A DNA stretch of 64,000 nucleotides. Source: Shinella sp. SUS2. Its GTDB lineage: Bacteria > Pseudomonadota > Alphaproteobacteria > Rhizobiales > Rhizobiaceae. Where the stretch lies: the NCBI RefSeq assembly GCF_001262505.1, contig NZ_KQ410724.1:1-64000 (forward strand), in the 5' to 3' direction. Shown one piece after another: positions 1 through 64,000 of this stretch. The position numbers were made by a program, and so were the translations under genes. The notes beneath the pieces were generated by a model, which was not told the origin of the DNA, did not search any database, and was given only the letters and a program-made list of their open reading frames with translations. Each line of letters starts with the position of its first letter. Position 1 is the stretch's first letter.

Positions 1-222
1 GAAACGGGTGCATGACCCGCACTAACTGCTGACCTGCGCTGGTCGGGGCTGCATTCTCAGATGAGGTACAAGCGGCTGGAGGATGGCGAGTTCCGCTGGC
101 CGAAGGTGCAGGACGGGATCATGCGGCTGACCGCCGCGCAGCTGTCGGCGCTGCTCGAAGGTCTCGACTGGCGACGGGTCCATGAAGCCCGCCCGACGCG
201 CGTTCCGGCGCAGGCGGGTTGA
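1..222 (+). pseudogene. tnpB: IS66 TnpB (Orf2) 3' fragment
   Basis: The frame ending at the TGA at 220-222 encodes the C-terminal half of an IS66 accessory protein TnpB: the YKRLE...WP segment, then LTAAQLSALLEGLDWR, which is the conserved end of this family. The normal protein is about 115 residues. Here an in-frame TGA at 13-15 interrupts the frame, and residues before the YKRLE segment are poorly conserved although the Trp-to-Tyr spacing is kept. Either the gene is degenerate or the copy is truncated near the window start. The ATG at 61 is internal, not a natural start. TnpB is needed with TnpA and TnpC for IS66 transposition. Confidence 0.7.
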
Positions 223-291
223 TCCGCGACCAAGTGAATCAGCCCGGATTCCACGGTCGCCCGGTGCCGGCGAATATGGTCTGATCCGCTC

Positions 292-1824
292 ATGGCGATG
301 ACGGCGGACCAGCTTCCCGACGATCCGGATGCGCTGAAGGCGATGGTCCTGGCGCGCGACGTCGAGAATGCGCGGCTGATCCAGATCATCAGGGAACTGC
401 AGCGTCACCGCTTCGGCCGGCGCGCCGAGACGCTGCCGGAAGACCAGTTGCTGCTGGGCCTCGAAGAGGCCGAGCAGATCGAGGCCGCCGGCGAGGAAGA
501 GGCCGAACGTGTCGACCCGCGCGAACGCAATGAGCGCGCCACAAAGCGGCGAGCCAACCGTGGCGCGCTGCCGGCGCATCTGCCTCGCATCGAAACGATC
601 GTCGACATCGACAATCACGTCTGTCCGTGCTGTCGCAATGGCCTGCACCGGATCGGCGAGGATGTGAGCGAGCGGCTCGACATCGTTCCGGCGCAGCTGC
701 GCGTGATCGTGGTGCGCCGGCCCAAATACGCCTGCCGCGCCTGCGACGATGTGGTCGTTCAGGCTCCGGCTCCCGGCCGGCTGATCGAAGGCGGCCTGCC
801 GACCGATGCGACCGTCGCCCAGGTGCTGGTCTCCAAATACGCCGATCACCTGCCGCTCTATCGCCAGGCGCAGATCTACGCCCGGCAGGGCATCAATCTC
901 GACCGCTCGACGCTCGCCGACTGGGTCGGCCGCGCCGCCTGGCACCTGCGTCCGGTGCACGAGCGACTGCTGGCGAAGTTGAAGGCTTCGCCAAAACTGT
1001 TCGCCGACGAGACGACGGCGCCGGTGCTCGATCCCGGCCGTGGCAAGACCAGGACCGGGCAACTCTGGGCCTATGCCCGCGATGATCGGCCGTGGCAAGG
1101 AGCCGACCCGCCGGGCGTCGCCTATGTCTATGCGCCGGACCGAAAGGCCGAACGTCCGATCACTCATCTGGCGGGCTTTACTGGCATCCTGCAGGTCGAC
1201 GGCTATGGTGGCTATCGCGTGCTCGCCGACAAGAGCGGTGCCACGCTCGCCTTCTGCTGGGCACATGTGCGCCGCCGCTTCTACGAACTTGCCGCAGCCG
1301 GTCCCGCGCCGATCGCCAGCGAGGCGCTCCGGCGGATCGCGGAGCTCTACAGAATCGAAGATGACATTCGTGGACGATCGGCGGAGCAGCGTCGTGCCGT
1401 GCGCCAGGAAAAGAGCCTCCCGATCGTCGCCGATCTCGTACCCTGGCTGCGCGAGAAGCTCGAGCTGATCAGCCAGAAGACAAAGCTCGCCGAGGCGATC
1501 CGCTACACGCTCTCGCGCCGGGATGGCCTCTCGCGCTTCCTCGACGACGGTCGCATCGAGATCGACAGCAACACCGTCGAACGCTCGATCCGCCCGATCG
1601 CGCTGAACCGCAAGAATGCACTCTTCGCTGGATCGGATGGCGGCGCCGAGCACTGGGCCGTCGTCGCTTCGCTGATCGAAACCTGCAAGCTCAACGGCGT
1701 CGAGCCGCTCGGCTACCTCGCCGACGTGCTCACCAGGATCGTCAACGGCCACCCCAACAGCCAGATCGACGATCTCCTCCCCTGGGCCTACATTCAGGCT
1801 CCCGAGTTCAGGGCCGTGGCCTGA
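292..1824 (+). CDS. tnpC: IS66 family transposase TnpC
   Basis: This 510-residue protein is the DDE transposase of an IS66-family element and is of normal length. The N-terminal 45 residues look like a leucine-rich coiled helix. A zinc-binding cluster follows (CPCC at 111-114, CRAC at 148-151). Likely catalytic residues are Asp239 in ADETT, Asp303 in VDGYGGY and Glu430 in SNTVERSIRP, the last being a hallmark of the family. The C-terminal segment ending in DDLLPW matches the IS66 C-terminal domain. The frame is intact, but the truncated tnpB beside it suggests the copy cannot move on its own. Confidence 0.93.
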   Translation: MAMTADQLPDDPDALKAMVLARDVENARLIQIIRELQRHRFGRRAETLPEDQLLLGLEEAEQIEAAGEEEAERVDPRERNERATKRRANRGALPAHLPRIETIVDIDNHVCPCCRNGLHRIGEDVSERLDIVPAQLRVIVVRRPKYACRACDDVVVQAPAPGRLIEGGLPTDATVAQVLVSKYADHLPLYRQAQIYARQGINLDRSTLADWVGRAAWHLRPVHERLLAKLKASPKLFADETTAPVLDPGRGKTRTGQLWAYARDDRPWQGADPPGVAYVYAPDRKAERPITHLAGFTGILQVDGYGGYRVLADKSGATLAFCWAHVRRRFYELAAAGPAPIASEALRRIAELYRIEDDIRGRSAEQRRAVRQEKSLPIVADLVPWLREKLELISQKTKLAEAIRYTLSRRDGLSRFLDDGRIEIDSNTVERSIRPIALNRKNALFAGSDGGAEHWAVVASLIETCKLNGVEPLGYLADVLTRIVNGHPNSQIDDLLPWAYIQAPEFRAVA

Positions 1825-1858
1825 CAACAGCGCTTACGAATAAGAACCGTACCGAGGG

Positions 1859-2179
1859 TTAGCAATCGATCAGGCGGACGGTTGAGGTCGCTAGAGAATC
1901 GTAGTCATCGCCCGGATAGTCCGGTTGACTATAGTAGCTCACGCAGCGTTCCGTTTCGGCAGCCTCGTCGGAAAGGCAGACCTGGTATCCATCCTCGTCA
2001 AGATAGAGACTCACGCATACCTCTCCCCGACCGCCATCCGGCGTGATGCAAAAAAATTCCAACGGCTCTTCCTCGAATTCGCTGCCGTCCATTCCGGCAA
2101 GTGCCAGTTCAAACGGACCAGCACCAGCCAGAAACAACGTCAATAAAAGCAGCGTCCATCGCACGCGGTGAGACGACAT
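1859..2179 (-). CDS. small secreted Cys-containing protein, unknown function
   Basis: The product is 106 residues. An N-terminal signal peptide is clear (basic start, hydrophobic LLLLTLFLAGAG, then ALA), so it is probably periplasmic or exported. The mature part is strongly acidic and contains five cysteines, which could form disulfides. No family is recognised. The start at 2179 is supported by GGAG about 7 bases upstream. It lies 12 bases downstream of the SH3b gene on the same strand, so the two probably share a transcript. It ends 21 bases from the IS66 right end, so the insertion may have removed further downstream genes. Confidence 0.6.
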   Translation of the reverse strand: MSSHRVRWTLLLLTLFLAGAGPFELALAGMDGSEFEEEPLEFFCITPDGGRGEVCVSLYLDEDGYQVCLSDEAAETERCVSYYSQPDYPGDDYDSLATSTVRLIDC

Positions 2180-2191
2180 GGGCAGTCTCCT

Positions 2192-2827
2192 TTACCAACG
2201 GAAATGCCCTGCGCCGCTTCGCGTGCCGCCATTCGGACCGACGGCGCGATAGCCGCCGACACAACCATAGGGACCGCATCTACGGGCGCCCTGGACACTA
2301 CCCCCATTGGGGCCGATGATTGTGCCAGCGCCAGCACAGCCGCGGGGACCGCATCCACGGGCTCCGGAGGCGGTGCCGCCATAGGGGCCTGTTACCGTGC
2401 CGGAGCAGCCGTTTGGTCCGCAGCTGCGAGCCGCCTGGCCGTAATAGGCGGGGCCGCGATAGTACCAGGGATAGCTGGCGTAGTGGTTGTCCCAATAGGC
2501 CTTGTTGAAGGCAACAACGGCGACCCCGACACTTGCGGCAACGGCCGGCGACAGGACGACCGGGGCACCATTGTAGACCACCTGAACATAGCGTGCCGAC
2601 ACCCAGCCCCGGTAGCTGCCGAAACCGATATCGCACCAGGTGTAGCCCGGCAGACAGCCATGGGTGACGATGCGTGCGCCGACCGGAACGACGACAACGA
2701 CAGGATATCCCGTCGAGGGTCCGGCCCTTAGATTGACGTTGCCGGTGGCAACTGCAACGGTCGCCGCCGCAGCCATGGATGCCATGGCAAATACCATGAC
2801 GATCGCGATGCATAATCTCTTGATCAT
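2192..2827 (-). CDS. secreted bacterial SH3-domain protein with Gly/Cys repeats
   Basis: The 211-residue product has a signal peptide (hydrophobic residues 6-20, AAAA cleavage region). Residues about 24-85 form a bacterial SH3b domain (VNLRAGPSTGYPVV...GYTWCDIGF...GWVSARYVQ), a fold that usually binds cell-wall peptide or glycan. The C-terminal 80 residues carry three to four imperfect repeats of the form CGPxGC...GPxGG. The same GPNG-rich style appears in the small protein at 7029-7334. It is first in an apparent two-gene operon with the 106-residue protein. A GTAG-N6-GTAG direct repeat lies about 87 bases upstream of the start. The ligand is unknown. Confidence 0.75.
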   Translation of the reverse strand: MIKRLCIAIVMVFAMASMAAAATVAVATGNVNLRAGPSTGYPVVVVVPVGARIVTHGCLPGYTWCDIGFGSYRGWVSARYVQVVYNGAPVVLSPAVAASVGVAVVAFNKAYWDNHYASYPWYYRGPAYYGQAARSCGPNGCSGTVTGPYGGTASGARGCGPRGCAGAGTIIGPNGGSVQGARRCGPYGCVGGYRAVGPNGGTRSGAGHFRW

Positions 2828-2913
2828 ATCCCTATCCCTTATGATGGACCGCGACTGCGGAGCCTTCCAACCGCGAGGCTAGGCCCCGAACATCGCTCGC
2901 CCATCTCGCGGAC

Positions 2914-2928
2914 GTAGAAATTTGTAGC
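2914..2928 (+). promoter_or_regulatory. putative response-regulator site (GTAG-N6-GTAG direct repeat)
   Basis: GTAGAAATTTGTAGC contains two GTAG half-sites exactly 10 bases apart, the geometry used by OmpR/PhoB-type regulators. A 13-of-15 match occurs at 7488-7502 in front of the response regulator gene at 7554. Here the site lies upstream of the SH3b gene. The link to the regulator is an inference from shared sequence and synteny. Confidence 0.4.
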
Positions 2929-2948
2929 TTTTTGTTGCATGGCCGGAC

Positions 2949-3668
2949 TCAGAGAACCTGCAGGCGGTCCGGCCCCGCTCGTTCGCCGACGACGCGACCA
3001 TCGGTCAGCTCGATCGTCCGGTCAAAGAGATCGAGCGACCGGGGATCATGTGTCACAACCACGATCCCGGCTCCCCTCGTGTCGGCAATCTGACGGAAGA
3101 GTTCGATCACCTGACGCCCGCGAACACCGTCGAGCGCTGCGGTCGGCTCGTCCGCCAGGATGAGGGTGGGATCGTTGGCGAGAGCGCGGGCAATCGCCAC
3201 GCGTTGCTGTTCGCCGCCGGAAAGCCGCGATGGGCGATTGCCGATGCGATGTCCGAGACCGAGCCCTGCCAGCAGCCGCTCGGCGTGGCGGCGGGCATCG
3301 CGGGCAGGCACGTCATCGATTTCCATTGCCAGCGCCACATTTTCCGAAGCCGTCAGGAAGGGAATGAGGTTGGCCTTTTGAAACACGAAACCGATATTAC
3401 GTCGTCGGAAGTCGCGCAGCCTGTCGAGCTCTTCTCCTGCCTTCGAAACGAGGGCGCCGCGAATTCTCACCTCGCCTTCGGTTGGCGGCTCCAGCAGGCC
3501 GGCGATCAGAAGCAGCGTGCTTTTTCCCGATCCGCTCGGTCCGAGGATCGCAACCAGCTCGCCGGCATTGATATCCAGCGAGACCCCGTCGAGCGCCTTG
3601 ACGATGCTGTCGCCGCTGCGGTAATGCCGGGTGGCATCGCGCACCGACAGGATCGGCTCGGCCGTCAC
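2949..3668 (-). CDS. ABC exporter ATP-binding protein (MacB/LolD/DevA type)
   Basis: The 239-residue product is a single nucleotide-binding domain with Walker [10 protein letters not shown] at 43-51, Q-loop Gln97, signature LSGGEQQR at 149-156, Walker B with Glu174 in ADEPT, and the switch His in VVTHD. This is the class that powers FtsX-type permeases such as MacB, LolCDE and cyanobacterial DevBCA. The chosen start is the GTG at 3668, which overlaps the permease stop by GTGA, implying translational coupling. The open frame continues upstream but only as an overlap with the permease gene. Substrate is unknown; the neighbouring small secreted proteins are candidates. Confidence 0.88.
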
Positions 3669-4828
3669 GACAGCACCTCCTGCGCCCTGACTTTCAGCGC
3701 CCTCCAGATCCCGAGCAGGCTCGCAAAGGCGCAAACGGCTCCTACGGCGAGCGCAAGACCCGCGAAATCCCATGGATCGATGACAACCCTTCGCGGAAAG
3801 AACGGGAAAACCAGTTTCGACATCGCCAATCCGAGAACAAGCGCACCAGCGCCGATCAGGAAGGACTGCTGGGCGATCATCGCGACGATGACGCTGTTTC
3901 GCGCACCGATGAGCTTCAGCATGGCGATCTGATGAAGCTTTTCCATCGTCAGCATATAGATGATGAGGGAGATGACGATCGCCATCACCACCAGCAGGAC
4001 GCCGGTAAAAGCCAGAATCTGCAGTCTGAGGCGCCAGAGGCGCTGGTTCAGCAAAAGGTCCCGCTGGTCCGCACGCGACAGGATGTTGGCATCGCCCCAT
4101 GCAAGGACATCGGCTCGGACCCGATCCTCGTTCGCCCCCTTGTCGAGGCTGACGAGAACGGCGGCGATCTTGCTGTCCTGCGGCACGGAACTTTCGGAGG
4201 CATCCGCAGCTCCCGTCCTGCCCGCCGCGTTGCGCGCCAGCAAGACCTCTTCGCTGGTGCGCCGCTTTGCGATCGCCATCGCGTCGTTGACGGTAACGAA
4301 CATCAGTCCATCGCCGCTGGCGTCGACCATGCCGCGCGTCAGACCGACGATCAGGTAGTCATCCTGACCCAGGCGCACCCGGTCCTCCAGCGAGAGCCCG
4401 ATACTTTCGTCGGCGATCGCCTCGAAGTGCCCGGCAGTCAGATACCGTCCTCGCTGCAGCTCAACCCACTCTCCTCGATCCTTTGGAAAATCGAGGCCGG
4501 TGATGGAGGCGCGCAAATCACGTCCTTCGAAGCTGAATTGCTGACTGATCTGAACAAAGCGCCGGACCACAGATACGCCGGCGATACCCTCGACGCGCCG
4601 GTCCATGTTTGCTGAAACGGCAGAGCTTTCGGAGAAGGGCCCGGCCCGGCCCCCTTGGACCACCCAGAGATCCGCGCCGATCTTATCCACCACGAGAAGC
4701 GCATCTCCGACGATACCCCGGTAAAGACCGACCATTCCGGTCGAGGCCATGATCAGGAAGCCGACGCCTGCCGTCGTGAGCAGAAAGCGCAGGAAATTGT
4801 ATTTGACGTCCTTGAAGGCAAGATTCAT
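3665..4828 (-). CDS. ABC exporter permease, FtsX/MacB-like (DevC type)
   Basis: The 387-residue inner-membrane protein has one N-terminal membrane segment (about residues 12-38), a periplasmic domain of about 220 residues, and three C-terminal segments (about 270-295, 315-340, 350-378). This is the topology of MacB-type permeases, which work by coupling cytoplasmic ATP hydrolysis to periplasmic substrate release rather than carrying substrate through the membrane. The gene overlaps the adaptor gene by ATGA (4825-4828) and the ATPase gene by GTGA, so the three products are probably made in a fixed ratio. Confidence 0.86.
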   Translation of the reverse strand: MNLAFKDVKYNFLRFLLTTAGVGFLIMASTGMVGLYRGIVGDALLVVDKIGADLWVVQGGRAGPFSESSAVSANMDRRVEGIAGVSVVRRFVQISQQFSFEGRDLRASITGLDFPKDRGEWVELQRGRYLTAGHFEAIADESIGLSLEDRVRLGQDDYLIVGLTRGMVDASGDGLMFVTVNDAMAIAKRRTSEEVLLARNAAGRTGAADASESSVPQDSKIAAVLVSLDKGANEDRVRADVLAWGDANILSRADQRDLLLNQRLWRLRLQILAFTGVLLVVMAIVISLIIYMLTMEKLHQIAMLKLIGARNSVIVAMIAQQSFLIGAGALVLGLAMSKLVFPFFPRRVVIDPWDFAGLALAVGAVCAFASLLGIWRALKVRAQEVLS

Positions 4829-6123
4829 CGCCTTGTTCCACCTTCGGCTATCTTCATGCCGTAATAGGCATCGCGCGGCTCGCTCAGAATGACATCGTCC
4901 GGTTGAAGTCCATGCACGACCTCCACGAACGGCCCGCCGGTGTCTCCGAGCGTCACCACGATCCAGTAGGCCCGACCGCTCTCGATGATCCAGACGCCCG
5001 ATTTTCCCTGTCGCCTTTCGATCGCGCCGACCGGCACGGCAAGGACACCTTTCCTGGTGCCGACTTCGATCGTCGTCATCGCACGCTGACCCAAGGCCCA
5101 GTTTGGCGGCAGTGTTCCAGGGTGCATATCGACGGAAAATTCGCGCGTTTCGGTGTCGACTTGCCGGCTGACGCGCAGCACGGTCGCCGTCACCGAATGT
5201 CCCTTGCCGGCGCCGTTGAACCGGATGACGGCCTTTTGGTCTGGCGAAAGGCGGTAAATCGCGCTCTCGTCGAAGCGCGCCGACAGGATGACCGAAGCCG
5301 GATCAACGAGCCGGACAATCTCGGCGCCGGGTGTGATCGTGTCGCCGACATAGTGATCGCGTGAGACGACAACGCCGTCGAAGGGTGCGCGAATGGTTCC
5401 TTCAGCGAGTTTAACCCCCTGGGCCTCCGCAGTCGCGGCGGCCGAGGTTTCCTGAGCCTTGGCCTGCTCTATCGCCGCCCGTGACCGCTTGAGATCGGCT
5501 TCGGCCTGCCGGAGCGTGGCCACCGCGGTATCATAGGATTCCTGGCTTGCGATGGTTTTTTCGAGTAGCCTTTTCTTGCGATCGAAATTCTGCTGGGCAT
5601 TGGCGAGTACCGCTTCGGCGTGCTCACGGTCGGCGTTGGCCAGATCGACGGCCTTGCGGGCGGCGTCGACCGAGGCCAGCGATGCGCCAAGCTCACTCTT
5701 CAGATCGTCGGTGACGATCTCGGCAATGACATCCCCCTGGCTGACCTGGTCGTTGCGATCGACCCGCATCGTCGCGATCACCCCCTGCAGTCGGGAGCTG
5801 ACCGCGCTTATGCGCGTCGCGTCCAGCGTGCCGGGGCCGGTCAATTCGATAGTCAGGTCGACAGGTTTCACGGTGAATTGGTCGACGGCGTGCGAGACCA
5901 GATAGCGGTTGCCCAGCCATACGACGCAAAGGACCGCGAGCGCCATGGTGACGGCGCTAACACGTCTGAACCGCCCGCCGGGGCGCGAGGGCGGCCGGGA
6001 ACCGATGACCTTGGCATCATTGGAAGCGAAACCGTCCGGCGGGGCGCCGGCATTTCTGCCGGCGTCCTTGTCCTTGGCCGTTCGCTTCTGCCGAGCGCGC
6101 GCATCTTCAACCGTCTGATCCAT
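4825..6123 (-). CDS. periplasmic adaptor subunit (HlyD/MacA/DevB family)
   Basis: The 432-residue product has a cytoplasmic N-terminal tail, a membrane anchor at about residues 53-73, a lipoyl-like half motif, an alpha-hairpin coiled coil (about 130-225, rich in Ala, Glu, Gln and Lys) and a beta-barrel segment (GTIRAPFDGVV, then LGQRAMTTIEVG). It would link the inner-membrane permease to an outer-membrane TolC-like channel. No TolC gene lies nearby, so a chromosomal TolC is presumably shared. It starts 6 bases after the stop of the Cys-rich gene and is the first of the three exporter genes. Confidence 0.88.
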   Translation of the reverse strand: MDQTVEDARARQKRTAKDKDAGRNAGAPPDGFASNDAKVIGSRPPSRPGGRFRRVSAVTMALAVLCVVWLGNRYLVSHAVDQFTVKPVDLTIELTGPGTLDATRISAVSSRLQGVIATMRVDRNDQVSQGDVIAEIVTDDLKSELGASLASVDAARKAVDLANADREHAEAVLANAQQNFDRKKRLLEKTIASQESYDTAVATLRQAEADLKRSRAAIEQAKAQETSAAATAEAQGVKLAEGTIRAPFDGVVVSRDHYVGDTITPGAEIVRLVDPASVILSARFDESAIYRLSPDQKAVIRFNGAGKGHSVTATVLRVSRQVDTETREFSVDMHPGTLPPNWALGQRAMTTIEVGTRKGVLAVPVGAIERRQGKSGVWIIESGRAYWIVVTLGDTGGPFVEVVHGLQPDDVILSEPRDAYYGMKIAEGGTRR

Positions 6124-6129
6124 GAGCCG

Positions 6130-6408
6130 TCACTTCGGAAGAGCCTCAGCGAGCGCGGCCTGGCAGCTCGGCGTGAGGTTCGCCCGATTTGCCTGAAGGC
6201 AAGCGGCAATCCGGCCGCCACCCGGCTGAATGCCCTGGCAATACTGCTTGAGATCAGCCTTGCAAGCCTGGACGACTTTCCTCGCCAGCGCCTGCATTTC
6301 GGGGGTCATCTGGCTTTGAGCCATAGCGGCTGCGGGCGCTGCGCAAGCAGCGGCGAGCAGCGCAATGCTCAGCCAACGGGTCGGGGTCAGGCGATTGATG
6401 GCACTCAT
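6130..6408 (-). CDS. small periplasmic Cys-rich repeat protein
   Basis: The 92-residue product has a signal peptide (hydrophobic ALLAAACAAPAAAMA) and a mature domain of about 65 residues with four cysteines in a helical pattern (VVQACKADLKQYC...RIAACL...LTPSC). This resembles the cysteine-rich repeat domain found in small proteobacterial periplasmic proteins; the function of the family is unclear. The start at 6408 is preferred over 6423 because AAGGAA lies 7 bases upstream and the ATG overlaps the preceding stop as ATGA. It is immediately upstream of the exporter adaptor gene and probably belongs to the same operon. Confidence 0.7.
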   Translation of the reverse strand: MSAINRLTPTRWLSIALLAAACAAPAAAMAQSQMTPEMQALARKVVQACKADLKQYCQGIQPGGGRIAACLQANRANLTPSCQAALAEALPK

Positions 6409-6899
6409 AATATTTCCTTCCATTGATCTGTCTGTTGGGGAGCATCAGCCTTCGCTCGCCCGGTTGTGGGCGATTTAGGTTTGGCTGCCGACGCCTTTTT
6501 GCGCGTGACGGGGCCGAAGAGAACGGCGATTTTTTGCTTGAGCGTGGAAGCTGCGCGCACATCTCGTATCATTGCGCTCCATTCGGAAAACGCGATGCGC
6601 AGCGGATGATGCGATGCCGAGCCGCCACGCAGACCGTAGGTCAGCGGCTTGCCGTCCGGCGCTTCGGCAAAGGTGCCGAACAGCCGGTCGAAGACGATCA
6701 GTATGCCGCCGAAGTTCCTGTCGAGGTACTCGGCGTCCGAAGCATGGTGCACCCGATGATGGGAAGGCGTGTTGAATATCCATTCGAACGAGCCGAAGCC
6801 GGGTGAGAGCTCGGTATGAAGGAAGAACTGATAGGCAAGGTTTGCCGCGAGCGTCGCGACGATGGCGAACGGATGAAAGCCAAGAAAGGCCAGCGGCAA
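6405..6899 (-). pseudogene. sterol desaturase/fatty acid hydroxylase family, C-terminal fragment
   Basis: The 164 readable codons match the second half of the fatty-acid-hydroxylase superfamily: a membrane segment, then NTPSHHRVHHASDAEYLDRNFGG, which contains the last histidine box of these di-iron membrane enzymes. Complete proteins are about 270-350 residues and carry earlier histidine boxes, which are missing. Reading upstream in frame gives 17 further codons and then a TGA at 6951-6953. The remnant is probably inactive, yet its stop overlaps the start of the Cys-rich gene by ATGA, so translation through it may still matter. A TTG at 6899 could serve as a start. Confidence 0.65.
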
Positions 6900-7028
6900 T
6901 ACAAAGGGACGAAGGACTGCATGGCCGAGCCTCGATATCGCGCGAGATGATCATGAAATTGCAAGCCGGCGGCTTCCTGGGGTTCGGCGTGCCGCCGGCT
7001 CGTCACGGTGCGGACTGGCTATGGTCGA

Positions 7029-7334
7029 CTACCAGTTGACGCTCCCCTGACGGGTGACGGTATTGCCGTTCGGGCCTGTCGTGGCCGCCGATCCGCTGCA
7101 GGAGCCACCCTCCTGGCAGGTTACCGTTCGTGACCGGGAATAGGTCTGGCCGTCCGGACCGCTTCGGGTCACATCGCGCGAGCAGGAGCCGCCCGAGCAG
7201 CCGCCGCTTGCGTGCATCGAGGCTGTGCCGTTGGCGCCGCTCACCGAACGATCGCGGCTCCACGCATTTGCGTCAGCGGCTGCCGTCAATGCAAATGTGC
7301 CGGCCAGAACCGCGGCGGTGATGGTCTTCATCAT
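7029..7334 (-). CDS. small secreted Gly/Ser/Cys-rich protein, unknown function
   Basis: The product is 101 residues with a signal peptide (MMKTITAAVLAGTFALTAAADANA). The mature part is built from short imperfect repeats containing GPNG or GPDG and Cys-containing GGSCS turns, with very low hydrophobicity. Its style is close to the C-terminal repeats of the SH3b protein at 2192-2827. An upstream extension of the frame to 7544 lacks a signal and a ribosome site and is not used; GAGGAC precedes the chosen ATG. It is transcribed divergently from the two-component genes. It may be a substrate or an envelope component linked to the exporter; that is inference. Confidence 0.6.
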   Translation of the reverse strand: MMKTITAAVLAGTFALTAAADANAWSRDRSVSGANGTASMHASGGCSGGSCSRDVTRSGPDGQTYSRSRTVTCQEGGSCSGSAATTGPNGNTVTRQGSVNW

Positions 7335-7355
7335 GATCTTGTCCTCTCTGTCATC

Positions 7356-7387
7356 AGACTTTGCAGGAATGAGACTTTGCAGGAATG
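7356..7387. repeat. tandem 16-bp direct repeat
   Basis: The 16-mer AGACTTTGCAGGAATG occurs twice in perfect tandem (7356-7371 and 7372-7387). It lies in the upstream region of the secreted protein gene that starts at 7334 on the minus strand, so the duplication lengthens its leader or promoter spacing. Confidence 0.9.
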
Positions 7388-7487
7388 CCGAAAGCCGGGT
7401 GCATTCGACATACGGACAAGATTCGACGCTTTCGGTATCACGCCGATAAACAGCCTGTGTCGAGATGTTCGGTTTTGTTGCTGACGT

Positions 7488-7502
7488 GTAGAGAATTGTA
7501 GC
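7488..7502 (+). promoter_or_regulatory. putative response-regulator site (GTAG-N6-GTAG direct repeat)
   Basis: GTAGAGAATTGTAGC has two GTAG half-sites 10 bases apart and matches the element at 2914-2928 at 13 of 15 positions. It lies 52 bases before the response regulator ATG and 154 bases upstream of the divergent secreted-protein gene. Autoregulation by the regulator at 7554 is a reasonable inference. Confidence 0.42.
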
Positions 7503-7553
7503 AGCGGCCTCCGCATTCTTGATCGCACTCTGGTTTCGGTTCATTTTCCGGCC

Positions 7554-8270
7554 ATGGAAGACTTGGTACGCACAATCCTCGTCGTGGACGATGATCCGGA
7601 GATAAGGCGACTCGTCGCAGCCTTGCTGTCACGCGAAGGCTTCGACGTCCGAACCGCCGAAAACGGCCTGGAACTGGACGATGTTCTGCGCAGGGTTCGG
7701 CCGGATCTGATCATCCTCGACCTGATGCTGCCGGGAGAGGACGGGCTTTCGATCTGTCGTCGCATGCGCTCCGAGGGCGCTTTTCCCATACTGATGCTGA
7801 CCGCCAAGAACGACGAAATGGATCGGGTGGTGGGACTGGAGGTCGGTGCCGACGACTATGTTTCGAAACCGTTCGGACCGCGCGAACTCCTTGCGCGCGT
7901 GCGCGCCCTTCTTCGCCGCAGCCAGTCCCAGCCTCTCCAGGCCGCGAGCCGGCGGTACGGTTTCGATCGCTTCATCATCGATCTCGATGCTCGCCAATTG
8001 ACTGACGAGGACGGCGAACCGGCAACACTGACGAGCGCGGAATTCGACCTTCTGACGTGCTTCGTGCTGCGCCCTCGCCGCGTTCTCTCTCGCGATCAGA
8101 TTCTCGACTGGACGCATGGCCGCAATGCCGATCCGCTCGACCGGACGGTCGACATCCTGGTGTCGCGGCTGCGCAAGAAACTGGAGAGTCTCAGCCCCGG
8201 CAACACCCTGATCAGTACGGTCCGCAACGGCGGCTATCTGCTGACGGTGCCGGTGCGGCAGGTACTATGA
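7554..8270 (+). CDS. two-component response regulator, OmpR/PhoB family
   Basis: The 238-residue product has a receiver domain (residues 5-118) with acidic pocket Asp12-Asp14, phospho-acceptor Asp56 in LDLMLP, Thr83 and Lys105, followed by a winged-helix DNA-binding domain (about 135-232, with RDQILDW...LDRTVDILVSRLRKKL...TVRNGGYLL). It would bind direct repeats as a dimer once phosphorylated. Its stop overlaps the kinase start (ATGATG at 8267-8272), so the pair is co-translated. The position next to the exporter and secreted proteins suggests these are its targets. Confidence 0.93.
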   Translation: MEDLVRTILVVDDDPEIRRLVAALLSREGFDVRTAENGLELDDVLRRVRPDLIILDLMLPGEDGLSICRRMRSEGAFPILMLTAKNDEMDRVVGLEVGADDYVSKPFGPRELLARVRALLRRSQSQPLQAASRRYGFDRFIIDLDARQLTDEDGEPATLTSAEFDLLTCFVLRPRRVLSRDQILDWTHGRNADPLDRTVDILVSRLRKKLESLSPGNTLISTVRNGGYLLTVPVRQVL

Positions 8271-9634
8271 TGTTCCGTCTTGGGCTGTCCACTCGGATCC
8301 TCGGCGTAGGCGTAACGTTCCTTTTGACCGCCTGGATCGCGCTCGTGGCGTTTTACTACTGGTCGAACGGCCTCAGTCGCATCTCCACCTATCCCCCCAC
8401 CACCCAGATTCTCATGGTGGCAGATGTATTGTCGGAGGCCGGACCGCAAGCGCGCAGAAAACTTGCTGCGGCGATCGGTTCGTCCGTCCTGACCGTGGAG
8501 ATCGATCCGCCCGGCGTGACGGCGCCGGAACCGGTCACGCGCGAGCATATGGAAGATCTGCCGGAGTTTGCCGGCTACCGCGATGCGCTGGGAGAGAGGC
8601 TTGTTTCGATCAGTAGACTTGGCGCTGCCGAATCCGGTGCCAGGCGGCCGCGTTTGTTGGCAGGAGCGATAGACCCCATCGAGTTCCGGGTGCGGCTGAA
8701 CGATGGCGCCATCGCGCGGCTGCAAACAAAGACGCCGTTTATCGTCACACTGTTCGGTCTTCCGGCCGGCATGGGTGCCGGCTTGGTGGGAACGCTTTTC
8801 GCGCTGGCTGCCTTCATTCTTCTTCACCGGGAAATACGACTGTTGACCCAGCTTGCAGCCGCGGTGGACAGGATGGATCCCTCCGTGGAGCCGGTGCAGT
8901 TGACCAAAATCCCTTTCCGGACGCCGGAAACCGTTGCTCTCGTGAAGGCATTCGAGCGGCTGCAGAACCGGCTTCAGTCCATAATCAGCAGCCGGTTCGC
9001 GCTCATCAGCGGCGTTCAACATGACGTGCGATCTTTTGCGACGCGTCTGCGGCTGAAAATCGACCACATCTGCGATCCGACAGAGCGGGAGAAGGCGATC
9101 CGCGATATCGCCGATATGGTTGACCTTCTCGACAACGCTCTGCTGACCGCCCGGGCCGGCGTCGGCGCACTCGATGAAGAGCTTCTGGATCTCGTCGCCC
9201 TTGTCGAGCAGGAGACCGCCGATCTGAAGGCATCGGGCTGGAATGTGGCCCTGAAACCCCCGCCACAATATCGAGAGATACTCGTTATAGTCGATCGCCT
9301 CGCAGTCAGGCGAATCCTCGCGAACCTCGTCGACAACGCCATGAAGTATGGGCAGATCGCAAATGTTACGCTAAAGGAGCGCGACAACACAGCGGTCATC
9401 CTGGTCGAAGACAATGGTCCGGGCATTGCTGAAGGCGAAATCGATCTTCTTTTGGAACCGTTTGTTCGCGCGGAGCCCTCGCGTGCCCGCAAAACCGGTG
9501 GGGCCGGGCTTGGCCTTGCTGTGGTTAGAAACCTTGTAGAAGCCCAAGGCGGGACGATAGTTCTAGGCAACCGTCCCGAAGGCGGAGCCCGTGTAGAAAT
9601 CCGCTTCCCACTATTCGAATCTCAAAAGGCATAG
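8267..9634 (+). CDS. membrane sensor histidine kinase
   Basis: The 455-residue product has membrane segments at about 10-31 and 158-186 framing a periplasmic sensor of about 125 residues with no recognisable fold. A HAMP-like linker follows, then a HisKA helix with phospho-acceptor His252 in GVQHDVRS, and an ATPase domain with N box (NLVDNAMKYG, 353-362), G1 (DNGPGI, 382-387) and G2 (GGAGLGLA, 411-418). The histidine is followed by Asp rather than the more common Glu. It partners the regulator encoded just upstream with overlapping stop and start. The signal sensed is unknown. Confidence 0.9.
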   Translation: MMFRLGLSTRILGVGVTFLLTAWIALVAFYYWSNGLSRISTYPPTTQILMVADVLSEAGPQARRKLAAAIGSSVLTVEIDPPGVTAPEPVTREHMEDLPEFAGYRDALGERLVSISRLGAAESGARRPRLLAGAIDPIEFRVRLNDGAIARLQTKTPFIVTLFGLPAGMGAGLVGTLFALAAFILLHREIRLLTQLAAAVDRMDPSVEPVQLTKIPFRTPETVALVKAFERLQNRLQSIISSRFALISGVQHDVRSFATRLRLKIDHICDPTEREKAIRDIADMVDLLDNALLTARAGVGALDEELLDLVALVEQETADLKASGWNVALKPPPQYREILVIVDRLAVRRILANLVDNAMKYGQIANVTLKERDNTAVILVEDNGPGIAEGEIDLLLEPFVRAEPSRARKTGGAGLGLAVVRNLVEAQGGTIVLGNRPEGGARVEIRFPLFESQKA

Positions 9635-9869
9635 CCTTGGGTCAACGACTCTTATCACATCTGCGCCCGAGACGACGCCAATCGCCTTCAATCGCAAGGG
9701 CGCTGATCCGGGACAACGCGGAAGATCGCGATCGCATCTTCAACCATCTCTTCAGTCGGACCTTACGCGAGGTATGCGAAACTCCGACTTCCTGATCCAC
9801 ATCAATTTTGCGCGGCAAGCCGCGCGATAGCGGGCGGCGCTGCGATATGTGGGGTCTCCGCACCGCCCG
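9635..9869. other. junction region without a convincing gene
   Basis: This 235-base stretch separates the sensor kinase from the mobilization genes and probably contains the left boundary of the mobilizable element. A 52-codon frame from a TTG at 9637 to a TGA at about 9795 has no recognisable product. Two adjacent palindromes begin at 9810. No copy of the tRNA-Ser 3' end, which would mark a duplicated attachment site, could be found by eye. Confidence 0.5.
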
Positions 9870-9876
9870 CTATCGC
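9810..9876. repeat. two adjacent palindromes at the 3' end of traD
   Basis: GCGCGGC-AA-GCCGCGC (9810-9825) forms a 7-bp palindrome. It abuts a perfect 14-bp inverted repeat, GCGATAGCGGGCGG (9824-9837) and CCGCCCGCTATCGC (9863-9876), with a 25-base spacer. The right arm overlaps the traD stop codon. No T-run follows on either strand, so simple intrinsic termination is uncertain; a recombination or processing site is the alternative. Confidence 0.6.
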
Positions 9877-10142
9877 TCACGCCCTGTCGTGCTGGTCGCA
9901 ACCGAAGTGAGATTCATGCCGTCACGTTCCGCCTCGAACGCCTCTTTCCCCTTTCCGGCCCACAGCGCCCGCGCCCGTTCGCTGTCCTCGCTCTGCAACT
10001 TGTCCGCCATCCAGATCATCGCGCCGTAGATCATGGCGCGATCGTCGCCGGTCAGGTCCACGATCCCGGCTTTGACGACGAGACCACCCAGCTCAATCAG
10101 ATGCCGCGTGCGCTTGCGGCGCTCGACCTGCCAGCTTCGCAT
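9870..10142 (-). CDS. traD: conjugal transfer protein TraD (Ti-plasmid type, small)
   Basis: The 90-residue product carries the core of the small rhizobial TraD family: RKRTRHLIELGGLVVKAG, then a segment ending in GMNLT. This is not the large coupling-protein TraD of the F plasmid. In Agrobacterium Ti plasmids traC and traD lie together beside oriT, opposite to traA, and are accessory DNA-processing proteins; the same arrangement is seen here. It starts 2 bases after the traC stop, so the two are co-transcribed. It ends in the inverted repeat at 9824-9876. Confidence 0.8.
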   Translation of the reverse strand: MRSWQVERRKRTRHLIELGGLVVKAGIVDLTGDDRAMIYGAMIWMADKLQSEDSERARALWAGKGKEAFEAERDGMNLTSVATSTTGRER

Positions 10143-10143
10143 G

Positions 10144-10470
10144 TCATGCCGCGCCCGTGCCGCCTGATGGCGGTTGCGCGCCGCCCGATTGCGCCGGAGC
10201 GCCGCCGTTGTCGCGCTCAGATGCCGGAGCAGATCGCCGCGATCGGCCCTGAAAAAACGCGGCCCCGCGCTTCGCCCACGCCTCCCTCTTTCCGGCTTCC
10301 TTGGTTTCGGCCAGCACGATCAGCGCGCCCGCCAGTTCCTCGGCGCTGAGGGCGTCGGCGCCAGTCGAGATGACCAGCTCGCCAAGCTGTTGCACTTTGC
10401 GGGCTTTCAGGTCTCGCGCCTTGTCTTCCAGCGACTTCAGTTCCGCATCGAAGTCCCGTGGCTTGCGCAT
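10144..10470 (-). CDS. traC: conjugal transfer protein TraC (Ti-plasmid type)
   Basis: The product is 108 residues from the preferred ATG at 10470 (MRKPRDFDAELKSL), which has GGAG about 10 bases upstream; the frame is open further to 10545. The sequence is helical and highly charged, with a coiled-coil start (LEDKARDLKARKVQQLGELV), as in TraC proteins of rhizobial plasmids, which are usually encoded next to oriT. The C-terminal 25 residues are a low-complexity Ser/Gly/Ala tail. Likely role: assisting the TraA relaxase at oriT. The family match is by pattern and gene order rather than strong motifs. Confidence 0.7.
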   Translation of the reverse strand: MRKPRDFDAELKSLEDKARDLKARKVQQLGELVISTGADALSAEELAGALIVLAETKEAGKREAWAKRGAAFFQGRSRRSAPASERDNGGAPAQSGGAQPPSGGTGAA

Positions 10471-10583
10471 CGCCATCTCCATAAGCTGTTGCTGGAGCGA
10501 TGATAGTTGAGCGTCTGCCGCAATGCTGTAAGGTTGCCGAGACAAGCTGAAACGGCGCGGGATGTCCCGAGAAATTCATTTCG

Positions 10584-10611
10584 AGGGCGCGCTTATACGT
10601 CGTTCCGACGT
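10584..10611 (-). other. oriT: origin of transfer (oriT), RSF1010/Ti nic type
   Basis: Read on the minus strand, 10595-10584 gives TAAGCGCGCCCT, one mismatch from the TAAGTGCGCCCT core known at the nick sites of RSF1010-type and Ti-type oriTs. Beside it is a perfect 6-bp inverted repeat ACGTCG-TTC-CGACGT (10597-10611), the hairpin expected next to nic for MOBQ relaxases. It lies between the divergent traC and traA genes, exactly as in Ti plasmids. The nick would fall at the GC-rich side of the hairpin. Confidence 0.78.
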
Positions 10612-10641
10612 GCGCTCAGAGGTGTAGATGATTTGATCGCG

Positions 10642-13596
10642 ATGGCGATCTATCATCTTCACGTCAAGGTCATTGGCCGTAAGGCCGGAAGCAGCGCGGT
10701 GGCCTCCGCCGCCTACCGCTCGGCCTCGCGAATGCGCGACGAGCGCATCGACCGCGTGCAGGATTTTTCCAACAAACGCGGCGTCGTCCATTCCGAGGTG
10801 CTATTGCCGGACGGTGCGCCCGAAGTCTGGTCCGACCGCGAACGCCTCTGGAACGATGTGGAGGCATTCGAGGTGCGCAAGGATGCGCAGCTTGCGCGCG
10901 AGGTCGAATTCGCCATTCCGCGCGAGATGAGCGAGGAACAAGGGATTTCCCTTGCCCGCGACTTCGCACAGTCGGAATTCGTCGATCAGGGCATGATCGC
11001 CGATCTGAATGTGCATTGGGATTTTGCCGAGGACGGCAACCCCAAGCCCCATGCCCATGTGATGCTCACCATGCGCAGCGTGGATGAAAACGGTTTCGGC
11101 CAGAAGGTGCGCGACTGGAACCGGACGGAGATGGTCGAGCGCTGGCGGGAACGCTGGGCCGATCATGTCAACGAGCGGCTTGCCGAACTCGACATTGACG
11201 CGCGCATCGATCACCGCAGCCTAGAAGCACAGGGCATCGGCCTTGAGCCGCAAAGCCAGATTGGCGCACCGGCGCAGCGCATCGAGGGCGAAGGCGTTGA
11301 AGCCGCCGACCGCACGGACATGCACCGCGAGATTGCCCGCAACAATGGCGAGCGGATCATTGCCGATCCTTCCATTGCACTGGACGCGATCACGCAGCAG
11401 CAATCAACCTTCACGCGGCGCGACATGGCGAAGTTCGCCCATCGCCACAGCGACGGGTTGGACCAGTTCAACGAGGTCATGGGCGCGATGGGAAACGCCC
11501 CTGACCTGATCGAACTCGGCAAGGATTCTCGTGGCGAGGATCGGTTCACCACGCGCGACATGATCGAGGCCGAACAGCGCCTGCACCGCGCGGCGGAAAT
11601 GATGGCCGAGAAGCAGTTGCACGAAGTCAGCGACCGGGACCGCGAAGCCGCATTGGTCCGCGCCGAACAGCGCGGCCTTGTCCTGTCCGGCGAGCAGGCC
11701 GACGCGCTGGCGCATGTCACGGACGGGCGCGACCTTGGTATTGTCGTCGGCTACGCCGGAACGGGAAAGAGCGCCATGCTCGGTGTGGCGCGCGAGGCAT
11801 GGGAGGCGGCAGGCTACGAGGTGCGCGGCGTGGCCCTGTCGGGTATCGCCGCCGAGAATCTGGAAAGCGGTTCTGGCATTGCGTCCCGCACCATCGCCAG
11901 CATGGAACACGGCTGGAAAAACGGTCGCGACATGCTGACTTCGCGCGACGTGCTGGTGATCGACGAGGCGGGCATGGTCGGCACGCGGCAGATGGAGCGC
12001 GTCCTGTCCTATGCGGCCGAAGCCGGGGCCAAGGTGGTGCTGGTCGGCGATCCGCAGCAGTTGCAATCCATTGAGGCAGGCGCGGCATTCCGGTCGATCC
12101 ATGAGCGCCACGGCGGCGCGGAAATCGGCGAGGTGCGCCGCCAGCGCGAGGATTGGCAGCGCGACGCCACCCGCGATCTGGCGAGCGACAGGACCGGCAA
12201 AGCGATCAACGCTTATGATAGTCACGACATGGTGCATTCCGCTGAAACCCGCGAACAGGCACGCGGCGATCTGATCGACCGCTGGGACCGCGACCGGCAG
12301 GCTAACCCCGACGCAAGCCGCATCATCCTCACCCACACCAATGCCGAGGTGCGAGAACTCAACGAGGCCGCCCGTGACCGGATGCGGGAGGCTGGCGATC
12401 TGGGCGAGGATGTGCGCGTCAAGGTCGAGCGCGGAGACAGAAATTTCGCCAGTGGCGAGCGCGTGATGTTCCTGCAAAACGAACGCGGGCTTGGCGTGAA
12501 GAATGGCACGCTCGGCACAATCGAACAAGTCAGCACCCAGAGCATGACGGTTCGCACCGATGACGGGCGCAACGTCTCGTTCGAATTGAAGGACTATGAC
12601 CGGATCGACCACGGCTATGCCGCGACCATCCACAAGGCGCAGGGCATGACCGTGGACCGGACGCATGTGCTGGCAACGCCCGGCATGGACGCCCACGGCA
12701 GCTATGTCGCCCTGTCTCGGCACCGTGACGGCATGGACCTGCATTATGGCCGCGACGACTTCGCCAGTCAGGACAAGCTCATCAGCACCCTGTCGCGCGA
12801 CCGGGCCAAGGACATGGCGTCGGACTACGAGCGCGCCGACCCGGCCCAAAGCTTTGCCGAGCGGCGCGGCATCACTTTCCGCGAGCGGATGGAGCGGGTT
12901 GTCAAGATCGTCAAGCGGGTTCCCGAAAAGGTGCGCGGCATGTTTGATGGCCTGCACCTGGCCGCAGACGGTGCAGCCGTTTCGGACGCGGTTAGGCAGC
13001 CGGAAAGGAAGGATGAGGAAGACCCGGAAGCCGCCTTGCGCCGCGCCCGCAGGCAGGCGCTTGTCCGCCATGCCCGCGCCTCCGATGCGATCCTTGACGC
13101 CAAGCAACAGGGTCTCACGCCTTCCGACGAGCAGCGGCGTGAGTTGGGCGCGGCACGGCGGGCCTTCGAGGAAGTCCGCCCGCACGGCTGGCAGGATGCG
13201 GAGGCGGCTTACAGCAAGGACAACAGCCTTGCCCGCGAGGCGGGCGGCGGCAGGATCGACCGCGCCATCCGCGCCCTCCAGCTCGAAACAGAAATCCGCA
13301 CCGATCCGGCCCGTGATCCGAACTGGCGCGCGGATCGTTTCGTGGAGCGCTTTCAGGAACTCGGGCAGGCGGGCGAACACAGATATGCGGCTGGCGACTA
13401 TTCCGGCCACAGAGCCGCGCGGGCGGAGATGGGCAACATGGCGATGAGCCTCGAACGCGATCCGCAGATGGAATCCCTGCTCGAAGGCCGCAAGAAGCAA
13501 CTCGGCATCAGCATGGATTTCGACTCAGGCATGAGGCTTGGTCGGCAACTCGCCCTCAGTCACGGTCTCGGCAGGGGCCGGGGCATCGGTTTGTAG
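10642..13596 (+). CDS. traA: TraA/MobA-type relaxase-helicase (MOBQ)
   Basis: The 984-residue product opens with MAIYHLHVKVIGRKAGSS, the near-invariant start of Ti-type TraA proteins, which fixes the ATG at 10642. The relaxase domain (1-240) has candidate catalytic Tyr25 in AAYRSA and metal-binding His135/His137 in KPHAHV. The second half is a TraI/RecD-like superfamily 1 helicase with Walker A GYAGTGKS near residue 370 and VIDEAG near 439, plus a later HKAQGMT motif. It would nick oriT and unwind the transferred strand. The length is slightly below the 1100 residues of plasmid TraA proteins, mostly from a shorter C-terminus. Confidence 0.93.
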   Translation: MAIYHLHVKVIGRKAGSSAVASAAYRSASRMRDERIDRVQDFSNKRGVVHSEVLLPDGAPEVWSDRERLWNDVEAFEVRKDAQLAREVEFAIPREMSEEQGISLARDFAQSEFVDQGMIADLNVHWDFAEDGNPKPHAHVMLTMRSVDENGFGQKVRDWNRTEMVERWRERWADHVNERLAELDIDARIDHRSLEAQGIGLEPQSQIGAPAQRIEGEGVEAADRTDMHREIARNNGERIIADPSIALDAITQQQSTFTRRDMAKFAHRHSDGLDQFNEVMGAMGNAPDLIELGKDSRGEDRFTTRDMIEAEQRLHRAAEMMAEKQLHEVSDRDREAALVRAEQRGLVLSGEQADALAHVTDGRDLGIVVGYAGTGKSAMLGVAREAWEAAGYEVRGVALSGIAAENLESGSGIASRTIASMEHGWKNGRDMLTSRDVLVIDEAGMVGTRQMERVLSYAAEAGAKVVLVGDPQQLQSIEAGAAFRSIHERHGGAEIGEVRRQREDWQRDATRDLASDRTGKAINAYDSHDMVHSAETREQARGDLIDRWDRDRQANPDASRIILTHTNAEVRELNEAARDRMREAGDLGEDVRVKVERGDRNFASGERVMFLQNERGLGVKNGTLGTIEQVSTQSMTVRTDDGRNVSFELKDYDRIDHGYAATIHKAQGMTVDRTHVLATPGMDAHGSYVALSRHRDGMDLHYGRDDFASQDKLISTLSRDRAKDMASDYERADPAQSFAERRGITFRERMERVVKIVKRVPEKVRGMFDGLHLAADGAAVSDAVRQPERKDEEDPEAALRRARRQALVRHARASDAILDAKQQGLTPSDEQRRELGAARRAFEEVRPHGWQDAEAAYSKDNSLAREAGGGRIDRAIRALQLETEIRTDPARDPNWRADRFVERFQELGQAGEHRYAAGDYSGHRAARAEMGNMAMSLERDPQMESLLEGRKKQLGISMDFDSGMRLGRQLALSHGLGRGRGIGL

Positions 13597-13733
13597 ATCG
13601 TAGAACCTACCTTTTTGCCGCCCTTTGTACGCCGCAGCACTACGACGGCTAAATACTTCTTGCACAACGACAAATCGTTGCTCTGTCTGGTCTCTGTAAT
13701 CGCCAGAAACAGCCAGCAGGAGGCAGCGCAGCC

Positions 13734-13961
13734 ATGCGTCAACCAGACCGCATCATCCGCTTCAACACCGTCCGCGCCCGCACCGGCCTGTCGCGGTCCA
13801 CCATCTACCGCAAGATCGCAGAGGGCACGTTCCCGGCCCAACTCAAGATCAGCACCAACGGCGCGGGATGGCGGGAATCCGACATCAACCGATGGATTGC
13901 CGATCCCGCCGGGTGGCGGCAGCGTCCGCGCAACGAGTTCGACTTCCTCGATGACTATTGA
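13734..13961 (+). CDS. AlpA-family DNA-binding protein (possible excisionase/regulator)
   Basis: The 75-residue product is a MerR-like winged helix of the phage AlpA family: IIRFNTVRARTGLSRSTIYRKIAEGTFP, then WRESDINRWI. AlpA-type proteins regulate integrase or excisionase expression in prophages and integrative elements. AGGAGG lies a few bases before the ATG. The stop overlaps the next gene's start region (ATGACTATTGA, 13951-13961). Within this element it is the likely switch controlling excision together with the serine recombinase. Confidence 0.85.
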   Translation: MRQPDRIIRFNTVRARTGLSRSTIYRKIAEGTFPAQLKISTNGAGWRESDINRWIADPAGWRQRPRNEFDFLDDY

Positions 13962-14268
13962 TCGCAGGAACGACGACAAGCCCGAGACAGCATCCCGTTC
14001 CCGGCACGCCGAACGCCCGCCCACGGCATCGGAACAGCTTGAGGAACTGCTGGGCTATCCGTGGCCGTTCCCCGGCAGGCCGCCCAAACACGACCTCAGC
14101 ACATGGACAGTCACCGACGACTGGCCCGACCCCGTTCCGGTTACGGAGGCCGAAATCGAGGTGTTCGAGCGATGGTTCGGCGACCTGTTCGATGAACTGT
14201 TCGGCCCCGACATTGCCTTGCCTGACGCCGGGACCGAAATCGACCTTGAAAACGGTACTAGAAAATGA
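13951..14268 (+). CDS. hypothetical acidic protein of the mobilizable element
   Basis: The 105-residue product begins inside the end of the alpA-like gene (11-base overlap), which argues for translational coupling. It is rich in Asp, Glu and Pro and ends in an acidic tail (FGDLFDELFGPDIALPD). No signal peptide, membrane segment or known domain is recognised. Its fixed place between alpA and hicA suggests a role within the element, for example as a partner of AlpA; this is only inferred from position. Confidence 0.55.
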   Translation: MTIDRRNDDKPETASRSRHAERPPTASEQLEELLGYPWPFPGRPPKHDLSTWTVTDDWPDPVPVTEAEIEVFERWFGDLFDELFGPDIALPDAGTEIDLENGTRK

Positions 14269-14281
14269 TACTGGATGCTCC

Positions 14282-14536
14282 ATGAAAAAGCGTCACAGAG
14301 CCACGCTGGAACTGATCTTCGCCCGCCCGGTCAACGGTTCGATCCGCTGGGCCGACATAGAGGCGCTGTTTTTAAGCCTCGGGGCGGAAGTCAGTGAGCG
14401 GGAAGGTTCGCGCGTCGGCGTGTTCCTGTTCGGCGAAGTGCGCGTCTTTCATCGCCCGCATCCGTCACCGGATACGGACAAAGGTGCGGTTGCCAGCATC
14501 CGTAAATGGCTGGACGAACACGGAGTAAAGCCATGA
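14282..14536 (+). CDS. hicA: HicA-type toxin (mRNA interferase)
   Basis: The 84-residue product has the double-stranded-RNA-binding-like fold signature of HicA/YcfA: IRWADIEALFLSLGAEVSEREGSRV, then VFHRPHP with the likely catalytic histidine, then IRKWLDEHGV. HicA cleaves mRNA and is neutralised by HicB. It starts 13 bases after the upstream gene and its stop overlaps the hicB start as ATGA. Carriage on the element would favour its retention through post-segregational killing or phage defence. Confidence 0.88.
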   Translation: MKKRHRATLELIFARPVNGSIRWADIEALFLSLGAEVSEREGSRVGVFLFGEVRVFHRPHPSPDTDKGAVASIRKWLDEHGVKP

Positions 14537-14865
14537 ACAATGTCGTTGAAATCAATGGCGAGAAGGCGGTTATCGCTTTCGATCCCGAGATTCAGATGCT
14601 GCGCGGCGAGTTTGTCGGCCTCAATGGCGGGGCCGACTTCTATGCCGAAAGCGTCCACGATCTGATCGAGGAAGGCCGCAAGTCGCTGGCCGTCTATCTT
14701 GAAATGTGCCGGGAAAAGGGGATTGAGCCGCGCCGGAAGTTCTCCGGCAAGTTCAATGTCCGCCTCACGCCTGACGACCATGCCGCCGCAGTCATTGCCG
14801 CCGCAGCATCGGGCAAGAGCCTGAATGAATGGATCGTCGGGACGATCCGGGAGGCCGCTGAGTAG
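14533..14865 (+). CDS. hicB: HicB-type antitoxin
   Basis: The 110-residue product has the HicB partial RNase-H-like domain (AFDPEIQMLRGEFVGLNGGADFYAES...ARKSL-type EEGRKSL) and a C-terminal ribbon-helix-helix segment (FNVRLTPDDHAAAVIAAAASGKSLNEWI) for operator binding. It would both neutralise HicA and repress the pair. The toxin-first order with ATGA overlap is typical for hicAB. Together with the recombinase it forms the right arm of the element. Confidence 0.88.
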   Translation: MNNVVEINGEKAVIAFDPEIQMLRGEFVGLNGGADFYAESVHDLIEEGRKSLAVYLEMCREKGIEPRRKFSGKFNVRLTPDDHAAAVIAAAASGKSLNEWIVGTIREAAE

Positions 14866-14905
14866 CGGCCTCGTTCGTTCGACCGGGTTTGAAAGGGGAC
14901 TGATT

Positions 14906-16687
14906 ATGACCGCTTCTTCCGTGCCGCTACGCGCCGCCCTCTATCTGCGTGTTTCGACGGCGCGGCAGGCCGAGCATGACGTGTCGATTCCCGACCAGAA
15001 GCGGCAGGGTGAAGCCTATTGCGAGTCACGCGGGCTGCAACTGGTCGAAACCTTCATCGAACCCGGCGCATCGGCCACCAACGACCGCCGCCCCGAGTTT
15101 CAGCGCATGATCGAGGCCGGAACGTCGAAGCCCGCGCCATTTGATGTTGTTGTAGTCCACTCGTTCAGCCGGTTCTTCCGCGATCACTTCGAGCTTGAGT
15201 TCTATGTCCGCAAGCTGGCGAAGAATGGCGTCAAGCTGGTTTCGATAACACAGGAAATGGGGGATGACCCCATGCACGTCATGATGCGGCAGATCATGGC
15301 GCTGTTCGATGAATACCAGTCCAAGGAGAACGCCAAGCACGTCATGCGAGCCTTGAAGGAGAATGCCCGGCAAGGCTTCTGGAACGGCTCGCTTCCTCCT
15401 ATCGGCTATCGCACCGTCGCCGCCGAGCAGCGCGGAGCCAAGGTCAAGAAGAAGCTGGAAATCGACCCGCTCCACGCCGACACGGTGCGCCTGATCTATC
15501 GCCTCGCGCTGGAAGGCGACGGCACGACCGGCCAAATGGGCGTCAAGAATATCGTTTCTTACCTCAACAGCCGACGCATCTTTACCCGCGACGGCGGGCG
15601 TTGGGGCATCGGTCAGGTTCACCGCATCCTCACCCGCCGCACCTATATGGGCGAGCATGAGTTCAACAAGCGTAGCAAGACCAAGGAATTGAAGCCGACG
15701 AGCGAGATCGTCACCGTCCCTGTTCCGCCGATCATCGACAAAGAGACGTTCGACGCGGTTCAGAAACTGCTCAAGGCGCGCAATCCCAAGGTCATGCCAG
15801 CCCGCGTCATCAGCGGCCCGACCATGCTGACCGGCCTGATCCATTGCGCCAAGTGCGGCGGGGCCATGACCATCCGCACCGGCAAGGGCGGGCGCTATCG
15901 CTACTATGCTTGTTCGATGAAGGCGCGGCAGGGGCCGACCGCGTGCAGCGGCATGGCCGTGCCGATGGACAAGCTGGACGATCTGGTCGCCGACCACCTT
16001 GAGGGCCAGCTTCTCCAACCCGAGCGGCTGGAAACCGTCCTTGCCGCCGCGCTGGACCGCAGGGAAGAACACGCCGAGCGCCGCCGCGAGCATATCGCCG
16101 AGTTGAACAAGCGCTCAGCCGAATCGGAATTGCGCCTCAAGCGGCTTTACGACGCCATCGAGGCGGGCATTGCCGATCTGGACGACCCGGCGCTGAAAGA
16201 CCGCATCGAGGGACTCAAGGCCATCCGCGATCAGGCCAAGGCGGACGCAGAGCGTGCGCAGGCGATGCTCCAGAACACAGGACAGAAGGCGGTGACGCCG
16301 CAGATGCTGCGGAAGTTCGCCGCAACCGCCCGCGACCGTATCCGGCTGGAAAGTGGCGGCTATCGCCGCGACCACCTGCGCGCGCTTGCACAGCGTGTCG
16401 AGGTCGCGGAGGGCGAGGTTCGCATCATGGGATCGAAGTCCCGGCTGCTACAGACGCTTGTGGCGGGAAGTGGTGTAAACTCAGTGCCCACTCAGGGACT
16501 GAAGTGGCGGAGAAGAAGGGATTCGAACCCTCGATACCGTTTCCGGTATACTCCCTTAGCAGGGGAGCGCCTTCGACCACTCGGCCACCTCTCCGCTCGC
16601 GGTTTCACTATGCGGCAGAGCTTGCGATTGCAAGGGCTTTTTGTTTTTCGCCCACATTTTGATGACAGGACCGGGCCTTCGGGTTGA
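14906..16687 (+). CDS. large serine recombinase (integrase of the mobilizable element)
   Basis: The 593-residue product has a resolvase-type catalytic domain with nucleophile Ser17 in YLRVSTARQAE and downstream RPEFQRM, a recombinase domain (PPIGYR, then GVKNIVSYLNSRRI), a zinc ribbon (HCAKCGGAM...YYACS) and a long coiled-coil C-terminus. Such enzymes integrate and excise elements at specific sites without tRNA-type tyrosine chemistry. Unusually, the reading frame runs through the tRNA-Ser gene in antisense (RRRRDSNPRYR comes from the T-arm) and ends 93 bases beyond it. The native protein probably ends near 16480-16510 of element DNA; the tail is supplied by the chromosome. Confidence 0.92.
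   Translation: MTASSVPLRAALYLRVSTARQAEHDVSIPDQKRQGEAYCESRGLQLVETFIEPGASATNDRRPEFQRMIEAGTSKPAPFDVVVVHSFSRFFRDHFELEFYVRKLAKNGVKLVSITQEMGDDPMHVMMRQIMALFDEYQSKENAKHVMRALKENARQGFWNGSLPPIGYRTVAAEQRGAKVKKKLEIDPLHADTVRLIYRLALEGDGTTGQMGVKNIVSYLNSRRIFTRDGGRWGIGQVHRILTRRTYMGEHEFNKRSKTKELKPTSEIVTVPVPPIIDKETFDAVQKLLKARNPKVMPARVISGPTMLTGLIHCAKCGGAMTIRTGKGGRYRYYACSMKARQGPTACSGMAVPMDKLDDLVADHLEGQLLQPERLETVLAAALDRREEHAERRREHIAELNKRSAESELRLKRLYDAIEAGIADLDDPALKDRIEGLKAIRDQAKADAERAQAMLQNTGQKAVTPQMLRKFAATARDRIRLESGGYRRDHLRALAQRVEVAEGEVRIMGSKSRLLQTLVAGSGVNSVPTQGLKWRRRRDSNPRYRFRYTPLAGERLRPLGHLSARGFTMRQSLRLQGLFVFRPHFDDRTGPSG
16505..16594 (-). tRNA. tRNA-Ser (anticodon GCT)
   Basis: The minus strand folds into a class II tRNA. 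The acceptor stem is GGAGAGG with CTTCTCC (one G-T pair), the D arm contains GCCGAGTGGTCGAAGGC, the anticodon stem-loop is CTCCC-CTGCTAA-GGGAG giving anticodon GCT, a long variable arm (ACCG-GAAA-CGGT) follows, and the T arm has GTTCGAATC. CCA is encoded at 16505-16507. It reads AGC/AGU serine codons. The element to its left touches the 3' end, so this is the likely integration site, and the tRNA stays intact. Confidence 0.95.
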
Positions 16688-17375
16688 AAGCCGTGTGATG
16701 CTGCAGCCGAATTCGACCTTCTCCTCGTGATGCCGTTTGTAAAAACGGTGCAAGGCGGATCGATGGTGGCGGTCGCGAGCGCGTGATTCCCGATGAGAGC
16801 AAGGCCGGCAGATTGCGTTTTCCAACTCGGTGGGGACGTGGCTGGCGTACTCTATATATAGGGCCTTGCAGAGGAGGACTTGTTTTGGGCTCGCGGCCGT
16901 GGCCGGAAAACCCGTCGCGTGATTCCCCGAATCGACGTGGGAAAAGCGAGCGCCTCGCCCTCCGGTTCGGGCTGCCGCCGCGTCCCCGGCAGGGAAGGGA
17001 CGGGGCGGAAATCGCCCCAATGCCATGTGAAAGAGCGGTCCTTGCCCCTGTTTTGCCCGGTCTGTGGCAGGGCAATTGCAGGGTGTCTCTTTGCTAAGTG
17101 CCCGCTTCATAAGGCCTTTTGTTAATGATCCATAAACTTTTAGCGATCTGCCCCGCCATTTTGTGTCCTTTCCGCAACAGCGCTGGGCGAAGGCTGACAC
17201 AAACCCTGCCTCCTTTCAGTTTGGAGATTGCTTACGGAAGCGCGTCTTGTATTTTCACTTTCGGAAGCAGGGGCGGTTGATCGTCCGCTTCCTGAACTTG
17301 GGGATGGGGCAGGGAACGCTGTCCTTCAGCAAAAAACCCAGACCCGTTTGAAACTTTTTGACTGGAGGTCAGAAA
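16595..17375. other. long intergenic region between tRNA-Ser and porin
   Basis: About 780 bases without a credible gene. The part next to the tRNA holds its promoter on the minus strand, for which TTGCAA (16628-16633) and CATAGT (16607-16612) are weak candidates. The remainder is the upstream region of the porin; the last 250 bases are AT-richer and probably carry its promoter and leader. Open frames here on both strands lack ribosome sites and family features. The region could also hide a small RNA, for which no direct evidence is visible. Confidence 0.5.
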
Positions 17376-18431
17376 ATGAACATCAAGAGCCTTCTCATCG
17401 GCTCCGCTGCTGCTCTCGCAGCAGTCTCCGGCGCTCAGGCCGCCGACGCTATCGTTGCCGCCGAGCCGGAGCCGATGGAATACGTTCGCGTTTGCGACGC
17501 ATTCGGCACGGGTTACTTCTACATTCCGGGCACCGAAACCTGCCTGCAGATCAGCGGCTACGTCCGTTTCCAGGTTAACTTCGAAGAAGACTCGGCCGGC
17601 ACGCGTGGCGACGACTGGGGCTACCGCGCTCGTACCCGTGGTTACCTCTCGCTTGACGCCAAGAGCGACACCGAGCTCGGCACGCTGACCGGTCACATCG
17701 ACCTCCAGGCTGACTCCCACCAGGACGTCTTCCTCGACGGCGCATGGATCCAGCTCGGCGGCTTCAAGGCTGGTTACTTCTACACCGAGTGGGATAAGGG
17801 CATCAACGGCGAAACCGACGCTCTCGACAGCGGTTTCCTGAATGTCATCGGCGGCGAAAGCCTCCTGAACGCTGTATCGTACAAGTATGAAGGCGGCGCC
17901 TTCTCCGCTACGGTCGCTCTCGAGTCCTTCACCAACGCCAACGCTGGCTTCGTTCGCTTCGAAGACGGCCTCGGCATCTCGGGTGTTGTCACCGGCTCGT
18001 TCGGCGCTGTCAGCGTTGACCTGCTCGGCTCCTACGACTTCGACAACGAAAACGGCGCGATCCGCGGTCTCGTTTCCGCTGACGTCGGTCCGGGCACCCT
18101 GCAGGGCGCAGTTGTTTGGTCGTCGGGCGCAAGCCGTTACTGGGACGCTTCCGAGTGGTCGGTTGCTGCCTCGTACAAGGCTAACCTGACCGACAAGCTG
18201 GCAATCACCCCCGGCTTCCAGTACTGGGGCACGATCGACTATGACGCAGCTGGCGACTACCGCGGCAGCCGCGATGCATGGCGCGCTGGCCTGACGCTCG
18301 ACTACACGATCGTTACGGACCTGACCACCAAGGTCAGCCTGCAGTACACGGACATCGACAACGGCGCTGGCAACAAGGGCGCTGGCGACGACAACTGGGG
18401 CGGCTTCGTCCGTCTGCAGCGTTCGTTCTAA
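17376..18431 (+). CDS. outer-membrane porin, Rhizobiales Porin_2 family (RopA/Omp2b-like)
   Basis: The 351-residue product has a signal peptide (MNIKSLLIGSAAALAAVSGAQA) and a mature beta-barrel rich in Gly, Asp, Tyr and Thr, ending in the C-terminal phenylalanine needed for outer-membrane assembly. The two cysteines in YVRVCDAFGTGYFYIPGTETC are a signature of this Rhizobiales family. It forms general diffusion pores. GGAGG lies 8 bases before the chosen ATG. Codon use is strongly biased to C/T-ending preferred codons, as expected for one of the most abundant proteins. A strong terminator follows directly. Confidence 0.93.
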   Translation: MNIKSLLIGSAAALAAVSGAQAADAIVAAEPEPMEYVRVCDAFGTGYFYIPGTETCLQISGYVRFQVNFEEDSAGTRGDDWGYRARTRGYLSLDAKSDTELGTLTGHIDLQADSHQDVFLDGAWIQLGGFKAGYFYTEWDKGINGETDALDSGFLNVIGGESLLNAVSYKYEGGAFSATVALESFTNANAGFVRFEDGLGISGVVTGSFGAVSVDLLGSYDFDNENGAIRGLVSADVGPGTLQGAVVWSSGASRYWDASEWSVAASYKANLTDKLAITPGFQYWGTIDYDAAGDYRGSRDAWRAGLTLDYTIVTDLTTKVSLQYTDIDNGAGNKGAGDDNWGGFVRLQRSF

Positions 18432-18459
18432 TCTGATCTGACCTCTGTCAGTGATGGGA

Positions 18460-18486
18460 GACCCGGCTTTCGAGCCGGGTCTTTTT
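18460..18486 (+). terminator. intrinsic terminator of the porin gene
   Basis: GACCCGGCT-TTCG-AGCCGGGTC forms a perfect 9-bp stem (18460-18468 with 18473-18481) closed by a stable UUCG-type loop and followed by five T. It lies 28 bases after the porin stop. Confidence 0.95.
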
Positions 18487-18570
18487 CGTTTTGGAATACG
18501 TGATTGAAAAATGTGCACAGCTCTTCTGCGCCTTGCGTAAGGTGGATGGATCCGGGAAATCGGGAAGGGG

Positions 18571-19446
18571 TCAGCCGAGGCCGGCGAGGAATGCCCTGAC
18601 CGATGGGAAGACATCGGCGTGATGCAGCAGCGGGGCATGGCCCTGACCGGGCGCGGTGATCGTCTGCACGGTCGTCGCCTGGGCAGCCATGCGGGCAAGC
18701 GTCTCGCGGGAGAACAGGCGGGAATGCTCGCCGCGCACCACGAGCAGCGGTGTCTTCGCCAGAAGCTCGAATTGCGGCCAGAGCGTCGGCAGCGGCTTGG
18801 AAAAGTCGATCGCCTGCAACTGTTCGGTCAGCCTGGGGTCGAAGTCTGCAACGACCCGCCCCTCGCGCTCGGCATAGATCGCGTCGGCCATGTCGCGCCA
18901 GTCGCCATCGGACAAAGCGGGGAAAGTGGAGCCGTGAATCGCCTTCAGGTCCATGCCCGCCGCGTCGAAGCTGGCGGGAGCCGTCGCGCGCACGAGATAG
19001 TCGCGAATGTCCCTTAGTCCATCGGCCTCGATTTCCGGCCCGATATCGTTGAGAACGGCACCCGCAATGCGATCGGGCTGCGCGGCCGCCATGACATGCA
19101 GGATGAGGCCGCCGCGCGAGGTCCCGGCAAAGAGTGCGCGGGGGAGATCGAGAGCGGAGAGGACCGTCAGGACGTCCCGGCACTCTATCACCACGTTGTA
19201 GTTGGCAGGATCGCTGTCACGGCCGGACTGGCCACGCCCGCGATAGTCGAGCGTGATGACCCGGCGGGGCCGCTCGGCATCCCGCGCAAGGCGCAGGGCG
19301 AGCGGATGGAAGTCGCGCCCGTTGCGGCTGAGGCCGGGCAGGCAGACGAGCGGCAGCCGGTCGCTCGCCTCTACCGGTGCATAGTCGCGTGCATGCAGCC
19401 GCAGTCCGTCTTCAGCTGAAAAGAAGCGGCTCTCAAATCCATCCAT
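18571..19446 (-). CDS. alpha/beta-fold hydrolase
   Basis: The 291-residue cytoplasmic protein has the alpha/beta hydrolase fold: oxyanion strand LVCLPGLSRNGRDF, then LDYRGRGQSGRD, nucleophile elbow GTSRGG with the catalytic serine, a late acid in LLVVRGEHSRLF and the catalytic histidine in GQGHAPLL. Substrate cannot be read from sequence; relatives include esterases and haloacid or epoxide hydrolases. It is convergent with the porin. The upstream region contains three copies of a CTAGRGTYTG motif that might control it. Confidence 0.85.
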   Translation of the reverse strand: MDGFESRFFSAEDGLRLHARDYAPVEASDRLPLVCLPGLSRNGRDFHPLALRLARDAERPRRVITLDYRGRGQSGRDSDPANYNVVIECRDVLTVLSALDLPRALFAGTSRGGLILHVMAAAQPDRIAGAVLNDIGPEIEADGLRDIRDYLVRATAPASFDAAGMDLKAIHGSTFPALSDGDWRDMADAIYAEREGRVVADFDPRLTEQLQAIDFSKPLPTLWPQFELLAKTPLLVVRGEHSRLFSRETLARMAAQATTVQTITAPGQGHAPLLHHADVFPSVRAFLAGLG

Positions 19447-19821
19447 CGCTATGCACTCGCCTTGCGGTCAGGGAGGGGCGTTCGAGCGTGGTGCGCGTCG
19501 AACGGGTGAGGGAAGGGAAGCCTAGAGTTTGTCAAGGAAAAGTGAAACCCGGTTCTCCTGAAAAACAAACGAAAACAAAGAACCCTAGAGTCTGCCAGAT
19601 TGAGTATGAAGCTGACAGACCCTAGTTCCAGGCGAAACGGTATCGCCGTGGCTTTGGACAATCTGGGAAAAGATGCGTTTCGGCGGCAACTCTGGCCGAT
19701 GCGGGGGCATGAACCGCGTCTGAGCCATACGCAAACGGGTGAAGCGCTTTAACGATTCGAACGGCAGCGCACGCATGCCGGAGCGGACCGACAAAGGCAG
19801 GTGCGCGATCGGCCGGCCGCC
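19447..19821. other. intergenic region with three CTAG-containing repeats
   Basis: About 375 bases between the hydrolase start and the transglycosylase stop. It contains CCTAGAGTTTGTCA (19521-19534), CCTAGAGTCTGCCA (19584-19597) and an inverted related copy CTGACAGACCCTAG (19612-19625). CTAG is rare in such genomes, so three related copies within 105 bases are notable. No gene is supported. Confidence 0.5.
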
Positions 19822-21891
19822 TCAGCGACCGACACTGAGATCGTGGACGATATCGGCCTTTTGGCCGAGCCGGGTCTTGTAGACCTGGTAGTTCTCCATC
19901 ACGCGTTGCACATAGCCGCGGGTTTCGGAGAAGGGGATGCGCTCGATCCAGTCGACGACCTCGTCGATCGGCTTGCCGCGCGGATCGCCGTAGCGGGCGA
20001 TCCACTGCGGCACGCGGCGGGGACCGGCATTGTAGGCGATGAAGGTCAGCACGTAGGAGCCGCCGAAATCGCTGATCTGCTCACCGAGATAGTGAGCGCC
20101 GAGCGTGGCGTTGTAGGCGGCATCCGTCGTCAGCCGCTCCTTGGAATAGGCAAGGCCATAGCGTTTCGCCACGCCCTGCGCCGTGCCGGGCATCAGCTGC
20201 AGCAGGCCCTGGGCATTGGCGGGAGAAACGGCCGCCGGGTTGAAGGCGCTCTCCTGGCGGGCGATGGCATAGGCCAGCGCCTTGCCGGAACCGGCAATGT
20301 TGGCGCTTTCGGGGATGACGCCGATCGGGAAGGCGAGCGCGGCCACATCGATGCCGCGCCCGAAGGCAATCTTGCCGATCTGCAGGGAAAGCTGATGATT
20401 GCTGCCCTTCTCCGCCTGCGCCGCAAGCAGGGCGAGTTCGCCCGGGCTCATCAGCTCGCCGGCGAGCGCCCGATAGAGGCTGTCGCCGCGCCAACCGTGG
20501 CCGGCGGCCTGCAGGCGGGCGATCGCCTGCACCGCCTCGCGCTGGTTGAAGCGGGTGCGCTCCTCGGCGCTCGGCTTCGGATAGGCGACGTTCAGTGCCG
20601 TGCGGCCGAGCCGTGCGGCGGCAAGCTGGCCATAGAAGGTGCCGGGGAAATTTGCCGCCTTGGCGAAATAGTCCTTCGCCGCCTTCGCATCGCCCTTCTC
20701 CGCCGTCCGCCCCAGCCAGTACCAGGCGCGGGAGACTGAGAGCGGCCGGTCGGAGACCTGCAGGATGCGCTGGAAATGGCCGGCCGCGGTCTTGGGATCG
20801 TCGAGGTCGCGCAGCGCATACCAGCCGGCATGGAATTCCGCCTCGACGATATCGGCCGGATCGTCCGCACCGTGTCGTGCCGCGACGCGATAGGCATCGC
20901 GGGCGTCGCCGAGATCGGCGAGGCCGCGGCTGACGATGCGCTGCTCGTTCCACCAGGCGCCGGGATTGACCAGTCGTGCCGGGTCCTCCGGCATGGCGGA
21001 AAAGAGCTTGCCGGCCGCGCGGTATTCTTCGTTGTTGCGCAGGTGGCGGATGCGCAGGAACGTGTAGGCCGGATCCTTCTGCCAGCTCGCATCGACGGCC
21101 TTGATCAGCGTGCCCGCCGTCTTGTTCTTGCGGATGACCGCCGCCCAGGCGCGGTAGAGCGACTGCGCCTTGCCGAGATCGCCGAAACGCTGCGCCTGGT
21201 CGGCGCGGTCGCGATAGAGCAGTATCTCCATGCGCATCTTGTGATCGCCCGCCGTCAGGAGCGTGCCGAACTCGTCGAGGATCTTCGTCTCGACATCCTT
21301 GGAAAGTGTCTCCTTCTGCCAGAAGGAACGCAGCACCTCGCCGGCGCGCGCGGCGTTGCCGCTCGCGACGAGCGCGCGGCTGAGCACGATGGCGCCGTCC
21401 ACCGTTTCCGGGCGTGTCGTGCCGAAGGCGGCGATGACATCGGCGGTCGGCGGGTTCTCGCGGGAAAGCGCCCGCTCGGAATTGGCGCGCAGCGCCTTCA
21501 GGCCCGGCCAGCCTTTCAGTTCGTTCTGGGCGGCGGCTATTTCCCAGGAGGGAACGCCGCGTTGGCCGGAAACGGCGATCGCCCAGGTCAGGATATGCCG
21601 GTCGAGGTTGTCCTTCGGCAGGCGGTTGCGGGCCGCAATGGCGGTGGCCGCGTCACGGTTGGAGAGCGCATCGAGCCCTTCGCGCAGTTCCACGCTTGCC
21701 GGCTGCACGCTGTCGGTGCGCGGAATGGCATTGGTGATGATGTCCTTCGAGGGCATATCCGCAGCAAAGCCGAGCGGCTTCACCGCCGGCACGCCGGCGT
21801 TGTCGGCCTCGACAGGCGAAGAGCGCAGTGCAAAGCCGGCCACACCGGCTAGGAGCAAGGCGCAAAGGGCAAAACTGTTTCGCGAGATCAT
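19822..21891 (-). CDS. soluble lytic murein transglycosylase (Slt70-like)
   Basis: The 689-residue periplasmic enzyme has a signal peptide (MISRNSFALCALLLAGVAGFALR), a long alpha-helical superhelix (about 60-520) and a C-terminal lysozyme-like SLT domain with catalytic Glu547 in ARQESAFNP, then GLLQLMPGTA and AYNAGPRRV. It cleaves peptidoglycan glycan strands to 1,6-anhydromuropeptides. The length agrees with the Slt70 class. It is divergent from dapA, a common order in rhizobia, linking cell-wall turnover with precursor synthesis only by position. Confidence 0.92.
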   Translation of the reverse strand: MISRNSFALCALLLAGVAGFALRSSPVEADNAGVPAVKPLGFAADMPSKDIITNAIPRTDSVQPASVELREGLDALSNRDAATAIAARNRLPKDNLDRHILTWAIAVSGQRGVPSWEIAAAQNELKGWPGLKALRANSERALSRENPPTADVIAAFGTTRPETVDGAIVLSRALVASGNAARAGEVLRSFWQKETLSKDVETKILDEFGTLLTAGDHKMRMEILLYRDRADQAQRFGDLGKAQSLYRAWAAVIRKNKTAGTLIKAVDASWQKDPAYTFLRIRHLRNNEEYRAAGKLFSAMPEDPARLVNPGAWWNEQRIVSRGLADLGDARDAYRVAARHGADDPADIVEAEFHAGWYALRDLDDPKTAAGHFQRILQVSDRPLSVSRAWYWLGRTAEKGDAKAAKDYFAKAANFPGTFYGQLAAARLGRTALNVAYPKPSAEERTRFNQREAVQAIARLQAAGHGWRGDSLYRALAGELMSPGELALLAAQAEKGSNHQLSLQIGKIAFGRGIDVAALAFPIGVIPESANIAGSGKALAYAIARQESAFNPAAVSPANAQGLLQLMPGTAQGVAKRYGLAYSKERLTTDAAYNATLGAHYLGEQISDFGGSYVLTFIAYNAGPRRVPQWIARYGDPRGKPIDEVVDWIERIPFSETRGYVQRVMENYQVYKTRLGQKADIVHDLSVGR

Positions 21892-22215
21892 GTCACATCC
21901 CGGGTGCCTGACCGGCGGTGCATTTCGACCGTCATTTTCCGCCAGATCCTTGACAATCAGTTAACCCTTTGTTGCCTTAACGAAACCTTAAGCGCCGCGC
22001 TCACTAAGCCGTGAAGGCGTCCGCTTTCCAGGCGACGGATCAGGGGACGCGAATATTCGCGCATCCGCCGCCCTTCCGCCTTGATCATGCATGAAAAACG
22101 CCCCTCGCGCCGCTTGCCGCATGACTGTCACATGATTATTGTGCGGGCGTTTTTAACCACGGAATACGGCCAAAGCATGTAAGCCCACGGGCGGCTCTGG
22201 CCTCAGGAGTTCTCG
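21892..22215. other. divergent promoter region of slt and dapA, with inverted repeat
   Basis: These 324 bases contain no gene. AAAAACGCCC (22094-22103) and GGGCGTTTTT (22145-22154) form a perfect 10-bp inverted repeat with a 41-base spacer, ending 61 bases before the dapA ATG. On the plus strand its right arm ends in a T-run, so a terminator or attenuator in the dapA leader is possible, though the long spacer weakens this. Confidence 0.45.
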
Positions 22216-23100
22216 ATGCTCAAGGGATCCTTTCCCGCTCTCGTCACCCCGTTCACCGATGCCGGCGCCGTCGATGAAGACGCCTTTGCCGCGCATGTCG
22301 AATGGCAGATCGGCGAAGGCAGCCATGGCCTCGTCCCGGTCGGCACGACCGGCGAATCGCCGACGCTGTCGCATGACGAGCACAAACGGGTGGTGGAACT
22401 CTGCATCAAGGTCTCGGCCGGCCGCGTGCCCGTGATCGCCGGCGCAGGCTCGAACAACACGAAGGAAGCGGTCGACCTCGCCCAGCACGCCGAAAAGGCG
22501 GGCGCGAACGCGATTCTCGTCGTCACGCCCTATTACAACAAGCCGACGCAGAAGGGGCTCTTCGCGCATTTCGCGGCGATTGCCGAAAGCGTGAAGCTGC
22601 CGATCGTCATCTACAACATTCCCGGTCGCTCGGTGGTCGACATGTCGCCGGAGACGATGGGCGCGCTGCACAAGGCCTATCCCTCGATCGTCGGCGTCAA
22701 GGACGCAACCGGCAAGATCGAGCGTGTGTCCGAACAGCGCATCACCTGCGGCAAGGATTTCATCCAGTTCTCCGGTGAGGACGCGACCGCGCTCGGCTTC
22801 AACGCCCATGGCGGGACGGGATGCATCTCGGTGACGGCCAATGTCGCCCCGCGCCTGTGCGCGGAGTTCCAGCAGGCGACGCTTGCCGGCGACTATGCAG
22901 CGGCGCTGGAATACCAGGACAAGCTGATGCCGCTGCACAAGGCGATCTTCCTCGAGCCCGGCCTTTGCGGTGCGAAATATGCGCTGAACCGCACGCGCGG
23001 CATGAACCGGTTCGTCCGTTCGCCGCTGCTGTCCTCGCTGGAGCCGGCGACGGAGGCGGCCATCGACGCGGCGCTTCGCCACGCCGGCCTCTTGAACTGA
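22216..23100 (+). CDS. dapA: 4-hydroxy-tetrahydrodipicolinate synthase
   Basis: The 294-residue product condenses pyruvate with aspartate semialdehyde, the first step of the lysine/diaminopimelate branch that feeds peptidoglycan. It is a TIM barrel with GTTGES at 43-48, catalytic Tyr133 in VIYNIPGRS and Schiff-base Lys162 in GVKDATG. AGGAG lies 6 bases before the ATG. The stop is followed after 1 base by the smpB ATG, so both share a transcript. Confidence 0.97.
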
Positions 23101-23101
23101 C

Positions 23102-23581
23102 ATGGCGACGAAAGCCCGCCCGACGACGGTCAAGAAGATTGTAGCGGAGAACCGAAAGGCCCGCTTCAACTACGAGATCATCGACACCTACGAGGCCGGT
23201 CTTGTCCTGACCGGCACGGAGGTCAAGTCGCTGCGCGAAGGCAAGGCGAACATCGCGGAATCCTATGCCTCGGACGAGGGCGGCGAGATCTGGCTGATCA
23301 ATTCCTATCTGCCGGAATATCTGCAGGCCAATCGCTTCAACCACGAGACCCGCCGGCGGCGCAAGCTCCTGCTTTCGAAGCGTGAGATCCATCGCCTGCG
23401 CATCGCGATCAACCGAGAGGGCATGACGCTGGTGCCTTTGAAGGTCTACTTCAACGATGTCGGCCGGGCCAAGCTCGAACTCGCGCTTGCCAAGGGCAAG
23501 AAGCTGCACGACAAGCGCGAGACCGAGAAGGAACGCGACTGGAATCGCCAGAAGGGCCGCCTGCTGCGCGAACGCGGCTGA
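23102..23581 (+). CDS. smpB: SsrA-binding protein SmpB
   Basis: The 159-residue protein binds tmRNA and delivers it to stalled ribosomes for trans-translation. Family landmarks are complete: [47 protein letters not shown] and the basic C-terminal tail [20 protein letters not shown] that enters the mRNA channel. It begins 1 base after the dapA stop. The dapA-smpB pairing is common in Rhizobiaceae. The tmRNA gene itself is not in the window. Confidence 0.97.
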
Positions 23582-23610
23582 GGCGACCCTTCTTCTTCGA
23601 CGTCTTTTCC

Positions 23611-24087
23611 TTAGAACTGGCTGTAGAGCTGTGCGATGACCGACTGGTGCGCGCTGCGGGCGGCCTGCTGGTTGCCGGTATCCGCAGGCACGTCCGGCGA
23701 CGCGGCCGGGTTGGCGCTCGGCGTGCGGGCGGTCAGGAAGCTTGCCATCAGGCTGTTGAGATCGTTGCTCTCGATGGCAAGGCGTGCGGTCGGGTTGCGG
23801 CCGTTGGCAACACGCTCATCCGCCGCCGCCTGCGACGGTGGGACGGCGTAGGAGGGCAGGGCGGAGATGCCCGGTAGCCCGTTGGACGTATAGAGGAAGC
23901 TGAGATCGCCAATCTCCTCGGCGATGTCGGACGGGGTCGATACCTGGGTGACCGGCTGCGGCGCTGCAAGCGCGGCAAGGGCCGAGACCGCCGGGCGGGT
24001 TTCCGCCGCCATGGCCGGTGCGCGCACGTCCAGCGTGCTCGATGCTCCCCGGTAGCTGTTTGCCGAAAGCGATACTGCGTCCACCAT
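23611..24087 (-). CDS. conserved hypothetical protein, Ala/Ser/Pro-rich
   Basis: The 158-residue product has no signal peptide, no membrane segment and no domain that can be recognised. It is low in complexity (Ala, Ser, Pro, Thr) with a short ordered-looking stretch, DIAEEIGDLSFLYTSNGLPGISALPSY. It lies convergent to smpB with a 29-base gap. The composition fits an intrinsically disordered or secreted-by-other-routes protein, but nothing settles the role. Codon use agrees with the neighbours, and no alternative frame is convincing. Confidence 0.5.
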   Translation of the reverse strand: MVDAVSLSANSYRGASSTLDVRAPAMAAETRPAVSALAALAAPQPVTQVSTPSDIAEEIGDLSFLYTSNGLPGISALPSYAVPPSQAAADERVANGRNPTARLAIESNDLNSLMASFLTARTPSANPAASPDVPADTGNQQAARSAHQSVIAQLYSQF

Positions 24088-24342
24088 CGTCCCGATGTCC
24101 CAATGCGAAATGACTGTCCGATATCGGGAATAGCAGGGGAGTCTTGAAGAACCTTAAGACCCGGCAAGGGTATTTGATTCAATGTTTAAGGAAAGCTTGA
24201 AAAGGCCGGATTTCGGCACTTCTCCCTCGTGCGGCCACACACGAAATCCTTGTCAGGTGAGCGTCGCCCCGCTCATTGCCGCCATCCTCGGCCCTGTGCC
24301 GAGGATCGACATTTGCACCTGGAACATGGGCGGAGGGCTGCC

Positions 24343-24918
24343 TTATTCGCCAACGGTTTCCACTGGCTCGACGACGCGCTGCGGGCGTTCCGAAGGATCG
24401 CGGCCGATTTCGGCCTTCAGTGAGCCGAGGTCGATGAAGTAGTCGGCCTGGCGGCGCAGGTCGTCGGCAATCATCGGGGGTTGTGTCTGCATGGTCGAGA
24501 CGACGGAAACCTTGCGGCCACGGCGCTGCAGCGCCTCGACGAGCGTGGTGAAATCGCCGTCGCCGGAGAAGATGACAAGGTGGTCCACGGTCTCGGACTG
24601 CTCCATCGCGTCGATGGCGAGTTCGATGTCCATGTTGCCCTTGATCTTGCGGCGGCCGAGCGAGTCGGTGAATTCCTTGGCAGGCTTCGTGACGACCTTG
24701 TAGCCGTTGTAGTCGAGCCAGTCGATCAGCGGGCGGATCGAAGAGTATTCCTGGTCTTCGATCAGAGCCGTGTAGTAATAGGCGCGCAGCAGATAACCAC
24801 GCTTCTGGAAGGCCTTCAGGAGCTTTCTGTAGTCGATGTCGAACCCGAGTGTCCTGGAAGCCGCATAGAGATTTGCACCGTCGATGAAGAGGGCGATTTT
24901 CTCGCGGGGGTCGAACAT
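24343..24918 (-). CDS. NYN-domain (LabA/DUF88-type) putative ribonuclease
   Basis: The 191-residue product has a PIN-like NYN fold: first acidic motif IALFIDGANLY, central DIELAIDAM and third motif HLVIFSGDGDFTTLV, all with the aspartates expected for metal-dependent RNA cleavage. LabA-type proteins are predicted RNases involved in RNA processing. The start at 24918 is chosen because AAGGATT lies 8 bases upstream; the frame extends to 24993 without such support. It is divergent from rpoZ, as in other rhizobia. Confidence 0.87.
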   Translation of the reverse strand: MFDPREKIALFIDGANLYAASRTLGFDIDYRKLLKAFQKRGYLLRAYYYTALIEDQEYSSIRPLIDWLDYNGYKVVTKPAKEFTDSLGRRKIKGNMDIELAIDAMEQSETVDHLVIFSGDGDFTTLVEALQRRGRKVSVVSTMQTQPPMIADDLRRQADYFIDLGSLKAEIGRDPSERPQRVVEPVETVGE

Positions 24919-25329
24919 ACTGTGCAATCCTTTTAAATAGAAGTGGATACAAACGGTTGAGTTTTGGCCGAGTGCCGAGGTGGCCGGATGCACTATCCGG
25001 TTGAATTAACTCTTTTTCATATAATCTTCATTTAGGGCAGAGGGCCCGGCTTTCCAAGCAAACCTAGGTTGCGAAGGCCATTTTTCCCCCCGGCATCGTT
25101 TCAGAAAAATCAAGGGCGTCGGAATTGGGGAATAGTTCCCGCGCTTTACCCTATTTGTCCGATCTTTTGGCTTTTTACTTTCCGTAACGTGAGGGCTAAA
25201 TCAGAAGTTACATGGGCAGCCTTACGACACGCGCCACAGCGCCTTGGGGAAGGAAAAACTTGAATTTGCCGTCCATTGCCTGTATCGGGCATGCAAACTC
25301 ATGAAATTCTCGATCACAAAGGACAGGCA
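24919..25329. other. intergenic region between NYN gene and rpoZ
   Basis: About 410 bases with no gene. It is AT-richer than its surroundings and must hold divergent promoters. A weak sigma70-like candidate for rpoZ is TTGAAT at about 25261, 17 bases before TATCGG. No riboswitch or RNA gene could be recognised. Confidence 0.4.
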
Positions 25330-25734
25330 ATGGCCCGTGTCACCGTTGAAGATTGCATTGACAAGGTAGACAACCGCTTCGAGCTGGTTCTTCTTGCAAG
25401 CCATCGTGCCCGCCTCATCTCGCAGGGCGCCGCCATCACCATCGACCGCGACAACGACAAGAACCCCGTCGTCGCGCTGCGCGAGATCGCCGACGAAACC
25501 CTTTCGCCTGATGACCTCAAGGAAGACCTGATCCATTCGCTGCAGAAGCATGTTGAAGTGGACGAGCCCGAGCCCGATCCGGCCAGCATGGTCGTCGATG
25601 CCGCCACCGGTACGGTTGCGATCGAAGAGGACGAGGACCAGCCGGAAACCATCGCCTTCGACCGCATGTCGGAAGAAGAGCTGCTGGCCGGCATCGAAGG
25701 CCTCGTGCCGCCGGAAAAGAGCGACGATTACTGA
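25330..25734 (+). CDS. rpoZ: RNA polymerase omega subunit
   Basis: The 134-residue product begins [23 protein letters not shown] and contains the [12 protein letters not shown] motif, both diagnostic of omega. It supports folding and assembly of the beta-prime subunit and, in many proteobacteria, forms part of the ppGpp site. It has the acidic C-terminal extension typical of alphaproteobacteria (EEDEDQPE). The start at 25330 is favoured over an open extension to 25276 by the invariant [10 protein letters not shown] terminator separates it from rsh. Confidence 0.97.
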
Positions 25735-25775
25735 TTTCGGTTACTTTACCGAAGCCTTTGATATTGCGAATGTCG

Positions 25776-25811
25776 GTGCGCCCCTCTTAAGGTCGGGGCG
25801 CACTTTTTTTT
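25776..25811 (+). terminator. intrinsic terminator between rpoZ and rsh
   Basis: GTGCGCCCC (25776-25784) pairs with GGGGCGCAC (25795-25803) around a 10-base loop and is followed by eight T. It lies 41 bases after the rpoZ stop, so rsh probably has its own promoter or depends on read-through. Confidence 0.93.
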
Positions 25812-25844
25812 GCCCCGCCGTGCCGGGGAGGGAGCCGATCGAGA

Positions 25845-28073
25845 ATGATGCGTCAATATGAACTCGTCGAACGGGTTCAGAAGTACAAGCCCGACGTCAA
25901 CGAGGCCTTGCTGAACAAGGCCTATGTCTATGCCATGCAGAAACATGGCCAGCAGAAGCGGGCGAGCGGCGATCCCTATATTTCGCATCCCCTCGAAGTG
26001 GCCGCCATTCTCACCGAGATGCGGCTCGACGAATCGACCATCGCCGTCGCCCTGCTGCATGACACGATCGAGGACACCAGCGCGACGCGCGCGGAAATCG
26101 ACGAACTGTTCGGCGAGGATATCGGCGCTCTGGTCGAGGGCCTGACCAAGATCAAGAAGCTCGATCTCGTCTCGAAGAAAGCCAAGCAGGCGGAAAACCT
26201 GCGAAAGCTGCTGCTCGCCATTTCCGACGACGTGCGCGTGCTCCTCGTCAAGCTCGCCGACCGGCTGCACAACATGCGCACGCTGGACCACATGACACCG
26301 GAAAAGCGCGCCCGCATCTCCGAGGAGACGATGGACATCTATGCGCCGCTCGCCGGCCGCATGGGCATGCAGGACATGCGTGAAGAGCTGGAAAACCTCT
26401 CCTTCCGTCATATCAACCCGGAAGCCTTCGACACCGTCACGCGCAAGCTGGAAGACCTGTCCCAGCGCAACGAGGGCCTGATCCGCAAGATCGAGGACGA
26501 ACTGCGCGAGTTGCTTGTTGTCAACGGCCTGCCGGACGCGCTCGTCAAGGGCCGGCAGAAGACGCCCTATTCGGTCTTCCGGAAGATGCAGTCGAAGTCG
26601 CTCTCCTTCGAGCAGCTTTCCGACGTCTACGCCTTCCGCATCCTCGTCGACGACATTCCCGCCTGCTACGCGGCGCTCGGTATCGTGCACACCCGCTGGC
26701 GTGTCGTGCCGGGCCGGTTCAAGGACTACATCTCGACGCCCAAGCAGAACGACTACCAGTCGATCCACACGACGATCGTCGGCCCGTCGCGCCAGCGCAT
26801 CGAACTGCAGATCCGCACCAAGCGCATGCACGAGATCGCCGAATACGGTATCGCCGCCCATTCGCTCTACAAGGACAAGGAAGTGGCGAACGGCGAGGTT
26901 GCCCGCTCGCCGGGCTCCAACGCTTATGCCAGGTTGCGCCGCACGATCGAATCGCTGGCGGAAGGCGACAATCCGGAAGAGTTCCTCGAGCACACCAAGC
27001 TCGAGCTCTTCCAGGATCAGGTCTTCACCTTCACCCCGAAGGGCCAGCTCATCACCCTGCCGCGCGGCGCGACGCCGATCGATTTCGCCTATGCGGTGCA
27101 CACCAATATCGGTGATACCTGCGTCGGCGCGAAGATCAACGGGCGCATCATGCCGCTCGTCACCCGCCTCAGCAACGGCGACGAGGTGGAGATCATCCGC
27201 TCGGGCATCCAGGTGCCGCCGCCGGCCTGGGAAGAGATCGTCGTCACCGGCAAGGCGCGCGCCGCGATCCGCCGCGCCACCCGCGCCGCCGTGCGCAAAC
27301 AATATTCCGGCCTCGGCTACCGCATTCTGGAGCGCACCTTCGATCGCGCCGGCAAGTCCTTCTCGCGCGACGGCCTGAAGCCTGTCCTGCACCGGCTGGG
27401 CCAGAAGGAAGTGGAGGACGCCATCGCCGCCGTCGGTCGCGGTGAGCTTTCCTCGCTCGACGTGCTGCGCGCCGTCTTCCCGGACTACCAGGACGAGCGT
27501 GTCACGGTGAAGCCGAGCTCGGACGACGGCTGGTTCAACATGCGCAGCGCGGCAGGCATGGTGTTCAAGCTGCCGGGCAAGGCGAAGACGGCGCTGGAGG
27601 AGGGGGCGAGCGAAACCGGCCCTGAAGCCCTGCCGATCCGCGGCCTCTCCGGCAATGCCGAGGTGCATTTCTCCGTCGGCGGTGCCGTGCCGGGCGATCG
27701 CATCGTCGGCATCATGGAGAAGGACAAGGGAATCACCATCTACCCGATCCAGTCGCCGGCACTACAGAAGTTCGACGACGAGCCGGAACGCTGGATCGAC
27801 GTGCGCTGGGACCTCGACGAGGCGAACAACACCCGCTTCATGGCGCGCATCATGATCAATGCGCTGAACGAGCCGGGCACGCTCGCCGAAGTCACCCAGA
27901 CGATTGCCACCAGCGACGTCAACATCCGCTCGATGTCGATGACGCGCGTGGCGGCCGACTTCACCGAGGTGCATATCGATCTGGAGGTCTGGGACCTGCG
28001 CCAGCTCAACCAGCTGATGAGCCAGTTGAAGGAGCTTCAGTCCGTCTCGACGATCCGTCGCGTCTTTACATGA
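25845..28073 (+). CDS. rsh: bifunctional (p)ppGpp synthetase/hydrolase (Rsh)
   Basis: The 742-residue product is a full-length RelA/SpoT homologue. The HD hydrolase domain has intact His72-Asp73 in LLHDTIED, so it can degrade (p)ppGpp; the synthetase domain contains RFKDYISTPKQNDYQSIHT near residue 292; TGS (about 400-460) and C-terminal ACT (about 665-740) domains follow. In rhizobia a single long Rsh controls the stringent response and symbiosis. It follows rpoZ, whose product may share ppGpp binding. GGGAGG lies 9 bases before the ATG. Confidence 0.96.
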   Translation: MMRQYELVERVQKYKPDVNEALLNKAYVYAMQKHGQQKRASGDPYISHPLEVAAILTEMRLDESTIAVALLHDTIEDTSATRAEIDELFGEDIGALVEGLTKIKKLDLVSKKAKQAENLRKLLLAISDDVRVLLVKLADRLHNMRTLDHMTPEKRARISEETMDIYAPLAGRMGMQDMREELENLSFRHINPEAFDTVTRKLEDLSQRNEGLIRKIEDELRELLVVNGLPDALVKGRQKTPYSVFRKMQSKSLSFEQLSDVYAFRILVDDIPACYAALGIVHTRWRVVPGRFKDYISTPKQNDYQSIHTTIVGPSRQRIELQIRTKRMHEIAEYGIAAHSLYKDKEVANGEVARSPGSNAYARLRRTIESLAEGDNPEEFLEHTKLELFQDQVFTFTPKGQLITLPRGATPIDFAYAVHTNIGDTCVGAKINGRIMPLVTRLSNGDEVEIIRSGIQVPPPAWEEIVVTGKARAAIRRATRAAVRKQYSGLGYRILERTFDRAGKSFSRDGLKPVLHRLGQKEVEDAIAAVGRGELSSLDVLRAVFPDYQDERVTVKPSSDDGWFNMRSAAGMVFKLPGKAKTALEEGASETGPEALPIRGLSGNAEVHFSVGGAVPGDRIVGIMEKDKGITIYPIQSPALQKFDDEPERWIDVRWDLDEANNTRFMARIMINALNEPGTLAEVTQTIATSDVNIRSMSMTRVAADFTEVHIDLEVWDLRQLNQLMSQLKELQSVSTIRRVFT

Positions 28074-28243
28074 CAGTTTCTATGCAAAAATGTGGCATCC
28101 TGCCTTGAATAAGGCAGGTTTGCCCAAGATTTGACCAGTCATTATGCGCCTGTTGCATGGCTGTATTGGCATAGTGTCGCTGGTGTCTTTGGGGTGAAAT
28201 CCCTATCTTCTGCATCGGGAGGTCAACCGAAAGAGGTTTACCA

Positions 28244-28396
28244 ATGTTGAAGCAGATCAAGAATTTCACCCGCGCCCTGCGCATCCCGACTCCTGAAGAC
28301 CGCGAAATGGCCTATCTCAACGGCGCCATCGACCGGATCGACCTGGAATACCGCCAGCGTCAGATCGACCGCGGCCTCTTCCGCAAGTCCTACTAA
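28244..28396 (+). CDS. DUF1127 small protein
   Basis: This 50-residue protein, MLKQIKNFTRALRIPTPEDR and onward to RKSY, ends in the arginine-rich YRQRQIDRGLFRKSY segment typical of DUF1127 proteins. In alphaproteobacteria these small basic proteins affect phosphate, carbon and RNA metabolism and can bind RNA. AAGAGG lies 7 bases before the ATG. It is monocistronic, with its own upstream region of 170 bases, and is followed by two strong hairpins. Confidence 0.88.
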   Translation: MLKQIKNFTRALRIPTPEDREMAYLNGAIDRIDLEYRQRQIDRGLFRKSY

Positions 28397-28411
28397 GCTC
28401 CGCGGATCCGT

Positions 28412-28466
28412 GTGGCGCCCCTCCGGCGCCACGGCGACCGTCTTGTCTGGCGCCATGAGGGCGCCA
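28412..28466 (+). terminator. tandem hairpins after the DUF1127 gene
   Basis: GTGGCGCC-CCTCC-GGCGCCAC (28412-28432) and TGGCGCC-ATGAG-GGCGCCA (28448-28466) form two perfect stems of 8 and 7 bp. The arms share GGCGCC, so alternative pairing between them is possible. No T-run follows, so they may stabilise the 3' end or assist factor-dependent termination. Confidence 0.6.
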
Positions 28467-28502
28467 TTGAAATGCCACCAACGGATCGGCTATGTCTGAG
28501 CC

Positions 28503-29096
28503 ATGTTGTTCCGACGCCGAAAGAAGACAAGCTGGCCTGACCGATTGCGCGAATTCTTCTGGCCGCGCAAAGGCTTCACGCGTCCGGCGCGCTACCTCGC
28601 CAAGCGAATCCTGCGCCTGTCCGCCTCGCCGCATGCGGTGGCCGCGGGCGTTGCAGCCGGTGCCTTTTCGGCCTTCACGCCGCTCATCGGTTTTCACGTC
28701 ATCCTGGCGCTTGCGCTCGCCTATCTGATGGCCGGCAATCTGCTGGCCGCCGCGCTTGCCACCACCATCGCCAATCCGCTGACCATTCCGCTCATCGCGC
28801 TTGCGACCTTTCGCGTCGGCGAGGCGCTGCTCGGCATCAAATCCGCCGAGGCGGTGACGGCGGCCGAGCTGTTTCACCGGCTGGAGCATCTGCAACTGTC
28901 CGAGCTCTGGCAGCCCGTGCTGAAGCCCATGCTTGCCGGCGCCGGCGTTCTCGGCATCGTGGCCGCCGTGTTTGCCTATGGCGTCACGCGTTTCGCCGTG
29001 CGCTCCTTCAAGGCCCGCCGCCATGCCCGTCTTCTCGAGCGCGCCGGCCTTGCAGCGGCTCATCCTGCCCTTTCCCGCGGAGACAAATCCCTATGA
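28503..29096 (+). CDS. DUF2062 membrane protein
   Basis: The 197-residue product has a basic N-terminus and three hydrophobic segments (about 45-70, 75-100, 142-165). The stretch [24 protein letters not shown] is the hallmark of the DUF2062 family, whose function is unknown. The gene starts about 107 bases after DUF1127 and overlaps acpS by ATGA (29093-29096), so it is translated with acpS. Conservation of this order in rhizobia suggests a membrane-lipid link, which is inference. Confidence 0.85.
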
Positions 29097-29503
29097 TCAT
29101 CGGCATCGGCAGCGACCTCATCGACATCCGCCGGGTGGAGAAGTCGCTGGAACGCTTCGGCGAGCGCTTTACCCGGCGCTGCTTCACCGAGATCGAGCAG
29201 GCGAAGTCCGACGGGCGCAAGAACCGCGCGGCCTCCTATGCCAAGCGTTTCGCTGCCAAGGAGGCCTGTTCCAAGGCGCTCGGTACAGGCCTCGCACAGG
29301 GTGTGTTCTGGAGGGACATGGGCGTCGTCAACCTGCCGGGCGGAAAGCCGACCATGAAGCTGACGGGCGGCGCGCTGGAACGGTTGACGCAGATGCTTCC
29401 CGCGGGCCACGAAGCGCGCATCCACATCACCATCACGGACGATTTTCCGCTGGCTCAAGCTTTCGTGATCATCGAGGCGCTGCCGGCCGGAACGCCCGGA
29501 TAA
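29093..29503 (+). CDS. acpS: holo-[acyl-carrier-protein] synthase
   Basis: The 136-residue product transfers the phosphopantetheine arm from CoA to acyl carrier protein, which activates fatty-acid synthesis. Motifs are intact: [20 protein letters not shown] with the metal-binding Asp, and [16 protein letters not shown] with the metal-binding Glu. Its length is typical of the AcpS (homotrimeric) class. It overlaps the DUF2062 gene and is followed after 67 bases by lepB. Confidence 0.96.
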
Positions 29504-29570
29504 CAGGCGCCCAGCGTCTTTTTGACCGACACGATTTCCAACAGGCAACCTTTCCTCTATAGAGGGCCCC

Positions 29571-30341
29571 ATGTTTGCAGATAAGGACAGATCCGGCGTG
29601 GCAGAGAAGACTGAAAAGGCCGAAGGCGGCCTGTGGGAAAACGTCAAGGTGATCATCCAGGCGCTGCTGCTCGCCGTCGTGATCCGCACCGTGCTTTTCC
29701 AGCCCTTCACCATTCCCTCCGGGTCGATGATGCCGACGCTGCTCGTCGGCGATTATCTCTTCGTCAACAAGTTCTCCTACGGCTATTCGAAATATTCGCT
29801 GCCGTTCTCGCCGAACCTGTTCTCCGGCCGTATTTTTGCAAGTGAACCCGAGCGCGGCGACATCGTCGTCTTCCGCTTCCCGCCGAACCCCGACATCGAC
29901 TATATCAAGCGTCTCGTCGGCCTGCCGGGCGACCGCATCCAGGTGCGTGACAGCGAGTTGTTCGTGAACGGCGTTGCCGTGAAGCGCGAACACAACGGTT
30001 TCTTCCGTGCCGACGACCAGTACGACACCGGCGAGGATGTTCCGGTCTTCCGCGAAACCATGGACAACGGCGTCGCCTACGACACGCTGGACACCCGTCC
30101 GGGCACCGTCGGCGACAACACGCGCGAGTTCATCGTGCCGGAAGGCCACTATTTCATGATGGGCGACAACCGCGACAACTCGGCCGACAGCCGCTTCGAT
30201 GTTGGGTTCGTTCCGGCGGAAAACCTGATCGGCCGCGCAAGCCTCATCTTCTTCTCGCTCGGCAACGACACGTCCTTCTCCGAGATCTGGAAGTGGCCGA
30301 CGAACCTTCGCTGGGACCGCCTGTTCAAGGTTGTTGAATGA
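29571..30341 (+). CDS. lepB: signal peptidase I
   Basis: The 256-residue inner-membrane protease removes signal peptides from exported proteins. One membrane segment (about 24-45) precedes box B (PSGSMMPTL) with catalytic Ser52 and box D (YIKRLVGLPGD) with general base Lys113; box E is GDNRDNSADSR. The single membrane anchor is normal for alphaproteobacteria. Its stop overlaps the rnc start by ATGA, and lepB-rnc-era is a classical operon. Confidence 0.97.
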   Translation: MFADKDRSGVAEKTEKAEGGLWENVKVIIQALLLAVVIRTVLFQPFTIPSGSMMPTLLVGDYLFVNKFSYGYSKYSLPFSPNLFSGRIFASEPERGDIVVFRFPPNPDIDYIKRLVGLPGDRIQVRDSELFVNGVAVKREHNGFFRADDQYDTGEDVPVFRETMDNGVAYDTLDTRPGTVGDNTREFIVPEGHYFMMGDNRDNSADSRFDVGFVPAENLIGRASLIFFSLGNDTSFSEIWKWPTNLRWDRLFKVVE

Positions 30342-31057
30342 AGGGCGCCATTCCGCTGAACGACGTCAACCGCAAGGCCCTCGAGGACCTGATCGGCTAC
30401 GCCTTCACCGACAAGGACCGTCTCGACCGGGCGATCACCCATGCCAGCGCCCGGCCCGGCAAGGGCAGCAATTACGAGCGGCTGGAATTTCTGGGCGACC
30501 GCGTGCTTGGCCTGTGCGTCGCCGAGATGCTGTTCCGCACCTTCCGCGAGGCGAAGGAGGGCGAGCTTTCGGTTCGCCTGAACCAGCTCGTCAGCGCGGA
30601 AAGCTGTGCGGCGGTCTCCGATGATCTTGGCCTGCACCGCTTCATCCGCACCGGCGCGGACGTCAAGAAACTCACCGGAAAAGCCATGCTGAATGTGCGG
30701 GCCGATGTGGTAGAGTCGCTGATCGCCGCGATCTATCTCGATGGCGGGCTGGAAGCGGCGCGCGGCTTCATCCTCGCCAACTGGCAGGGCAGGGCGGCGC
30801 GTGCGGAAGGCGCGCGGCGCGACGCCAAGACCGAATTGCAGGAATGGGCGCATGCCAGGTTCGGCCTGACGCCGAACTATAGGGTGGACGAGCGCTCGGG
30901 ACCGGACCACGACCCCCGCTTCACCGTGACGGTGGAGATCAGGGGCGTCGCACCGGAAACCGGCATCGACCGCTCGAAACGGGCCGCCGAACAGGTGGCC
31001 GCGACGAAGATTTTGGAACGCGAAGGCGTCTGGCCCAAGGGTCAAACCGCGGATTGA
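30338..31057 (+). CDS. rnc: ribonuclease III
   Basis: The 239-residue enzyme cuts double-stranded RNA in rRNA maturation and mRNA/antisense turnover. The catalytic domain has the signature ERLEFLGDRVLGL and DVVESLIAAIYLDGG with the metal-binding acidic residues; a C-terminal dsRNA-binding domain (about 163-232, DAKTELQEWAHARFG) follows. It overlaps lepB upstream and abuts era downstream, where its stop overlaps a possible TTG start of era. Confidence 0.97.
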   Translation: MKGAIPLNDVNRKALEDLIGYAFTDKDRLDRAITHASARPGKGSNYERLEFLGDRVLGLCVAEMLFRTFREAKEGELSVRLNQLVSAESCAAVSDDLGLHRFIRTGADVKKLTGKAMLNVRADVVESLIAAIYLDGGLEAARGFILANWQGRAARAEGARRDAKTELQEWAHARFGLTPNYRVDERSGPDHDPRFTVTVEIRGVAPETGIDRSKRAAEQVAATKILEREGVWPKGQTAD

Positions 31058-31065
31058 CGGATATC

Positions 31066-32010
31066 ATGAACGAAGAAAACACAAACCCCGCCGAAGGCAG
31101 CACGAACGGCGCGGGTCCGACCCATTCGGGCTTCGTCGCGCTCATCGGCGCGACCAATGCCGGCAAGTCGACGCTGGTCAACCGCCTCGTCGGCGCCAAG
31201 GTGTCGATCGTCAGCCACAAGGTCCAGACGACGCGTGCCATCGTGCGCGGCATCGCCATCCACAACAACGCCCAGATCGTCTTCATGGACACGCCCGGCA
31301 TCTTCAAGCCGCGCCGCCGGCTCGACCGCGCCATGGTGACGACCGCCTGGGGTGGGGCGAAGGATGCCGATTTCATCATGTTCCTGATCGACAGCGAGCG
31401 GGGCCTCAAGGGCGATGCCGAGACGATCCTGGAGGGCCTGAAAGAGGTTCACCAGCCGAAGATCCTTGTCCTCAACAAGGTCGACCGGGTCAATCCGGAG
31501 GACCTTCTGAAGCTGACGGCAGCGGTGAACGCCGTGGTTCCGTTCGAACGCACCTTCATGATTTCGGCGCTGAACGGTTCGGGCTGCGACGACGTGATGA
31601 ACTATCTCGCGGGCGCTTTGCCGGAAGGCCCCTGGTACTATCCGGAGGACCAGATTTCCGACCTGCCGATGCGCCAGCTCGCCGCCGAAATCACCCGCGA
31701 AAAACTCTTCCTGCGCCTGCACCAGGAGCTTCCCTATTCCTCGCATGTCGAGACGGAGAAGTGGGAGGAGCGCAAGGACGGCTCGGTGCGCATCGAGCAG
31801 GTCATCTATGTCGAGCGCGACAGCCAGAAGAAGATCGCGCTCGGCAAGAACGGCGATGCCATCAAGGCGATCTCCATGGCCTCGCGCAAGGAGCTGTCGG
31901 AAATCCTCGAACAGCCCGTGCATCTCTTCCTCTTCGTGAAGGTGCGCGAGAACTGGGGCGACGACCCGGCCCGCTTCCGCGAAATGGGCCTCGACTTCCC
32001 GACCTCGTAA
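31066..32010 (+). CDS. era: GTPase Era
   Basis: The GTPase binds the 3' end of 16S rRNA and acts in small-subunit assembly. From the ATG at 31066 it is 314 residues: G1 GATNAGKST, G2 TTRAIVRG, G3 DTPG, G4 NKVD, and a C-terminal KH domain (about 215-300, with the EKWEERKDGSVRIEQVI region). A TTG at 31054, four codons upstream and overlapping the rnc stop, is an alternative start; neither has a strong ribosome site. The recO gene that usually follows lies about 10 kb away. Confidence 0.95.
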   Translation: MNEENTNPAEGSTNGAGPTHSGFVALIGATNAGKSTLVNRLVGAKVSIVSHKVQTTRAIVRGIAIHNNAQIVFMDTPGIFKPRRRLDRAMVTTAWGGAKDADFIMFLIDSERGLKGDAETILEGLKEVHQPKILVLNKVDRVNPEDLLKLTAAVNAVVPFERTFMISALNGSGCDDVMNYLAGALPEGPWYYPEDQISDLPMRQLAAEITREKLFLRLHQELPYSSHVETEKWEERKDGSVRIEQVIYVERDSQKKIALGKNGDAIKAISMASRKELSEILEQPVHLFLFVKVRENWGDDPARFREMGLDFPTS

Positions 32011-32014
32011 GGGC

Positions 32015-32980
32015 CTACGGCCGCGCCTTGATGGCGGGGCCGACCTCCAGGATGCGGTTGGTCCAGACATAGCCGGGGAAGGGCTCCGGCAGGTCTTCCA
32101 CCTGTTCGGTTGTATCGATGCCGACCGTACCGCCGCCGGAATAGGGGCCGATGAGGACCACATCGCTGCCGGCATCCTCCATGCGCGTCAGGAAGCGGTT
32201 CGGCCAGCCCCAGAGCAGGAACGCATAGTTGCTCGGTACCGGCACCAGCGTGTTTCGGCAGGCCTCCGGCACATAGCCGATCCAGCCTGTGCCGAGATAA
32301 CGCAGCAGGCAGCTCTTCACCGAGGTCTTTGTGTAACCCTTGAGGCCGGGTGTGGCGGCAAGCGCCGCATCCGTCGGCTCCGCGCCGCCGTAGATACCGA
32401 AGATCTTGTCCTTCCAGGCCGGATTGGCCGCCAGCAGCGCGGCAAACGCCACGCCTTCCTCCGCCCGCCGGCTCTTGAAGTTGATCAGCAGCTTGCCCGC
32501 CGGGTTGGCGGCGAAGATCTCTTCCAGCATCGGCATCTGCCCGACACCCTTGCCGCGGAACGGGTAGGTCTTGCCGCCATCGGGCGTATAGCCGTAGCCG
32601 ATGTCGAGCGTCTTCAGCGTGGCGCTGTCCGTCTCCTCAGTCACGCCCTTGCCGTCCGTCCGGCAGTCGAGCGTCCAGTCGTGGAAGACGGCGAACTTCT
32701 TGTCGGGCGTCAGGTGCACGTCGATCTCGACGACCTCGGCGCCCGCCGCAAAGGCTGCCTGCATGCCGGCGACCGTGTTTTCCAGGAAATCGTGTTTGGG
32801 CGGGTCGATGAGGCTTGCCGTGCAGGTGTCGTCGTCGACCGCCTCATGGCTGAAGGTCTGGTGGGCGCCGCGATGGGCCATCAGCTTCGTCGCGCCATCC
32901 GGCGTGCTCGCGATCAGCGAGCTGTTGAACGACCAGATCAGCAGGGCGAGGCCCAGCGTGAAGATCGGCGCGTTTCGCAT
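32015..32980 (-). CDS. periplasmic glycerophosphodiester phosphodiesterase
   Basis: The 321-residue product has a signal peptide (FTLGLALLIWSFNSSLIAS) and a GDPD TIM-barrel domain: MAHRGAHQ with the catalytic histidine, ENT, and EIDVHLTPDKKFAVFHDW with the metal-binding Glu-x-Asp and second His. It would hydrolyse glycerophosphodiesters released from membrane lipids to glycerol-3-phosphate and an alcohol. It is convergent with era, with a 4-base gap. It lies 69 bases downstream of the GGDEF-EAL gene on the same strand and could be read from its transcript. Confidence 0.88.
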   Translation of the reverse strand: MRNAPIFTLGLALLIWSFNSSLIASTPDGATKLMAHRGAHQTFSHEAVDDDTCTASLIDPPKHDFLENTVAGMQAAFAAGAEVVEIDVHLTPDKKFAVFHDWTLDCRTDGKGVTEETDSATLKTLDIGYGYTPDGGKTYPFRGKGVGQMPMLEEIFAANPAGKLLINFKSRRAEEGVAFAALLAANPAWKDKIFGIYGGAEPTDAALAATPGLKGYTKTSVKSCLLRYLGTGWIGYVPEACRNTLVPVPSNYAFLLWGWPNRFLTRMEDAGSDVVLIGPYSGGGTVGIDTTEQVEDLPEPFPGYVWTNRILEVGPAIKARP

Positions 32981-33049
32981 AAAAGTCCTCCTGCGGCCCC
33001 GGGCATAGGGATAGGGGCTCGCCGGAGAGACGGCAAGTCGTGGAAAGTA

Positions 33050-35413
33050 TCAGGCGCGGGCGCGGCGGTCGGGGCTCTGGGCGGCCTCGCGGGCCTTTTC
33101 GACAAGCCGCTGCATCGCCCAGATGCCGATCTCCTCGAGGGTGAGGGGGCGGCTGATCAGATAACCCTGATAGAGGTCGCAGCCGGCCGCGGCGAGCAGC
33201 GCCATCTTCTCGGTCGTGTCGACGCCTTCCGCGATCACCGACATGTCCTGTGCATGGCAAAGCGCGACGAGAGCCCGCAGCGTCGGCAGCGCCGCCGAAC
33301 GGGTGAGGCTCTCGACCAGCTCGCGGTCGAGCTTGATGGTCTCGGCCGGGTATTCGATGATCTGCTGCACGGACGTGTAGCCCGCGCCGAAATCGTCGAT
33401 GGAAATGCGGAAGCCGCGGGCGCGCAGGATCTCGATGTTGCGGCGGGACTGCTCGCCGAGCTTGACGGCGAAAGTCTCGGTCAGCTCGATCTCGATCAGG
33501 CGGGCATCGATGCCGTGCCGGTCGGCGCTGTCGCAGAAATGGTCGCTGATCGACTTCGTGTAGAGCTCGGCGGACGAGATGTTGATGCACAGGATCGTCT
33601 CGGTGCCGAACAGCTTGCGGATCTGGCCGTATTCGGCCATCGCCCGGTCGATCACCCACCAGTCGATCTTGCTGAAGAGGCCGGTCGTCTCGGCGATCGG
33701 GATGAATTCGTCGGGCGTCACGCGGCCAAGCACCGGCGAGGTCCAGCGCAACAGCGCCTCGCAACCCGTCACCTTGCCGTGGCCATCGACGATCGGCATG
33801 TAGACGAGGTAGAATTCGCGGTCCGGGTCGAGGACGCGCAACTCCTCTTCGATGCGGCGCTGGCGGTTGCGTTTTTCGTGCAGCGAGCGGGAATAGCGGG
33901 CCGAGCCGTTCTTGCCCTGGGATTTCGCCTGGTACATGGCGGCATCGGCATTGGCGACGAGTTCGGGCAGCGTGCGGGCATCCTCCGGATAGACGGCGAT
34001 GCCGATACTGGCGGTGACCGGATAGGCCTTGTCGAGCACCTCGAACCCCTCGGCAAAGAGGGCGAGGATCTTTTCGGAGATCTCCGTGATCGTGCCGCTG
34101 CCCGGCTGGCAGCGCAGCATGATGGCGAATTCGTCACCGGAAAGGCGGGCGAACAGGCCGTCCGGCAGGCCGCGCTCGGAAACGACGCAGGCGACGATGG
34201 TCGAGATGCGGTCGGCCAGCGTCTTCAGCAACTCGTCGCCGATCTTGTGGCCGTGCTTGTCGTTGACGAACTTGAAGTTGTCGACGTCGATGAAGAGCAG
34301 CGTGCAGCCGATATCCTCGGCCTCCGCCTCCTGCAGGATCTGCGTGGAGCGGATATTGAAATATTCGCGGTTCGAAATGCCCGTCAGCGTGTCCGTCCAC
34401 GAGGCGTTCTGCACGAGGTCGAAGGACTGCATGGAGTGGTCGTGCAGCCGCTTGACGTTGGCCGACAGGCGGCCGATCTCGCCGATCTCGTTCATTTCTG
34501 GCAGGGCGCTGCGGTTGCCGGTCATCACGTCGGTGAGCTGGCGGTCGAGCTTGGCGATCGGGTTGGTGATGTAGCGGCGCACCAGGCCGAGTACGAGGAC
34601 GATCGTGCACAGGCTGAGCGCAATGGCGCCGAGCGCGAGCAGCGATTTCAGCGTCGAAAGCCGGTTGTCGAGGAAGGTGGGTTCCGGCGTCAGCCGCGCA
34701 AAGAGCGAGGGGCTGAGTGTCGCGGTCGCGGAAAGCCCGCCCTGCGCCAGAAGCTGGTGCTGGCCGATTTCGATCGTCGTGCCATATTCCTTTTCCAGCG
34801 CCCGCTTCATGTCGAGGAAGAGTTTGGGCCGAACCGCGGTCTGCACCAGGATCGCGCCGTTCTTGGCGCTGGCGACCGGTCGGTTGAAGGTCAAGGGATC
34901 GATGAACTCCGAATGCACGATCAGCGGCTCGATGCCGGCCGTGTTGAGATAGCTCCAGGAGGAGAGCCGCGGGCTCTCGATCACCTGCCTTGCGTGCTGG
35001 ATCTGCTGCGGTGTGATCTCCGCGAACGGATCGTCGCTGTCCTCGAAGTAATAATCGACGGTCAGCGGCGGGCGGATGATCGCCACCGAGATGAAGCGCT
35101 TGCGGTCGTCGGAGAGCGAGGTGATGCTCTGCTGCAGGCGCACGCCGAGCGCGGTGTTGCGATAGGCGGCATCGGGCTCGTTGACGAAGAGGCGAACCGC
35201 GCCGCCCTCGACGAGCGAGTAGATGAAGCTGCGGTTCTGCGTCACCTCGTTCTGGAAGACGGCGGTGAGCAGGCCCATCTGCTGCCACAGGCGGGCGCGT
35301 TCCAGCGCGAGGATGGACGAGCTCTGCACGTAGTAGATCAGCGAGGCGGCGAGCACATAGCCTGCGAGCACGACCGGGAAAATGAGGGAAAGGGCGCGTT
35401 TACCGAGCGTCAC
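33050..35413 (-). CDS. membrane GGDEF-EAL protein (c-di-GMP turnover), MbaA-like layout
   Basis: The 787-residue inner-membrane protein has membrane segments at about 9-29 and 257-277 framing a periplasmic sensor of about 225 residues, a HAMP linker, a GGDEF domain (about 335-505) and an EAL domain (about 520-775). The diguanylate cyclase signature reads SGDEF (425-429), a changed first glycine that may weaken synthesis. The EAL domain looks intact: EALLRW at 552, then IDDFGAGYTS and IKLDRELV. It begins 14 bases inside the end of the PotD-like gene. That pairing resembles NspS-MbaA of Vibrio cholerae, where a periplasmic polyamine-binding protein sets the activity of such an enzyme. Confidence 0.9.
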   Translation of the reverse strand: MTLGKRALSLIFPVVLAGYVLAASLIYYVQSSSILALERARLWQQMGLLTAVFQNEVTQNRSFIYSLVEGGAVRLFVNEPDAAYRNTALGVRLQQSITSLSDDRKRFISVAIIRPPLTVDYYFEDSDDPFAEITPQQIQHARQVIESPRLSSWSYLNTAGIEPLIVHSEFIDPLTFNRPVASAKNGAILVQTAVRPKLFLDMKRALEKEYGTTIEIGQHQLLAQGGLSATATLSPSLFARLTPEPTFLDNRLSTLKSLLALGAIALSLCTIVLVLGLVRRYITNPIAKLDRQLTDVMTGNRSALPEMNEIGEIGRLSANVKRLHDHSMQSFDLVQNASWTDTLTGISNREYFNIRSTQILQEAEAEDIGCTLLFIDVDNFKFVNDKHGHKIGDELLKTLADRISTIVACVVSERGLPDGLFARLSGDEFAIMLRCQPGSGTITEISEKILALFAEGFEVLDKAYPVTASIGIAVYPEDARTLPELVANADAAMYQAKSQGKNGSARYSRSLHEKRNRQRRIEEELRVLDPDREFYLVYMPIVDGHGKVTGCEALLRWTSPVLGRVTPDEFIPIAETTGLFSKIDWWVIDRAMAEYGQIRKLFGTETILCINISSAELYTKSISDHFCDSADRHGIDARLIEIELTETFAVKLGEQSRRNIEILRARGFRISIDDFGAGYTSVQQIIEYPAETIKLDRELVESLTRSAALPTLRALVALCHAQDMSVIAEGVDTTEKMALLAAAGCDLYQGYLISRPLTLEEIGIWAMQRLVEKAREAAQSPDRRARA

Positions 35414-36449
35414 TGATCTGGGCCAGACTGCTGATGATGCGGCGGCGGGCCTGGACCGATTGCACGGTCAGTTCCTCCTGAAACTGGCTTTTGGCCAGGA
35501 TTTCCGGTGCGGCATAGATTTCGGGATTGGAGCGTATGTCTTCCGGAAGCAGCGCCAGTGCGGCGGTGCTTGCGGTGGGCATGTTGAGCTTGACGGCGTT
35601 GCGGGCGCCGTTCCTGGCGTTGCTGATATAGTCGATCAGCTTCAGCGCCAGGGCCTTGTTGTTCGAGCGTTCGCTGACGGAGACGCAGTCGAGCCAGGAA
35701 AGCGTGCCTTCCTTCGGCACGACGTAGCGCCAGAGGCCCGGTGAGGAGACCTTGTCGTTCAGCGTGTACTGGTCGCCGCTGTAACCGAGCGCCATGTAGA
35801 TGTTCGGCCCCTTGTCCGGGCTCTGCACCGAGGTGACGACATAGTCGTAGGTGAGCACATAGGGCGCCTGCGCCTTCATCAGCTCGTAGGCCGCCTTCAG
35901 CGTCTCGTTGTCATTGGCGTTGACCGACTTGCCGAGCAGGGCGAGCGGCGCGACGAAGGCTTCGGCGTGGTCGCCGTACATGGCGATATGGCCGCGTAGG
36001 CTTTCGGCCGGCTTCATCATGTCCGCCCAGGAGGTCGGCGGCGTCGTGATCTTGTCGGAGCGGTAGAGGATGCCCATCGTGCCCCACAGATAGGGCACGC
36101 CGTAGCCGCCGCAGCGGCCCGACCAGCTTTCCGCATAGTCCTTCAGCGATGGGACGTTGTCGGCACTCAGCGTGGCGATGACGCCGCGTTTGCCGTAGAG
36201 CCGTGCGCCGTTCTCATTGGTCACGACGACGTCGACATTGGCGTTCGGATCGGCAAGGATCTTGTCCCGCACGTCGCCGCTGTCATAGAAGGTCTGGCGC
36301 ACCTCGATGCCGGTTTCGGCGGTCCAGTCGGCAAGAATCTGCTCGTCGATATAGGCTTCCCAGATCAACAGGTTAAGCGTGGTCGCATGCGCCGGGCCCG
36401 TGGTGCCGAAGGCCGCCAGTGAGACTGCTGCAAGAAAAGCGCCGCGCAT
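35400..36449 (-). CDS. PotD-like periplasmic polyamine-binding protein (possible NspS-type sensor)
   Basis: From the ATG at 36449 the 349-residue product has a clean signal peptide (MRGAFLAAVSLAAFG, ...AHA). A TTG at 36494 would add 15 residues and is less likely. The mature sequence follows spermidine/putrescine-binding PotD proteins: LLIWEAYIDEQILADWTAETG, DVVVTN, GVPYLWGTMGILYRSDK and MALGYSGD. No permease or ATPase genes of a polyamine transporter lie beside it. Instead its 3' end overlaps a membrane GGDEF-EAL gene by 14 bases. It therefore looks like a ligand sensor rather than a transport protein; the ligand is inferred, not shown. Confidence 0.83.
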   Translation of the reverse strand: MRGAFLAAVSLAAFGTTGPAHATTLNLLIWEAYIDEQILADWTAETGIEVRQTFYDSGDVRDKILADPNANVDVVVTNENGARLYGKRGVIATLSADNVPSLKDYAESWSGRCGGYGVPYLWGTMGILYRSDKITTPPTSWADMMKPAESLRGHIAMYGDHAEAFVAPLALLGKSVNANDNETLKAAYELMKAQAPYVLTYDYVVTSVQSPDKGPNIYMALGYSGDQYTLNDKVSSPGLWRYVVPKEGTLSWLDCVSVSERSNNKALALKLIDYISNARNGARNAVKLNMPTASTAALALLPEDIRSNPEIYAAPEILAKSQFQEELTVQSVQARRRIISSLAQISDAR

Positions 36450-36678
36450 GCCGAAGGCCCCGTTGCCGTTACGTGCGGTGAGGATAGTCGGCAAGACTTT
36501 ATGAAGCGTTACAACCTCTAAGCCTGTATTCGCTGGTGTTCAACCGTGGCACAGTCCTGCCGCTTTTACCGGTCGTGATATATATTGTGGACGTGGCCGC
36601 GGGCTGCCGGGCCTGTGGTTGGCCTATAGCCGGCCGCGCACTATGGTCGCCGACCGCGCCAACCCAGAGGAATTCGAC

Positions 36679-38988
36679 ATGGCCCCGACACCGCTCAAGA
36701 TCGCGAACCTGATCGCCGCCGAGATCAAGGCGACCTCCGCGCAGGTTTCCGCCGCCGTGGCGCTCATCGACGAGGGGGCGACGGTGCCCTTCATCGCGCG
36801 CTACCGCAAGGAAGTGACCGGCGGTCTCGACGATACGCAGCTGCGCACGCTGTCCGAACGGTTGACCTATCTGCGCGAGCTGGAGGCGCGCCGTGCCTCG
36901 ATCCTCGAATCGATTGCGGGGCAGGGCAAGCTGACGGACGAGCTTGCGGCGAAGATCGCCACGGTTGCGACCAAGGCGGAGCTCGAGGACATCTATCTGC
37001 CCTACAAGCCCAAGCGCCGCACCAAGGCGGAGATCGCCCGCGAGCGCGGCCTCGGGCCGCTTGCCGAACAGATCCTCACGGACCGTGCACTGGTGCCGGC
37101 GGAGCTTGCCGAAAAATTCCTGTCGGCCGAGGTGCCCGACGTCAAGACGGCGCTGGAAGGCGCGCGTGACATCGTCGCCGAGCAGTTTACGGAAAATGCC
37201 GATCTCCTGAAGCGCCTGCGCGAATACATGAAGGACAACGCCTTCCTGCGCTCGCGGGTCGTCGAGGGGAAAAAGGAGGCCGGGGCGAAGTTCTCCGACT
37301 ACTTCGACCATACCGAACGCTGGGCGACGGTGCCGGGGCACCGGGCGCTCGCCATGCTGCGCGGCTGGAACGAGGAGTTCCTGTCGGTCGACATCGTCGT
37401 CGACCAGGACAGCACCGAGGCCGTCAAGCCGGTGGAACGCATCATCGCTTCCTTCTATGCCATCGGCACGAAGCCGGGCGACAAGTGGCTGGCCGAGGTG
37501 ATCGGCTGGACCTGGCGGGTGAAACTCTCCATGTCGCTGTCGCTCGACCTGATGCGCGAGATGCGCGAACGCTCCGAGGAGGAAGCGATCCGCGTCTTTG
37601 CCCGCAATCTCAAGGACCTGTTGCTCGCCGCTCCTGCCGGCACGCGCGCCACGATGGGCCTCGACCCGGGCATCCGCACCGGCGTCAAGGTCGCCATCAT
37701 CGACAACACCGGCAAGGTGCTCGAGACGACGACCGTCTACCCGTTCCCGCCGAGGAACGATGTGCGCGGCACACAGGCTGAGCTAGCGTCGCTCATCCGC
37801 AAGCACAAGATCGAGCTGATCGCCATCGGCAATGGCACCGGCAGCCGCGAGACGGAAAAGCTCGTCGCCGATCTGCTCGACCAGCTGCCGGCACCCAAGC
37901 CCACCAAGGTCATCGTCTCGGAAGCCGGTGCCTCCGTCTATTCCGCCTCGGAAACGGCGGCCGCCGAATTTCCGAACCTCGACGTCTCGCTGCGCGGCGC
38001 CGTTTCCATCGCCCGCCGTCTGCAGGATCCGCTTGCCGAACTGGTGAAGATCGAGCCGAAGTCGATCGGCGTCGGTCAGTACCAGCACGATGTCGACCAG
38101 GGAAAGCTCTCCCGCTCGCTGGATGCGGTTGTGGAAGACGCGGTGAACGCCGTCGGTGTCGACCTCAACACCGCCTCCGCGCCGCTTCTCGCGCGCGTCT
38201 CCGGCCTCGGCAAATCCTCCGCCGAAGCGATCGTCGCGCATCGTGATGCCAATGGCCCGTTCGAAAGCCGCAAGGAGCTGATGAAGGTCTCGCGCCTTGG
38301 TGCGCGCACCTTCGAGCAATGTGCCGGGTTCCTGCGCATTCCGAACGGCAAGGAGCCGCTTGACGCGTCCTCGGTGCATCCCGAAGCCTATGGCGTCGCC
38401 AAGAAGATCGTCGCGGCCTGCGGGCGGGACGTGCGCGCGCTGATGGGCGACAGCGCGGCGCTGAAGCAACTTGACCCGAAGGTGTTCGTCGACGAGCGCT
38501 TCGGCCTGCCGACGGTCAAGGACATCCTTGCTGAACTGGAAAAACCCGGCCGCGACCCGCGTCCGGAATTCCGGACCGCGACCTTTGCCGACGGCATCGA
38601 TGACATCAAGGACCTCAAGGTCGGCATGCTCCTGGAGGGCACGGTGACGAACGTCGCCGCCTTCGGCGCCTTCGTCGACATCGGTGTGCATCAGGACGGC
38701 CTCGTGCATGTGTCCCAGCTCGCCGACCGCTTCGTCAAGGACCCGCACGAGGTGGTCAAGGCCGGCGACGTGGTGAAGGTGCGCGTCACCGAGGTGGATG
38801 TGCCGCGCAAGCGCATCGGTCTCACCATGCGCAAGGACGGCGGCGCGCCAGCCGCCCGCGACAATGCTCCGCGGGGCGACAAGAATGCCCAGATGCAGCC
38901 GAAGTTCAGCCAGGCGGCCCCCAAGCAGCAGGCGCCCTCGCAAGGCGCTTTCGGTGCAGCGCTCGCCGAGGCGATGAAGCGAAAATAA
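36679..38988 (+). CDS. tex: RNA-binding transcription accessory protein Tex
   Basis: The 769-residue product matches Tex/YhgF from end to end: helical N-terminal domain ([19 protein letters not shown]), YqgF nuclease-like domain ([18 protein letters not shown]), helix-hairpin-helix DNA-binding motifs (about 500-570, [18 protein letters not shown]) and a C-terminal S1 RNA-binding domain (about 650-720, [16 protein letters not shown]). Tex influences transcription and stress tolerance. The start at 36679 follows AGAGGA; the frame extends 20 codons upstream without support. The Lys/Gln/Ala-rich tail is common. Confidence 0.95.
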
Positions 38989-39135
38989 GGCAAAGCCCTA
39001 GTTTTCCTAATGGCTGTCGGCAGAAATCGTCGTTTGTCTTGAATCGCCTCACCGCCCATAGTCGCGGTGTGGGCGGGCTCAAGCGGGCCGGGCGTTGCAA
39101 AGCGCGCCCGGTGTCCGGCAAACAGGAAACAAGAC

Positions 39136-40029
39136 ATGACGATGACGATTTCACGCCGCCAGGCCATGGCCGGCGCTCTCCTTGCCATTCCCGCGGTTTC
39201 CGCGCTGACGGCCGGCACCAGCCGCGCCGCCGGCGAGGATCTCGCGCAACGGCTTGCCGCGCTGGAGGCGCGTCACGGCGGGCGCATCGGCGTTGCCATA
39301 CATAATCTTTCGACGGGCGCGCGGCTCGGCCACAACACGGATGAACGCTTCCTGATGTGCAGCACCTTCAAGGCGCTGCTGGCGGGCCATATCCTCGCCC
39401 GGGTGGATCGGGGCGAAGAGACGCTGGACCGGCGCATCGTCGTGAAGAAGGCGGACCTCGTGGACTGGTCGCCGGTGGTGGAAACGCGTGTCGGCGGGAA
39501 GGGCATCTCGATCGCCGAACTCTGCGAGGCGACCATCACGTTCAGCGACAATGCCGCCGCCAACCTGCTGCTTGCCGCATCGGGCGGGCCGGAGGCCGTC
39601 ACGGCGTTCCTGCGCGGCCTTGGCGATGCGGTAACGCGGCTCGACCGCACGGAGCCGACGCTCAACTACCATGAGACGCCGGACGACGTGCGCGACACGA
39701 CGACACCGACCGCCATGGTGGAGACGCTGCGCAGGCTGGTTTTTGCCGACGTGCTGTCGGCGCGTTCGAAGGCGCAGCTTGCCGCCTGGCTGGTGATGAA
39801 CAAGACGGGCGACGCGCGGCTGCGCGCGGGTTTTCCGGCGGACTGGATAGCCGGCGACAAGACCGGCACCAACGGTGACAAGGCCGGCAATGCCAACGAC
39901 GTCGCCATCGCCTGGTCGCCGGACCGCGGCGCCATCATCGTTGCAGCCTTCTGCGAAATCCCCGGCATTTCCGGCGACGAGCGCAATGCCGTCATTGCCG
40001 AGATCGGGCGCATCGCGGCCGAGGTCTGA
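39136..40029 (+). CDS. class A beta-lactamase
   Basis: The 297-residue product has a signal peptide with a twin-arginine-like start (TISRRQAMAGALLAIPA). All class A motifs are present: STFK with nucleophile Ser76 and Lys79, SDN at 137-139, ELN-type ExxxN with Glu173 and Asn177, and KTG at 242-244. It hydrolyses beta-lactams in the periplasm. Cys75 precedes the nucleophile, but the position where carbapenemases of the KPC/SME type have the partner cysteine is Asn, so that disulfide is absent. No ampR-type regulator is adjacent. Spectrum cannot be read from sequence. Confidence 0.93.
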   Translation: MTMTISRRQAMAGALLAIPAVSALTAGTSRAAGEDLAQRLAALEARHGGRIGVAIHNLSTGARLGHNTDERFLMCSTFKALLAGHILARVDRGEETLDRRIVVKKADLVDWSPVVETRVGGKGISIAELCEATITFSDNAAANLLLAASGGPEAVTAFLRGLGDAVTRLDRTEPTLNYHETPDDVRDTTTPTAMVETLRRLVFADVLSARSKAQLAAWLVMNKTGDARLRAGFPADWIAGDKTGTNGDKAGNANDVAIAWSPDRGAIIVAAFCEIPGISGDERNAVIAEIGRIAAEV

Positions 40030-40072
40030 GACGTTACGGTTCAAGCCGAGGCGCCGCCCTTGCGACGGTGCC

Positions 40073-40396
40073 TCAGTCCTCCAGGTCGCCCTTGAGCGCT
40101 GAAAGAACGTTCATCGCATGGCCGGCATACTGGCTGATCCAGCGGTCATGGATTGCCTGGATCGGCAGGGCATTGAGGTGGTTCCAGCGTTCGCGGCCCT
40201 CACGGCGGGCGACGATCAGCTCCGCCTCTTCCAGCACCTTGAGGTGTTGCATGACCGTGCAGCGGTCCATTTCCCCGAAGCGCTCGCACAGTGCGCCCGT
40301 CGTCAGCGGCGCATCCTTGATTGCGTCCAGCATCTGCCGCCGTTTGCCATTGGCCAGCGCCTTGAAAACGGCGTCCTGTTTCGATTCGCTTGACAT
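40073..40396 (-). CDS. ArsR-family transcriptional regulator
   Basis: The 107-residue product is a winged-helix repressor: KALANGKRRQMLDAIKDAPLTTGALCERFG, MDRCTVMQHLKVLEEAELIVARREGRERW. No obvious metal-binding cysteine pair of the ELCVCDL type is seen, so it may belong to the ArsR subgroup that accompanies SRPBCC and VOC genes. It is divergent from those genes, and an 8-bp palindrome overlaps its own start codon, so autorepression and control of the divergent pair are likely. Confidence 0.9.
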   Translation of the reverse strand: MSSESKQDAVFKALANGKRRQMLDAIKDAPLTTGALCERFGEMDRCTVMQHLKVLEEAELIVARREGRERWNHLNALPIQAIHDRWISQYAGHAMNVLSALKGDLED

Positions 40397-40414
40397 GTTA
40401 TATTTTTATAACAT
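40395..40414. promoter_or_regulatory. palindromic operator in the arsR-SRPBCC intergenic region
   Basis: ATGTTATA-TTTT-TATAACAT is a perfect 8-bp inverted repeat, strongly AT-rich within a GC-rich region. It overlaps the arsR start codon (40394-40396) and lies 56 bases before the SRPBCC gene. The symmetry and size suit an ArsR dimer. Confidence 0.7.
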
Positions 40415-40469
40415 ATTTTGACGGCAAACAAGATCGAAAGGGGCGCTTCTGCCCCGGAAGGAGGACGGC

Positions 40470-40958
40470 ATGACGCTGGAATTTCGTGTGAACGGGCGTA
40501 TCGGCAAGCCGATTGCCGAGGTGTTCGATGCGGTGGTCAATCCGAAGAAGCTCAGCGGCTACTTCACCACCATCGGCGGGGCGAGCGCGCCGCTGGTCGA
40601 GGGCACGACGGTCACCTGGTGGGGCATGGCCCCGGTCGTCGTCGACGAGGTGGAGGAGAACGCCCTGATCGTCTTCCGCTGGGATGCCATGGTGGACGAG
40701 GGGGAGGCGCCCTACAGGACGCGCGTCGAGATGCGCTTCAAGCCGCTGGAGGACGGCGGCACGATGGTGACCATCGCCGAGACCGGCTGGCGCGACAACG
40801 CCCGCGGCCAGAAAGCATCTTACATGAACTGCGAGGGCTGGTCGCAGATGCTGGCCTGCATGAAGGCCTATGTCGAATACGGCATCAACCTACGCGAGGG
40901 CTATTACCCGAGCGAGCTCAAGGGCGTCGTCGCCTCCGAGCAGCAGGATTTCACTTGA
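40470..40958 (+). CDS. SRPBCC (AHSA1-like) domain protein
   Basis: The 162-residue product has the START/Bet v1-like AHSA1 fold: RIGKPIAEVFDAVVNPKKLSGYF at the start, a central WDAMVDEGEAPYRTRVEMRFKP strand pair and a long C-terminal helix (GWSQMLACMKAYVEYG). Family members bind hydrophobic ligands or assist other proteins. GGAGG lies 7 bases before the ATG. It shares a transcript with the VOC gene 14 bases downstream and is divergent from arsR, a recurrent three-gene set of unknown physiological role. Confidence 0.85.
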   Translation: MTLEFRVNGRIGKPIAEVFDAVVNPKKLSGYFTTIGGASAPLVEGTTVTWWGMAPVVVDEVEENALIVFRWDAMVDEGEAPYRTRVEMRFKPLEDGGTMVTIAETGWRDNARGQKASYMNCEGWSQMLACMKAYVEYGINLREGYYPSELKGVVASEQQDFT

Positions 40959-40972
40959 AACGGGAGGTTGCA

Positions 40973-41335
40973 ATGACAGCTAACATCAAGGGCGGCATCA
41001 ACATCGCCATGAAGGTTCCCTCGCACCAGTACGAGGCGACACTCGCCTTCTACCGCGACGTCGTCGGGCTCGAGCCCTTCGACGACAAAGCCCCAGCAAG
41101 GGGGTTCCTGCTCGGCCCGAACCGGTTGTGGATCGACGAGGCGCCGGGCTACAGCCAGGCGGAGGTCTGGCTCGAACTCTTCACGCCCGACCACTCGGTC
41201 GCTCTCGGCCATCTCGAGCAGAACGGCGTCGTGCGCTGCGATCCGATCGAGGATCTGGGCGCAGGCTTTCGCGGCGGCTGGGTGATGAACCCGGCCAATA
41301 TCGTGCACATGGTGCGCGAGCCCGACGCCTGGTGA
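40973..41335 (+). CDS. VOC (glyoxalase/bleomycin-resistance fold) protein
   Basis: The 120-residue product has two beta-alpha-beta-beta-beta modules of the vicinal-oxygen-chelate superfamily: MKVPSHQYEATLAFYRDVVGL and a second module ending GFRGGWVMNPANIVHMVRE. Possible metal ligands are less clear than in true glyoxalase I. GGGAGG lies 6 bases before the ATG. It is the second gene of the SRPBCC-VOC pair under the divergent ArsR regulator. Function may be binding or modification of a small toxic compound. Confidence 0.82.
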   Translation: MTANIKGGINIAMKVPSHQYEATLAFYRDVVGLEPFDDKAPARGFLLGPNRLWIDEAPGYSQAEVWLELFTPDHSVALGHLEQNGVVRCDPIEDLGAGFRGGWVMNPANIVHMVREPDAW

Positions 41336-41380
41336 TGAAACGGTTCGGGGACGGGCGCAAGGCCGTCCCCGAACGAGGCC

Positions 41381-42112
41381 TCAGATGGCGGCGGGCGGTG
41401 TCAGGCCGTCGGCGGCCGCCATCGGCACCGGCTGGTCGACCGGTGCCTGGTGCTGCAGCACGACGACGCGGCTGCCGGTCGGCACGCGGCCGTAGAGGTC
41501 GATGATGTCCTGGTTGAAGAGGCGGATGCAGCCGCTCGACACGGCCTTGCCGATCGACCAGGGCTCGGACGTGCCGTGGATGCGGAAGAGCGTGTCCTTG
41601 CCGTCCTTGTGCAGATAGAGCGCGCGCGGCCCCAGCGGGTTGGTAAGGCCCGGCTCCATGCCGCCGGCCCATTTCAGGTTCCGCTCCGGCTCGCGCTCGA
41701 TCATGTTCTGGGTGGGAGTCCAGCGCGGCCATTCCGCCTTTCGGCCGATGCGTGCGCCGCCCTCGAATTCCAGTCCCGCCTTGCCGACGCCAATGCCGTA
41801 GCGCATCGCCATGCCTTCGCCCTGCACGAGGTAGAGGAAGCGGTTCTGCGTGTCGATGACGATGGTGCCGGCCGGCTCGGCCGTCTGGTAGGCGACCAGC
41901 TGGCGGAAATATTTCGGGTTCACCTTGCTGATGTCCATCGCCGGCAGGGGAAAACGCTCTTCCGGATGCGGTCCGTACATGGCGACATGTATCGGGTCCG
42001 GTCCCTTCTTCACCGGCTTTGCGGTGGTGGCGCAGCTTGCGAGCGTTGCCGCAAGGGCGAGGAGGGCGAAGGGGCGGAGAGCCGCGAAAGCGCGGGCACG
42101 GGACACACACAT
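41381..42112 (-). CDS. L,D-transpeptidase lipoprotein (YkuD family)
   Basis: The 243-residue product has a lipoprotein signal peptide with lipobox LASC (Cys27), then a YkuD catalytic domain with [25 protein letters not shown], giving catalytic His179 and Cys195. L,D-transpeptidases form 3-3 peptidoglycan crosslinks or attach proteins to the wall, which in Rhizobiales is a major crosslink type. It is convergent with the VOC gene and divergent from recO. Confidence 0.92.
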
Positions 42113-42316
42113 GAGGGGGGCACCTGTCGTTTTTCAATTCCGAAATCTGGCTTGAAAGCCTTGCGCGGGTTCTTTGTCGGCAAAGCGGGCATCGGCGCGG
42201 CGAGAAAAAAGCGAAACTGTGGCAAGGGCTTGGGTGTGTCCTTGCGGCCACGCGTCGTTCCGTCGCACATGCCATGCCGCTTGCTCCCGCGCGGGCGAGG
42301 GCGTAAGGCTTTTGCC

Positions 42317-43081
42317 ATGCAATGGAGTGAGGAAGCCATCGTTCTCGGCGTGCGGCGCCACGGCGAAAGCTCTGTCATCGTCGAGGTGATGACGCGCAGC
42401 CGTGGCAGGCACCTCGGCATGGTGCGCGGCGGGCGCTCGCGGACCATGCAGCCGGTGCTCCAGCCCGGCAATTCCGTCGATGTCACCTGGCGGGCGCGGC
42501 TCGACGAGCATCTCGGCGAGTTCCGCATCGAGCCGCTGGAACTGCGCGCCGGGCGGCTGATGGAGACGGCGACCGCTGTCTACGGCGTGCAGGCCATGGC
42601 GGCGCTGCTGCGCTTCCTGCCGGAGCGCGACCCGCATCCCCATCTCTACGAGGCGCTTTCCGTCATCCTCGATCACCTGCACGAGCCGGCCGATGCCGGC
42701 GAACTCTTCGTGCGTTTCGAACTCGCCGTGCTCAACGATCTCGGCTTCGGCCTCGATCTTTTCGAATGTGTCGCAACGGGCAGCCGCGAAAACCTCTGTT
42801 ACGTGTCGCCGAAATCCGGCCGTGCCGTTTCGCGCGAAGCCGGCGCACCCTGGGCGGACAAGATGCTGGCACTGCCGGCCTTTCTTGGCGACGAGCGCCG
42901 GCACGCCGCCGATGCCGCCGCCCTCGCGGACGGCTTCCGGCTGACCGCCTTCTTCCTCAACCGGCATGTCTGCGAACCGCGCGGGCTGGAACTCGCCAGC
43001 GCCCGCGACGGCTTCATCCAGGCGGCCCTGAAGGCGCTCGGCACGCCGAGGCACGATCAACCCCGAGAGGCGCATGCATGA
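42317..43081 (+). CDS. recO: DNA repair protein RecO
   Basis: The 254-residue product acts with RecF and RecR to load RecA at gaps. The N-terminal OB-fold is clear ([36 protein letters not shown]), and the C-terminal helical part contains CVATG and [12 protein letters not shown], where the zinc cysteines of some homologues are only partly kept. Start ATG at 42317 is fixed by the conserved first residues. Its stop overlaps the thioesterase start by ATGA. Confidence 0.94.
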
Positions 43082-43587
43082 CGGTCGAAATCTACCCCGG
43101 GCTGACGGTTTCTGGCGTCGGTACGCTGCCGCTCGACGTGGTGAAGCGCGACGGCGGGCTGAAGGTACTGCAGGCGATGCTGGCCGGCGACCTGCCGGCC
43201 CCGCCGATGGCGAAGACGCTCGCCTTCAGCATGACGGAGGTGGAGGACGGCCGCGTCGTCTTTGCCGGCCTGCCGTCTGTCGACCATCTCAATCCGCTCG
43301 GCACGGTGCACGGCGGCTGGACGGCAACGGTGATGGATTCGGCGCTCGGCTGCGCCGTCTTCTCCGTCATCAAGCCGGGCGAAGCCTATACGACGATCGA
43401 GTTCAAGCTGAATCTCGTGCGCCCCGTCCTGCCCGGCATGGGTGAGGTGTTCTGCGAAGGCAGGATCGTGCATCGCGGCCGTACCATTGCGACATCCGAA
43501 GCATGGCTGCGCGACGGAAACGGCAAGCTGCTCGCCCATGGCACTGAAACCTGCGCCATCTTCCCGATCGAAAACCTGATGCGTTAG
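43078..43587 (+). CDS. PaaI-family hotdog thioesterase
   Basis: The 169-residue product has the hotdog fold of PaaI-type acyl-CoA thioesterases: [23 protein letters not shown], with the HGG motif and catalytic acid on the long helix, then [13 protein letters not shown]. It would hydrolyse acyl- or aryl-CoA esters in the cytoplasm; the substrate is not predictable. The ATG overlaps the recO stop (ATGA), so it is translationally coupled to recO, although no functional link is known. Confidence 0.88.
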
Positions 43588-43708
43588 TGTCTCCAGCCGA
43601 AGCGGCGCCGGATGCGGCGGCCAGAAGGCATGTGGGGCAATTCCACTGAACCGGGGGCTGCGAAGTTGCTCCAGACAGGCCGCAGCCATCGGCCCTGCTG
43701 CCGATGGC

Positions 43709-44680
43709 TCAATGGCCGTTACAGGTCGAAAGCACTTCCCAGTGCGCGTGCAGCGCTGCGAAATCGCCGCCGGCTTCGATGATCTCGACGATATGGCTGA
43801 ACCGGTCGCGGGCGCCCGTTTTTTCGCCGGCCAGCCGGAGGCGGGCCGTGCCGGCCGCAGGATCCCCGGTCACATCCGCAATTCCGTCGAGGCGGGTGGC
43901 GCGCAGGAGGGCGGCGGCGCGGCGCGTTTCGTTCTGCACGTTGATCGGTGTGGCACAGCCATAAGCGGTGGTCAGCGGGCTCTTTCCGGCAGCGACCGGC
44001 ATCCATGTCAGCGTGCCGTTTTCCATCACCAGCGGCGCCGCGTCGAAGGTGACCGGCATCCAGTCCTCTTCCGCGTCGGCGGAAAAATGCGCGACATGGA
44101 GCGTGCCGTCGTCGAGGAGGTCCGGGCCGTCGGCGCGGCTGCCGGACTGCCAGGTGCGGTTTGTGACGAACTTGTAGAGATGTCCGGATTCGCCGGCATC
44201 GCCGCAATAGACGACCACGCGGCCATCCCGGTTGACGAGGCAGGCGAGGGCGCCATGCCGCAAGCGGCCGAGGGCGGGCCGTTTTTTCGGGGCGGCGTCC
44301 GGATTCCGCGGATCGACCTCGACGACCCAGCCCGCAGGGGTGCCGGATCCCTCATCGAAGCAACGGGCGTCGCCATGAAAATCCGCCTCTGCCATCAGCC
44401 GCGTGCCCCAGGGGGTAAGGCAGCCGGCGGTGGCGATGCGCTGGCTTGAAGCCATGCGGAGCGCGACGGGGGCCAGGGGTTTTACCGGGGCCCCGCCGGC
44501 GGCCGGCGTCAAAGGCTGTCCGTCCGTGCGGGCGGCGGTGCATCGACCGAGAAGATTGCCGAGGCTGCGAACGATGGCATGCGCATAGCCGTCCCGGGGC
44601 TGCCGGCCCGCCTGCGTGGCGGTGGCATTGCGAAGGGTCTGGGTCATGGCGGGCTCCGGTTGCTCCTGGAAATAGGTCAT
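43709..44680 (-). CDS. short PhoX-like (DUF839) protein
   Basis: The 323-residue product resembles the C-terminal half of PhoX-type alkaline phosphatases (DUF839): LMAEADFHGD, GWVVEVDPRNPDAAPKKRPALGRLRHGA, GHLYKFVTNR and a late NVQNE segment. Full PhoX proteins exceed 550 residues, carry a twin-arginine signal and bind Ca and Fe with residues in the missing half. No signal peptide is seen here. The frame is intact, so it is either a specialised short family or a decayed gene. An internal ATG at 44647 is an alternative start. Confidence 0.7.
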   Translation of the reverse strand: MTYFQEQPEPAMTQTLRNATATQAGRQPRDGYAHAIVRSLGNLLGRCTAARTDGQPLTPAAGGAPVKPLAPVALRMASSQRIATAGCLTPWGTRLMAEADFHGDARCFDEGSGTPAGWVVEVDPRNPDAAPKKRPALGRLRHGALACLVNRDGRVVVYCGDAGESGHLYKFVTNRTWQSGSRADGPDLLDDGTLHVAHFSADAEEDWMPVTFDAAPLVMENGTLTWMPVAAGKSPLTTAYGCATPINVQNETRRAAALLRATRLDGIADVTGDPAAGTARLRLAGEKTGARDRFSHIVEIIEAGGDFAALHAHWEVLSTCNGH

Positions 44681-44808
44681 TGTGCCCGCCTTGCATGAAA
44701 ACCATGCGACAACCCGAAGAGAATACCGGCTTCAAACGTAACCCCGTTTAGTCTTTGGAAAAAACCGGGTAGTCTCCGCGCCCGGACAATGCCCGCCTTG
44801 GAGTCGCA

Positions 44809-47670
44809 ATGCTCGAAATCCTCTCCCTGGTCGCGATCGGCCTGGCGCTCTATACCCTCAATGCATCGCGAAACAGCGCGCAGAAACTCGGCGAGGAGGT
44901 GATGCGGCTGAAGCGCGAAGTCGAGGCGCTGAAGGCCGGAGATTTGACGGCGCCAGTGGAGACGGTGGCTGTGGAAGCGACCGAGGCCATCTCCGAAGAG
45001 GCGGCCGAGGAGCCGGTGCCGGCCGATTTCGCAAGCCCCTGGGCTGCGTCGCAGGCGGCGGGGATGGACGAGGCCGAGAAGGGCCGGGCGATCTTTGGCG
45101 GCACGCCCGCCGGTCCCGCCGAAACGGTTGCTGCGAGCGAGGGGCTGGACGAAGCCGTTGCGGCGGCCTCTGCCACTCCCGCGGCCGCGGCAAAGCCGAA
45201 GGAAAGCTTCGAAAGCCGCATCGGCGCGCGCTGGGCCGTCTGGGTGGGCGGCATCGCGCTCGCGCTCGGCGGCATCTTCATGGTCAAGTATTCCATCGAG
45301 GCAGGGCTGCTCAGCCCGGCGGTGCGGCTGTCGCTGGCCGCCGTCTTCGGCCTCGTGCTCATGGCCGTCGGCGAGTTCGTGCGCCGCCGCACGCTGCCGG
45401 TCATCGCGAATGCCTTCCAGAACGCGATGATCCCCGGCGTGCTGACCGCTGCCGGCGCCATAACACTGTTTGCCGTCACCTATGTTTCCTACGAGTTCTA
45501 CGGCTATTTCGGCCCGCTGACGGCCTTCGTGCTGCTCGCCGCCGTGGCCTTCGCGACGATCGGCCTGTCGCTCCTGCACGGGCAGGCGCTGGCCGGCCTC
45601 GGCCTGCTGGCCTCTCTCGTGACGCCTGCGCTGGTCGCGACCGAGGAGCCGAGTGCCTGGGGCCTTTTCGGTTTCCTCTCCGTCGCCTGGCTTGCCACCT
45701 TCGCCGCCGCGCGCATCCGTCGCTGGCTGGTCGTGCCGGCGCTGGCCAGTGCCGGCATGGCGCTCTGGGCGGTGCTCTATCTTTCGGAGGCGAGCACGGT
45801 CGAGGTCGTGCCGATGCTTCTCGCCCTGCTTGTGATGGCGCTTGGCCTGGGGCTGATCTGGCCGGGCCACATTACGGCGGACGACCTGCCGCCCGCAACG
45901 GGCGCCGCCGCCGCCGATCCGCTGGACCGCCTGCTTGCCCCGCCCGCGGTCGCCGTATCGCTGACCGGCGCGCTGGCCTTGACCTTCCCGGCGCTGATCC
46001 TCGCCAATGCCGTCCCGGCGCTCGCCCGGGCGGACTATGGCTTTGCGGCGATCGTGATGGCGCTTGCCCTGCTCGGCGCGCTGCGCGGCTGGGCGATCTA
46101 TCCCGCGCTCTTTTCCGCCATCACGGCCGTGGTCGGCGTCGGGGCGATGGTGATCCGGCCCGGCGGCCTGCTGTTCGACGATTTCTCCTCGCTGGCCCCG
46201 CCGATACTGGACAACGCCTCGGTGCTGCCGCCGCCAGCATCGTTGCCGGTACCGATGATCGCCGTCGTGCCGGTCAATCTGCTGCTGCTCCTTGCCGTGG
46301 CCTATGCGGCGGTCGGTCTTGCGGCGGTGCGCCTGCGCATGACGGGGTCCTCCGCCTTTTCCGCGCTCTGGAGCCTCATCGCTCCGGCCGTGCCCTTCGT
46401 TGTTGTCGCTCTGAACTTCCTCCATTTCGGCAACCTCTCCTTTGACCTCAAGCACGGTCTTCTCGCCGTGGCGCTCGGTCTCGCCTTCTTCGCTGCGGCA
46501 GAGGTCTTTTCGCGCGGACGGGCGGAGGAGGGCCTGTTCATTCCACAATGGACGCTCGTTGCCGGCGGCTTTGCTTTCCTCGTGCTGGCGCTGCACGCCA
46601 TGACGGACGGCCTTGCCACCACGCTCGGCATCGCGATCCTCGGCGCTGCCGCCGTCTTCGCGACGCGCCTTCGCCGCTGGCCGGTCCTGCCCTGGCTGAT
46701 GGCCGGGGCGGCGGCCGTGGTTGCCGGCCGCATCGGCTGGGAGCCGACCATCGTCGGCGCGGCCAACCTTTCGAAGACGCCGGTCTTCAACCAGCTGCTT
46801 GTCGGCTACGGCATTCCGGCTGCTCTCCTCGCGCTCTCGGCCTTCGAACTGCGCCGCTGGCCGGGCGAGAAAATCCGCAACCTGCTGCAGGCGCTGGCCA
46901 GCCTGTTCGTGCTGCTGACGGCGGCGATCCTCGTGCGCCACGGCATGAATGGCGGGGTGCTGGACAGCTCCGTGCCGACGCTCGGCGAGCAGTCGATCTA
47001 CACGCTGCTGGTCATCGGCGCCGCGGGTATCCTGATGTCGCTCGACCTGAAATCGCCGAGCCCGGTCTTCCGCTACGGTTCCATGGTGGTCGGCGGGCTC
47101 TCGGTCCTGTCCATCCTCAGCGCCCATTTCGTTGGCCTCAACCCCTATTTCACCGGCGAACTGCTCGGTAAATGGCCGTTCCTGGATCTGCTTTTCGTCG
47201 GCTATCTCCTGCCTGGCATCGCCTATGGCGGGCTTGCCCTCTATGCGCGCGGCCGGCGGCCGATGCCCTATGTGATCATGCTGGCGCTGACCGGCGTGGC
47301 GCTCGCCTTCGCCTGGGTCACGCTCAGCGTGCGTCGCTACTGGCATGGCGAGGGCATTGCCGACTGGAAGGGGTTCCTCCAGCCGGAGACCTACACCTAT
47401 TCGGTCATCTGGCTGCTGCTCGGCGTTCTGCTGCTGGTGGTCGGCTCGAAGTTCGATTCCAAGAGCATCCGCCTTGCCTCCGCCGGTCTCGTGCTGATCG
47501 CGGTGGTCAAGGTCTTCCTGATCGACATGGCCAATCTCGAAGGCATCCTCAGGGCGCTCTCCTTCATCGGGCTCGGCGCGGTGCTGATCGGTATCGGGCT
47601 GTTCTACCAGAAGATCCTGTCGGGAAAGTCCGGGACCGGCGAAAAGGCGGAATTGAACGCCGAGGCGTGA
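44809..47670 (+). CDS. DUF2339 polytopic membrane protein
   Basis: The 953-residue protein opens with a membrane segment and a coiled coil (LGEEVMRLKREVEALKAG), then an Ala/Glu-rich linker, then about 25 membrane segments from residue 140 to the end (first module ARWAVWVGGIALALGGIFMVKYSIEAGLLSP). This is the DUF2339 family, whose function is not known. The gene is monocistronic with an upstream region of about 130 bases. The very long antisense open frame here is an artefact of its biased codon use. Confidence 0.9.
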   Translation: MLEILSLVAIGLALYTLNASRNSAQKLGEEVMRLKREVEALKAGDLTAPVETVAVEATEAISEEAAEEPVPADFASPWAASQAAGMDEAEKGRAIFGGTPAGPAETVAASEGLDEAVAAASATPAAAAKPKESFESRIGARWAVWVGGIALALGGIFMVKYSIEAGLLSPAVRLSLAAVFGLVLMAVGEFVRRRTLPVIANAFQNAMIPGVLTAAGAITLFAVTYVSYEFYGYFGPLTAFVLLAAVAFATIGLSLLHGQALAGLGLLASLVTPALVATEEPSAWGLFGFLSVAWLATFAAARIRRWLVVPALASAGMALWAVLYLSEASTVEVVPMLLALLVMALGLGLIWPGHITADDLPPATGAAAADPLDRLLAPPAVAVSLTGALALTFPALILANAVPALARADYGFAAIVMALALLGALRGWAIYPALFSAITAVVGVGAMVIRPGGLLFDDFSSLAPPILDNASVLPPPASLPVPMIAVVPVNLLLLLAVAYAAVGLAAVRLRMTGSSAFSALWSLIAPAVPFVVVALNFLHFGNLSFDLKHGLLAVALGLAFFAAAEVFSRGRAEEGLFIPQWTLVAGGFAFLVLALHAMTDGLATTLGIAILGAAAVFATRLRRWPVLPWLMAGAAAVVAGRIGWEPTIVGAANLSKTPVFNQLLVGYGIPAALLALSAFELRRWPGEKIRNLLQALASLFVLLTAAILVRHGMNGGVLDSSVPTLGEQSIYTLLVIGAAGILMSLDLKSPSPVFRYGSMVVGGLSVLSILSAHFVGLNPYFTGELLGKWPFLDLLFVGYLLPGIAYGGLALYARGRRPMPYVIMLALTGVALAFAWVTLSVRRYWHGEGIADWKGFLQPETYTYSVIWLLLGVLLLVVGSKFDSKSIRLASAGLVLIAVVKVFLIDMANLEGILRALSFIGLGAVLIGIGLFYQKILSGKSGTGEKAELNAEA

Positions 47671-47704
47671 CAGGATAGTCAGGGCAACCAATGATGGATT
47701 GCCC

Positions 47705-48358
47705 ATGACCTTCGCCTGTCTCGCCGCCGCCTTCTCGCCCCTCGGGGCCCTTGCCGAACGCCTGCTGCCGCAGGCCTTCTCTGCCGATGACGGCTCGCAC
47801 GATGCCGCGCATCTCATCCGTGTGTGGAAGAGCGCGCGCCGCATCCAGGCGGAGGAGGGCGGTGACATACGGTTGCTGGCCGCCGCCGTGCTGCTGCATG
47901 ATTGCGTGGCGGTGGAAAAGAACTCGCCGCTGCGCGCCGAAGCGTCACGCCTTGCAGCCGAAAAGGCGGCCGACCTGCTTGCCGCCGAAGGCTGGAGCGA
48001 AGCGGACGTGGCCTCCGTCGCCCATGCCATCCTGACGCACAGTTTCTCCGCCAATCTCGCTCCCAAGACACTGGAGGCGAAGATCCTGCAGGACGCCGAC
48101 CGGCTCGACGCGATCGGTATGATCGGTGCTGCGCGCTGCTTCTACATTGCCGGCCGCATGGGCAGCGGCCTCTACGATCCGCTGGACCCGCTCGGCGAAA
48201 ACCGCCCGCTCGACGACAAGGCCTTCGCCATCGACCATTTCGAGGTCAAGCTCTTCAAACTGGCTGACGGGTTCCAGACGGCGGCGGGTGCGCGCATGGC
48301 CGGCGAACGGACGGAGCGCCTGCGGGCGATCCGCGCCATGCTGCTGGATGAAATCTGA
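47705..48358 (+). CDS. HD-domain phosphohydrolase (YedJ-like)
   Basis: The 217-residue product contains an HD metal-dependent phosphohydrolase domain: SHDAAHLIRVWKSA (first His), LLAAAVLLHDCV (HD pair) and KILQDADRLDAIG (final Asp). YedJ-type proteins are uncharacterised phosphohydrolases, probably acting on nucleotides. The ATG at 47705 is chosen over a TTG two codons upstream. It starts 34 bases after the DUF2339 stop and may be read with it. Confidence 0.85.
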   Translation: MTFACLAAAFSPLGALAERLLPQAFSADDGSHDAAHLIRVWKSARRIQAEEGGDIRLLAAAVLLHDCVAVEKNSPLRAEASRLAAEKAADLLAAEGWSEADVASVAHAILTHSFSANLAPKTLEAKILQDADRLDAIGMIGAARCFYIAGRMGSGLYDPLDPLGENRPLDDKAFAIDHFEVKLFKLADGFQTAAGARMAGERTERLRAIRAMLLDEI

Positions 48359-48437
48359 AGAAAAACATGCTTTTGTGCCGCCGCATTGAATCCGATCGGC
48401 AGGCCGTTGAATCAAAGTTTTAGGAAAGGTCGCCCGC

Positions 48438-49283
48438 ATGAAGGTCGAAGGTCTCAACATCCACCCGCTGAAGAGCGGCCGGGCCGTTCCCGTCGAAAGC
48501 GCCGCCGTGCGTCTCGACGGCCTTGCCGGCGATCGGCGTTTCATGGTCGTGGAGCCGGACGGCCGCTTCATCACCCAGCGCGAGCTGCAGGCGCTGGCCC
48601 GCGTCGAGGCGACGGCCGTCGGCGACAGCCTGCATCTCGAAATGGAAGGCCGCCAGCTTTTTGCGAGCTTCGATCCGGAGGACCGCCTCGACGTGACCGT
48701 CTGGGACAGCCCGGTCAACGCTGCCGTCGCCGACGAGGCCGTCAACGAGGTCCTGTCGGACTGGCTCGCCCGTCCGGTCAGGCTCGTGCACATGGACGCG
48801 CGGGCCGAGCGACTGGAGGGCGAGGAGTGGGCCGGCAGCCCGGCGCCTGTCGGTTTTGCCGACGGCTTCCCCGTTCTCGTGACGACCACCGGCTCGCTTT
48901 CCGACCTCAACCGTACCCTCGTCGCCAAGGGCCAGGAGCCTGTCGGCATGGAGCGCTTCCGCACCAACATCCTCGTCTCCTGTGACGATCCCTGGGTGGA
49001 GGACCTGTGGGAAGCGATCGAGATCAACGGCATCACCTTCGATTTCGTCAAACCCTGCGCCCGCTGCATCATGACCACGCAGGACCAGAAGACCGGCGAG
49101 CGCATCGGCGGCAACCCGATCCAGGGCCTTGCTGAAAAGCGCATGTCTGCCGACCGCCGCGTGCCCGGCGTGCTCTTCGGCTGGAACGCCGTGCCCCGCA
49201 GCCAGGGCGAGATCCGCCTCGGCGATACGGTGCGCGTGACGAAGACGCGCACCGAGCGCTGGCCGATGAAGGTGCGGGCTTGA
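48438..49283 (+). CDS. MOSC-domain protein (mARC/YcbX-like)
   Basis: The 281-residue product has an N-terminal MOSC_N beta-barrel (MKVEGLNIHPLKSGRAVPVE, GLAGDRRFMVVEPDG) and a C-terminal MOSC domain with FVKPCARCIMTT, where Cys207 is placed to ligate molybdenum as in mARC and YcbX. Such enzymes reduce N-hydroxylated compounds with an electron-transfer partner. No C-terminal ferredoxin domain, present in YcbX, is fused here, so a separate partner would be needed. GGAAAGG lies upstream of the ATG. Confidence 0.87.
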   Translation: MKVEGLNIHPLKSGRAVPVESAAVRLDGLAGDRRFMVVEPDGRFITQRELQALARVEATAVGDSLHLEMEGRQLFASFDPEDRLDVTVWDSPVNAAVADEAVNEVLSDWLARPVRLVHMDARAERLEGEEWAGSPAPVGFADGFPVLVTTTGSLSDLNRTLVAKGQEPVGMERFRTNILVSCDDPWVEDLWEAIEINGITFDFVKPCARCIMTTQDQKTGERIGGNPIQGLAEKRMSADRRVPGVLFGWNAVPRSQGEIRLGDTVRVTKTRTERWPMKVRA

Positions 49284-49285
49284 AG

Positions 49286-50047
49286 TCAGGCTAACGTGTT
49301 TTCCGCGCGAAACCGCGCCCCCCATTCCCGGCTGGTTTCGTCGGCCAACTTCCTCACGCCGGGCGCAACGCGATCGGCGGCTGCCGGATCCAGCCCCAGG
49401 TGGAGGAGGATGGTCCGTAAGGTGGCGCGCGGATCGTCGGATAGATCGTCATAAGAAAGGCGAAGCGGTGCTATCGCCTCGCGTTCGAACCACGTCTCCC
49501 ACGCGCGGTCATAGGCCGTCATCGTCTCGACGTGGGCTCGGATGGCGTCTCGGTCGTAGACGGGCGCGCGATTCGGCGCGGTCCGCTCCAGTTCCGTGCC
49601 GTCCGGGGCGAGATGCCACAATCCGGTCTGTTCTGCTTTAAGGTAGGAAACCGCCTGCGCGAGCTTGTCGGTGCGCGTCAGGTGAATGAAGAGCGTCGTG
49701 CCGAAGATCCGTTGGATGCGTTCGCAATCGCTGAGATTGCCGGGGTGGAGGATCGCGAGCTTCTCGCAGAGGAAATCGAAGCCGTGCCTCTGCTGGCGAA
49801 GTCCGAAAGTTGCTGTATCCCCGCGTCCCTTGCGGTTCGCAGCCTCGAAGATCGTTTCGAGCAATTCGCGCTCCGCCATTGTTTCCACCAGTATGAGACC
49901 AAGCCTCGTCAGCCAGTCGGGCAAGGTCGGACGGTAGAAGAGTGAGGCCGGGTTTCCGGCGATACCAGTCGCCGCCAGGAGTTTGCACGGCAGGGTGCTT
50001 CCGCTGCGCGGAGAGGTGCAGATGATATACGAGTTGTATCGTGCCAT
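49286..50047 (-). CDS. Stf0-type sulfotransferase
   Basis: The 253-residue product has the 5' phosphosulfate-binding loop ICTSPRSGSTL at residues 9-19 and the later FIHLTRTDKLAQAVS motif that contacts the 3' phosphate of PAPS, both typical of Stf0, the trehalose 2-sulfotransferase family. In rhizobia such enzymes may sulfate sugars or surface polysaccharides; the acceptor is not evident. It is convergent with the MOSC gene (2-base gap) and appears monocistronic. Confidence 0.87.
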   Translation of the reverse strand: MARYNSYIICTSPRSGSTLPCKLLAATGIAGNPASLFYRPTLPDWLTRLGLILVETMAERELLETIFEAANRKGRGDTATFGLRQQRHGFDFLCEKLAILHPGNLSDCERIQRIFGTTLFIHLTRTDKLAQAVSYLKAEQTGLWHLAPDGTELERTAPNRAPVYDRDAIRAHVETMTAYDRAWETWFEREAIAPLRLSYDDLSDDPRATLRTILLHLGLDPAAADRVAPGVRKLADETSREWGARFRAENTLA

Positions 50048-50110
50048 GTCGGCCCGACTATCGTCGGCGTGTGACAGCCTGATGTCGGGCCGGCGTGCTC
50101 ATGCTGCCTT

Positions 50111-51103
50111 TCAAACCCAGCCGCGTCGCTTGAAATAGAGGAACGGCATCAAAGCCGAGATGATCATCAGGCCGACCGCATAGGGATAGCCGAAGCGCCA
50201 TTGGAGCTCCGGCATCAGCTCGAAGTTCATGCCGTATGCCGAGGCGACCAGCGTCGGTGGCAGGAAGACGACCGAGGCGACGGTGAAGATCTTGATGATC
50301 TGGTTCTGCTCTAGATTGATCAGGCCGAGCGTCGCGTCGAGCAGGAAATTGATCTTGCCCGAGAGGAACGCCGCATGGTCGCCGAGCGATGCGGCATCGC
50401 GCTGCACGAGCTTGACGAGCTGGCGGATGTCTTTCGACGGTCGTCGGGCCGGGCTCTCCACCGCCGCGTGATAGGCGACGAGACGCGAGATGCTGACGAG
50501 GCTTTCGCGCACGCCGGAGAGGAAATCGCCCTTGCGGCCGAGCTGCTCGATCAGCGCCTCGAGGTCGCGCGTCTTCTTGGTGGACGAGCCCTTCTTGCTG
50601 CGGAAGACCTCGCGGGAGATGCCGTCGATCTCGTTGCCGAGCCGCTCCAGCACGTCCGCCATGCGGTCGATGACCGCCTCGATGACGCCGAGCATCACGT
50701 CCTCGCCGGTCTCGTAGCTGTGGCCGTTGCCGCGCAGCGCCCGATTGCAGAAGGTCACGAAGGGCTTTGCATCCGCATGGCGCACCGTCACCAGCGTCGG
50801 GCCGGTGAGGATGAAGGTTACCGGCATCTTCATCGGTTCGTCGCCGTCGAGATTGGTGAGCGCCGTCATCGTCATGAATTCCGCGCCGTCTTCCTGGTAG
50901 AGGCGGGCCGACAGCTCGATATCCTCCATTTCCTCCCGCGTCGGGATCGAAATGCGGAGCGCCGCCTCCACGTCCGCCACCTCTTCGGGTGTCGGGCTCA
51001 GGAGATCGTACCAGAGGGCAGGGGCGATCGCCTGCTCGATGGCCGGGTTGGAAATTTCGCGCAGGCAGAAGCGGTCTGCCCTGCGGGCATAGATTTGCAG
51101 CAT
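50111..51103 (-). CDS. corA: CorA-family magnesium transporter
   Basis: The 330-residue product has a large cytoplasmic N-terminal domain and two C-terminal membrane segments joined by the selectivity loop, with the signature YGMNF at 290-294 followed by MPEL. It forms a pentameric Mg2+ (also Co2+/Ni2+) channel in the inner membrane. The basic C-terminus FKRRGWV is normal. Upstream sequence of about 300 bases shows no recognisable magnesium riboswitch. Confidence 0.94.
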   Translation of the reverse strand: MLQIYARRADRFCLREISNPAIEQAIAPALWYDLLSPTPEEVADVEAALRISIPTREEMEDIELSARLYQEDGAEFMTMTALTNLDGDEPMKMPVTFILTGPTLVTVRHADAKPFVTFCNRALRGNGHSYETGEDVMLGVIEAVIDRMADVLERLGNEIDGISREVFRSKKGSSTKKTRDLEALIEQLGRKGDFLSGVRESLVSISRLVAYHAAVESPARRPSKDIRQLVKLVQRDAASLGDHAAFLSGKINFLLDATLGLINLEQNQIIKIFTVASVVFLPPTLVASAYGMNFELMPELQWRFGYPYAVGLMIISALMPFLYFKRRGWV

Positions 51104-51407
51104 GCTTTACTCCTTGGAGGCATTCTCGCCGTCCGGAGCAAAGCCTTTTCGGGGGCTTTTACCGGATCGGTCGCTCGATTGCTCTCGATAGTCGACTGTC
51201 GGGGTCCATGATCTTATCCGGGTTCGGTTGGCGCCGTGTGACGCCTGGAGGGGACATGCGCTCAAAATGCCGTGGCGTCAAGCACATCCGGCGCCATGCC
51301 CGGTGCCGGGATTTCATCAATCCGGCTGATCGTCCGGTCAATTAAATTCGCTTTTGTTAATGCATGGCGCCGCGTAGTGTCCGGCCACACACTCCCGGAG
51401 ACCCACC
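51104..51407. other. divergent region between corA and an MFS gene
   Basis: These 304 bases hold no convincing gene. The part near the MFS gene is AT-rich (AATTAAATTCGCTTTTGTTAA around 51341-51361) and may contain its promoter. Nothing else is recognised. Confidence 0.4.
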
Positions 51408-52643
51408 ATGTCCACCCCATCCGTCGTTGCGGCGCCTGCCGCGAGCCGGCCCATGCCGTGGCTCATCATTCTTGCCGGCTCGCTGATCGCCGTGCTCACC
51501 TTCGGCCCACGCTCGGCGATGGGCTTTTTCCAGCTGCCCATGCTGCAGGATACCGGCTGGGACCGCACCACGTTCGGCCTCGCCATGGCGCTGCAAAACC
51601 TTGCCTGGGGCGTCAGCCAGCCGTTCTTCGGCGCGATTGCCGACAAGTTCGGCACCTGGCGGGTCTTGCTTGTCTCGGGTCTCGTCTATGCGCTTGGCCT
51701 GGTCCTCATGTCGTTCGGCACGTCGCCGCTCTGGCTGCATGTCGGCGGCGGCGTGCTGGTCGGGCTTGGTGTCGGGGCCGGCTCCTTCGGCATCCTGCTG
51801 TCGGCCTTCGCGCGCAATGTGACGCCGGACCAGCGCTCCATGGCCTTCGGCATCTGCACGGCCGCAGGCTCTGCCGGCATGTTCCTCTTCGCGCCGCTGT
51901 CGCAGGGCCTCATCAGCGCCTATGGCTGGTCGGACAGTCTCGTCTATCTCGGCATGCTGATGCTCATCGTGCCGTTGCTCGGTATTCCGCTGCGCGGCAA
52001 TTCCTCCTCCGGCATCACGTCGGCAAACGAATACAAGCAGACCATCGGCGAGGCGCTGCGCGAGGCGCTCGGCCATCGCAGCTACCTGCTGCTGGTCGCC
52101 GGCTTCTTCGTCTGCGGTTACCAGGTCGCCTTCATCACCGCGCATTTCCCGGCCTATCTCGGCGATATCGGCATCGATGCGCGTTATGCGGTCATCGCAC
52201 TGGCGCTGATCGGCTTCTTCAACATCATCGGTTCGCTCGCCGCCGGCTTCATCGGCCAGCGCTACTCGAAGCCCTATTTCCTCGCCTATATCTATCTCGC
52301 GCGCTCGGTCGCGGTGGCGGCCTTCATCCTTCTGCCGAAGTCGCCGGCCTCGGTCATCGTCTTCGCCATCGTCATGGGCCTGCTCTGGCTCTCCACCGTG
52401 CCGCCGACCAACGGTCTCGTCGCCATCATGTTCGGCACGAAACATCTCGGCCTGCTCGGCGGCATCGTCTTTCTCTCGCACCAGGTCGGCTCGTTCCTCG
52501 GCGTGTGGATGGGCGGCTATCTCTACGATCATTTCGGCACCTACGATCCGGTCTGGTGGCTCGGCGCGGCGCTCGGCGTCTTCGCGGCGATCGTGCACTG
52601 GCCGATCGAGGAAAGGGGCGTCGTACGCCCGGCCGTCGCCTGA
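51408..52643 (+). CDS. major facilitator superfamily transporter
   Basis: The 411-residue protein has 12 predicted membrane segments in two halves. The loop after segment 2 reads GAIADKFGTWRVL, the conserved MFS motif A; the fourth-segment region is GGGVLVGLGVGAGSFG. It resembles the oxalate/formate or monocarboxylate-type MFS carriers. The substrate cannot be deduced. GGAG lies 12 bases before the ATG. A strong palindrome follows the stop, so it is likely a single-gene unit. Confidence 0.88.
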   Translation: MSTPSVVAAPAASRPMPWLIILAGSLIAVLTFGPRSAMGFFQLPMLQDTGWDRTTFGLAMALQNLAWGVSQPFFGAIADKFGTWRVLLVSGLVYALGLVLMSFGTSPLWLHVGGGVLVGLGVGAGSFGILLSAFARNVTPDQRSMAFGICTAAGSAGMFLFAPLSQGLISAYGWSDSLVYLGMLMLIVPLLGIPLRGNSSSGITSANEYKQTIGEALREALGHRSYLLLVAGFFVCGYQVAFITAHFPAYLGDIGIDARYAVIALALIGFFNIIGSLAAGFIGQRYSKPYFLAYIYLARSVAVAAFILLPKSPASVIVFAIVMGLLWLSTVPPTNGLVAIMFGTKHLGLLGGIVFLSHQVGSFLGVWMGGYLYDHFGTYDPVWWLGAALGVFAAIVHWPIEERGVVRPAVA

Positions 52644-52655
52644 CCTAAAACGGTA

Positions 52656-52683
52656 CCGCCGCCCGAAGGAATTCGGGCGGCGG
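52656..52683 (+). terminator. terminator-like hairpin after the MFS gene
   Basis: CCGCCGCCCGAA (52656-52667) and TTCGGGCGGCGG (52672-52683) form a perfect 12-bp stem with a GGAA loop, 12 bases after the stop. The following TTCTTGC is a weak T-run. Confidence 0.85.
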
Positions 52684-52749
52684 TTCTTGCAAACCGTCAC
52701 AAAAGTTTCTAAATCTGAACCACCGGCAATGCCGGTTTTGTTTTGGAGC

Positions 52750-52774
52750 TATTATGCTCAAACTGAGCAAAATA
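52750..52774. promoter_or_regulatory. palindromic operator upstream of nadA (probable NadQ site)
   Basis: TATTATGCTCA (52750-52760) and TGAGCAAAATA (52764-52774) form an 11-bp inverted repeat with one mismatch and an AAC centre. It lies 41 bases before the nadA start and its left half, TATTAT, could double as a -10 element. A gene for a NadQ-type repressor, the alphaproteobacterial regulator of nadABC, lies at 58790-59764. The assignment to NadQ is inference from context. Confidence 0.7.
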
Positions 52775-52814
52775 GCCTTTCCGCCGGAGGATGGCGGGAG
52801 AAAGGGAGGGTTCC

Positions 52815-53894
52815 ATGACCGTTCTGGCCCAGCATGCGGGGATGGCCGAAGCCGCTCGTCCGCTGACTGCCGCGGAGCGCTTCGGCGTCGTCGAGAAACC
52901 GGATCTGGCCTTCACGCCGGAGATCGCCCGCGAGACGGAACACCTCTACGAGAAGGTGAAACAGTTCATTCCCGCCTTCGAATGGCCGGTCTACGCGCCC
53001 TATGTCGCCGCCATCAACCGGTTGAAGAAGGAGCGCGGCGCGGTCATCCTCGCGCACAATTACCAGACGCCGGAAATCTTCCACTGCGTCGCCGATATCG
53101 TCGGCGATTCGCTGCAGCTCGCCCGTGACGCCACGAAGGTGGATGCCGAGATCATCATCCAGTGCGGCGTGCATTTCATGGCCGAGACCTCGAAGCTGCT
53201 GAACCCGGAAAAGACGGTGCTCATCCCCGATGCCCGGGCCGGCTGCTCGCTGTCGGATTCGATCACCGGGGAAGATGTACGCCTGCTCAAGCAGCGTTAT
53301 CCCGGCGTGCCGGTCGTCACCTATGTCAACACCTCGGCCGATGTGAAGGCGGAGACGGACATCTGCTGCACCTCTTCCAACGTGCTTGCCGTGATCGAGA
53401 GCCTGGAGAGCGACACCGTGCTCTGCATCCCGGATGAGTACCTGGCGATGAACGTCGCCAAGCAGACGAACAAGAAGATCCTGACCTGGAAAGGGCACTG
53501 CGAGGTGCACGAGCGCTTCACGGCGGCTGAGCTGCTTTCCTACAAGGAGGCCCATCCCGGTATCGAGATCATCGGCCATCCGGAGTGCCATCCCGACGTC
53601 ATCGCCGTCTGCGATTTCGCCGGCTCCACCTCCGGCATGATCAACTACGTGAAGGACAATCGTCCCTCGCGCGTGCTGCTCGTCACCGAATGCTCCATGG
53701 CCTCCAACATCCAGGCCGAGCTGCCGGGCGTCGATTTCGTCAAGCCGTGCAATCTCTGTCCGCACATGAAGCGTATCACGCTGCCGAAGATCCTCGACAG
53801 CCTGGTCAACATGACGGAAGAGGTCGTGGTCGATCCGGCGATCGCCGATCGCGCCCGCCTTGCCGTCGAGCGGATGGTGAACCTGAAGCAGTAG
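52815..53894 (+). CDS. nadA: quinolinate synthase
   Basis: The 359-residue product condenses iminoaspartate with dihydroxyacetone phosphate to quinolinate using a 4Fe-4S cluster. The sequence shows [34 protein letters not shown] and the C-terminal [10 protein letters not shown], supplying the cluster cysteines. The start at 52815 follows GGGAGGG by 5 bases; the frame extends eight codons upstream. It is first in the nadA-nadB-(parDE)-nadC cluster and lies behind the palindromic operator. Confidence 0.96.
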
Positions 53895-53913
53895 AGGCGC
53901 AGGAGGCCCTGCG

Positions 53914-54030
53914 GCCCCTCATCCCCCTGCCGGGACCTTCTCCCCGTAAACGGGGAGAAGGGGAAAACGGCGAGCCCAGCGCTCCTCGCCCCGCTTGCGG
54001 GGAGAGGATGCCGGCAGGCAGGTGAGGGGC
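53914..54030. repeat. palindromic rhizobial intergenic mosaic-type repeat (RIME-like)
   Basis: The 117-bp element has inverted outer ends (GCCCCTCATCCCCCTGCCGG and, inverted, CCGGCAGGCAGGTGAGGGGC) and two inner hairpins, TTCTCCCCG-TAAA-CGGGGAGAA and CCCCGC-TTG-CGGGG. This is the layout of the short intergenic mosaic repeats dispersed in Rhizobiaceae genomes. It sits between nadA and nadB within the operon, where the hairpins could change relative expression. Confidence 0.8.
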
Positions 54031-54061
54031 GCAGTTCGGCGGCGCGTCGGAGGAGTAAGAC

Positions 54062-55660
54062 ATGCCCATTGATAGTTTTCGTCCGCAATCCTGGAACGGC
54101 ATCGACGATATCGTCATCGTCGGCGGCGGGCTTGCCGGCCTGTTCTGCGCGCTGAAACTCGCGCCGCGTCCCGTCACCATTCTCGCGGCTGCGCCGATCG
54201 GCCAGGGTGCGTCCTCCGCCTGGGCGCAGGGCGGCATCGCGGCGGCGATGAGCCCCGGCGATACGTTCGAAAAGCACGTCGCCGACACGCTCGAAGCCGG
54301 TGCCGGCATCGTCGATGAGAAGATGGCGCGCTTCATGGTTTCCGAAGGCCCGGCGCGCATCCACGACCTGCTCGAATACGGCGTGCCCTTCGATCGCGAT
54401 CTCGAGGGCAAGCTGCTGCTCTCCCGGGAGGCTGCCCATTCGGAACGCCGCATCGTGCGCGTCAAGGGCGACATGGCCGGCAAGGCGATCATGGAGGCGC
54501 TGATTGCTGCGGTTCGCAAGACGCCGTCGATCCGGGTGCTCGAAGGCTATGTCGTCGAGGAGCTGGTGCGCGAGGGCCGCTTCATCTCGGGCGTCGTCGC
54601 CCGCCCCGATGCCGGCCAGTCGAAGAACCGCGTTCATTTCCCGGCCCGCGCCGTCGTGCTCTGCTCGGGTGGCGTCGGACATCTCTATGCCGTCACCACC
54701 AATCCGTGGGAGGCCTGCGGTCAGGGGGTCGGCATGGCCGCGCGCGCCGGGGCGATCATCGCCGATCCGGAGTTCGTGCAGTTCCACCCGACCGCCATCA
54801 ATATCGGCCGCGATCCTGCACCGCTCGCCACCGAGGCGCTGCGCGGCGACGGTGCGCACCTCATTAATTCCGCCGGCCACCGCTTCATGCTCGATATCCA
54901 CGCGGACGGCGAACTCGCCCCGCGTGATATCGTTTCGCGCGGCGTCTTTGCGGAGGTGCAGGCCGGCCGCGGCGCCTTCCTCGATTGCACCAAGGCGGTC
55001 GGTGCGCATTTCCCGGAAATGTTCCCGACGGTCTATGCCTCCTGCATCGCCGCCGGCATCGACCCCGTCACCCAGCCGATCCCCGTCGTGCCCGCCGTGC
55101 ACTACCACATGGGTGGCGTCTTGACGGATGCGGAAGGCCGCACCTCGATCGACGGCCTGTGGGCCGCCGGCGAAGTCACCTCCACCGGCGTGCACGGTGC
55201 AAACCGCCTTGCCTCGAATTCGCTGCTTGAAGCGGTGGTCTTCGCCGCCCGCATCGCGGAAAACATCAAGGGCATGCTGCCGGAGCCGAAGATCAACGAC
55301 TGGGGCAAGAATGCCGGCGAGAGCGACGACCTCGTCACCATCGAGGACAGCCCGGCGCTGAAGCGCCTGCGCCGCATCATGAGCGACCATGTCGGCGTCA
55401 TCCGCAGCCGCGACGGTCTGAAGACGGCAATCCGCGAGATCGCTGCGCTGGAGCGCGAAAACAGCCGCATGCGCTTCCACAACATCGTCACCACGGCAAA
55501 GCTCATCGCGACGGGTGCGTATCTGCGCGAGGAAAGCCGCGGCGGCCACTTCCGCTCCGATTTCTCCGAGCAGAAGGCCGGCTGGAAGCACCGTACCTTC
55601 CTTACCCTTGCCGATGCCGAGAAGGTGGTTGCGGACCTTGCGGAAACGGCGGCGGCGTGA
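54062..55660 (+). CDS. nadB: L-aspartate oxidase
   Basis: The 532-residue flavoenzyme oxidises L-aspartate to iminoaspartate, the substrate of NadA. It has the FAD-binding start [16 protein letters not shown], the [16 protein letters not shown] loop, the capping-domain active site HPTA...GDGA and RDIVSRGV, the late [26 protein letters not shown] motif and a helical C-terminus. GGAGGAG lies upstream of the ATG. It follows nadA after 167 bases occupied largely by the mosaic repeat. Confidence 0.96.
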
Positions 55661-55720
55661 AGTTTGGCAAAAATTGACAATCGCTCTTTGCGCACTAGAA
55701 TCGGGCGAAAGGATCGCGCC

Positions 55721-55978
55721 ATGCCGACGCTGAATGTCAGTCTCACCCCGGAATTCACCGACTTTATCGAGGACGCCGTCGCAAGCGGCTCCTACGTCTC
55801 TGCAAGCGAGGTCGTTCGTGATGCGTTGCGTTTGATGCGTCAGGAACAGGAAAGCGAGGCGGCCAAACTCGCGCTCCTGCGCAAGGCGGTCGATGCCGGG
55901 CTGGCGCAGTCGGAGCGGGGCGAGTTTTCCCGGCGCTCCGTCACGGACATTTTTACGGCTTCAATCGGCGAAAAATGA
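55721..55978 (+). CDS. parD: ParD-family antitoxin
   Basis: The 85-residue product begins with a ribbon-helix-helix domain (LNVSLTPEFTDFIEDAVASGSYVSASEVVRDALRLM), which binds DNA and represses its own operon, followed by a toxin-wrapping tail. A start at 55721 follows AAAGGA by 7 bases. It sits 60 bases after nadB and overlaps the toxin gene by ATGA. Whether it keeps its own promoter in the 60-base gap is unclear; if so the pair could be independent of NAD control. Confidence 0.88.
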   Translation: MPTLNVSLTPEFTDFIEDAVASGSYVSASEVVRDALRLMRQEQESEAAKLALLRKAVDAGLAQSERGEFSRRSVTDIFTASIGEK

Positions 55979-56346
55979 TCGTTCGGCTGACGGTTGAGGC
56001 CGAACGGGACCTTACCGAGATCGCGCGCTACACGGTGACGGCCTTCGGCGTTGTCCAGGCCATGAACTATGCCGCGTTGATCGAGCATGCCATGAGCCTT
56101 CTCGCCGAAAACCCGCTCCGACCGGCGTCGCGGGCACGCGACGAGCTCCGCCCCGGCGTGCGCTCCATGCATTTTTCCCGTGCGGCAGCCCGGCGCCATG
56201 CTGCTGCGCACGTTCTTTACTACCACCTCGTAGCAGGCGCGGACGAGGCACAGGAAATCGTCATTCTCCGCGTTCTGCATGAACGCATGGAGCCGTTGAA
56301 GCGGCTCGTCGATGCCAACAGTCCAGAGAAGGATTCTCCGCCATGA
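55975..56346 (+). CDS. parE: ParE/RelE-superfamily toxin
   Basis: The 123-residue product has the RelE/ParE fold: VRLTVEAERDLTEIARYT, ENPLRPASRARDELRPGVRSMHF, HVLYYHL and IVILRVLHERM, all in the normal order. ParE toxins poison DNA gyrase. The C-terminus is longer than usual by about 20 residues (EPLKRLVDANSPEKDSPP). Its stop overlaps the nadC start (ATGA at 56343-56346), so toxin and NAD enzyme synthesis are coupled, an odd arrangement for such a module. Confidence 0.88.
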   Translation: MIVRLTVEAERDLTEIARYTVTAFGVVQAMNYAALIEHAMSLLAENPLRPASRARDELRPGVRSMHFSRAAARRHAAAHVLYYHLVAGADEAQEIVILRVLHERMEPLKRLVDANSPEKDSPP

Positions 56347-57248
56347 CCACCCCCCATCTCCCCGTCCTCTCCCCGCTGATGGTCGAGGATCAGGTGCGCG
56401 CCGCACTGTCGGAAGATCTCGGGCGCGCCGGCGACATCACCAGTCAGGCGACGATCGCACCGGGCAGTCTGGCGCGGGCGGAGCTGAATGCGCGGGAGGA
56501 GGGGGTCGTCGCCGGCCTCGATCTCGCCCGCGCGGCCTTCCGGCTGATGGATCCTGCGATCCGCTTCGAGGCCTTTGTGAAGGATGGCGACCGGCTTTCG
56601 CCGGGTATGGTGATCGCGCAGGTTTCCGGCCCCGCCCGCGCCGTGCTGTCGGCCGAACGGGTGGCACTGAATTTTCTCATGCACCTTTGCGGCGTGGCGA
56701 GCTACACGGCGCGGTTCGCCGCCGAGATCGCCCATACGCAGGCGAGGGTCTGCTGCACGCGGAAAACCATCCCGGGCCTGCGGGCGCTGGAAAAATACGC
56801 CGTGCGCATGGGCGGCGGCTCGTCGCACCGCTACGGCCTCGATGACGCGATCCTCATCAAGGACAACCATATCGCCGTGTCCCGCGGTGTTGCGGGCGCC
56901 ATTGCGGCCGCCCGCGCCTTTGCCGGACATCTCGTCAAGGTGGAGGTGGAGGTGACGACGCTGGAGGAGCTGGAGGAGGCGCTGGAGGCGCAGCCCGACG
57001 TCATCCTGCTCGACAATATGGGGCCGGAGCTCCTGCGGCGCGCCGTCGAGATCAACCGCGACTGTGCGGGGTTGACCGAGGCGGCCTACGCCGCCGACCC
57101 GCGCCGCGTGAAGCTGGAAGCCTCCGGCAACGTGAATCTGAAGACGATCCGCGCCATTGCCGAAACCGGTGTCGACTATATTTCGACCTCCAAGATCACC
57201 ATGGCTGCGCCGACGCTCGACATCGGCCTTGATGTCGTTGTGAGCTGA
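56343..57248 (+). CDS. nadC: nicotinate-nucleotide pyrophosphorylase (carboxylating)
   Basis: The 301-residue product (quinolinate phosphoribosyltransferase) converts quinolinate and PRPP to nicotinate mononucleotide, completing de novo pyridine-ring synthesis. It shows the N-terminal EDLGRAGDITSQATI, CTRKTIPGLRALEKYAV, GGGSSHRYGLDDAILIKDNH and the PRPP-site KLEASGNVNLKTI. Length and motifs are normal. It is translationally coupled to parE rather than nadB, and it must be expressed from the nad transcript or the TA promoter. Confidence 0.96.
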   Translation: MTTPHLPVLSPLMVEDQVRAALSEDLGRAGDITSQATIAPGSLARAELNAREEGVVAGLDLARAAFRLMDPAIRFEAFVKDGDRLSPGMVIAQVSGPARAVLSAERVALNFLMHLCGVASYTARFAAEIAHTQARVCCTRKTIPGLRALEKYAVRMGGGSSHRYGLDDAILIKDNHIAVSRGVAGAIAAARAFAGHLVKVEVEVTTLEELEEALEAQPDVILLDNMGPELLRRAVEINRDCAGLTEAAYAADPRRVKLEASGNVNLKTIRAIAETGVDYISTSKITMAAPTLDIGLDVVVS

Positions 57249-57318
57249 TCGGGCCGGAACACCCCGGCGGACGACGCGTTCCGTTTCCATGGACAATGGC
57301 AATCGGAAGGACGCATCC

Positions 57319-57834
57319 ATGTGGAAGATCGTTGCACGCGCCGTGCTGGCCGCCCCGCTCATCAGCCTGCCCGCCGCCGCCCAGCAGGCGGCGGATACGG
57401 CCCGGGCGGATTTCGTCGATCGCGCAGGCAAGGAAACCGGCCGTGCACAGGTGACCGCAGGGCGCGACGGCGTGCTGTTCGAAGTGGAGATCTCCGGCCT
57501 CGAGCCGCGAAAATGGGTGGCGCTGCACATCCACGAGAGCGGGAGCTGCGATCCGGCTGGCGGCCACGCATCGGCGGGCGGGCATTTCAACCCGGATGAA
57601 AAGAGCCACGGGTTCATCTCGGCGGACGGTCCCCATGCCGGCGACCTGCCGAACCAGTATATCGCCGAGGACGGCGTGCTGCGCGCGCAGGTCTATTCGA
57701 CGCTGGTCCGTCTCGACGATGCCGAACGCGGTATCCGCGGCCGGGCGCTCATCGTGCATGCCGGCTCGGACGATTACCGCACCGACCCGTCAGGCGGCGC
57801 GGGCGACAGGCTCGCCTGCGCCGTGATCGAATAG
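57319..57834 (+). CDS. sodC: periplasmic Cu/Zn superoxide dismutase
   Basis: The 171-residue product has a signal peptide (WKIVARAVLAAPLISLPAAAQ). All metal ligands can be placed: Cu at His70, His72, His89 and His147; Zn at His89, His97, His106 and Asp109. Cys77 and Cys167 can form the structural disulfide and Arg164 in GDRLACAVI is the active-site arginine. It dismutates superoxide in the periplasm. The start at 57319 follows AGGA; an upstream extension of ten codons is unlikely. It is convergent with the MscS gene. Confidence 0.94.
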   Translation: MWKIVARAVLAAPLISLPAAAQQAADTARADFVDRAGKETGRAQVTAGRDGVLFEVEISGLEPRKWVALHIHESGSCDPAGGHASAGGHFNPDEKSHGFISADGPHAGDLPNQYIAEDGVLRAQVYSTLVRLDDAERGIRGRALIVHAGSDDYRTDPSGGAGDRLACAVIE

Positions 57835-57836
57835 GC

Positions 57837-58667
57837 CTATTCGGCCGGGGCCGCATCCGGCTCCGGTGCGGCGAGCTTCTGCCCGAAGGCGACGCGCACA
57901 CGCCGGTTCATCTCCCGTGTCGTCCTGAACCATTGCGGCGTCGCCACCCAGTAGCGCAGCGTCAGGATGGCGGCACTGGCTTCCAGGCTGTCGACGAAGA
58001 CCTGCGGCGGCGGCACGGATTCGATCGTGGGATCGTTCTGTGCGATCGACAAAAGCCGGTCGATCTCACCGTCGATATCGCGATCGTCGGGCACCTTCAC
58101 CTGGAGATCGTGCTTGCGGGTGCGCTCGCGGCTGTAGTTGGTGACGGGCGTGTTCCAGAGAGTCGCGTTCGGTGCCAGGCGATAGAGCCCGTCGCTGGTC
58201 TTGAGTTCGGTGGCAAACAGCCCGACCTCGGTGATCTCGCCGGAAACGTCCTTCGTCTCGATGTACTCGCCGACCCGGAAGGGCCGCAGCACCAGAAGCA
58301 TGATGCCGGCCGCAATGTTCTGCAACGTGCCCTGCAGGGCGAGGCCGATGGCAAGGCCTGCGGCACCGAGGGCGGCGATGATCGAGGCGGTCTGCACGCC
58401 GAACTGGCCGAGCACCGTGACGAAGACCAGCACGAGGACCGCATAGCGCAGGATGTTCGCGAAGAAATGCGCGAGCGTCGCATCAATGCCGCGCACACGC
58501 GAAAGCCCCGTCAGCGCCCAGCGGTGCAGCAGCCGTGAGAGAAACCAGCCGAGCACGAGCAGCACGAGCGCGCCGAGGATCGAGAAGGAGTATTGCACGG
58601 CAAGCGCGCTCGCCTGCGCCAGCGCCGCCCGTGTTGCGACGATGATGTCGGTTGCCTGTTGTTCCAT
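57837..58667 (-). CDS. small-conductance mechanosensitive channel (MscS family)
   Basis: The 276-residue product has three membrane segments (about 20-45, 65-90, 92-122). The third carries the pore-lining Gly/Ala pattern GAAGLAIGLALQGTLQNIAAGIMLL, followed by the beta domain (RPFRVGEYIETKDVSGEITEVG, PNATLWNTPVTNYS). It releases solutes on osmotic downshock. GGGGAAAG precedes the ATG at 58667. Its 3' end is 2 bases from the sodC stop on the other strand. Confidence 0.93.
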   Translation of the reverse strand: MEQQATDIIVATRAALAQASALAVQYSFSILGALVLLVLGWFLSRLLHRWALTGLSRVRGIDATLAHFFANILRYAVLVLVFVTVLGQFGVQTASIIAALGAAGLAIGLALQGTLQNIAAGIMLLVLRPFRVGEYIETKDVSGEITEVGLFATELKTSDGLYRLAPNATLWNTPVTNYSRERTRKHDLQVKVPDDRDIDGEIDRLLSIAQNDPTIESVPPPQVFVDSLEASAAILTLRYWVATPQWFRTTREMNRRVRVAFGQKLAAPEPDAAPAE

Positions 58668-58789
58668 GAAAGCTTTCCCCATTGATATCAAAGGGGGAAT
58701 GGCAGGATGCAGGATAAGTTCCGGCGAGAGCATTTCCAGCCGAAGCGGGGCCGCTTCGGCGTCGGGCAATGCGGAAGAAACAAAATGCT

Positions 58790-59764
58790 TTAGCGCATGC
58801 CTACCTTGAGCCCCGGGGCCGGACGTTCCTCGAGAATGCGGCGGCGGAAGCGGAAGAGTGCGGCGGGGCGCCCGCCGGTGGCGGCGGTGGAGCCGCCGGT
58901 CGCCTCGACCAGCTCGGCACCCTCGACCAGGCGGCGGAAGTTTTGCTTGTGCAGGTGTCGTCCGGAGATTGCCTCTACCGTCGCCTGCAATTCGGTGAGC
59001 GTGAATTCCGGCGCCATCAGCTCGAAGATCACCGGACGGTATTTTATCTTGCCGCGCAGCCGCGCCATCGCGGTCGCAAGAATCCGGCGGTGGTCGTGGC
59101 GCATGGCGATGCCGGGCACGGGATGGCACGATCCGGTGCGCCCGTCCGTCACCGCCTCCTCGGCAAGGCCCGCTTCATAGAGCAGCTCGTAGCGCTCCAG
59201 CACGCGCTCCTCGTCCCAGGGAAAATCGTCGAGGCCGAAGGCGAGGCGCAGGCGCGTGCGCATCGAAGGCAGGGCGCTCACCCGCTCCTTGCGCGTGGTA
59301 TCGGCGGCGAAGGCCTTCAGGGCGGGGAGAATGATCTGGTCGATGAGGGCCGGCCGGCCCTGCCGCCAATCCTCCCAGGGAAGGTAGGTGTACCAGTCGC
59401 GCCAGGCGGCGCCGGCTTCCGCCAGCCGCTCGTTCGCCTCCGCATCTGTACGGGTGAGCGCGATATAGCCGACGGAGACCATGTGTGTGCCGGCCTCGTC
59501 CGGCAGCTTCTGGCGGCCGCGGTCGCCGAAGGTGTAGAGCTGTTCGATATAGCCGAGCTTCAGCGCCGTCTGCGCCTCGACGCTGGCGCGCAGGCTCGTC
59601 TCGAAGGTGCGGTGCTGGTGGGGATCGAAGGGGCCGAAGGGCAGGGCATCCCGGCCGCCTGCGCCGCCGCCGATGGCGAGGATGCAGGGGGTGCGGCCGG
59701 AAATCGCGACGACCGCTGCGTTGAGGCCGATCTCGACGGGCGGACGGACGCGGCTCTCCGTCAT
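58790..59764 (-). CDS. nadQ: NadQ-type repressor of NAD biosynthesis
   Basis: The 324-residue product has an N-terminal Nudix-like region (GLNAAVVAISGRTPCILAIGG...GPFDPHQHRTFETSLRASVEAQT) without a clear catalytic Nudix box, and a C-terminal winged helix (LTELQATVEAISGRHLHKQNFRRLVEGAELV) like that of NrtR regulators. This matches the NadQ family of alphaproteobacteria, which represses nadABC. It is the last gene of a four-gene overlapping operon, about 1.5 kb from nadC. The palindrome upstream of nadA is its likely target. The ligand and operator contact are inferred. Confidence 0.83.
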   Translation of the reverse strand: MTESRVRPPVEIGLNAAVVAISGRTPCILAIGGGAGGRDALPFGPFDPHQHRTFETSLRASVEAQTALKLGYIEQLYTFGDRGRQKLPDEAGTHMVSVGYIALTRTDAEANERLAEAGAAWRDWYTYLPWEDWRQGRPALIDQIILPALKAFAADTTRKERVSALPSMRTRLRLAFGLDDFPWDEERVLERYELLYEAGLAEEAVTDGRTGSCHPVPGIAMRHDHRRILATAMARLRGKIKYRPVIFELMAPEFTLTELQATVEAISGRHLHKQNFRRLVEGAELVEATGGSTAATGGRPAALFRFRRRILEERPAPGLKVGMR

Positions 59765-60294
59765 GGCTGCGCCGTCTCCGGCGCTGCGGAAAAGGAGAAG
59801 GGGCTGTCGCCGACATAGTCCGCCCCGCGGCCGATGGCCTTGACGGCGGCGACGAGCCGCCCGCCGCGCGACAGCACATGATCGCCGATTTCGACCAGCC
59901 GGGCGTTCGGCGTCGCCTGCACGGAGGCGTGGCGAAGGCGGGTGGCAAGCTCGTGTTCGTCCTGGTCCGGTTCCACGGCGAGCGCGGCGATCAGCGCGGC
60001 GGCGGGTGAGCGGGAAACGCCCATCATGCAATGGACAAGCAGCGGCGCCTGCCGGTCCCAGCCGCGGGCGAACCCGATGATCGCAGCCACATGCTCTTCG
60101 CCGGGCGCGACAAGGTTGCCGGTGCCGGCAAAGGCGATGTCGTTGACACCGAGGATCAGGTGGCGATCGGCGGCGATGACGGCCGGGCGGTGGAAACTCT
60201 GCTTCGGTGCGACGAGGCTCAGCATGTCGCGGCAACGGTGCCGCACGGCGAGCTCCGCGATCTTGCCGATGGGCGCGACGACGATCGTGCCCAT
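59761..60294 (-). CDS. protein-tyrosine/dual-specificity phosphatase-like protein
   Basis: The 177-residue product has the phosphatase loop VHCMMGVSRSP, giving catalytic Cys89 and Arg95 in a CX5R motif, preceded by an aspartate-containing loop. It could dephosphorylate a protein or a small phosphorylated molecule. Its stop overlaps the nadQ start (ATGA at 59761-59764) and it begins 2 bases after the HD gene ends. The fixed coupling to nadQ suggests a role in NAD metabolism or signalling, not demonstrated by sequence. Confidence 0.82.
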   Translation of the reverse strand: MGTIVVAPIGKIAELAVRHRCRDMLSLVAPKQSFHRPAVIAADRHLILGVNDIAFAGTGNLVAPGEEHVAAIIGFARGWDRQAPLLVHCMMGVSRSPAAALIAALAVEPDQDEHELATRLRHASVQATPNARLVEIGDHVLSRGGRLVAAVKAIGRGADYVGDSPFSFSAAPETAQP

Positions 60295-60296
60295 CG

Positions 60297-60926
60297 TCAA
60301 ACCGCCGCGGCGAGCGGGCCGCGCTCCCGTTCCAGCGCTTCGAAGCGATCCGCAAAGCGCTGCTGCGCAAGGGGCGCGGTGAGCGGGGCGATCTCGATCA
60401 TGTCGAGTGTGATGCCGCGCGGCGCGCCGAAGAACTTGACCGCCTCGGCATGGGAGAAGCCGGCAAGCTCCGTCGCCTCGAAGAAGGCGGCGACCTGGTC
60501 GGCCTTCTTGATCTTCGCCTTCAGGCTCGCGGGCGTGGCGGACGGCAGGCCGAAGCGCAGATGCACGGCCGCCTCCAGCCGCTTCTCCACCGTCTTGTAG
60601 CCGCCGCCGACCACCGCCTTGAAGGGCGAGATCATGTCGCCGATCACATATTCCGGTGCATCGTGCAGCAATGCCATCAGGCACTCGTCGGCATTGCAAC
60701 GGTTCTGCTGGCGGAAGATCGCCTCGACGACAAGCGAATGTTGCGCCACCGAAAAGGCGTGGTCGCCGTTGGTCTGGCCGTTCCAGCGCGCGACGCGGGC
60801 AAGCCCGTGTGCGATGTCGGACAGCTCGATGTCGAGCGGCGACGGATTGAGCAGGTCGAGGCGGCGGCCCGACAGCATGCGCTGCCAGGCGCGGGGTTCC
60901 GTCTTGGCGCGGGCGGCTCCGCTCAT
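60297..60926 (-). CDS. HD-domain hydrolase (YfbR-like 5'-nucleotidase)
   Basis: The 209-residue product contains the HD signature in a YfbR-like arrangement: GDHAFSVAQHSLVVEAIF, LMALLHDAPEYVIGDMISPFK and KIKKADQVAAFFEATEL. Such enzymes dephosphorylate deoxynucleoside or other nucleoside monophosphates. It overlaps the folate-binding gene upstream by ATGA (60923-60926). A nucleotidase next to a NAD repressor is consistent with pyridine-nucleotide turnover, but this is a suggestion only. Confidence 0.85.
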   Translation of the reverse strand: MSGAARAKTEPRAWQRMLSGRRLDLLNPSPLDIELSDIAHGLARVARWNGQTNGDHAFSVAQHSLVVEAIFRQQNRCNADECLMALLHDAPEYVIGDMISPFKAVVGGGYKTVEKRLEAAVHLRFGLPSATPASLKAKIKKADQVAAFFEATELAGFSHAEAVKFFGAPRGITLDMIEIAPLTAPLAQQRFADRFEALERERGPLAAAV

Positions 60927-61768
60927 TGCGCCGGCACCTCGGTGGTTTCCTGCGGGAAGGCAAGGCCCGTCCATTGCGGCAGGGCGACGGTGACAGGCAT
61001 GCCGTCGGCGGTGATCGGCGTGCTGCCATGCATGGCGTCGGCCGCGCGGTCGATGCGCACGATGGCAAGGCCGCGCGTGCCGGACACGCTGCCGAGCGTG
61101 CCGATCGGCTTGCCGCCGGCCAGAAGCTCGGTGCCGGTCGCGGGAAGGTCGGCCTCGCCGGTGACGATGACGGGACGGCGGCGCGCGGTGCCGCGGTGCT
61201 GCATGCGGGAGACGACTTCCTGCCCGACATAGCAGCCCTGGCGGAAGGAAAGGCCACCGGTGAGGTCGAGCAGCACATCGTGCGGGAAGGCATCGCCGAG
61301 CGCATAGTCCTGGCCGGCTTCGACAAGGCCGGTGCCGATGCGCAGGGCGTCGTAGAGCGCCGGGTCGTCGCCGCCGCCAGTGCCCGCGCGGCGTGAGAGG
61401 AGAAGGCCGGCCTTGGCGAAGCGACCGTCTTGCGGCGCGCCGGCCTCGGGCGCGTCCCAGGCGATCGCCACCGTGTCGCCCTCGACGGTTGCAAGGTCGA
61501 CCGCGGCGCGCAGCTTGTACATGGTCAGGCGCTTCAGGAGTGCATCGCGCTGCGCGTCCGTCGTCTCGATCAGGAAGGCGCCGTCGCCGTCGCGGCATAT
61601 CAGAAAGTCGAACAGGATCTTGCCCTGCGGCGTCAGCAGGGCACCGGGACGAATCTCGCCGGTCGCAAGGTCGGGCAGGTTGGTGGTGATGAGCGATTGC
61701 AGGAAGGTTTCGGCATCGGTACCGGAAATGCGGAGGAAGGCGCGGCCGGAAAGTGTGACGGAAGGCAT
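60923..61768 (-). CDS. ygfZ: folate-binding protein YgfZ-like (Fe-S cluster maintenance)
   Basis: The 281-residue product is a GcvT-like folate-binding protein with the YgfZ signature GCYVGQEVVSRMQHRG, whose cysteine is essential in homologues, and an N-terminal FLRISGTDAETFLQSLITTNL. YgfZ/IBA57 proteins support repair or assembly of Fe-S enzymes. NadA in the same neighbourhood is a 4Fe-4S enzyme, a suggestive link. The start at 61768 gives the conserved MPSVTLSGRAFLRISG; the frame extends upstream without features. It is first of the four-gene operon. Confidence 0.92.
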   Translation of the reverse strand: MPSVTLSGRAFLRISGTDAETFLQSLITTNLPDLATGEIRPGALLTPQGKILFDFLICRDGDGAFLIETTDAQRDALLKRLTMYKLRAAVDLATVEGDTVAIAWDAPEAGAPQDGRFAKAGLLLSRRAGTGGGDDPALYDALRIGTGLVEAGQDYALGDAFPHDVLLDLTGGLSFRQGCYVGQEVVSRMQHRGTARRRPVIVTGEADLPATGTELLAGGKPIGTLGSVSGTRGLAIVRIDRAADAMHGSTPITADGMPVTVALPQWTGLAFPQETTEVPAQ

Positions 61769-61935
61769 GATTCGATCCAGATTGTGCGCCCGCCGGCACC
61801 ATGCGGCAGCGGGCGGTGCATGATCGCACCCGTTGAAACAGAGGTAGAACGGCCGGGCGCCTTTCGCAAGGTCGTGCCGCCTTGCGCTGTACGTCCGGAT
61901 GGCGGAGAAGGGCGCCGCGCGAAGAAAGGTGATCC

Positions 61936-62544
61936 ATGATGACGGCAACGCCGACACTTCCCCACGATGCATGGGCCGCTTGGCACCCGCAGGAGCTCGC
62001 CCACCGGCTAGCCGGCGTCACACGGCCCTGGTGCATCGTCGGCGGCTGGGCGCTCGATCTCTGGCACGGGGAACAGATGCGGCCGCACGACGACCTCGAA
62101 TTCACCATTCTGCGCACCGATTTTGCGGATTTCCGCGCAGCCTTGCCGGGCCTGCGTCTCCATACGGTCGGTGACGGCCATGTCGAGCCGCTCGGCGCGG
62201 AGGACGTGCTGCCTTCAGGCATCGCGCAGGTCTGGTGCGAGGATGTAGCGGCGGGCTGCTGGCGTGTCGACATGATGCTGGAGGACGGCACGCCCGAGAC
62301 CTGGGTCTACAAGCGCGATCCGTCGATCCGCCTGCCGCGCGCCGATGCCGTGCGCAGGACGGGCGGTGGCATCGCCTATCTCGCGCCGGAGATCGTCCTG
62401 CTGTTCAAGGCAAAATACCGGCGCGACAAGGACGAGGCGGATTTCGCCAAGGCGTTGCCGCGGCTCGACGCAAAGCAAAGGTGCTGGTTGCAGGCGTGCC
62501 TCGCGCAGGCCTATCCGGATCATGCCTGGAGCGTGGTCTTGTAA
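61936..62544 (+). CDS. nucleotidyltransferase-fold protein (AadB-like)
   Basis: The 202-residue product has the nucleotidyltransferase motif CIVGGWALDLWHGEQMRPHDDLEF, with GG and the paired metal-binding Asp/Glu, and FRADFRAAL-type helices. It resembles aminoglycoside 2''-adenylyltransferase-like proteins of the housekeeping kind, which are common and often not resistance enzymes. It is divergent from the ygfZ-nadQ operon. The start may be either of two adjacent ATG codons (61936 or 61939). Confidence 0.75.
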   Translation: MMTATPTLPHDAWAAWHPQELAHRLAGVTRPWCIVGGWALDLWHGEQMRPHDDLEFTILRTDFADFRAALPGLRLHTVGDGHVEPLGAEDVLPSGIAQVWCEDVAAGCWRVDMMLEDGTPETWVYKRDPSIRLPRADAVRRTGGGIAYLAPEIVLLFKAKYRRDKDEADFAKALPRLDAKQRCWLQACLAQAYPDHAWSVVL

Positions 62545-62547
62545 GGC

Positions 62548-63330
62548 TCAGTCGCCGGTGACGAAGAATTTCCACTGGCCGTCCGGCGTGATGCCGACGC
62601 GATAGAAATTGTAGCTGCCGAATTCCTTCATGTCGGCGAAGTCGCCGGCGGTGACGATGCGCAGCAGCTCCACCTTTTCCGGCGGTGTCAGCGTGGCGAG
62701 CGACTTTTCGGCGAAATAGGGCCAGACATACATTTCGTCCGCGGTGCCCTTGCCGACATGCACGAAGCCGGTCGCCAGCACGTCGAGCAGGATCGCCAGA
62801 ACCTCGATGCCTTCCTCGTCGCCCGACTGGCCCTTGAGGGTTTCGACGGGCCCTTCGTCGGTCTCGACGATGGAGACCTGCGTTTCCGTCATGCCCTTGC
62901 CGAGCAGGGGGCGCAGGCGCTCGATATCGCCGGAGGCGGCAGCCTCGACGATGAGTTCGCGCATGCGGCGCACGGGTTCCGGCGCCTTGGCGATGTCGGA
63001 GAAGAACTCGACCGGAACCTCCGGTTCGTCGTCAGCCTTGTCGTCGGTGGCGGGCGCGTCGTCGGAGGGTTCAGTCACCGCCTGGTTACGGCGAATCAGC
63101 GGATCGGGCAGCGGCAGTTCGAGAGGGCCGGTTTCTTCCTGCTCCTCCTCGACGGGCGGCGTCTGGCCGTCCTCGGCCGGCTTCTGCGGCACCTGCCCCT
63201 GTTCGTTCTTCAACTCGCTGAGCCCAAAGGCGGGACGGACGGGTGCCACCAGTGCCGTCGTCGTGAAAAGCACGGACAAGACGATGAGGCTGCTGCGAAA
63301 CAGCGTTTTGCCGTCAGGCGACGTCTGCAT
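62548..63330 (-). CDS. conserved secreted protein, unknown function
   Basis: The 260-residue product has a signal peptide (LFRSSLIVLSVLFTTTALVAPVRPAFG), a Pro/Glu-rich disordered linker (about 40-95) and a folded C-terminal domain (about 105-255: RRMRELIVEAAASGDIERLRPLLG, GFVHVGKGTADEMYVWPYFAE, YRVGITPDGQWKFFVTGD). The domain is familiar from Rhizobiales genomes as a conserved protein without a role. The start at 63330 is chosen because it places the signal peptide normally. It ends 3 bases from the nucleotidyltransferase stop. Confidence 0.75.
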   Translation of the reverse strand: MQTSPDGKTLFRSSLIVLSVLFTTTALVAPVRPAFGLSELKNEQGQVPQKPAEDGQTPPVEEEQEETGPLELPLPDPLIRRNQAVTEPSDDAPATDDKADDEPEVPVEFFSDIAKAPEPVRRMRELIVEAAASGDIERLRPLLGKGMTETQVSIVETDEGPVETLKGQSGDEEGIEVLAILLDVLATGFVHVGKGTADEMYVWPYFAEKSLATLTPPEKVELLRIVTAGDFADMKEFGSYNFYRVGITPDGQWKFFVTGD

Positions 63331-63346
63331 GACTTGTCTTTCCAGC

Positions 63347-63604
63347 CTATTGCAGGATGCGCTCGGGGGAGAATTCTCCAGCCAGCATGCGCTCGCGCAG
63401 CGATTCGAGCATCGCCTCCGCGCCACGTTCGCCGTGAATGCGAATCGTCTCGCGCATGGCGAGCGCGATGGCGGCATCGGCGATGATTTCCGGTTCGATG
63501 CCATCAGCCATGCCGTCGGCCCAGGCCTCGTTCTGGTATTCCAGAGCCGCCTGCATCTTCTCGTGCACGATCATCTCGTCGATATCGTTGAGAGTAGGTT
63601 CCAT
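63347..63604 (-). CDS. conserved hypothetical protein, acidic
   Basis: The 85-residue product (from ATG 63604; alternatives at 63616 and 63625) is acidic and helical: DEMIVHEKMQAALEYQNEAWADGMADGIEPEIIADAAIALAMRE. No signal, membrane segment or named domain is recognised. It lies 16 bases upstream of the secreted protein gene on the same strand, so the two probably form an operon. Its length and composition recall small conserved rhizobial proteins. Confidence 0.6.
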   Translation of the reverse strand: MEPTLNDIDEMIVHEKMQAALEYQNEAWADGMADGIEPEIIADAAIALAMRETIRIHGERGAEAMLESLRERMLAGEFSPERILQ

Positions 63605-63708
63605 TGATCGGTCCATGCGGGGCATTCAGTTCTTACTTGACTGTTAACGACCTTAGCAGCCTTTTCCCAAAACGGCACTGGGTCCTGTAAAAAGAGGTTA
63701 ATTAACCG

Positions 63709-64000
63709 CTAATTTCCGAAGCGTGCGGTAATTTCTGTGGCAAGTGTTGCACCTTCGTTACGGTATCTCTCTTCTGCGACAACAGCCGAGTCGGTGCAAG
63801 CGGTATAGATGGCCGCAAAGGAACGATATCCACGGTTGAATGCCGCGGTCAGTTTCTCCTGTCTTTTCGGCTCGTTAGCGGCTTCCAGCTCGATGAGGCG
63901 CTGCATCGAGGCCCGCCAGCCGTCCTCCGGCTTGTCCATGCAGAGATTGCGCAGGTAGTGCACGGCGCCGAGGATTTCCGAGAGCCGTTCCAGCCGTTCG
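63709..64000 (-). CDS. TIGR02301-like conserved protein, N-terminus outside window
   Basis: The readable 96 codons end at the TAA/TGA near 63709 and continue upstream past the window edge: LSEILGAVHYLRNLC, WRASMQRLIELEAANEPKRQEKLTAAFNRGYRSFAAIYTACTDSA, EERYRNEGATLATEITARF. This matches the pattern of a Rhizobiales-specific conserved family of periplasmic proteins (TIGR02301) of unknown function. The GTG at 63963 is internal, not the true start, since conserved residues precede it. Signal peptide cannot be checked here. Confidence 0.75.
   Translation of the reverse strand, partial: ERLERLSEILGAVHYLRNLCMDKPEDGWRASMQRLIELEAANEPKRQEKLTAAFNRGYRSFAAIYTACTDSAVVAEERYRNEGATLATEITARFGN

Follow-up and report, generated by a model that had tools for sequence, protein, structure and literature searches.

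The NspS-MbaA sensor is thought to set whether cells stick or swim. In Vibrio cholerae, neither domain of MbaA can be spared, and it is the ligand that shifts the balance between them (PMC8079147, PMC8967002). The pair of Sinorhizobium meliloti, smc00991/smc00992, was studied by mutation in 2023 (PMC9993111), and the nspS mutant showed effects on biofilm, exopolysaccharide, and motility; the insertion in nspS probably also silences mbaA. In S. meliloti 1021, less biofilm formed with putrescine and with spermine, and a reciprocal polyamine pair was not found. Its phylogeny of 222 genomes placed Shinella among the smaller clades, and a "13 bp" overlap of nspS and mbaA was noted for a few Shinella isolates. 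The paper seems to count one nucleotide fewer than we do (13 versus 14 in Shinella, 3 versus 4 in S. meliloti). In 2020, genes labeled Gdpd, Pd, Nsps ("norspermidine sensor"), and Era were drawn around BKC/GPC-like beta-lactamase genes of Shinella (PMC7674036), where, in the figure-legend passage concerned, Nsps is an annotation only; the legend refers to the records of S. granuli and S. kummerowiae that correspond to our loci L012 and L016. A literature search on Shinella and NspS returned only these two papers (PMC9993111 and PMC7674036), and one on polyamines, c-di-GMP, solute-binding proteins, and GGDEF in rhizobia from 2020 on returned PMC9993111 alone.

Here we analyzed a 64-kb stretch of Shinella sp. 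SUS2 DNA (the window), in which a putative polyamine-binding protein gene overlaps a GGDEF-EAL gene (Table 1). An earlier note, made from the sequence of the window, had read the two genes as an alphaproteobacterial counterpart of NspS-MbaA. The relatedness to S. meliloti, the strict linkage of the two genes, the placement of the binding protein in an NspS clade, and a mostly kept pocket all bear this out, and we are highly confident that the pair is an NspS-MbaA polyamine-to-c-di-GMP receptor. As a finding about alphaproteobacteria, however, it is not new: both the receptor type and its occurrence in Shinella are in print, and the Shinella pair is a further copy of what was described earlier in V. 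cholerae and S. meliloti.

Table 1. Features of the nspS-mbaA locus in the window
Feature	Position	Strand	Remarks
NspS-type periplasmic binding protein (putative polyamine-binding)	35400..36449	-	ATG start, 349 aa
Overlap, nspS stop / mbaA start	35400..35413	-	14 nt
MbaA-type membrane receptor: periplasmic sensor between two putative TM segments, HAMP-like region, SGDEF, EAL	33050..35413	-	787 aa, GTG start
MbaA periplasmic sensor region, roughly residues 22-258	34640..35350	-	dCache-like in medium-confidence model
Glycerophosphodiester phosphodiesterase, optional neighbor	32015..32980	-	69 nt downstream of mbaA

Comparison with S. meliloti was made through a locus (L104) with the gene order MFS transporter gene, nspS, mbaA, purD. 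Since the order MFS transporter gene-nspS-mbaA agrees with the published one, in which the gene directly preceding nspS is the MFS transporter gene fsr (PMC12095868), L104 very probably represents the locus that was studied, here from a strain other than 1021. The window proteins are 55.4% (NspS, over 361 aligned residues) and 57.7% (MbaA, over 784) identical to those of L104, which places them, as measured against L104, above the minimum values (30% identity and 60% coverage, relative to the S. meliloti proteins) that defined pair members in PMC9993111. Membership also called for nspS directly upstream of mbaA, overlapping it or within 20 bp, and this is the arrangement in the window. The two loci share their gene order with an overlap, an MbaA of 787 residues carrying SGDEF and EAL (as described for S. 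meliloti in PMC9993111), and a place in the same Rhizobiaceae group of our trees. They differ in the length of the overlap (4 nt in S. meliloti versus 14 nt), in their neighbors (the MFS gene and purD versus tex and era), and at two modeled pocket positions.

By analogy with the work in V. cholerae and S. meliloti, the Shinella pair would respond to polyamines as follows. NspS would be exported and bind external polyamine in a PotD-like cleft; it would then, in a ligand-dependent manner, dock on the periplasmic portion of MbaA and thereby tip the receptor from c-di-GMP breakdown by the EAL domain to synthesis by the SGDEF domain; and this shift would favor attachment over motility. Ligand binding, docking, the direction of the switch, and the phenotype are all carried over from those two species, and since the S. 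meliloti data are not a simple copy of those from V. cholerae, both switch direction and ligand may differ from the Vibrio case.

Sequence features of the receptor agree with such an output. Pfam matches identify GGDEF (1.1e-36) and EAL (4.9e-60) domains, with SGDEF at residue 425 and EAL within GCEALLRW at residue 550, so that the SGDEF and intact EAL motif described in the earlier note are borne out by both Pfam and the motif alignment. The EAL-domain motifs TET (TE in variants), DDFG, and K are kept in all 57 aligned MbaA rows; at the EAL position, the eight commonest forms, which together cover 56 of these rows, all read EAL, EVL, or ETL, with EAL in the window. By eye, no RxxD precedes SGDEF in the window protein, as is likewise the case in the S. 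meliloti and V. cholerae proteins (PMC9993111). MbaA might instead work as a phosphodiesterase only, with a regulatory SGDEF and with NspS merely relieving breakdown. The non-canonical SGDEF, the intact EAL site of the window protein, and the published in vitro behavior of the V. cholerae cytoplasmic domain, a phosphodiesterase and not a cyclase, would suit such an enzyme. However, SGDEF is kept in 56 of the 57 rows, the window among them (the remaining row has AGDEF), and in V. cholerae SGDEF is reported to be required for the response, with in vivo evidence of synthesis. We consider a phosphodiesterase-only MbaA unlikely.

The N-terminal sensor of MbaA had no match to any Pfam family, and a PDB sequence search with a profile of this region gave two weak matches, both in the HAMP part (E 0.32 and 0.65). 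Its predicted structure has a mean pLDDT of 67. The transmembrane segments, read by eye, have counterparts in helices 3-29 and 245-279 of this medium-confidence model. Foldseek query TM values were at most 0.47 among the best 50 rows, and structural matches to sensor domains taken to be of the dCache type reached Z 9.7, among them the polyamine chemoreceptor McpU at Z 9.4 and LuxQ at Z 8.3, values that are middling.

The binding protein can be read from a TTG (35400-36494, 364 aa), but the ATG at 36449 is the likelier start; from there the protein has an apparent N-terminal signal peptide, as read by eye. Its best Pfam family is SBP_bac_8 (1.1e-30), and in the PDB it is most similar to putrescine- and spermidine-binding proteins. 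These matches, with the open reading frame where the earlier note had put it, uphold the description of a PotD-like protein. Meanwhile, it scores only 98.6 bits against the curated PotD equivalog and 91.8 bits against that of PotF, far under the respective cut-offs of 582 and 636. Among named homologues, the nearest come from Shinella yambaruensis and S. granuli (91% identity). A structure predicted for NspS from 11 close sequences was unusable (mean pLDDT 43).

A relative of PotD and PotF could also serve a distant Pot-type ABC importer, its overlap with a GGDEF-EAL gene being incidental. NspS is a true relative of these proteins, and the genome holds several Pot-type transporter loci. Besides NspS, 15 other matches were found in this genome; seven of these PotD/F-like paralogues (L002 to L008) were examined, and genes for a Pot-type ATPase or permease lie within 1.5 kb of six of them, while one (L004) has none in that range. 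The nspS locus, by contrast, has no transporter genes alongside. A search of the whole window for E. coli PotA, B, C, G, H, and I found no Pot-type transporter genes beside nspS-mbaA, in agreement with the earlier note; the sole match, roughly 29 kb distant at 2952-4358, was an ATPase that fits DevA, MacB, and LolD best, though under the cut-off of each family. Nor were Pot-type genes found in 14 related loci (L011 to L022, L104, and L106), so homologues of NspS do not always sit with PotABC-type genes, the pattern that, according to the earlier note, would argue for transport. Furthermore, a maximum-likelihood tree from a quick run set 35 NspS rows apart from E. coli PotD and PotF and seven paralogues from the same genome with SH-aLRT 100, where the paralogues, 7 of the 15, entered as matched regions and not as full proteins. 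In both the NspS and the MbaA tree, the window sequence lies among other Shinella, inside a Rhizobiaceae group that includes S. meliloti; the deep order of these trees is unsure, given several long end branches and a long-branch warning. With NspS outside the branch of PotD, PotF, and its own paralogues, and with the two genes always found together in the sampled genomes of the family, a role in distant import appears very improbable.

We asked how widely the pair is conserved, as the earlier note had proposed, using the first 330 residues of MbaA as the query against 297 sampled Rhizobiaceae genomes. Matches were found in 35 genomes, 33 of them strong; the two weak ones (E 3e-4 and 6e-4) were left out of the counted set. 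The NspS query at E 1e-60 recovered the identical 33 genomes, in 13 of 109 genera, which confirms a Vibrio-type polyamine receptor as a strict gene pair in that part of the sampled Rhizobiaceae. The two genes are adjacent in all 33: nspS lies directly upstream of mbaA, on the same strand and overlapping it, in 30 of the 30 loci read, among them that of the window, and in the other three genomes (G023, G088, and G231) coordinates place the pair adjacent on the same strand. Outside the Rhizobiaceae, the NspS-MbaA system is rare. In a sample of the class, 18 of 385 genomes matched the MbaA query, 17 of them only from position 223 on, and the window's own genome alone gave a full-length match. In a sample of the order, at a stricter 1e-10, two of 297 genomes matched, the window's own and one from another family. 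In a sample of the phylum, 53 of 398 genomes matched; 41 of these did so only from about position 186 on, the membrane/HAMP side, and 12 reached well into the sensor, two of which start only from about position 108. These 12 comprise the window's own genome, one more from the Rhizobiaceae, and ten from three other families. One of these three families clusters with V. campbellii in the tree and is probably the Vibrionaceae.

A recount reproduced the 14-base overlap given in the earlier note, and the overlap may couple translation of nspS and mbaA. Across 56 MbaA loci, the overlap is 14 nt in 27, 4 nt in 21, and 17 nt in 2, counts that are partly non-independent (L028 is the window itself, and L029/L013, L030/L014, and L034/L021 score identically and probably represent one genome per pair). 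Shinella lacus (L017, near 7083) has an overlap of 4 nt, versus 14 nt in other Shinella loci. The remaining loci comprise one with a 242-nt gap (L062) and five with no NspS, and MbaA can thus occur without an overlapping NspS. In the latter five, nspS was not found upstream of mbaA, within the roughly 1.2 to 1.5 kb read in Vibrio-like L066 to L069 or the 5 kb read in V. campbellii (L105); the binding protein has possibly been lost there. By eye, the open reading frame upstream of mbaA in L066 to L069 resembles a pheA-type gene.

The eight modeled norspermidine contacts of V. cholerae NspS listed in PMC9993111 were mapped through a Vibrio-like relative (L064), in which all eight letters agree at a constant offset of 13. 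The window protein has W45, D74, N93, L136, Y238, D241, W267, and D269 at these positions. Six are thus identical and two are changed (D90 to N93 and F131 to L136). All eight are present in the L104 protein, as they are in S. meliloti 1021 (PMC9993111). Such pocket letters tell NspS from transport proteins weakly: E. coli PotD keeps 3 of the 8 contacts and the transport-type paralogue L004 keeps 5. All NspS rows carry a tyrosine at the Y233 position, and the nine other rows all lack one. The window protein is identical to E. coli PotD at 7 of 13 PotD pocket positions.

The changed positions bear on which amine is bound. At the D90 position, every Shinella row has N and most other Rhizobiaceae rows have G, with D kept in S. 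meliloti and three further rows, as it is in the Vibrio-like rows; at the F131 position, most rows have L and some Shinella have F. It is a reasonable possibility, though not the one we favor, that within the same architecture the main ligand is not norspermidine but a rhizobial polyamine, for instance putrescine or homospermidine, or else another amine. This is a refinement nested in the NspS-MbaA reading, and the other six modeled contacts are identical, while N at the D90 position also occurs in the gammaproteobacterium-like L061 and in paralogue L004, which speaks against reading much into it. We think it rather unlikely that Rhizobiaceae NspS have split into ligand classes, with each lineage reading a different polyamine (e.g., homospermidine or putrescine) through the same MbaA output; if they had, that polyamine would act as a self/non-self or host cue.

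Whether the genes around the pair belong to the system was judged from 12 other Shinella loci and Rhizobium alarense (L021). The glycerophosphodiesterase, which the earlier note had thought possibly involved, is present in just 4 of the 12 Shinella loci (L011, L012, L016, and L017), and no match at E 1e-10 was found in the other eight (L013, L014, L015, L018, L019, L020, L022, and L106) or in R. alarense. It was therefore rejected as a component. tex and era, meanwhile, flank the pair in all 13 loci. The window also encodes, at 39067-40029 (+), a class A beta-lactamase scoring 602.8 bits, above the curated BKC/GPC carbapenemase cut-off of 575, with a homologue in 13 of the 13 related loci (12 Shinella and R. 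alarense); Shinella is the published origin of BKC-1/GPC-1 (PMC7674036). Two mechanically called open reading frames, at 44677-48066 (-; 1,129 aa) and 43709-44680 (-; 323 aa), had no NCBIfam match at E 1e-5.

Altogether, the pair represents no new kind of system. Its analysis flags two pocket positions at which ligand choice may have changed, and may be useful to work on polyamine signaling among bacteria of roots and soil. Compared with the V. cholerae system (PMC8079147, PMC8967002), the window pair has the same architecture, six of the eight modeled contacts, and SGDEF. V. cholerae MbaA has EVL (PMC9993111), whereas the window protein has EAL, and the overlap is 17 nt in two Vibrio-like loci versus 14 nt in the window. 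Vibrio or Vibrio-like relatives are 29 to 33% identical to the window proteins, a comparison that stands in for the V. cholerae proteins themselves. A further likeness is to LuxP-LuxQ, in which, according to PDB titles, a periplasmic binding protein is complexed with the periplasmic domain of its receptor. The MbaA sensor model matches LuxQ at Z 8.3 over 177 residues with an rmsd of 6.2, a match that many of the other sensor domains listed equal or exceed. LuxP-LuxQ of Vibrio likewise pairs a binding protein with a membrane receptor, and differs from NspS-MbaA in both its output enzyme and its ligand.
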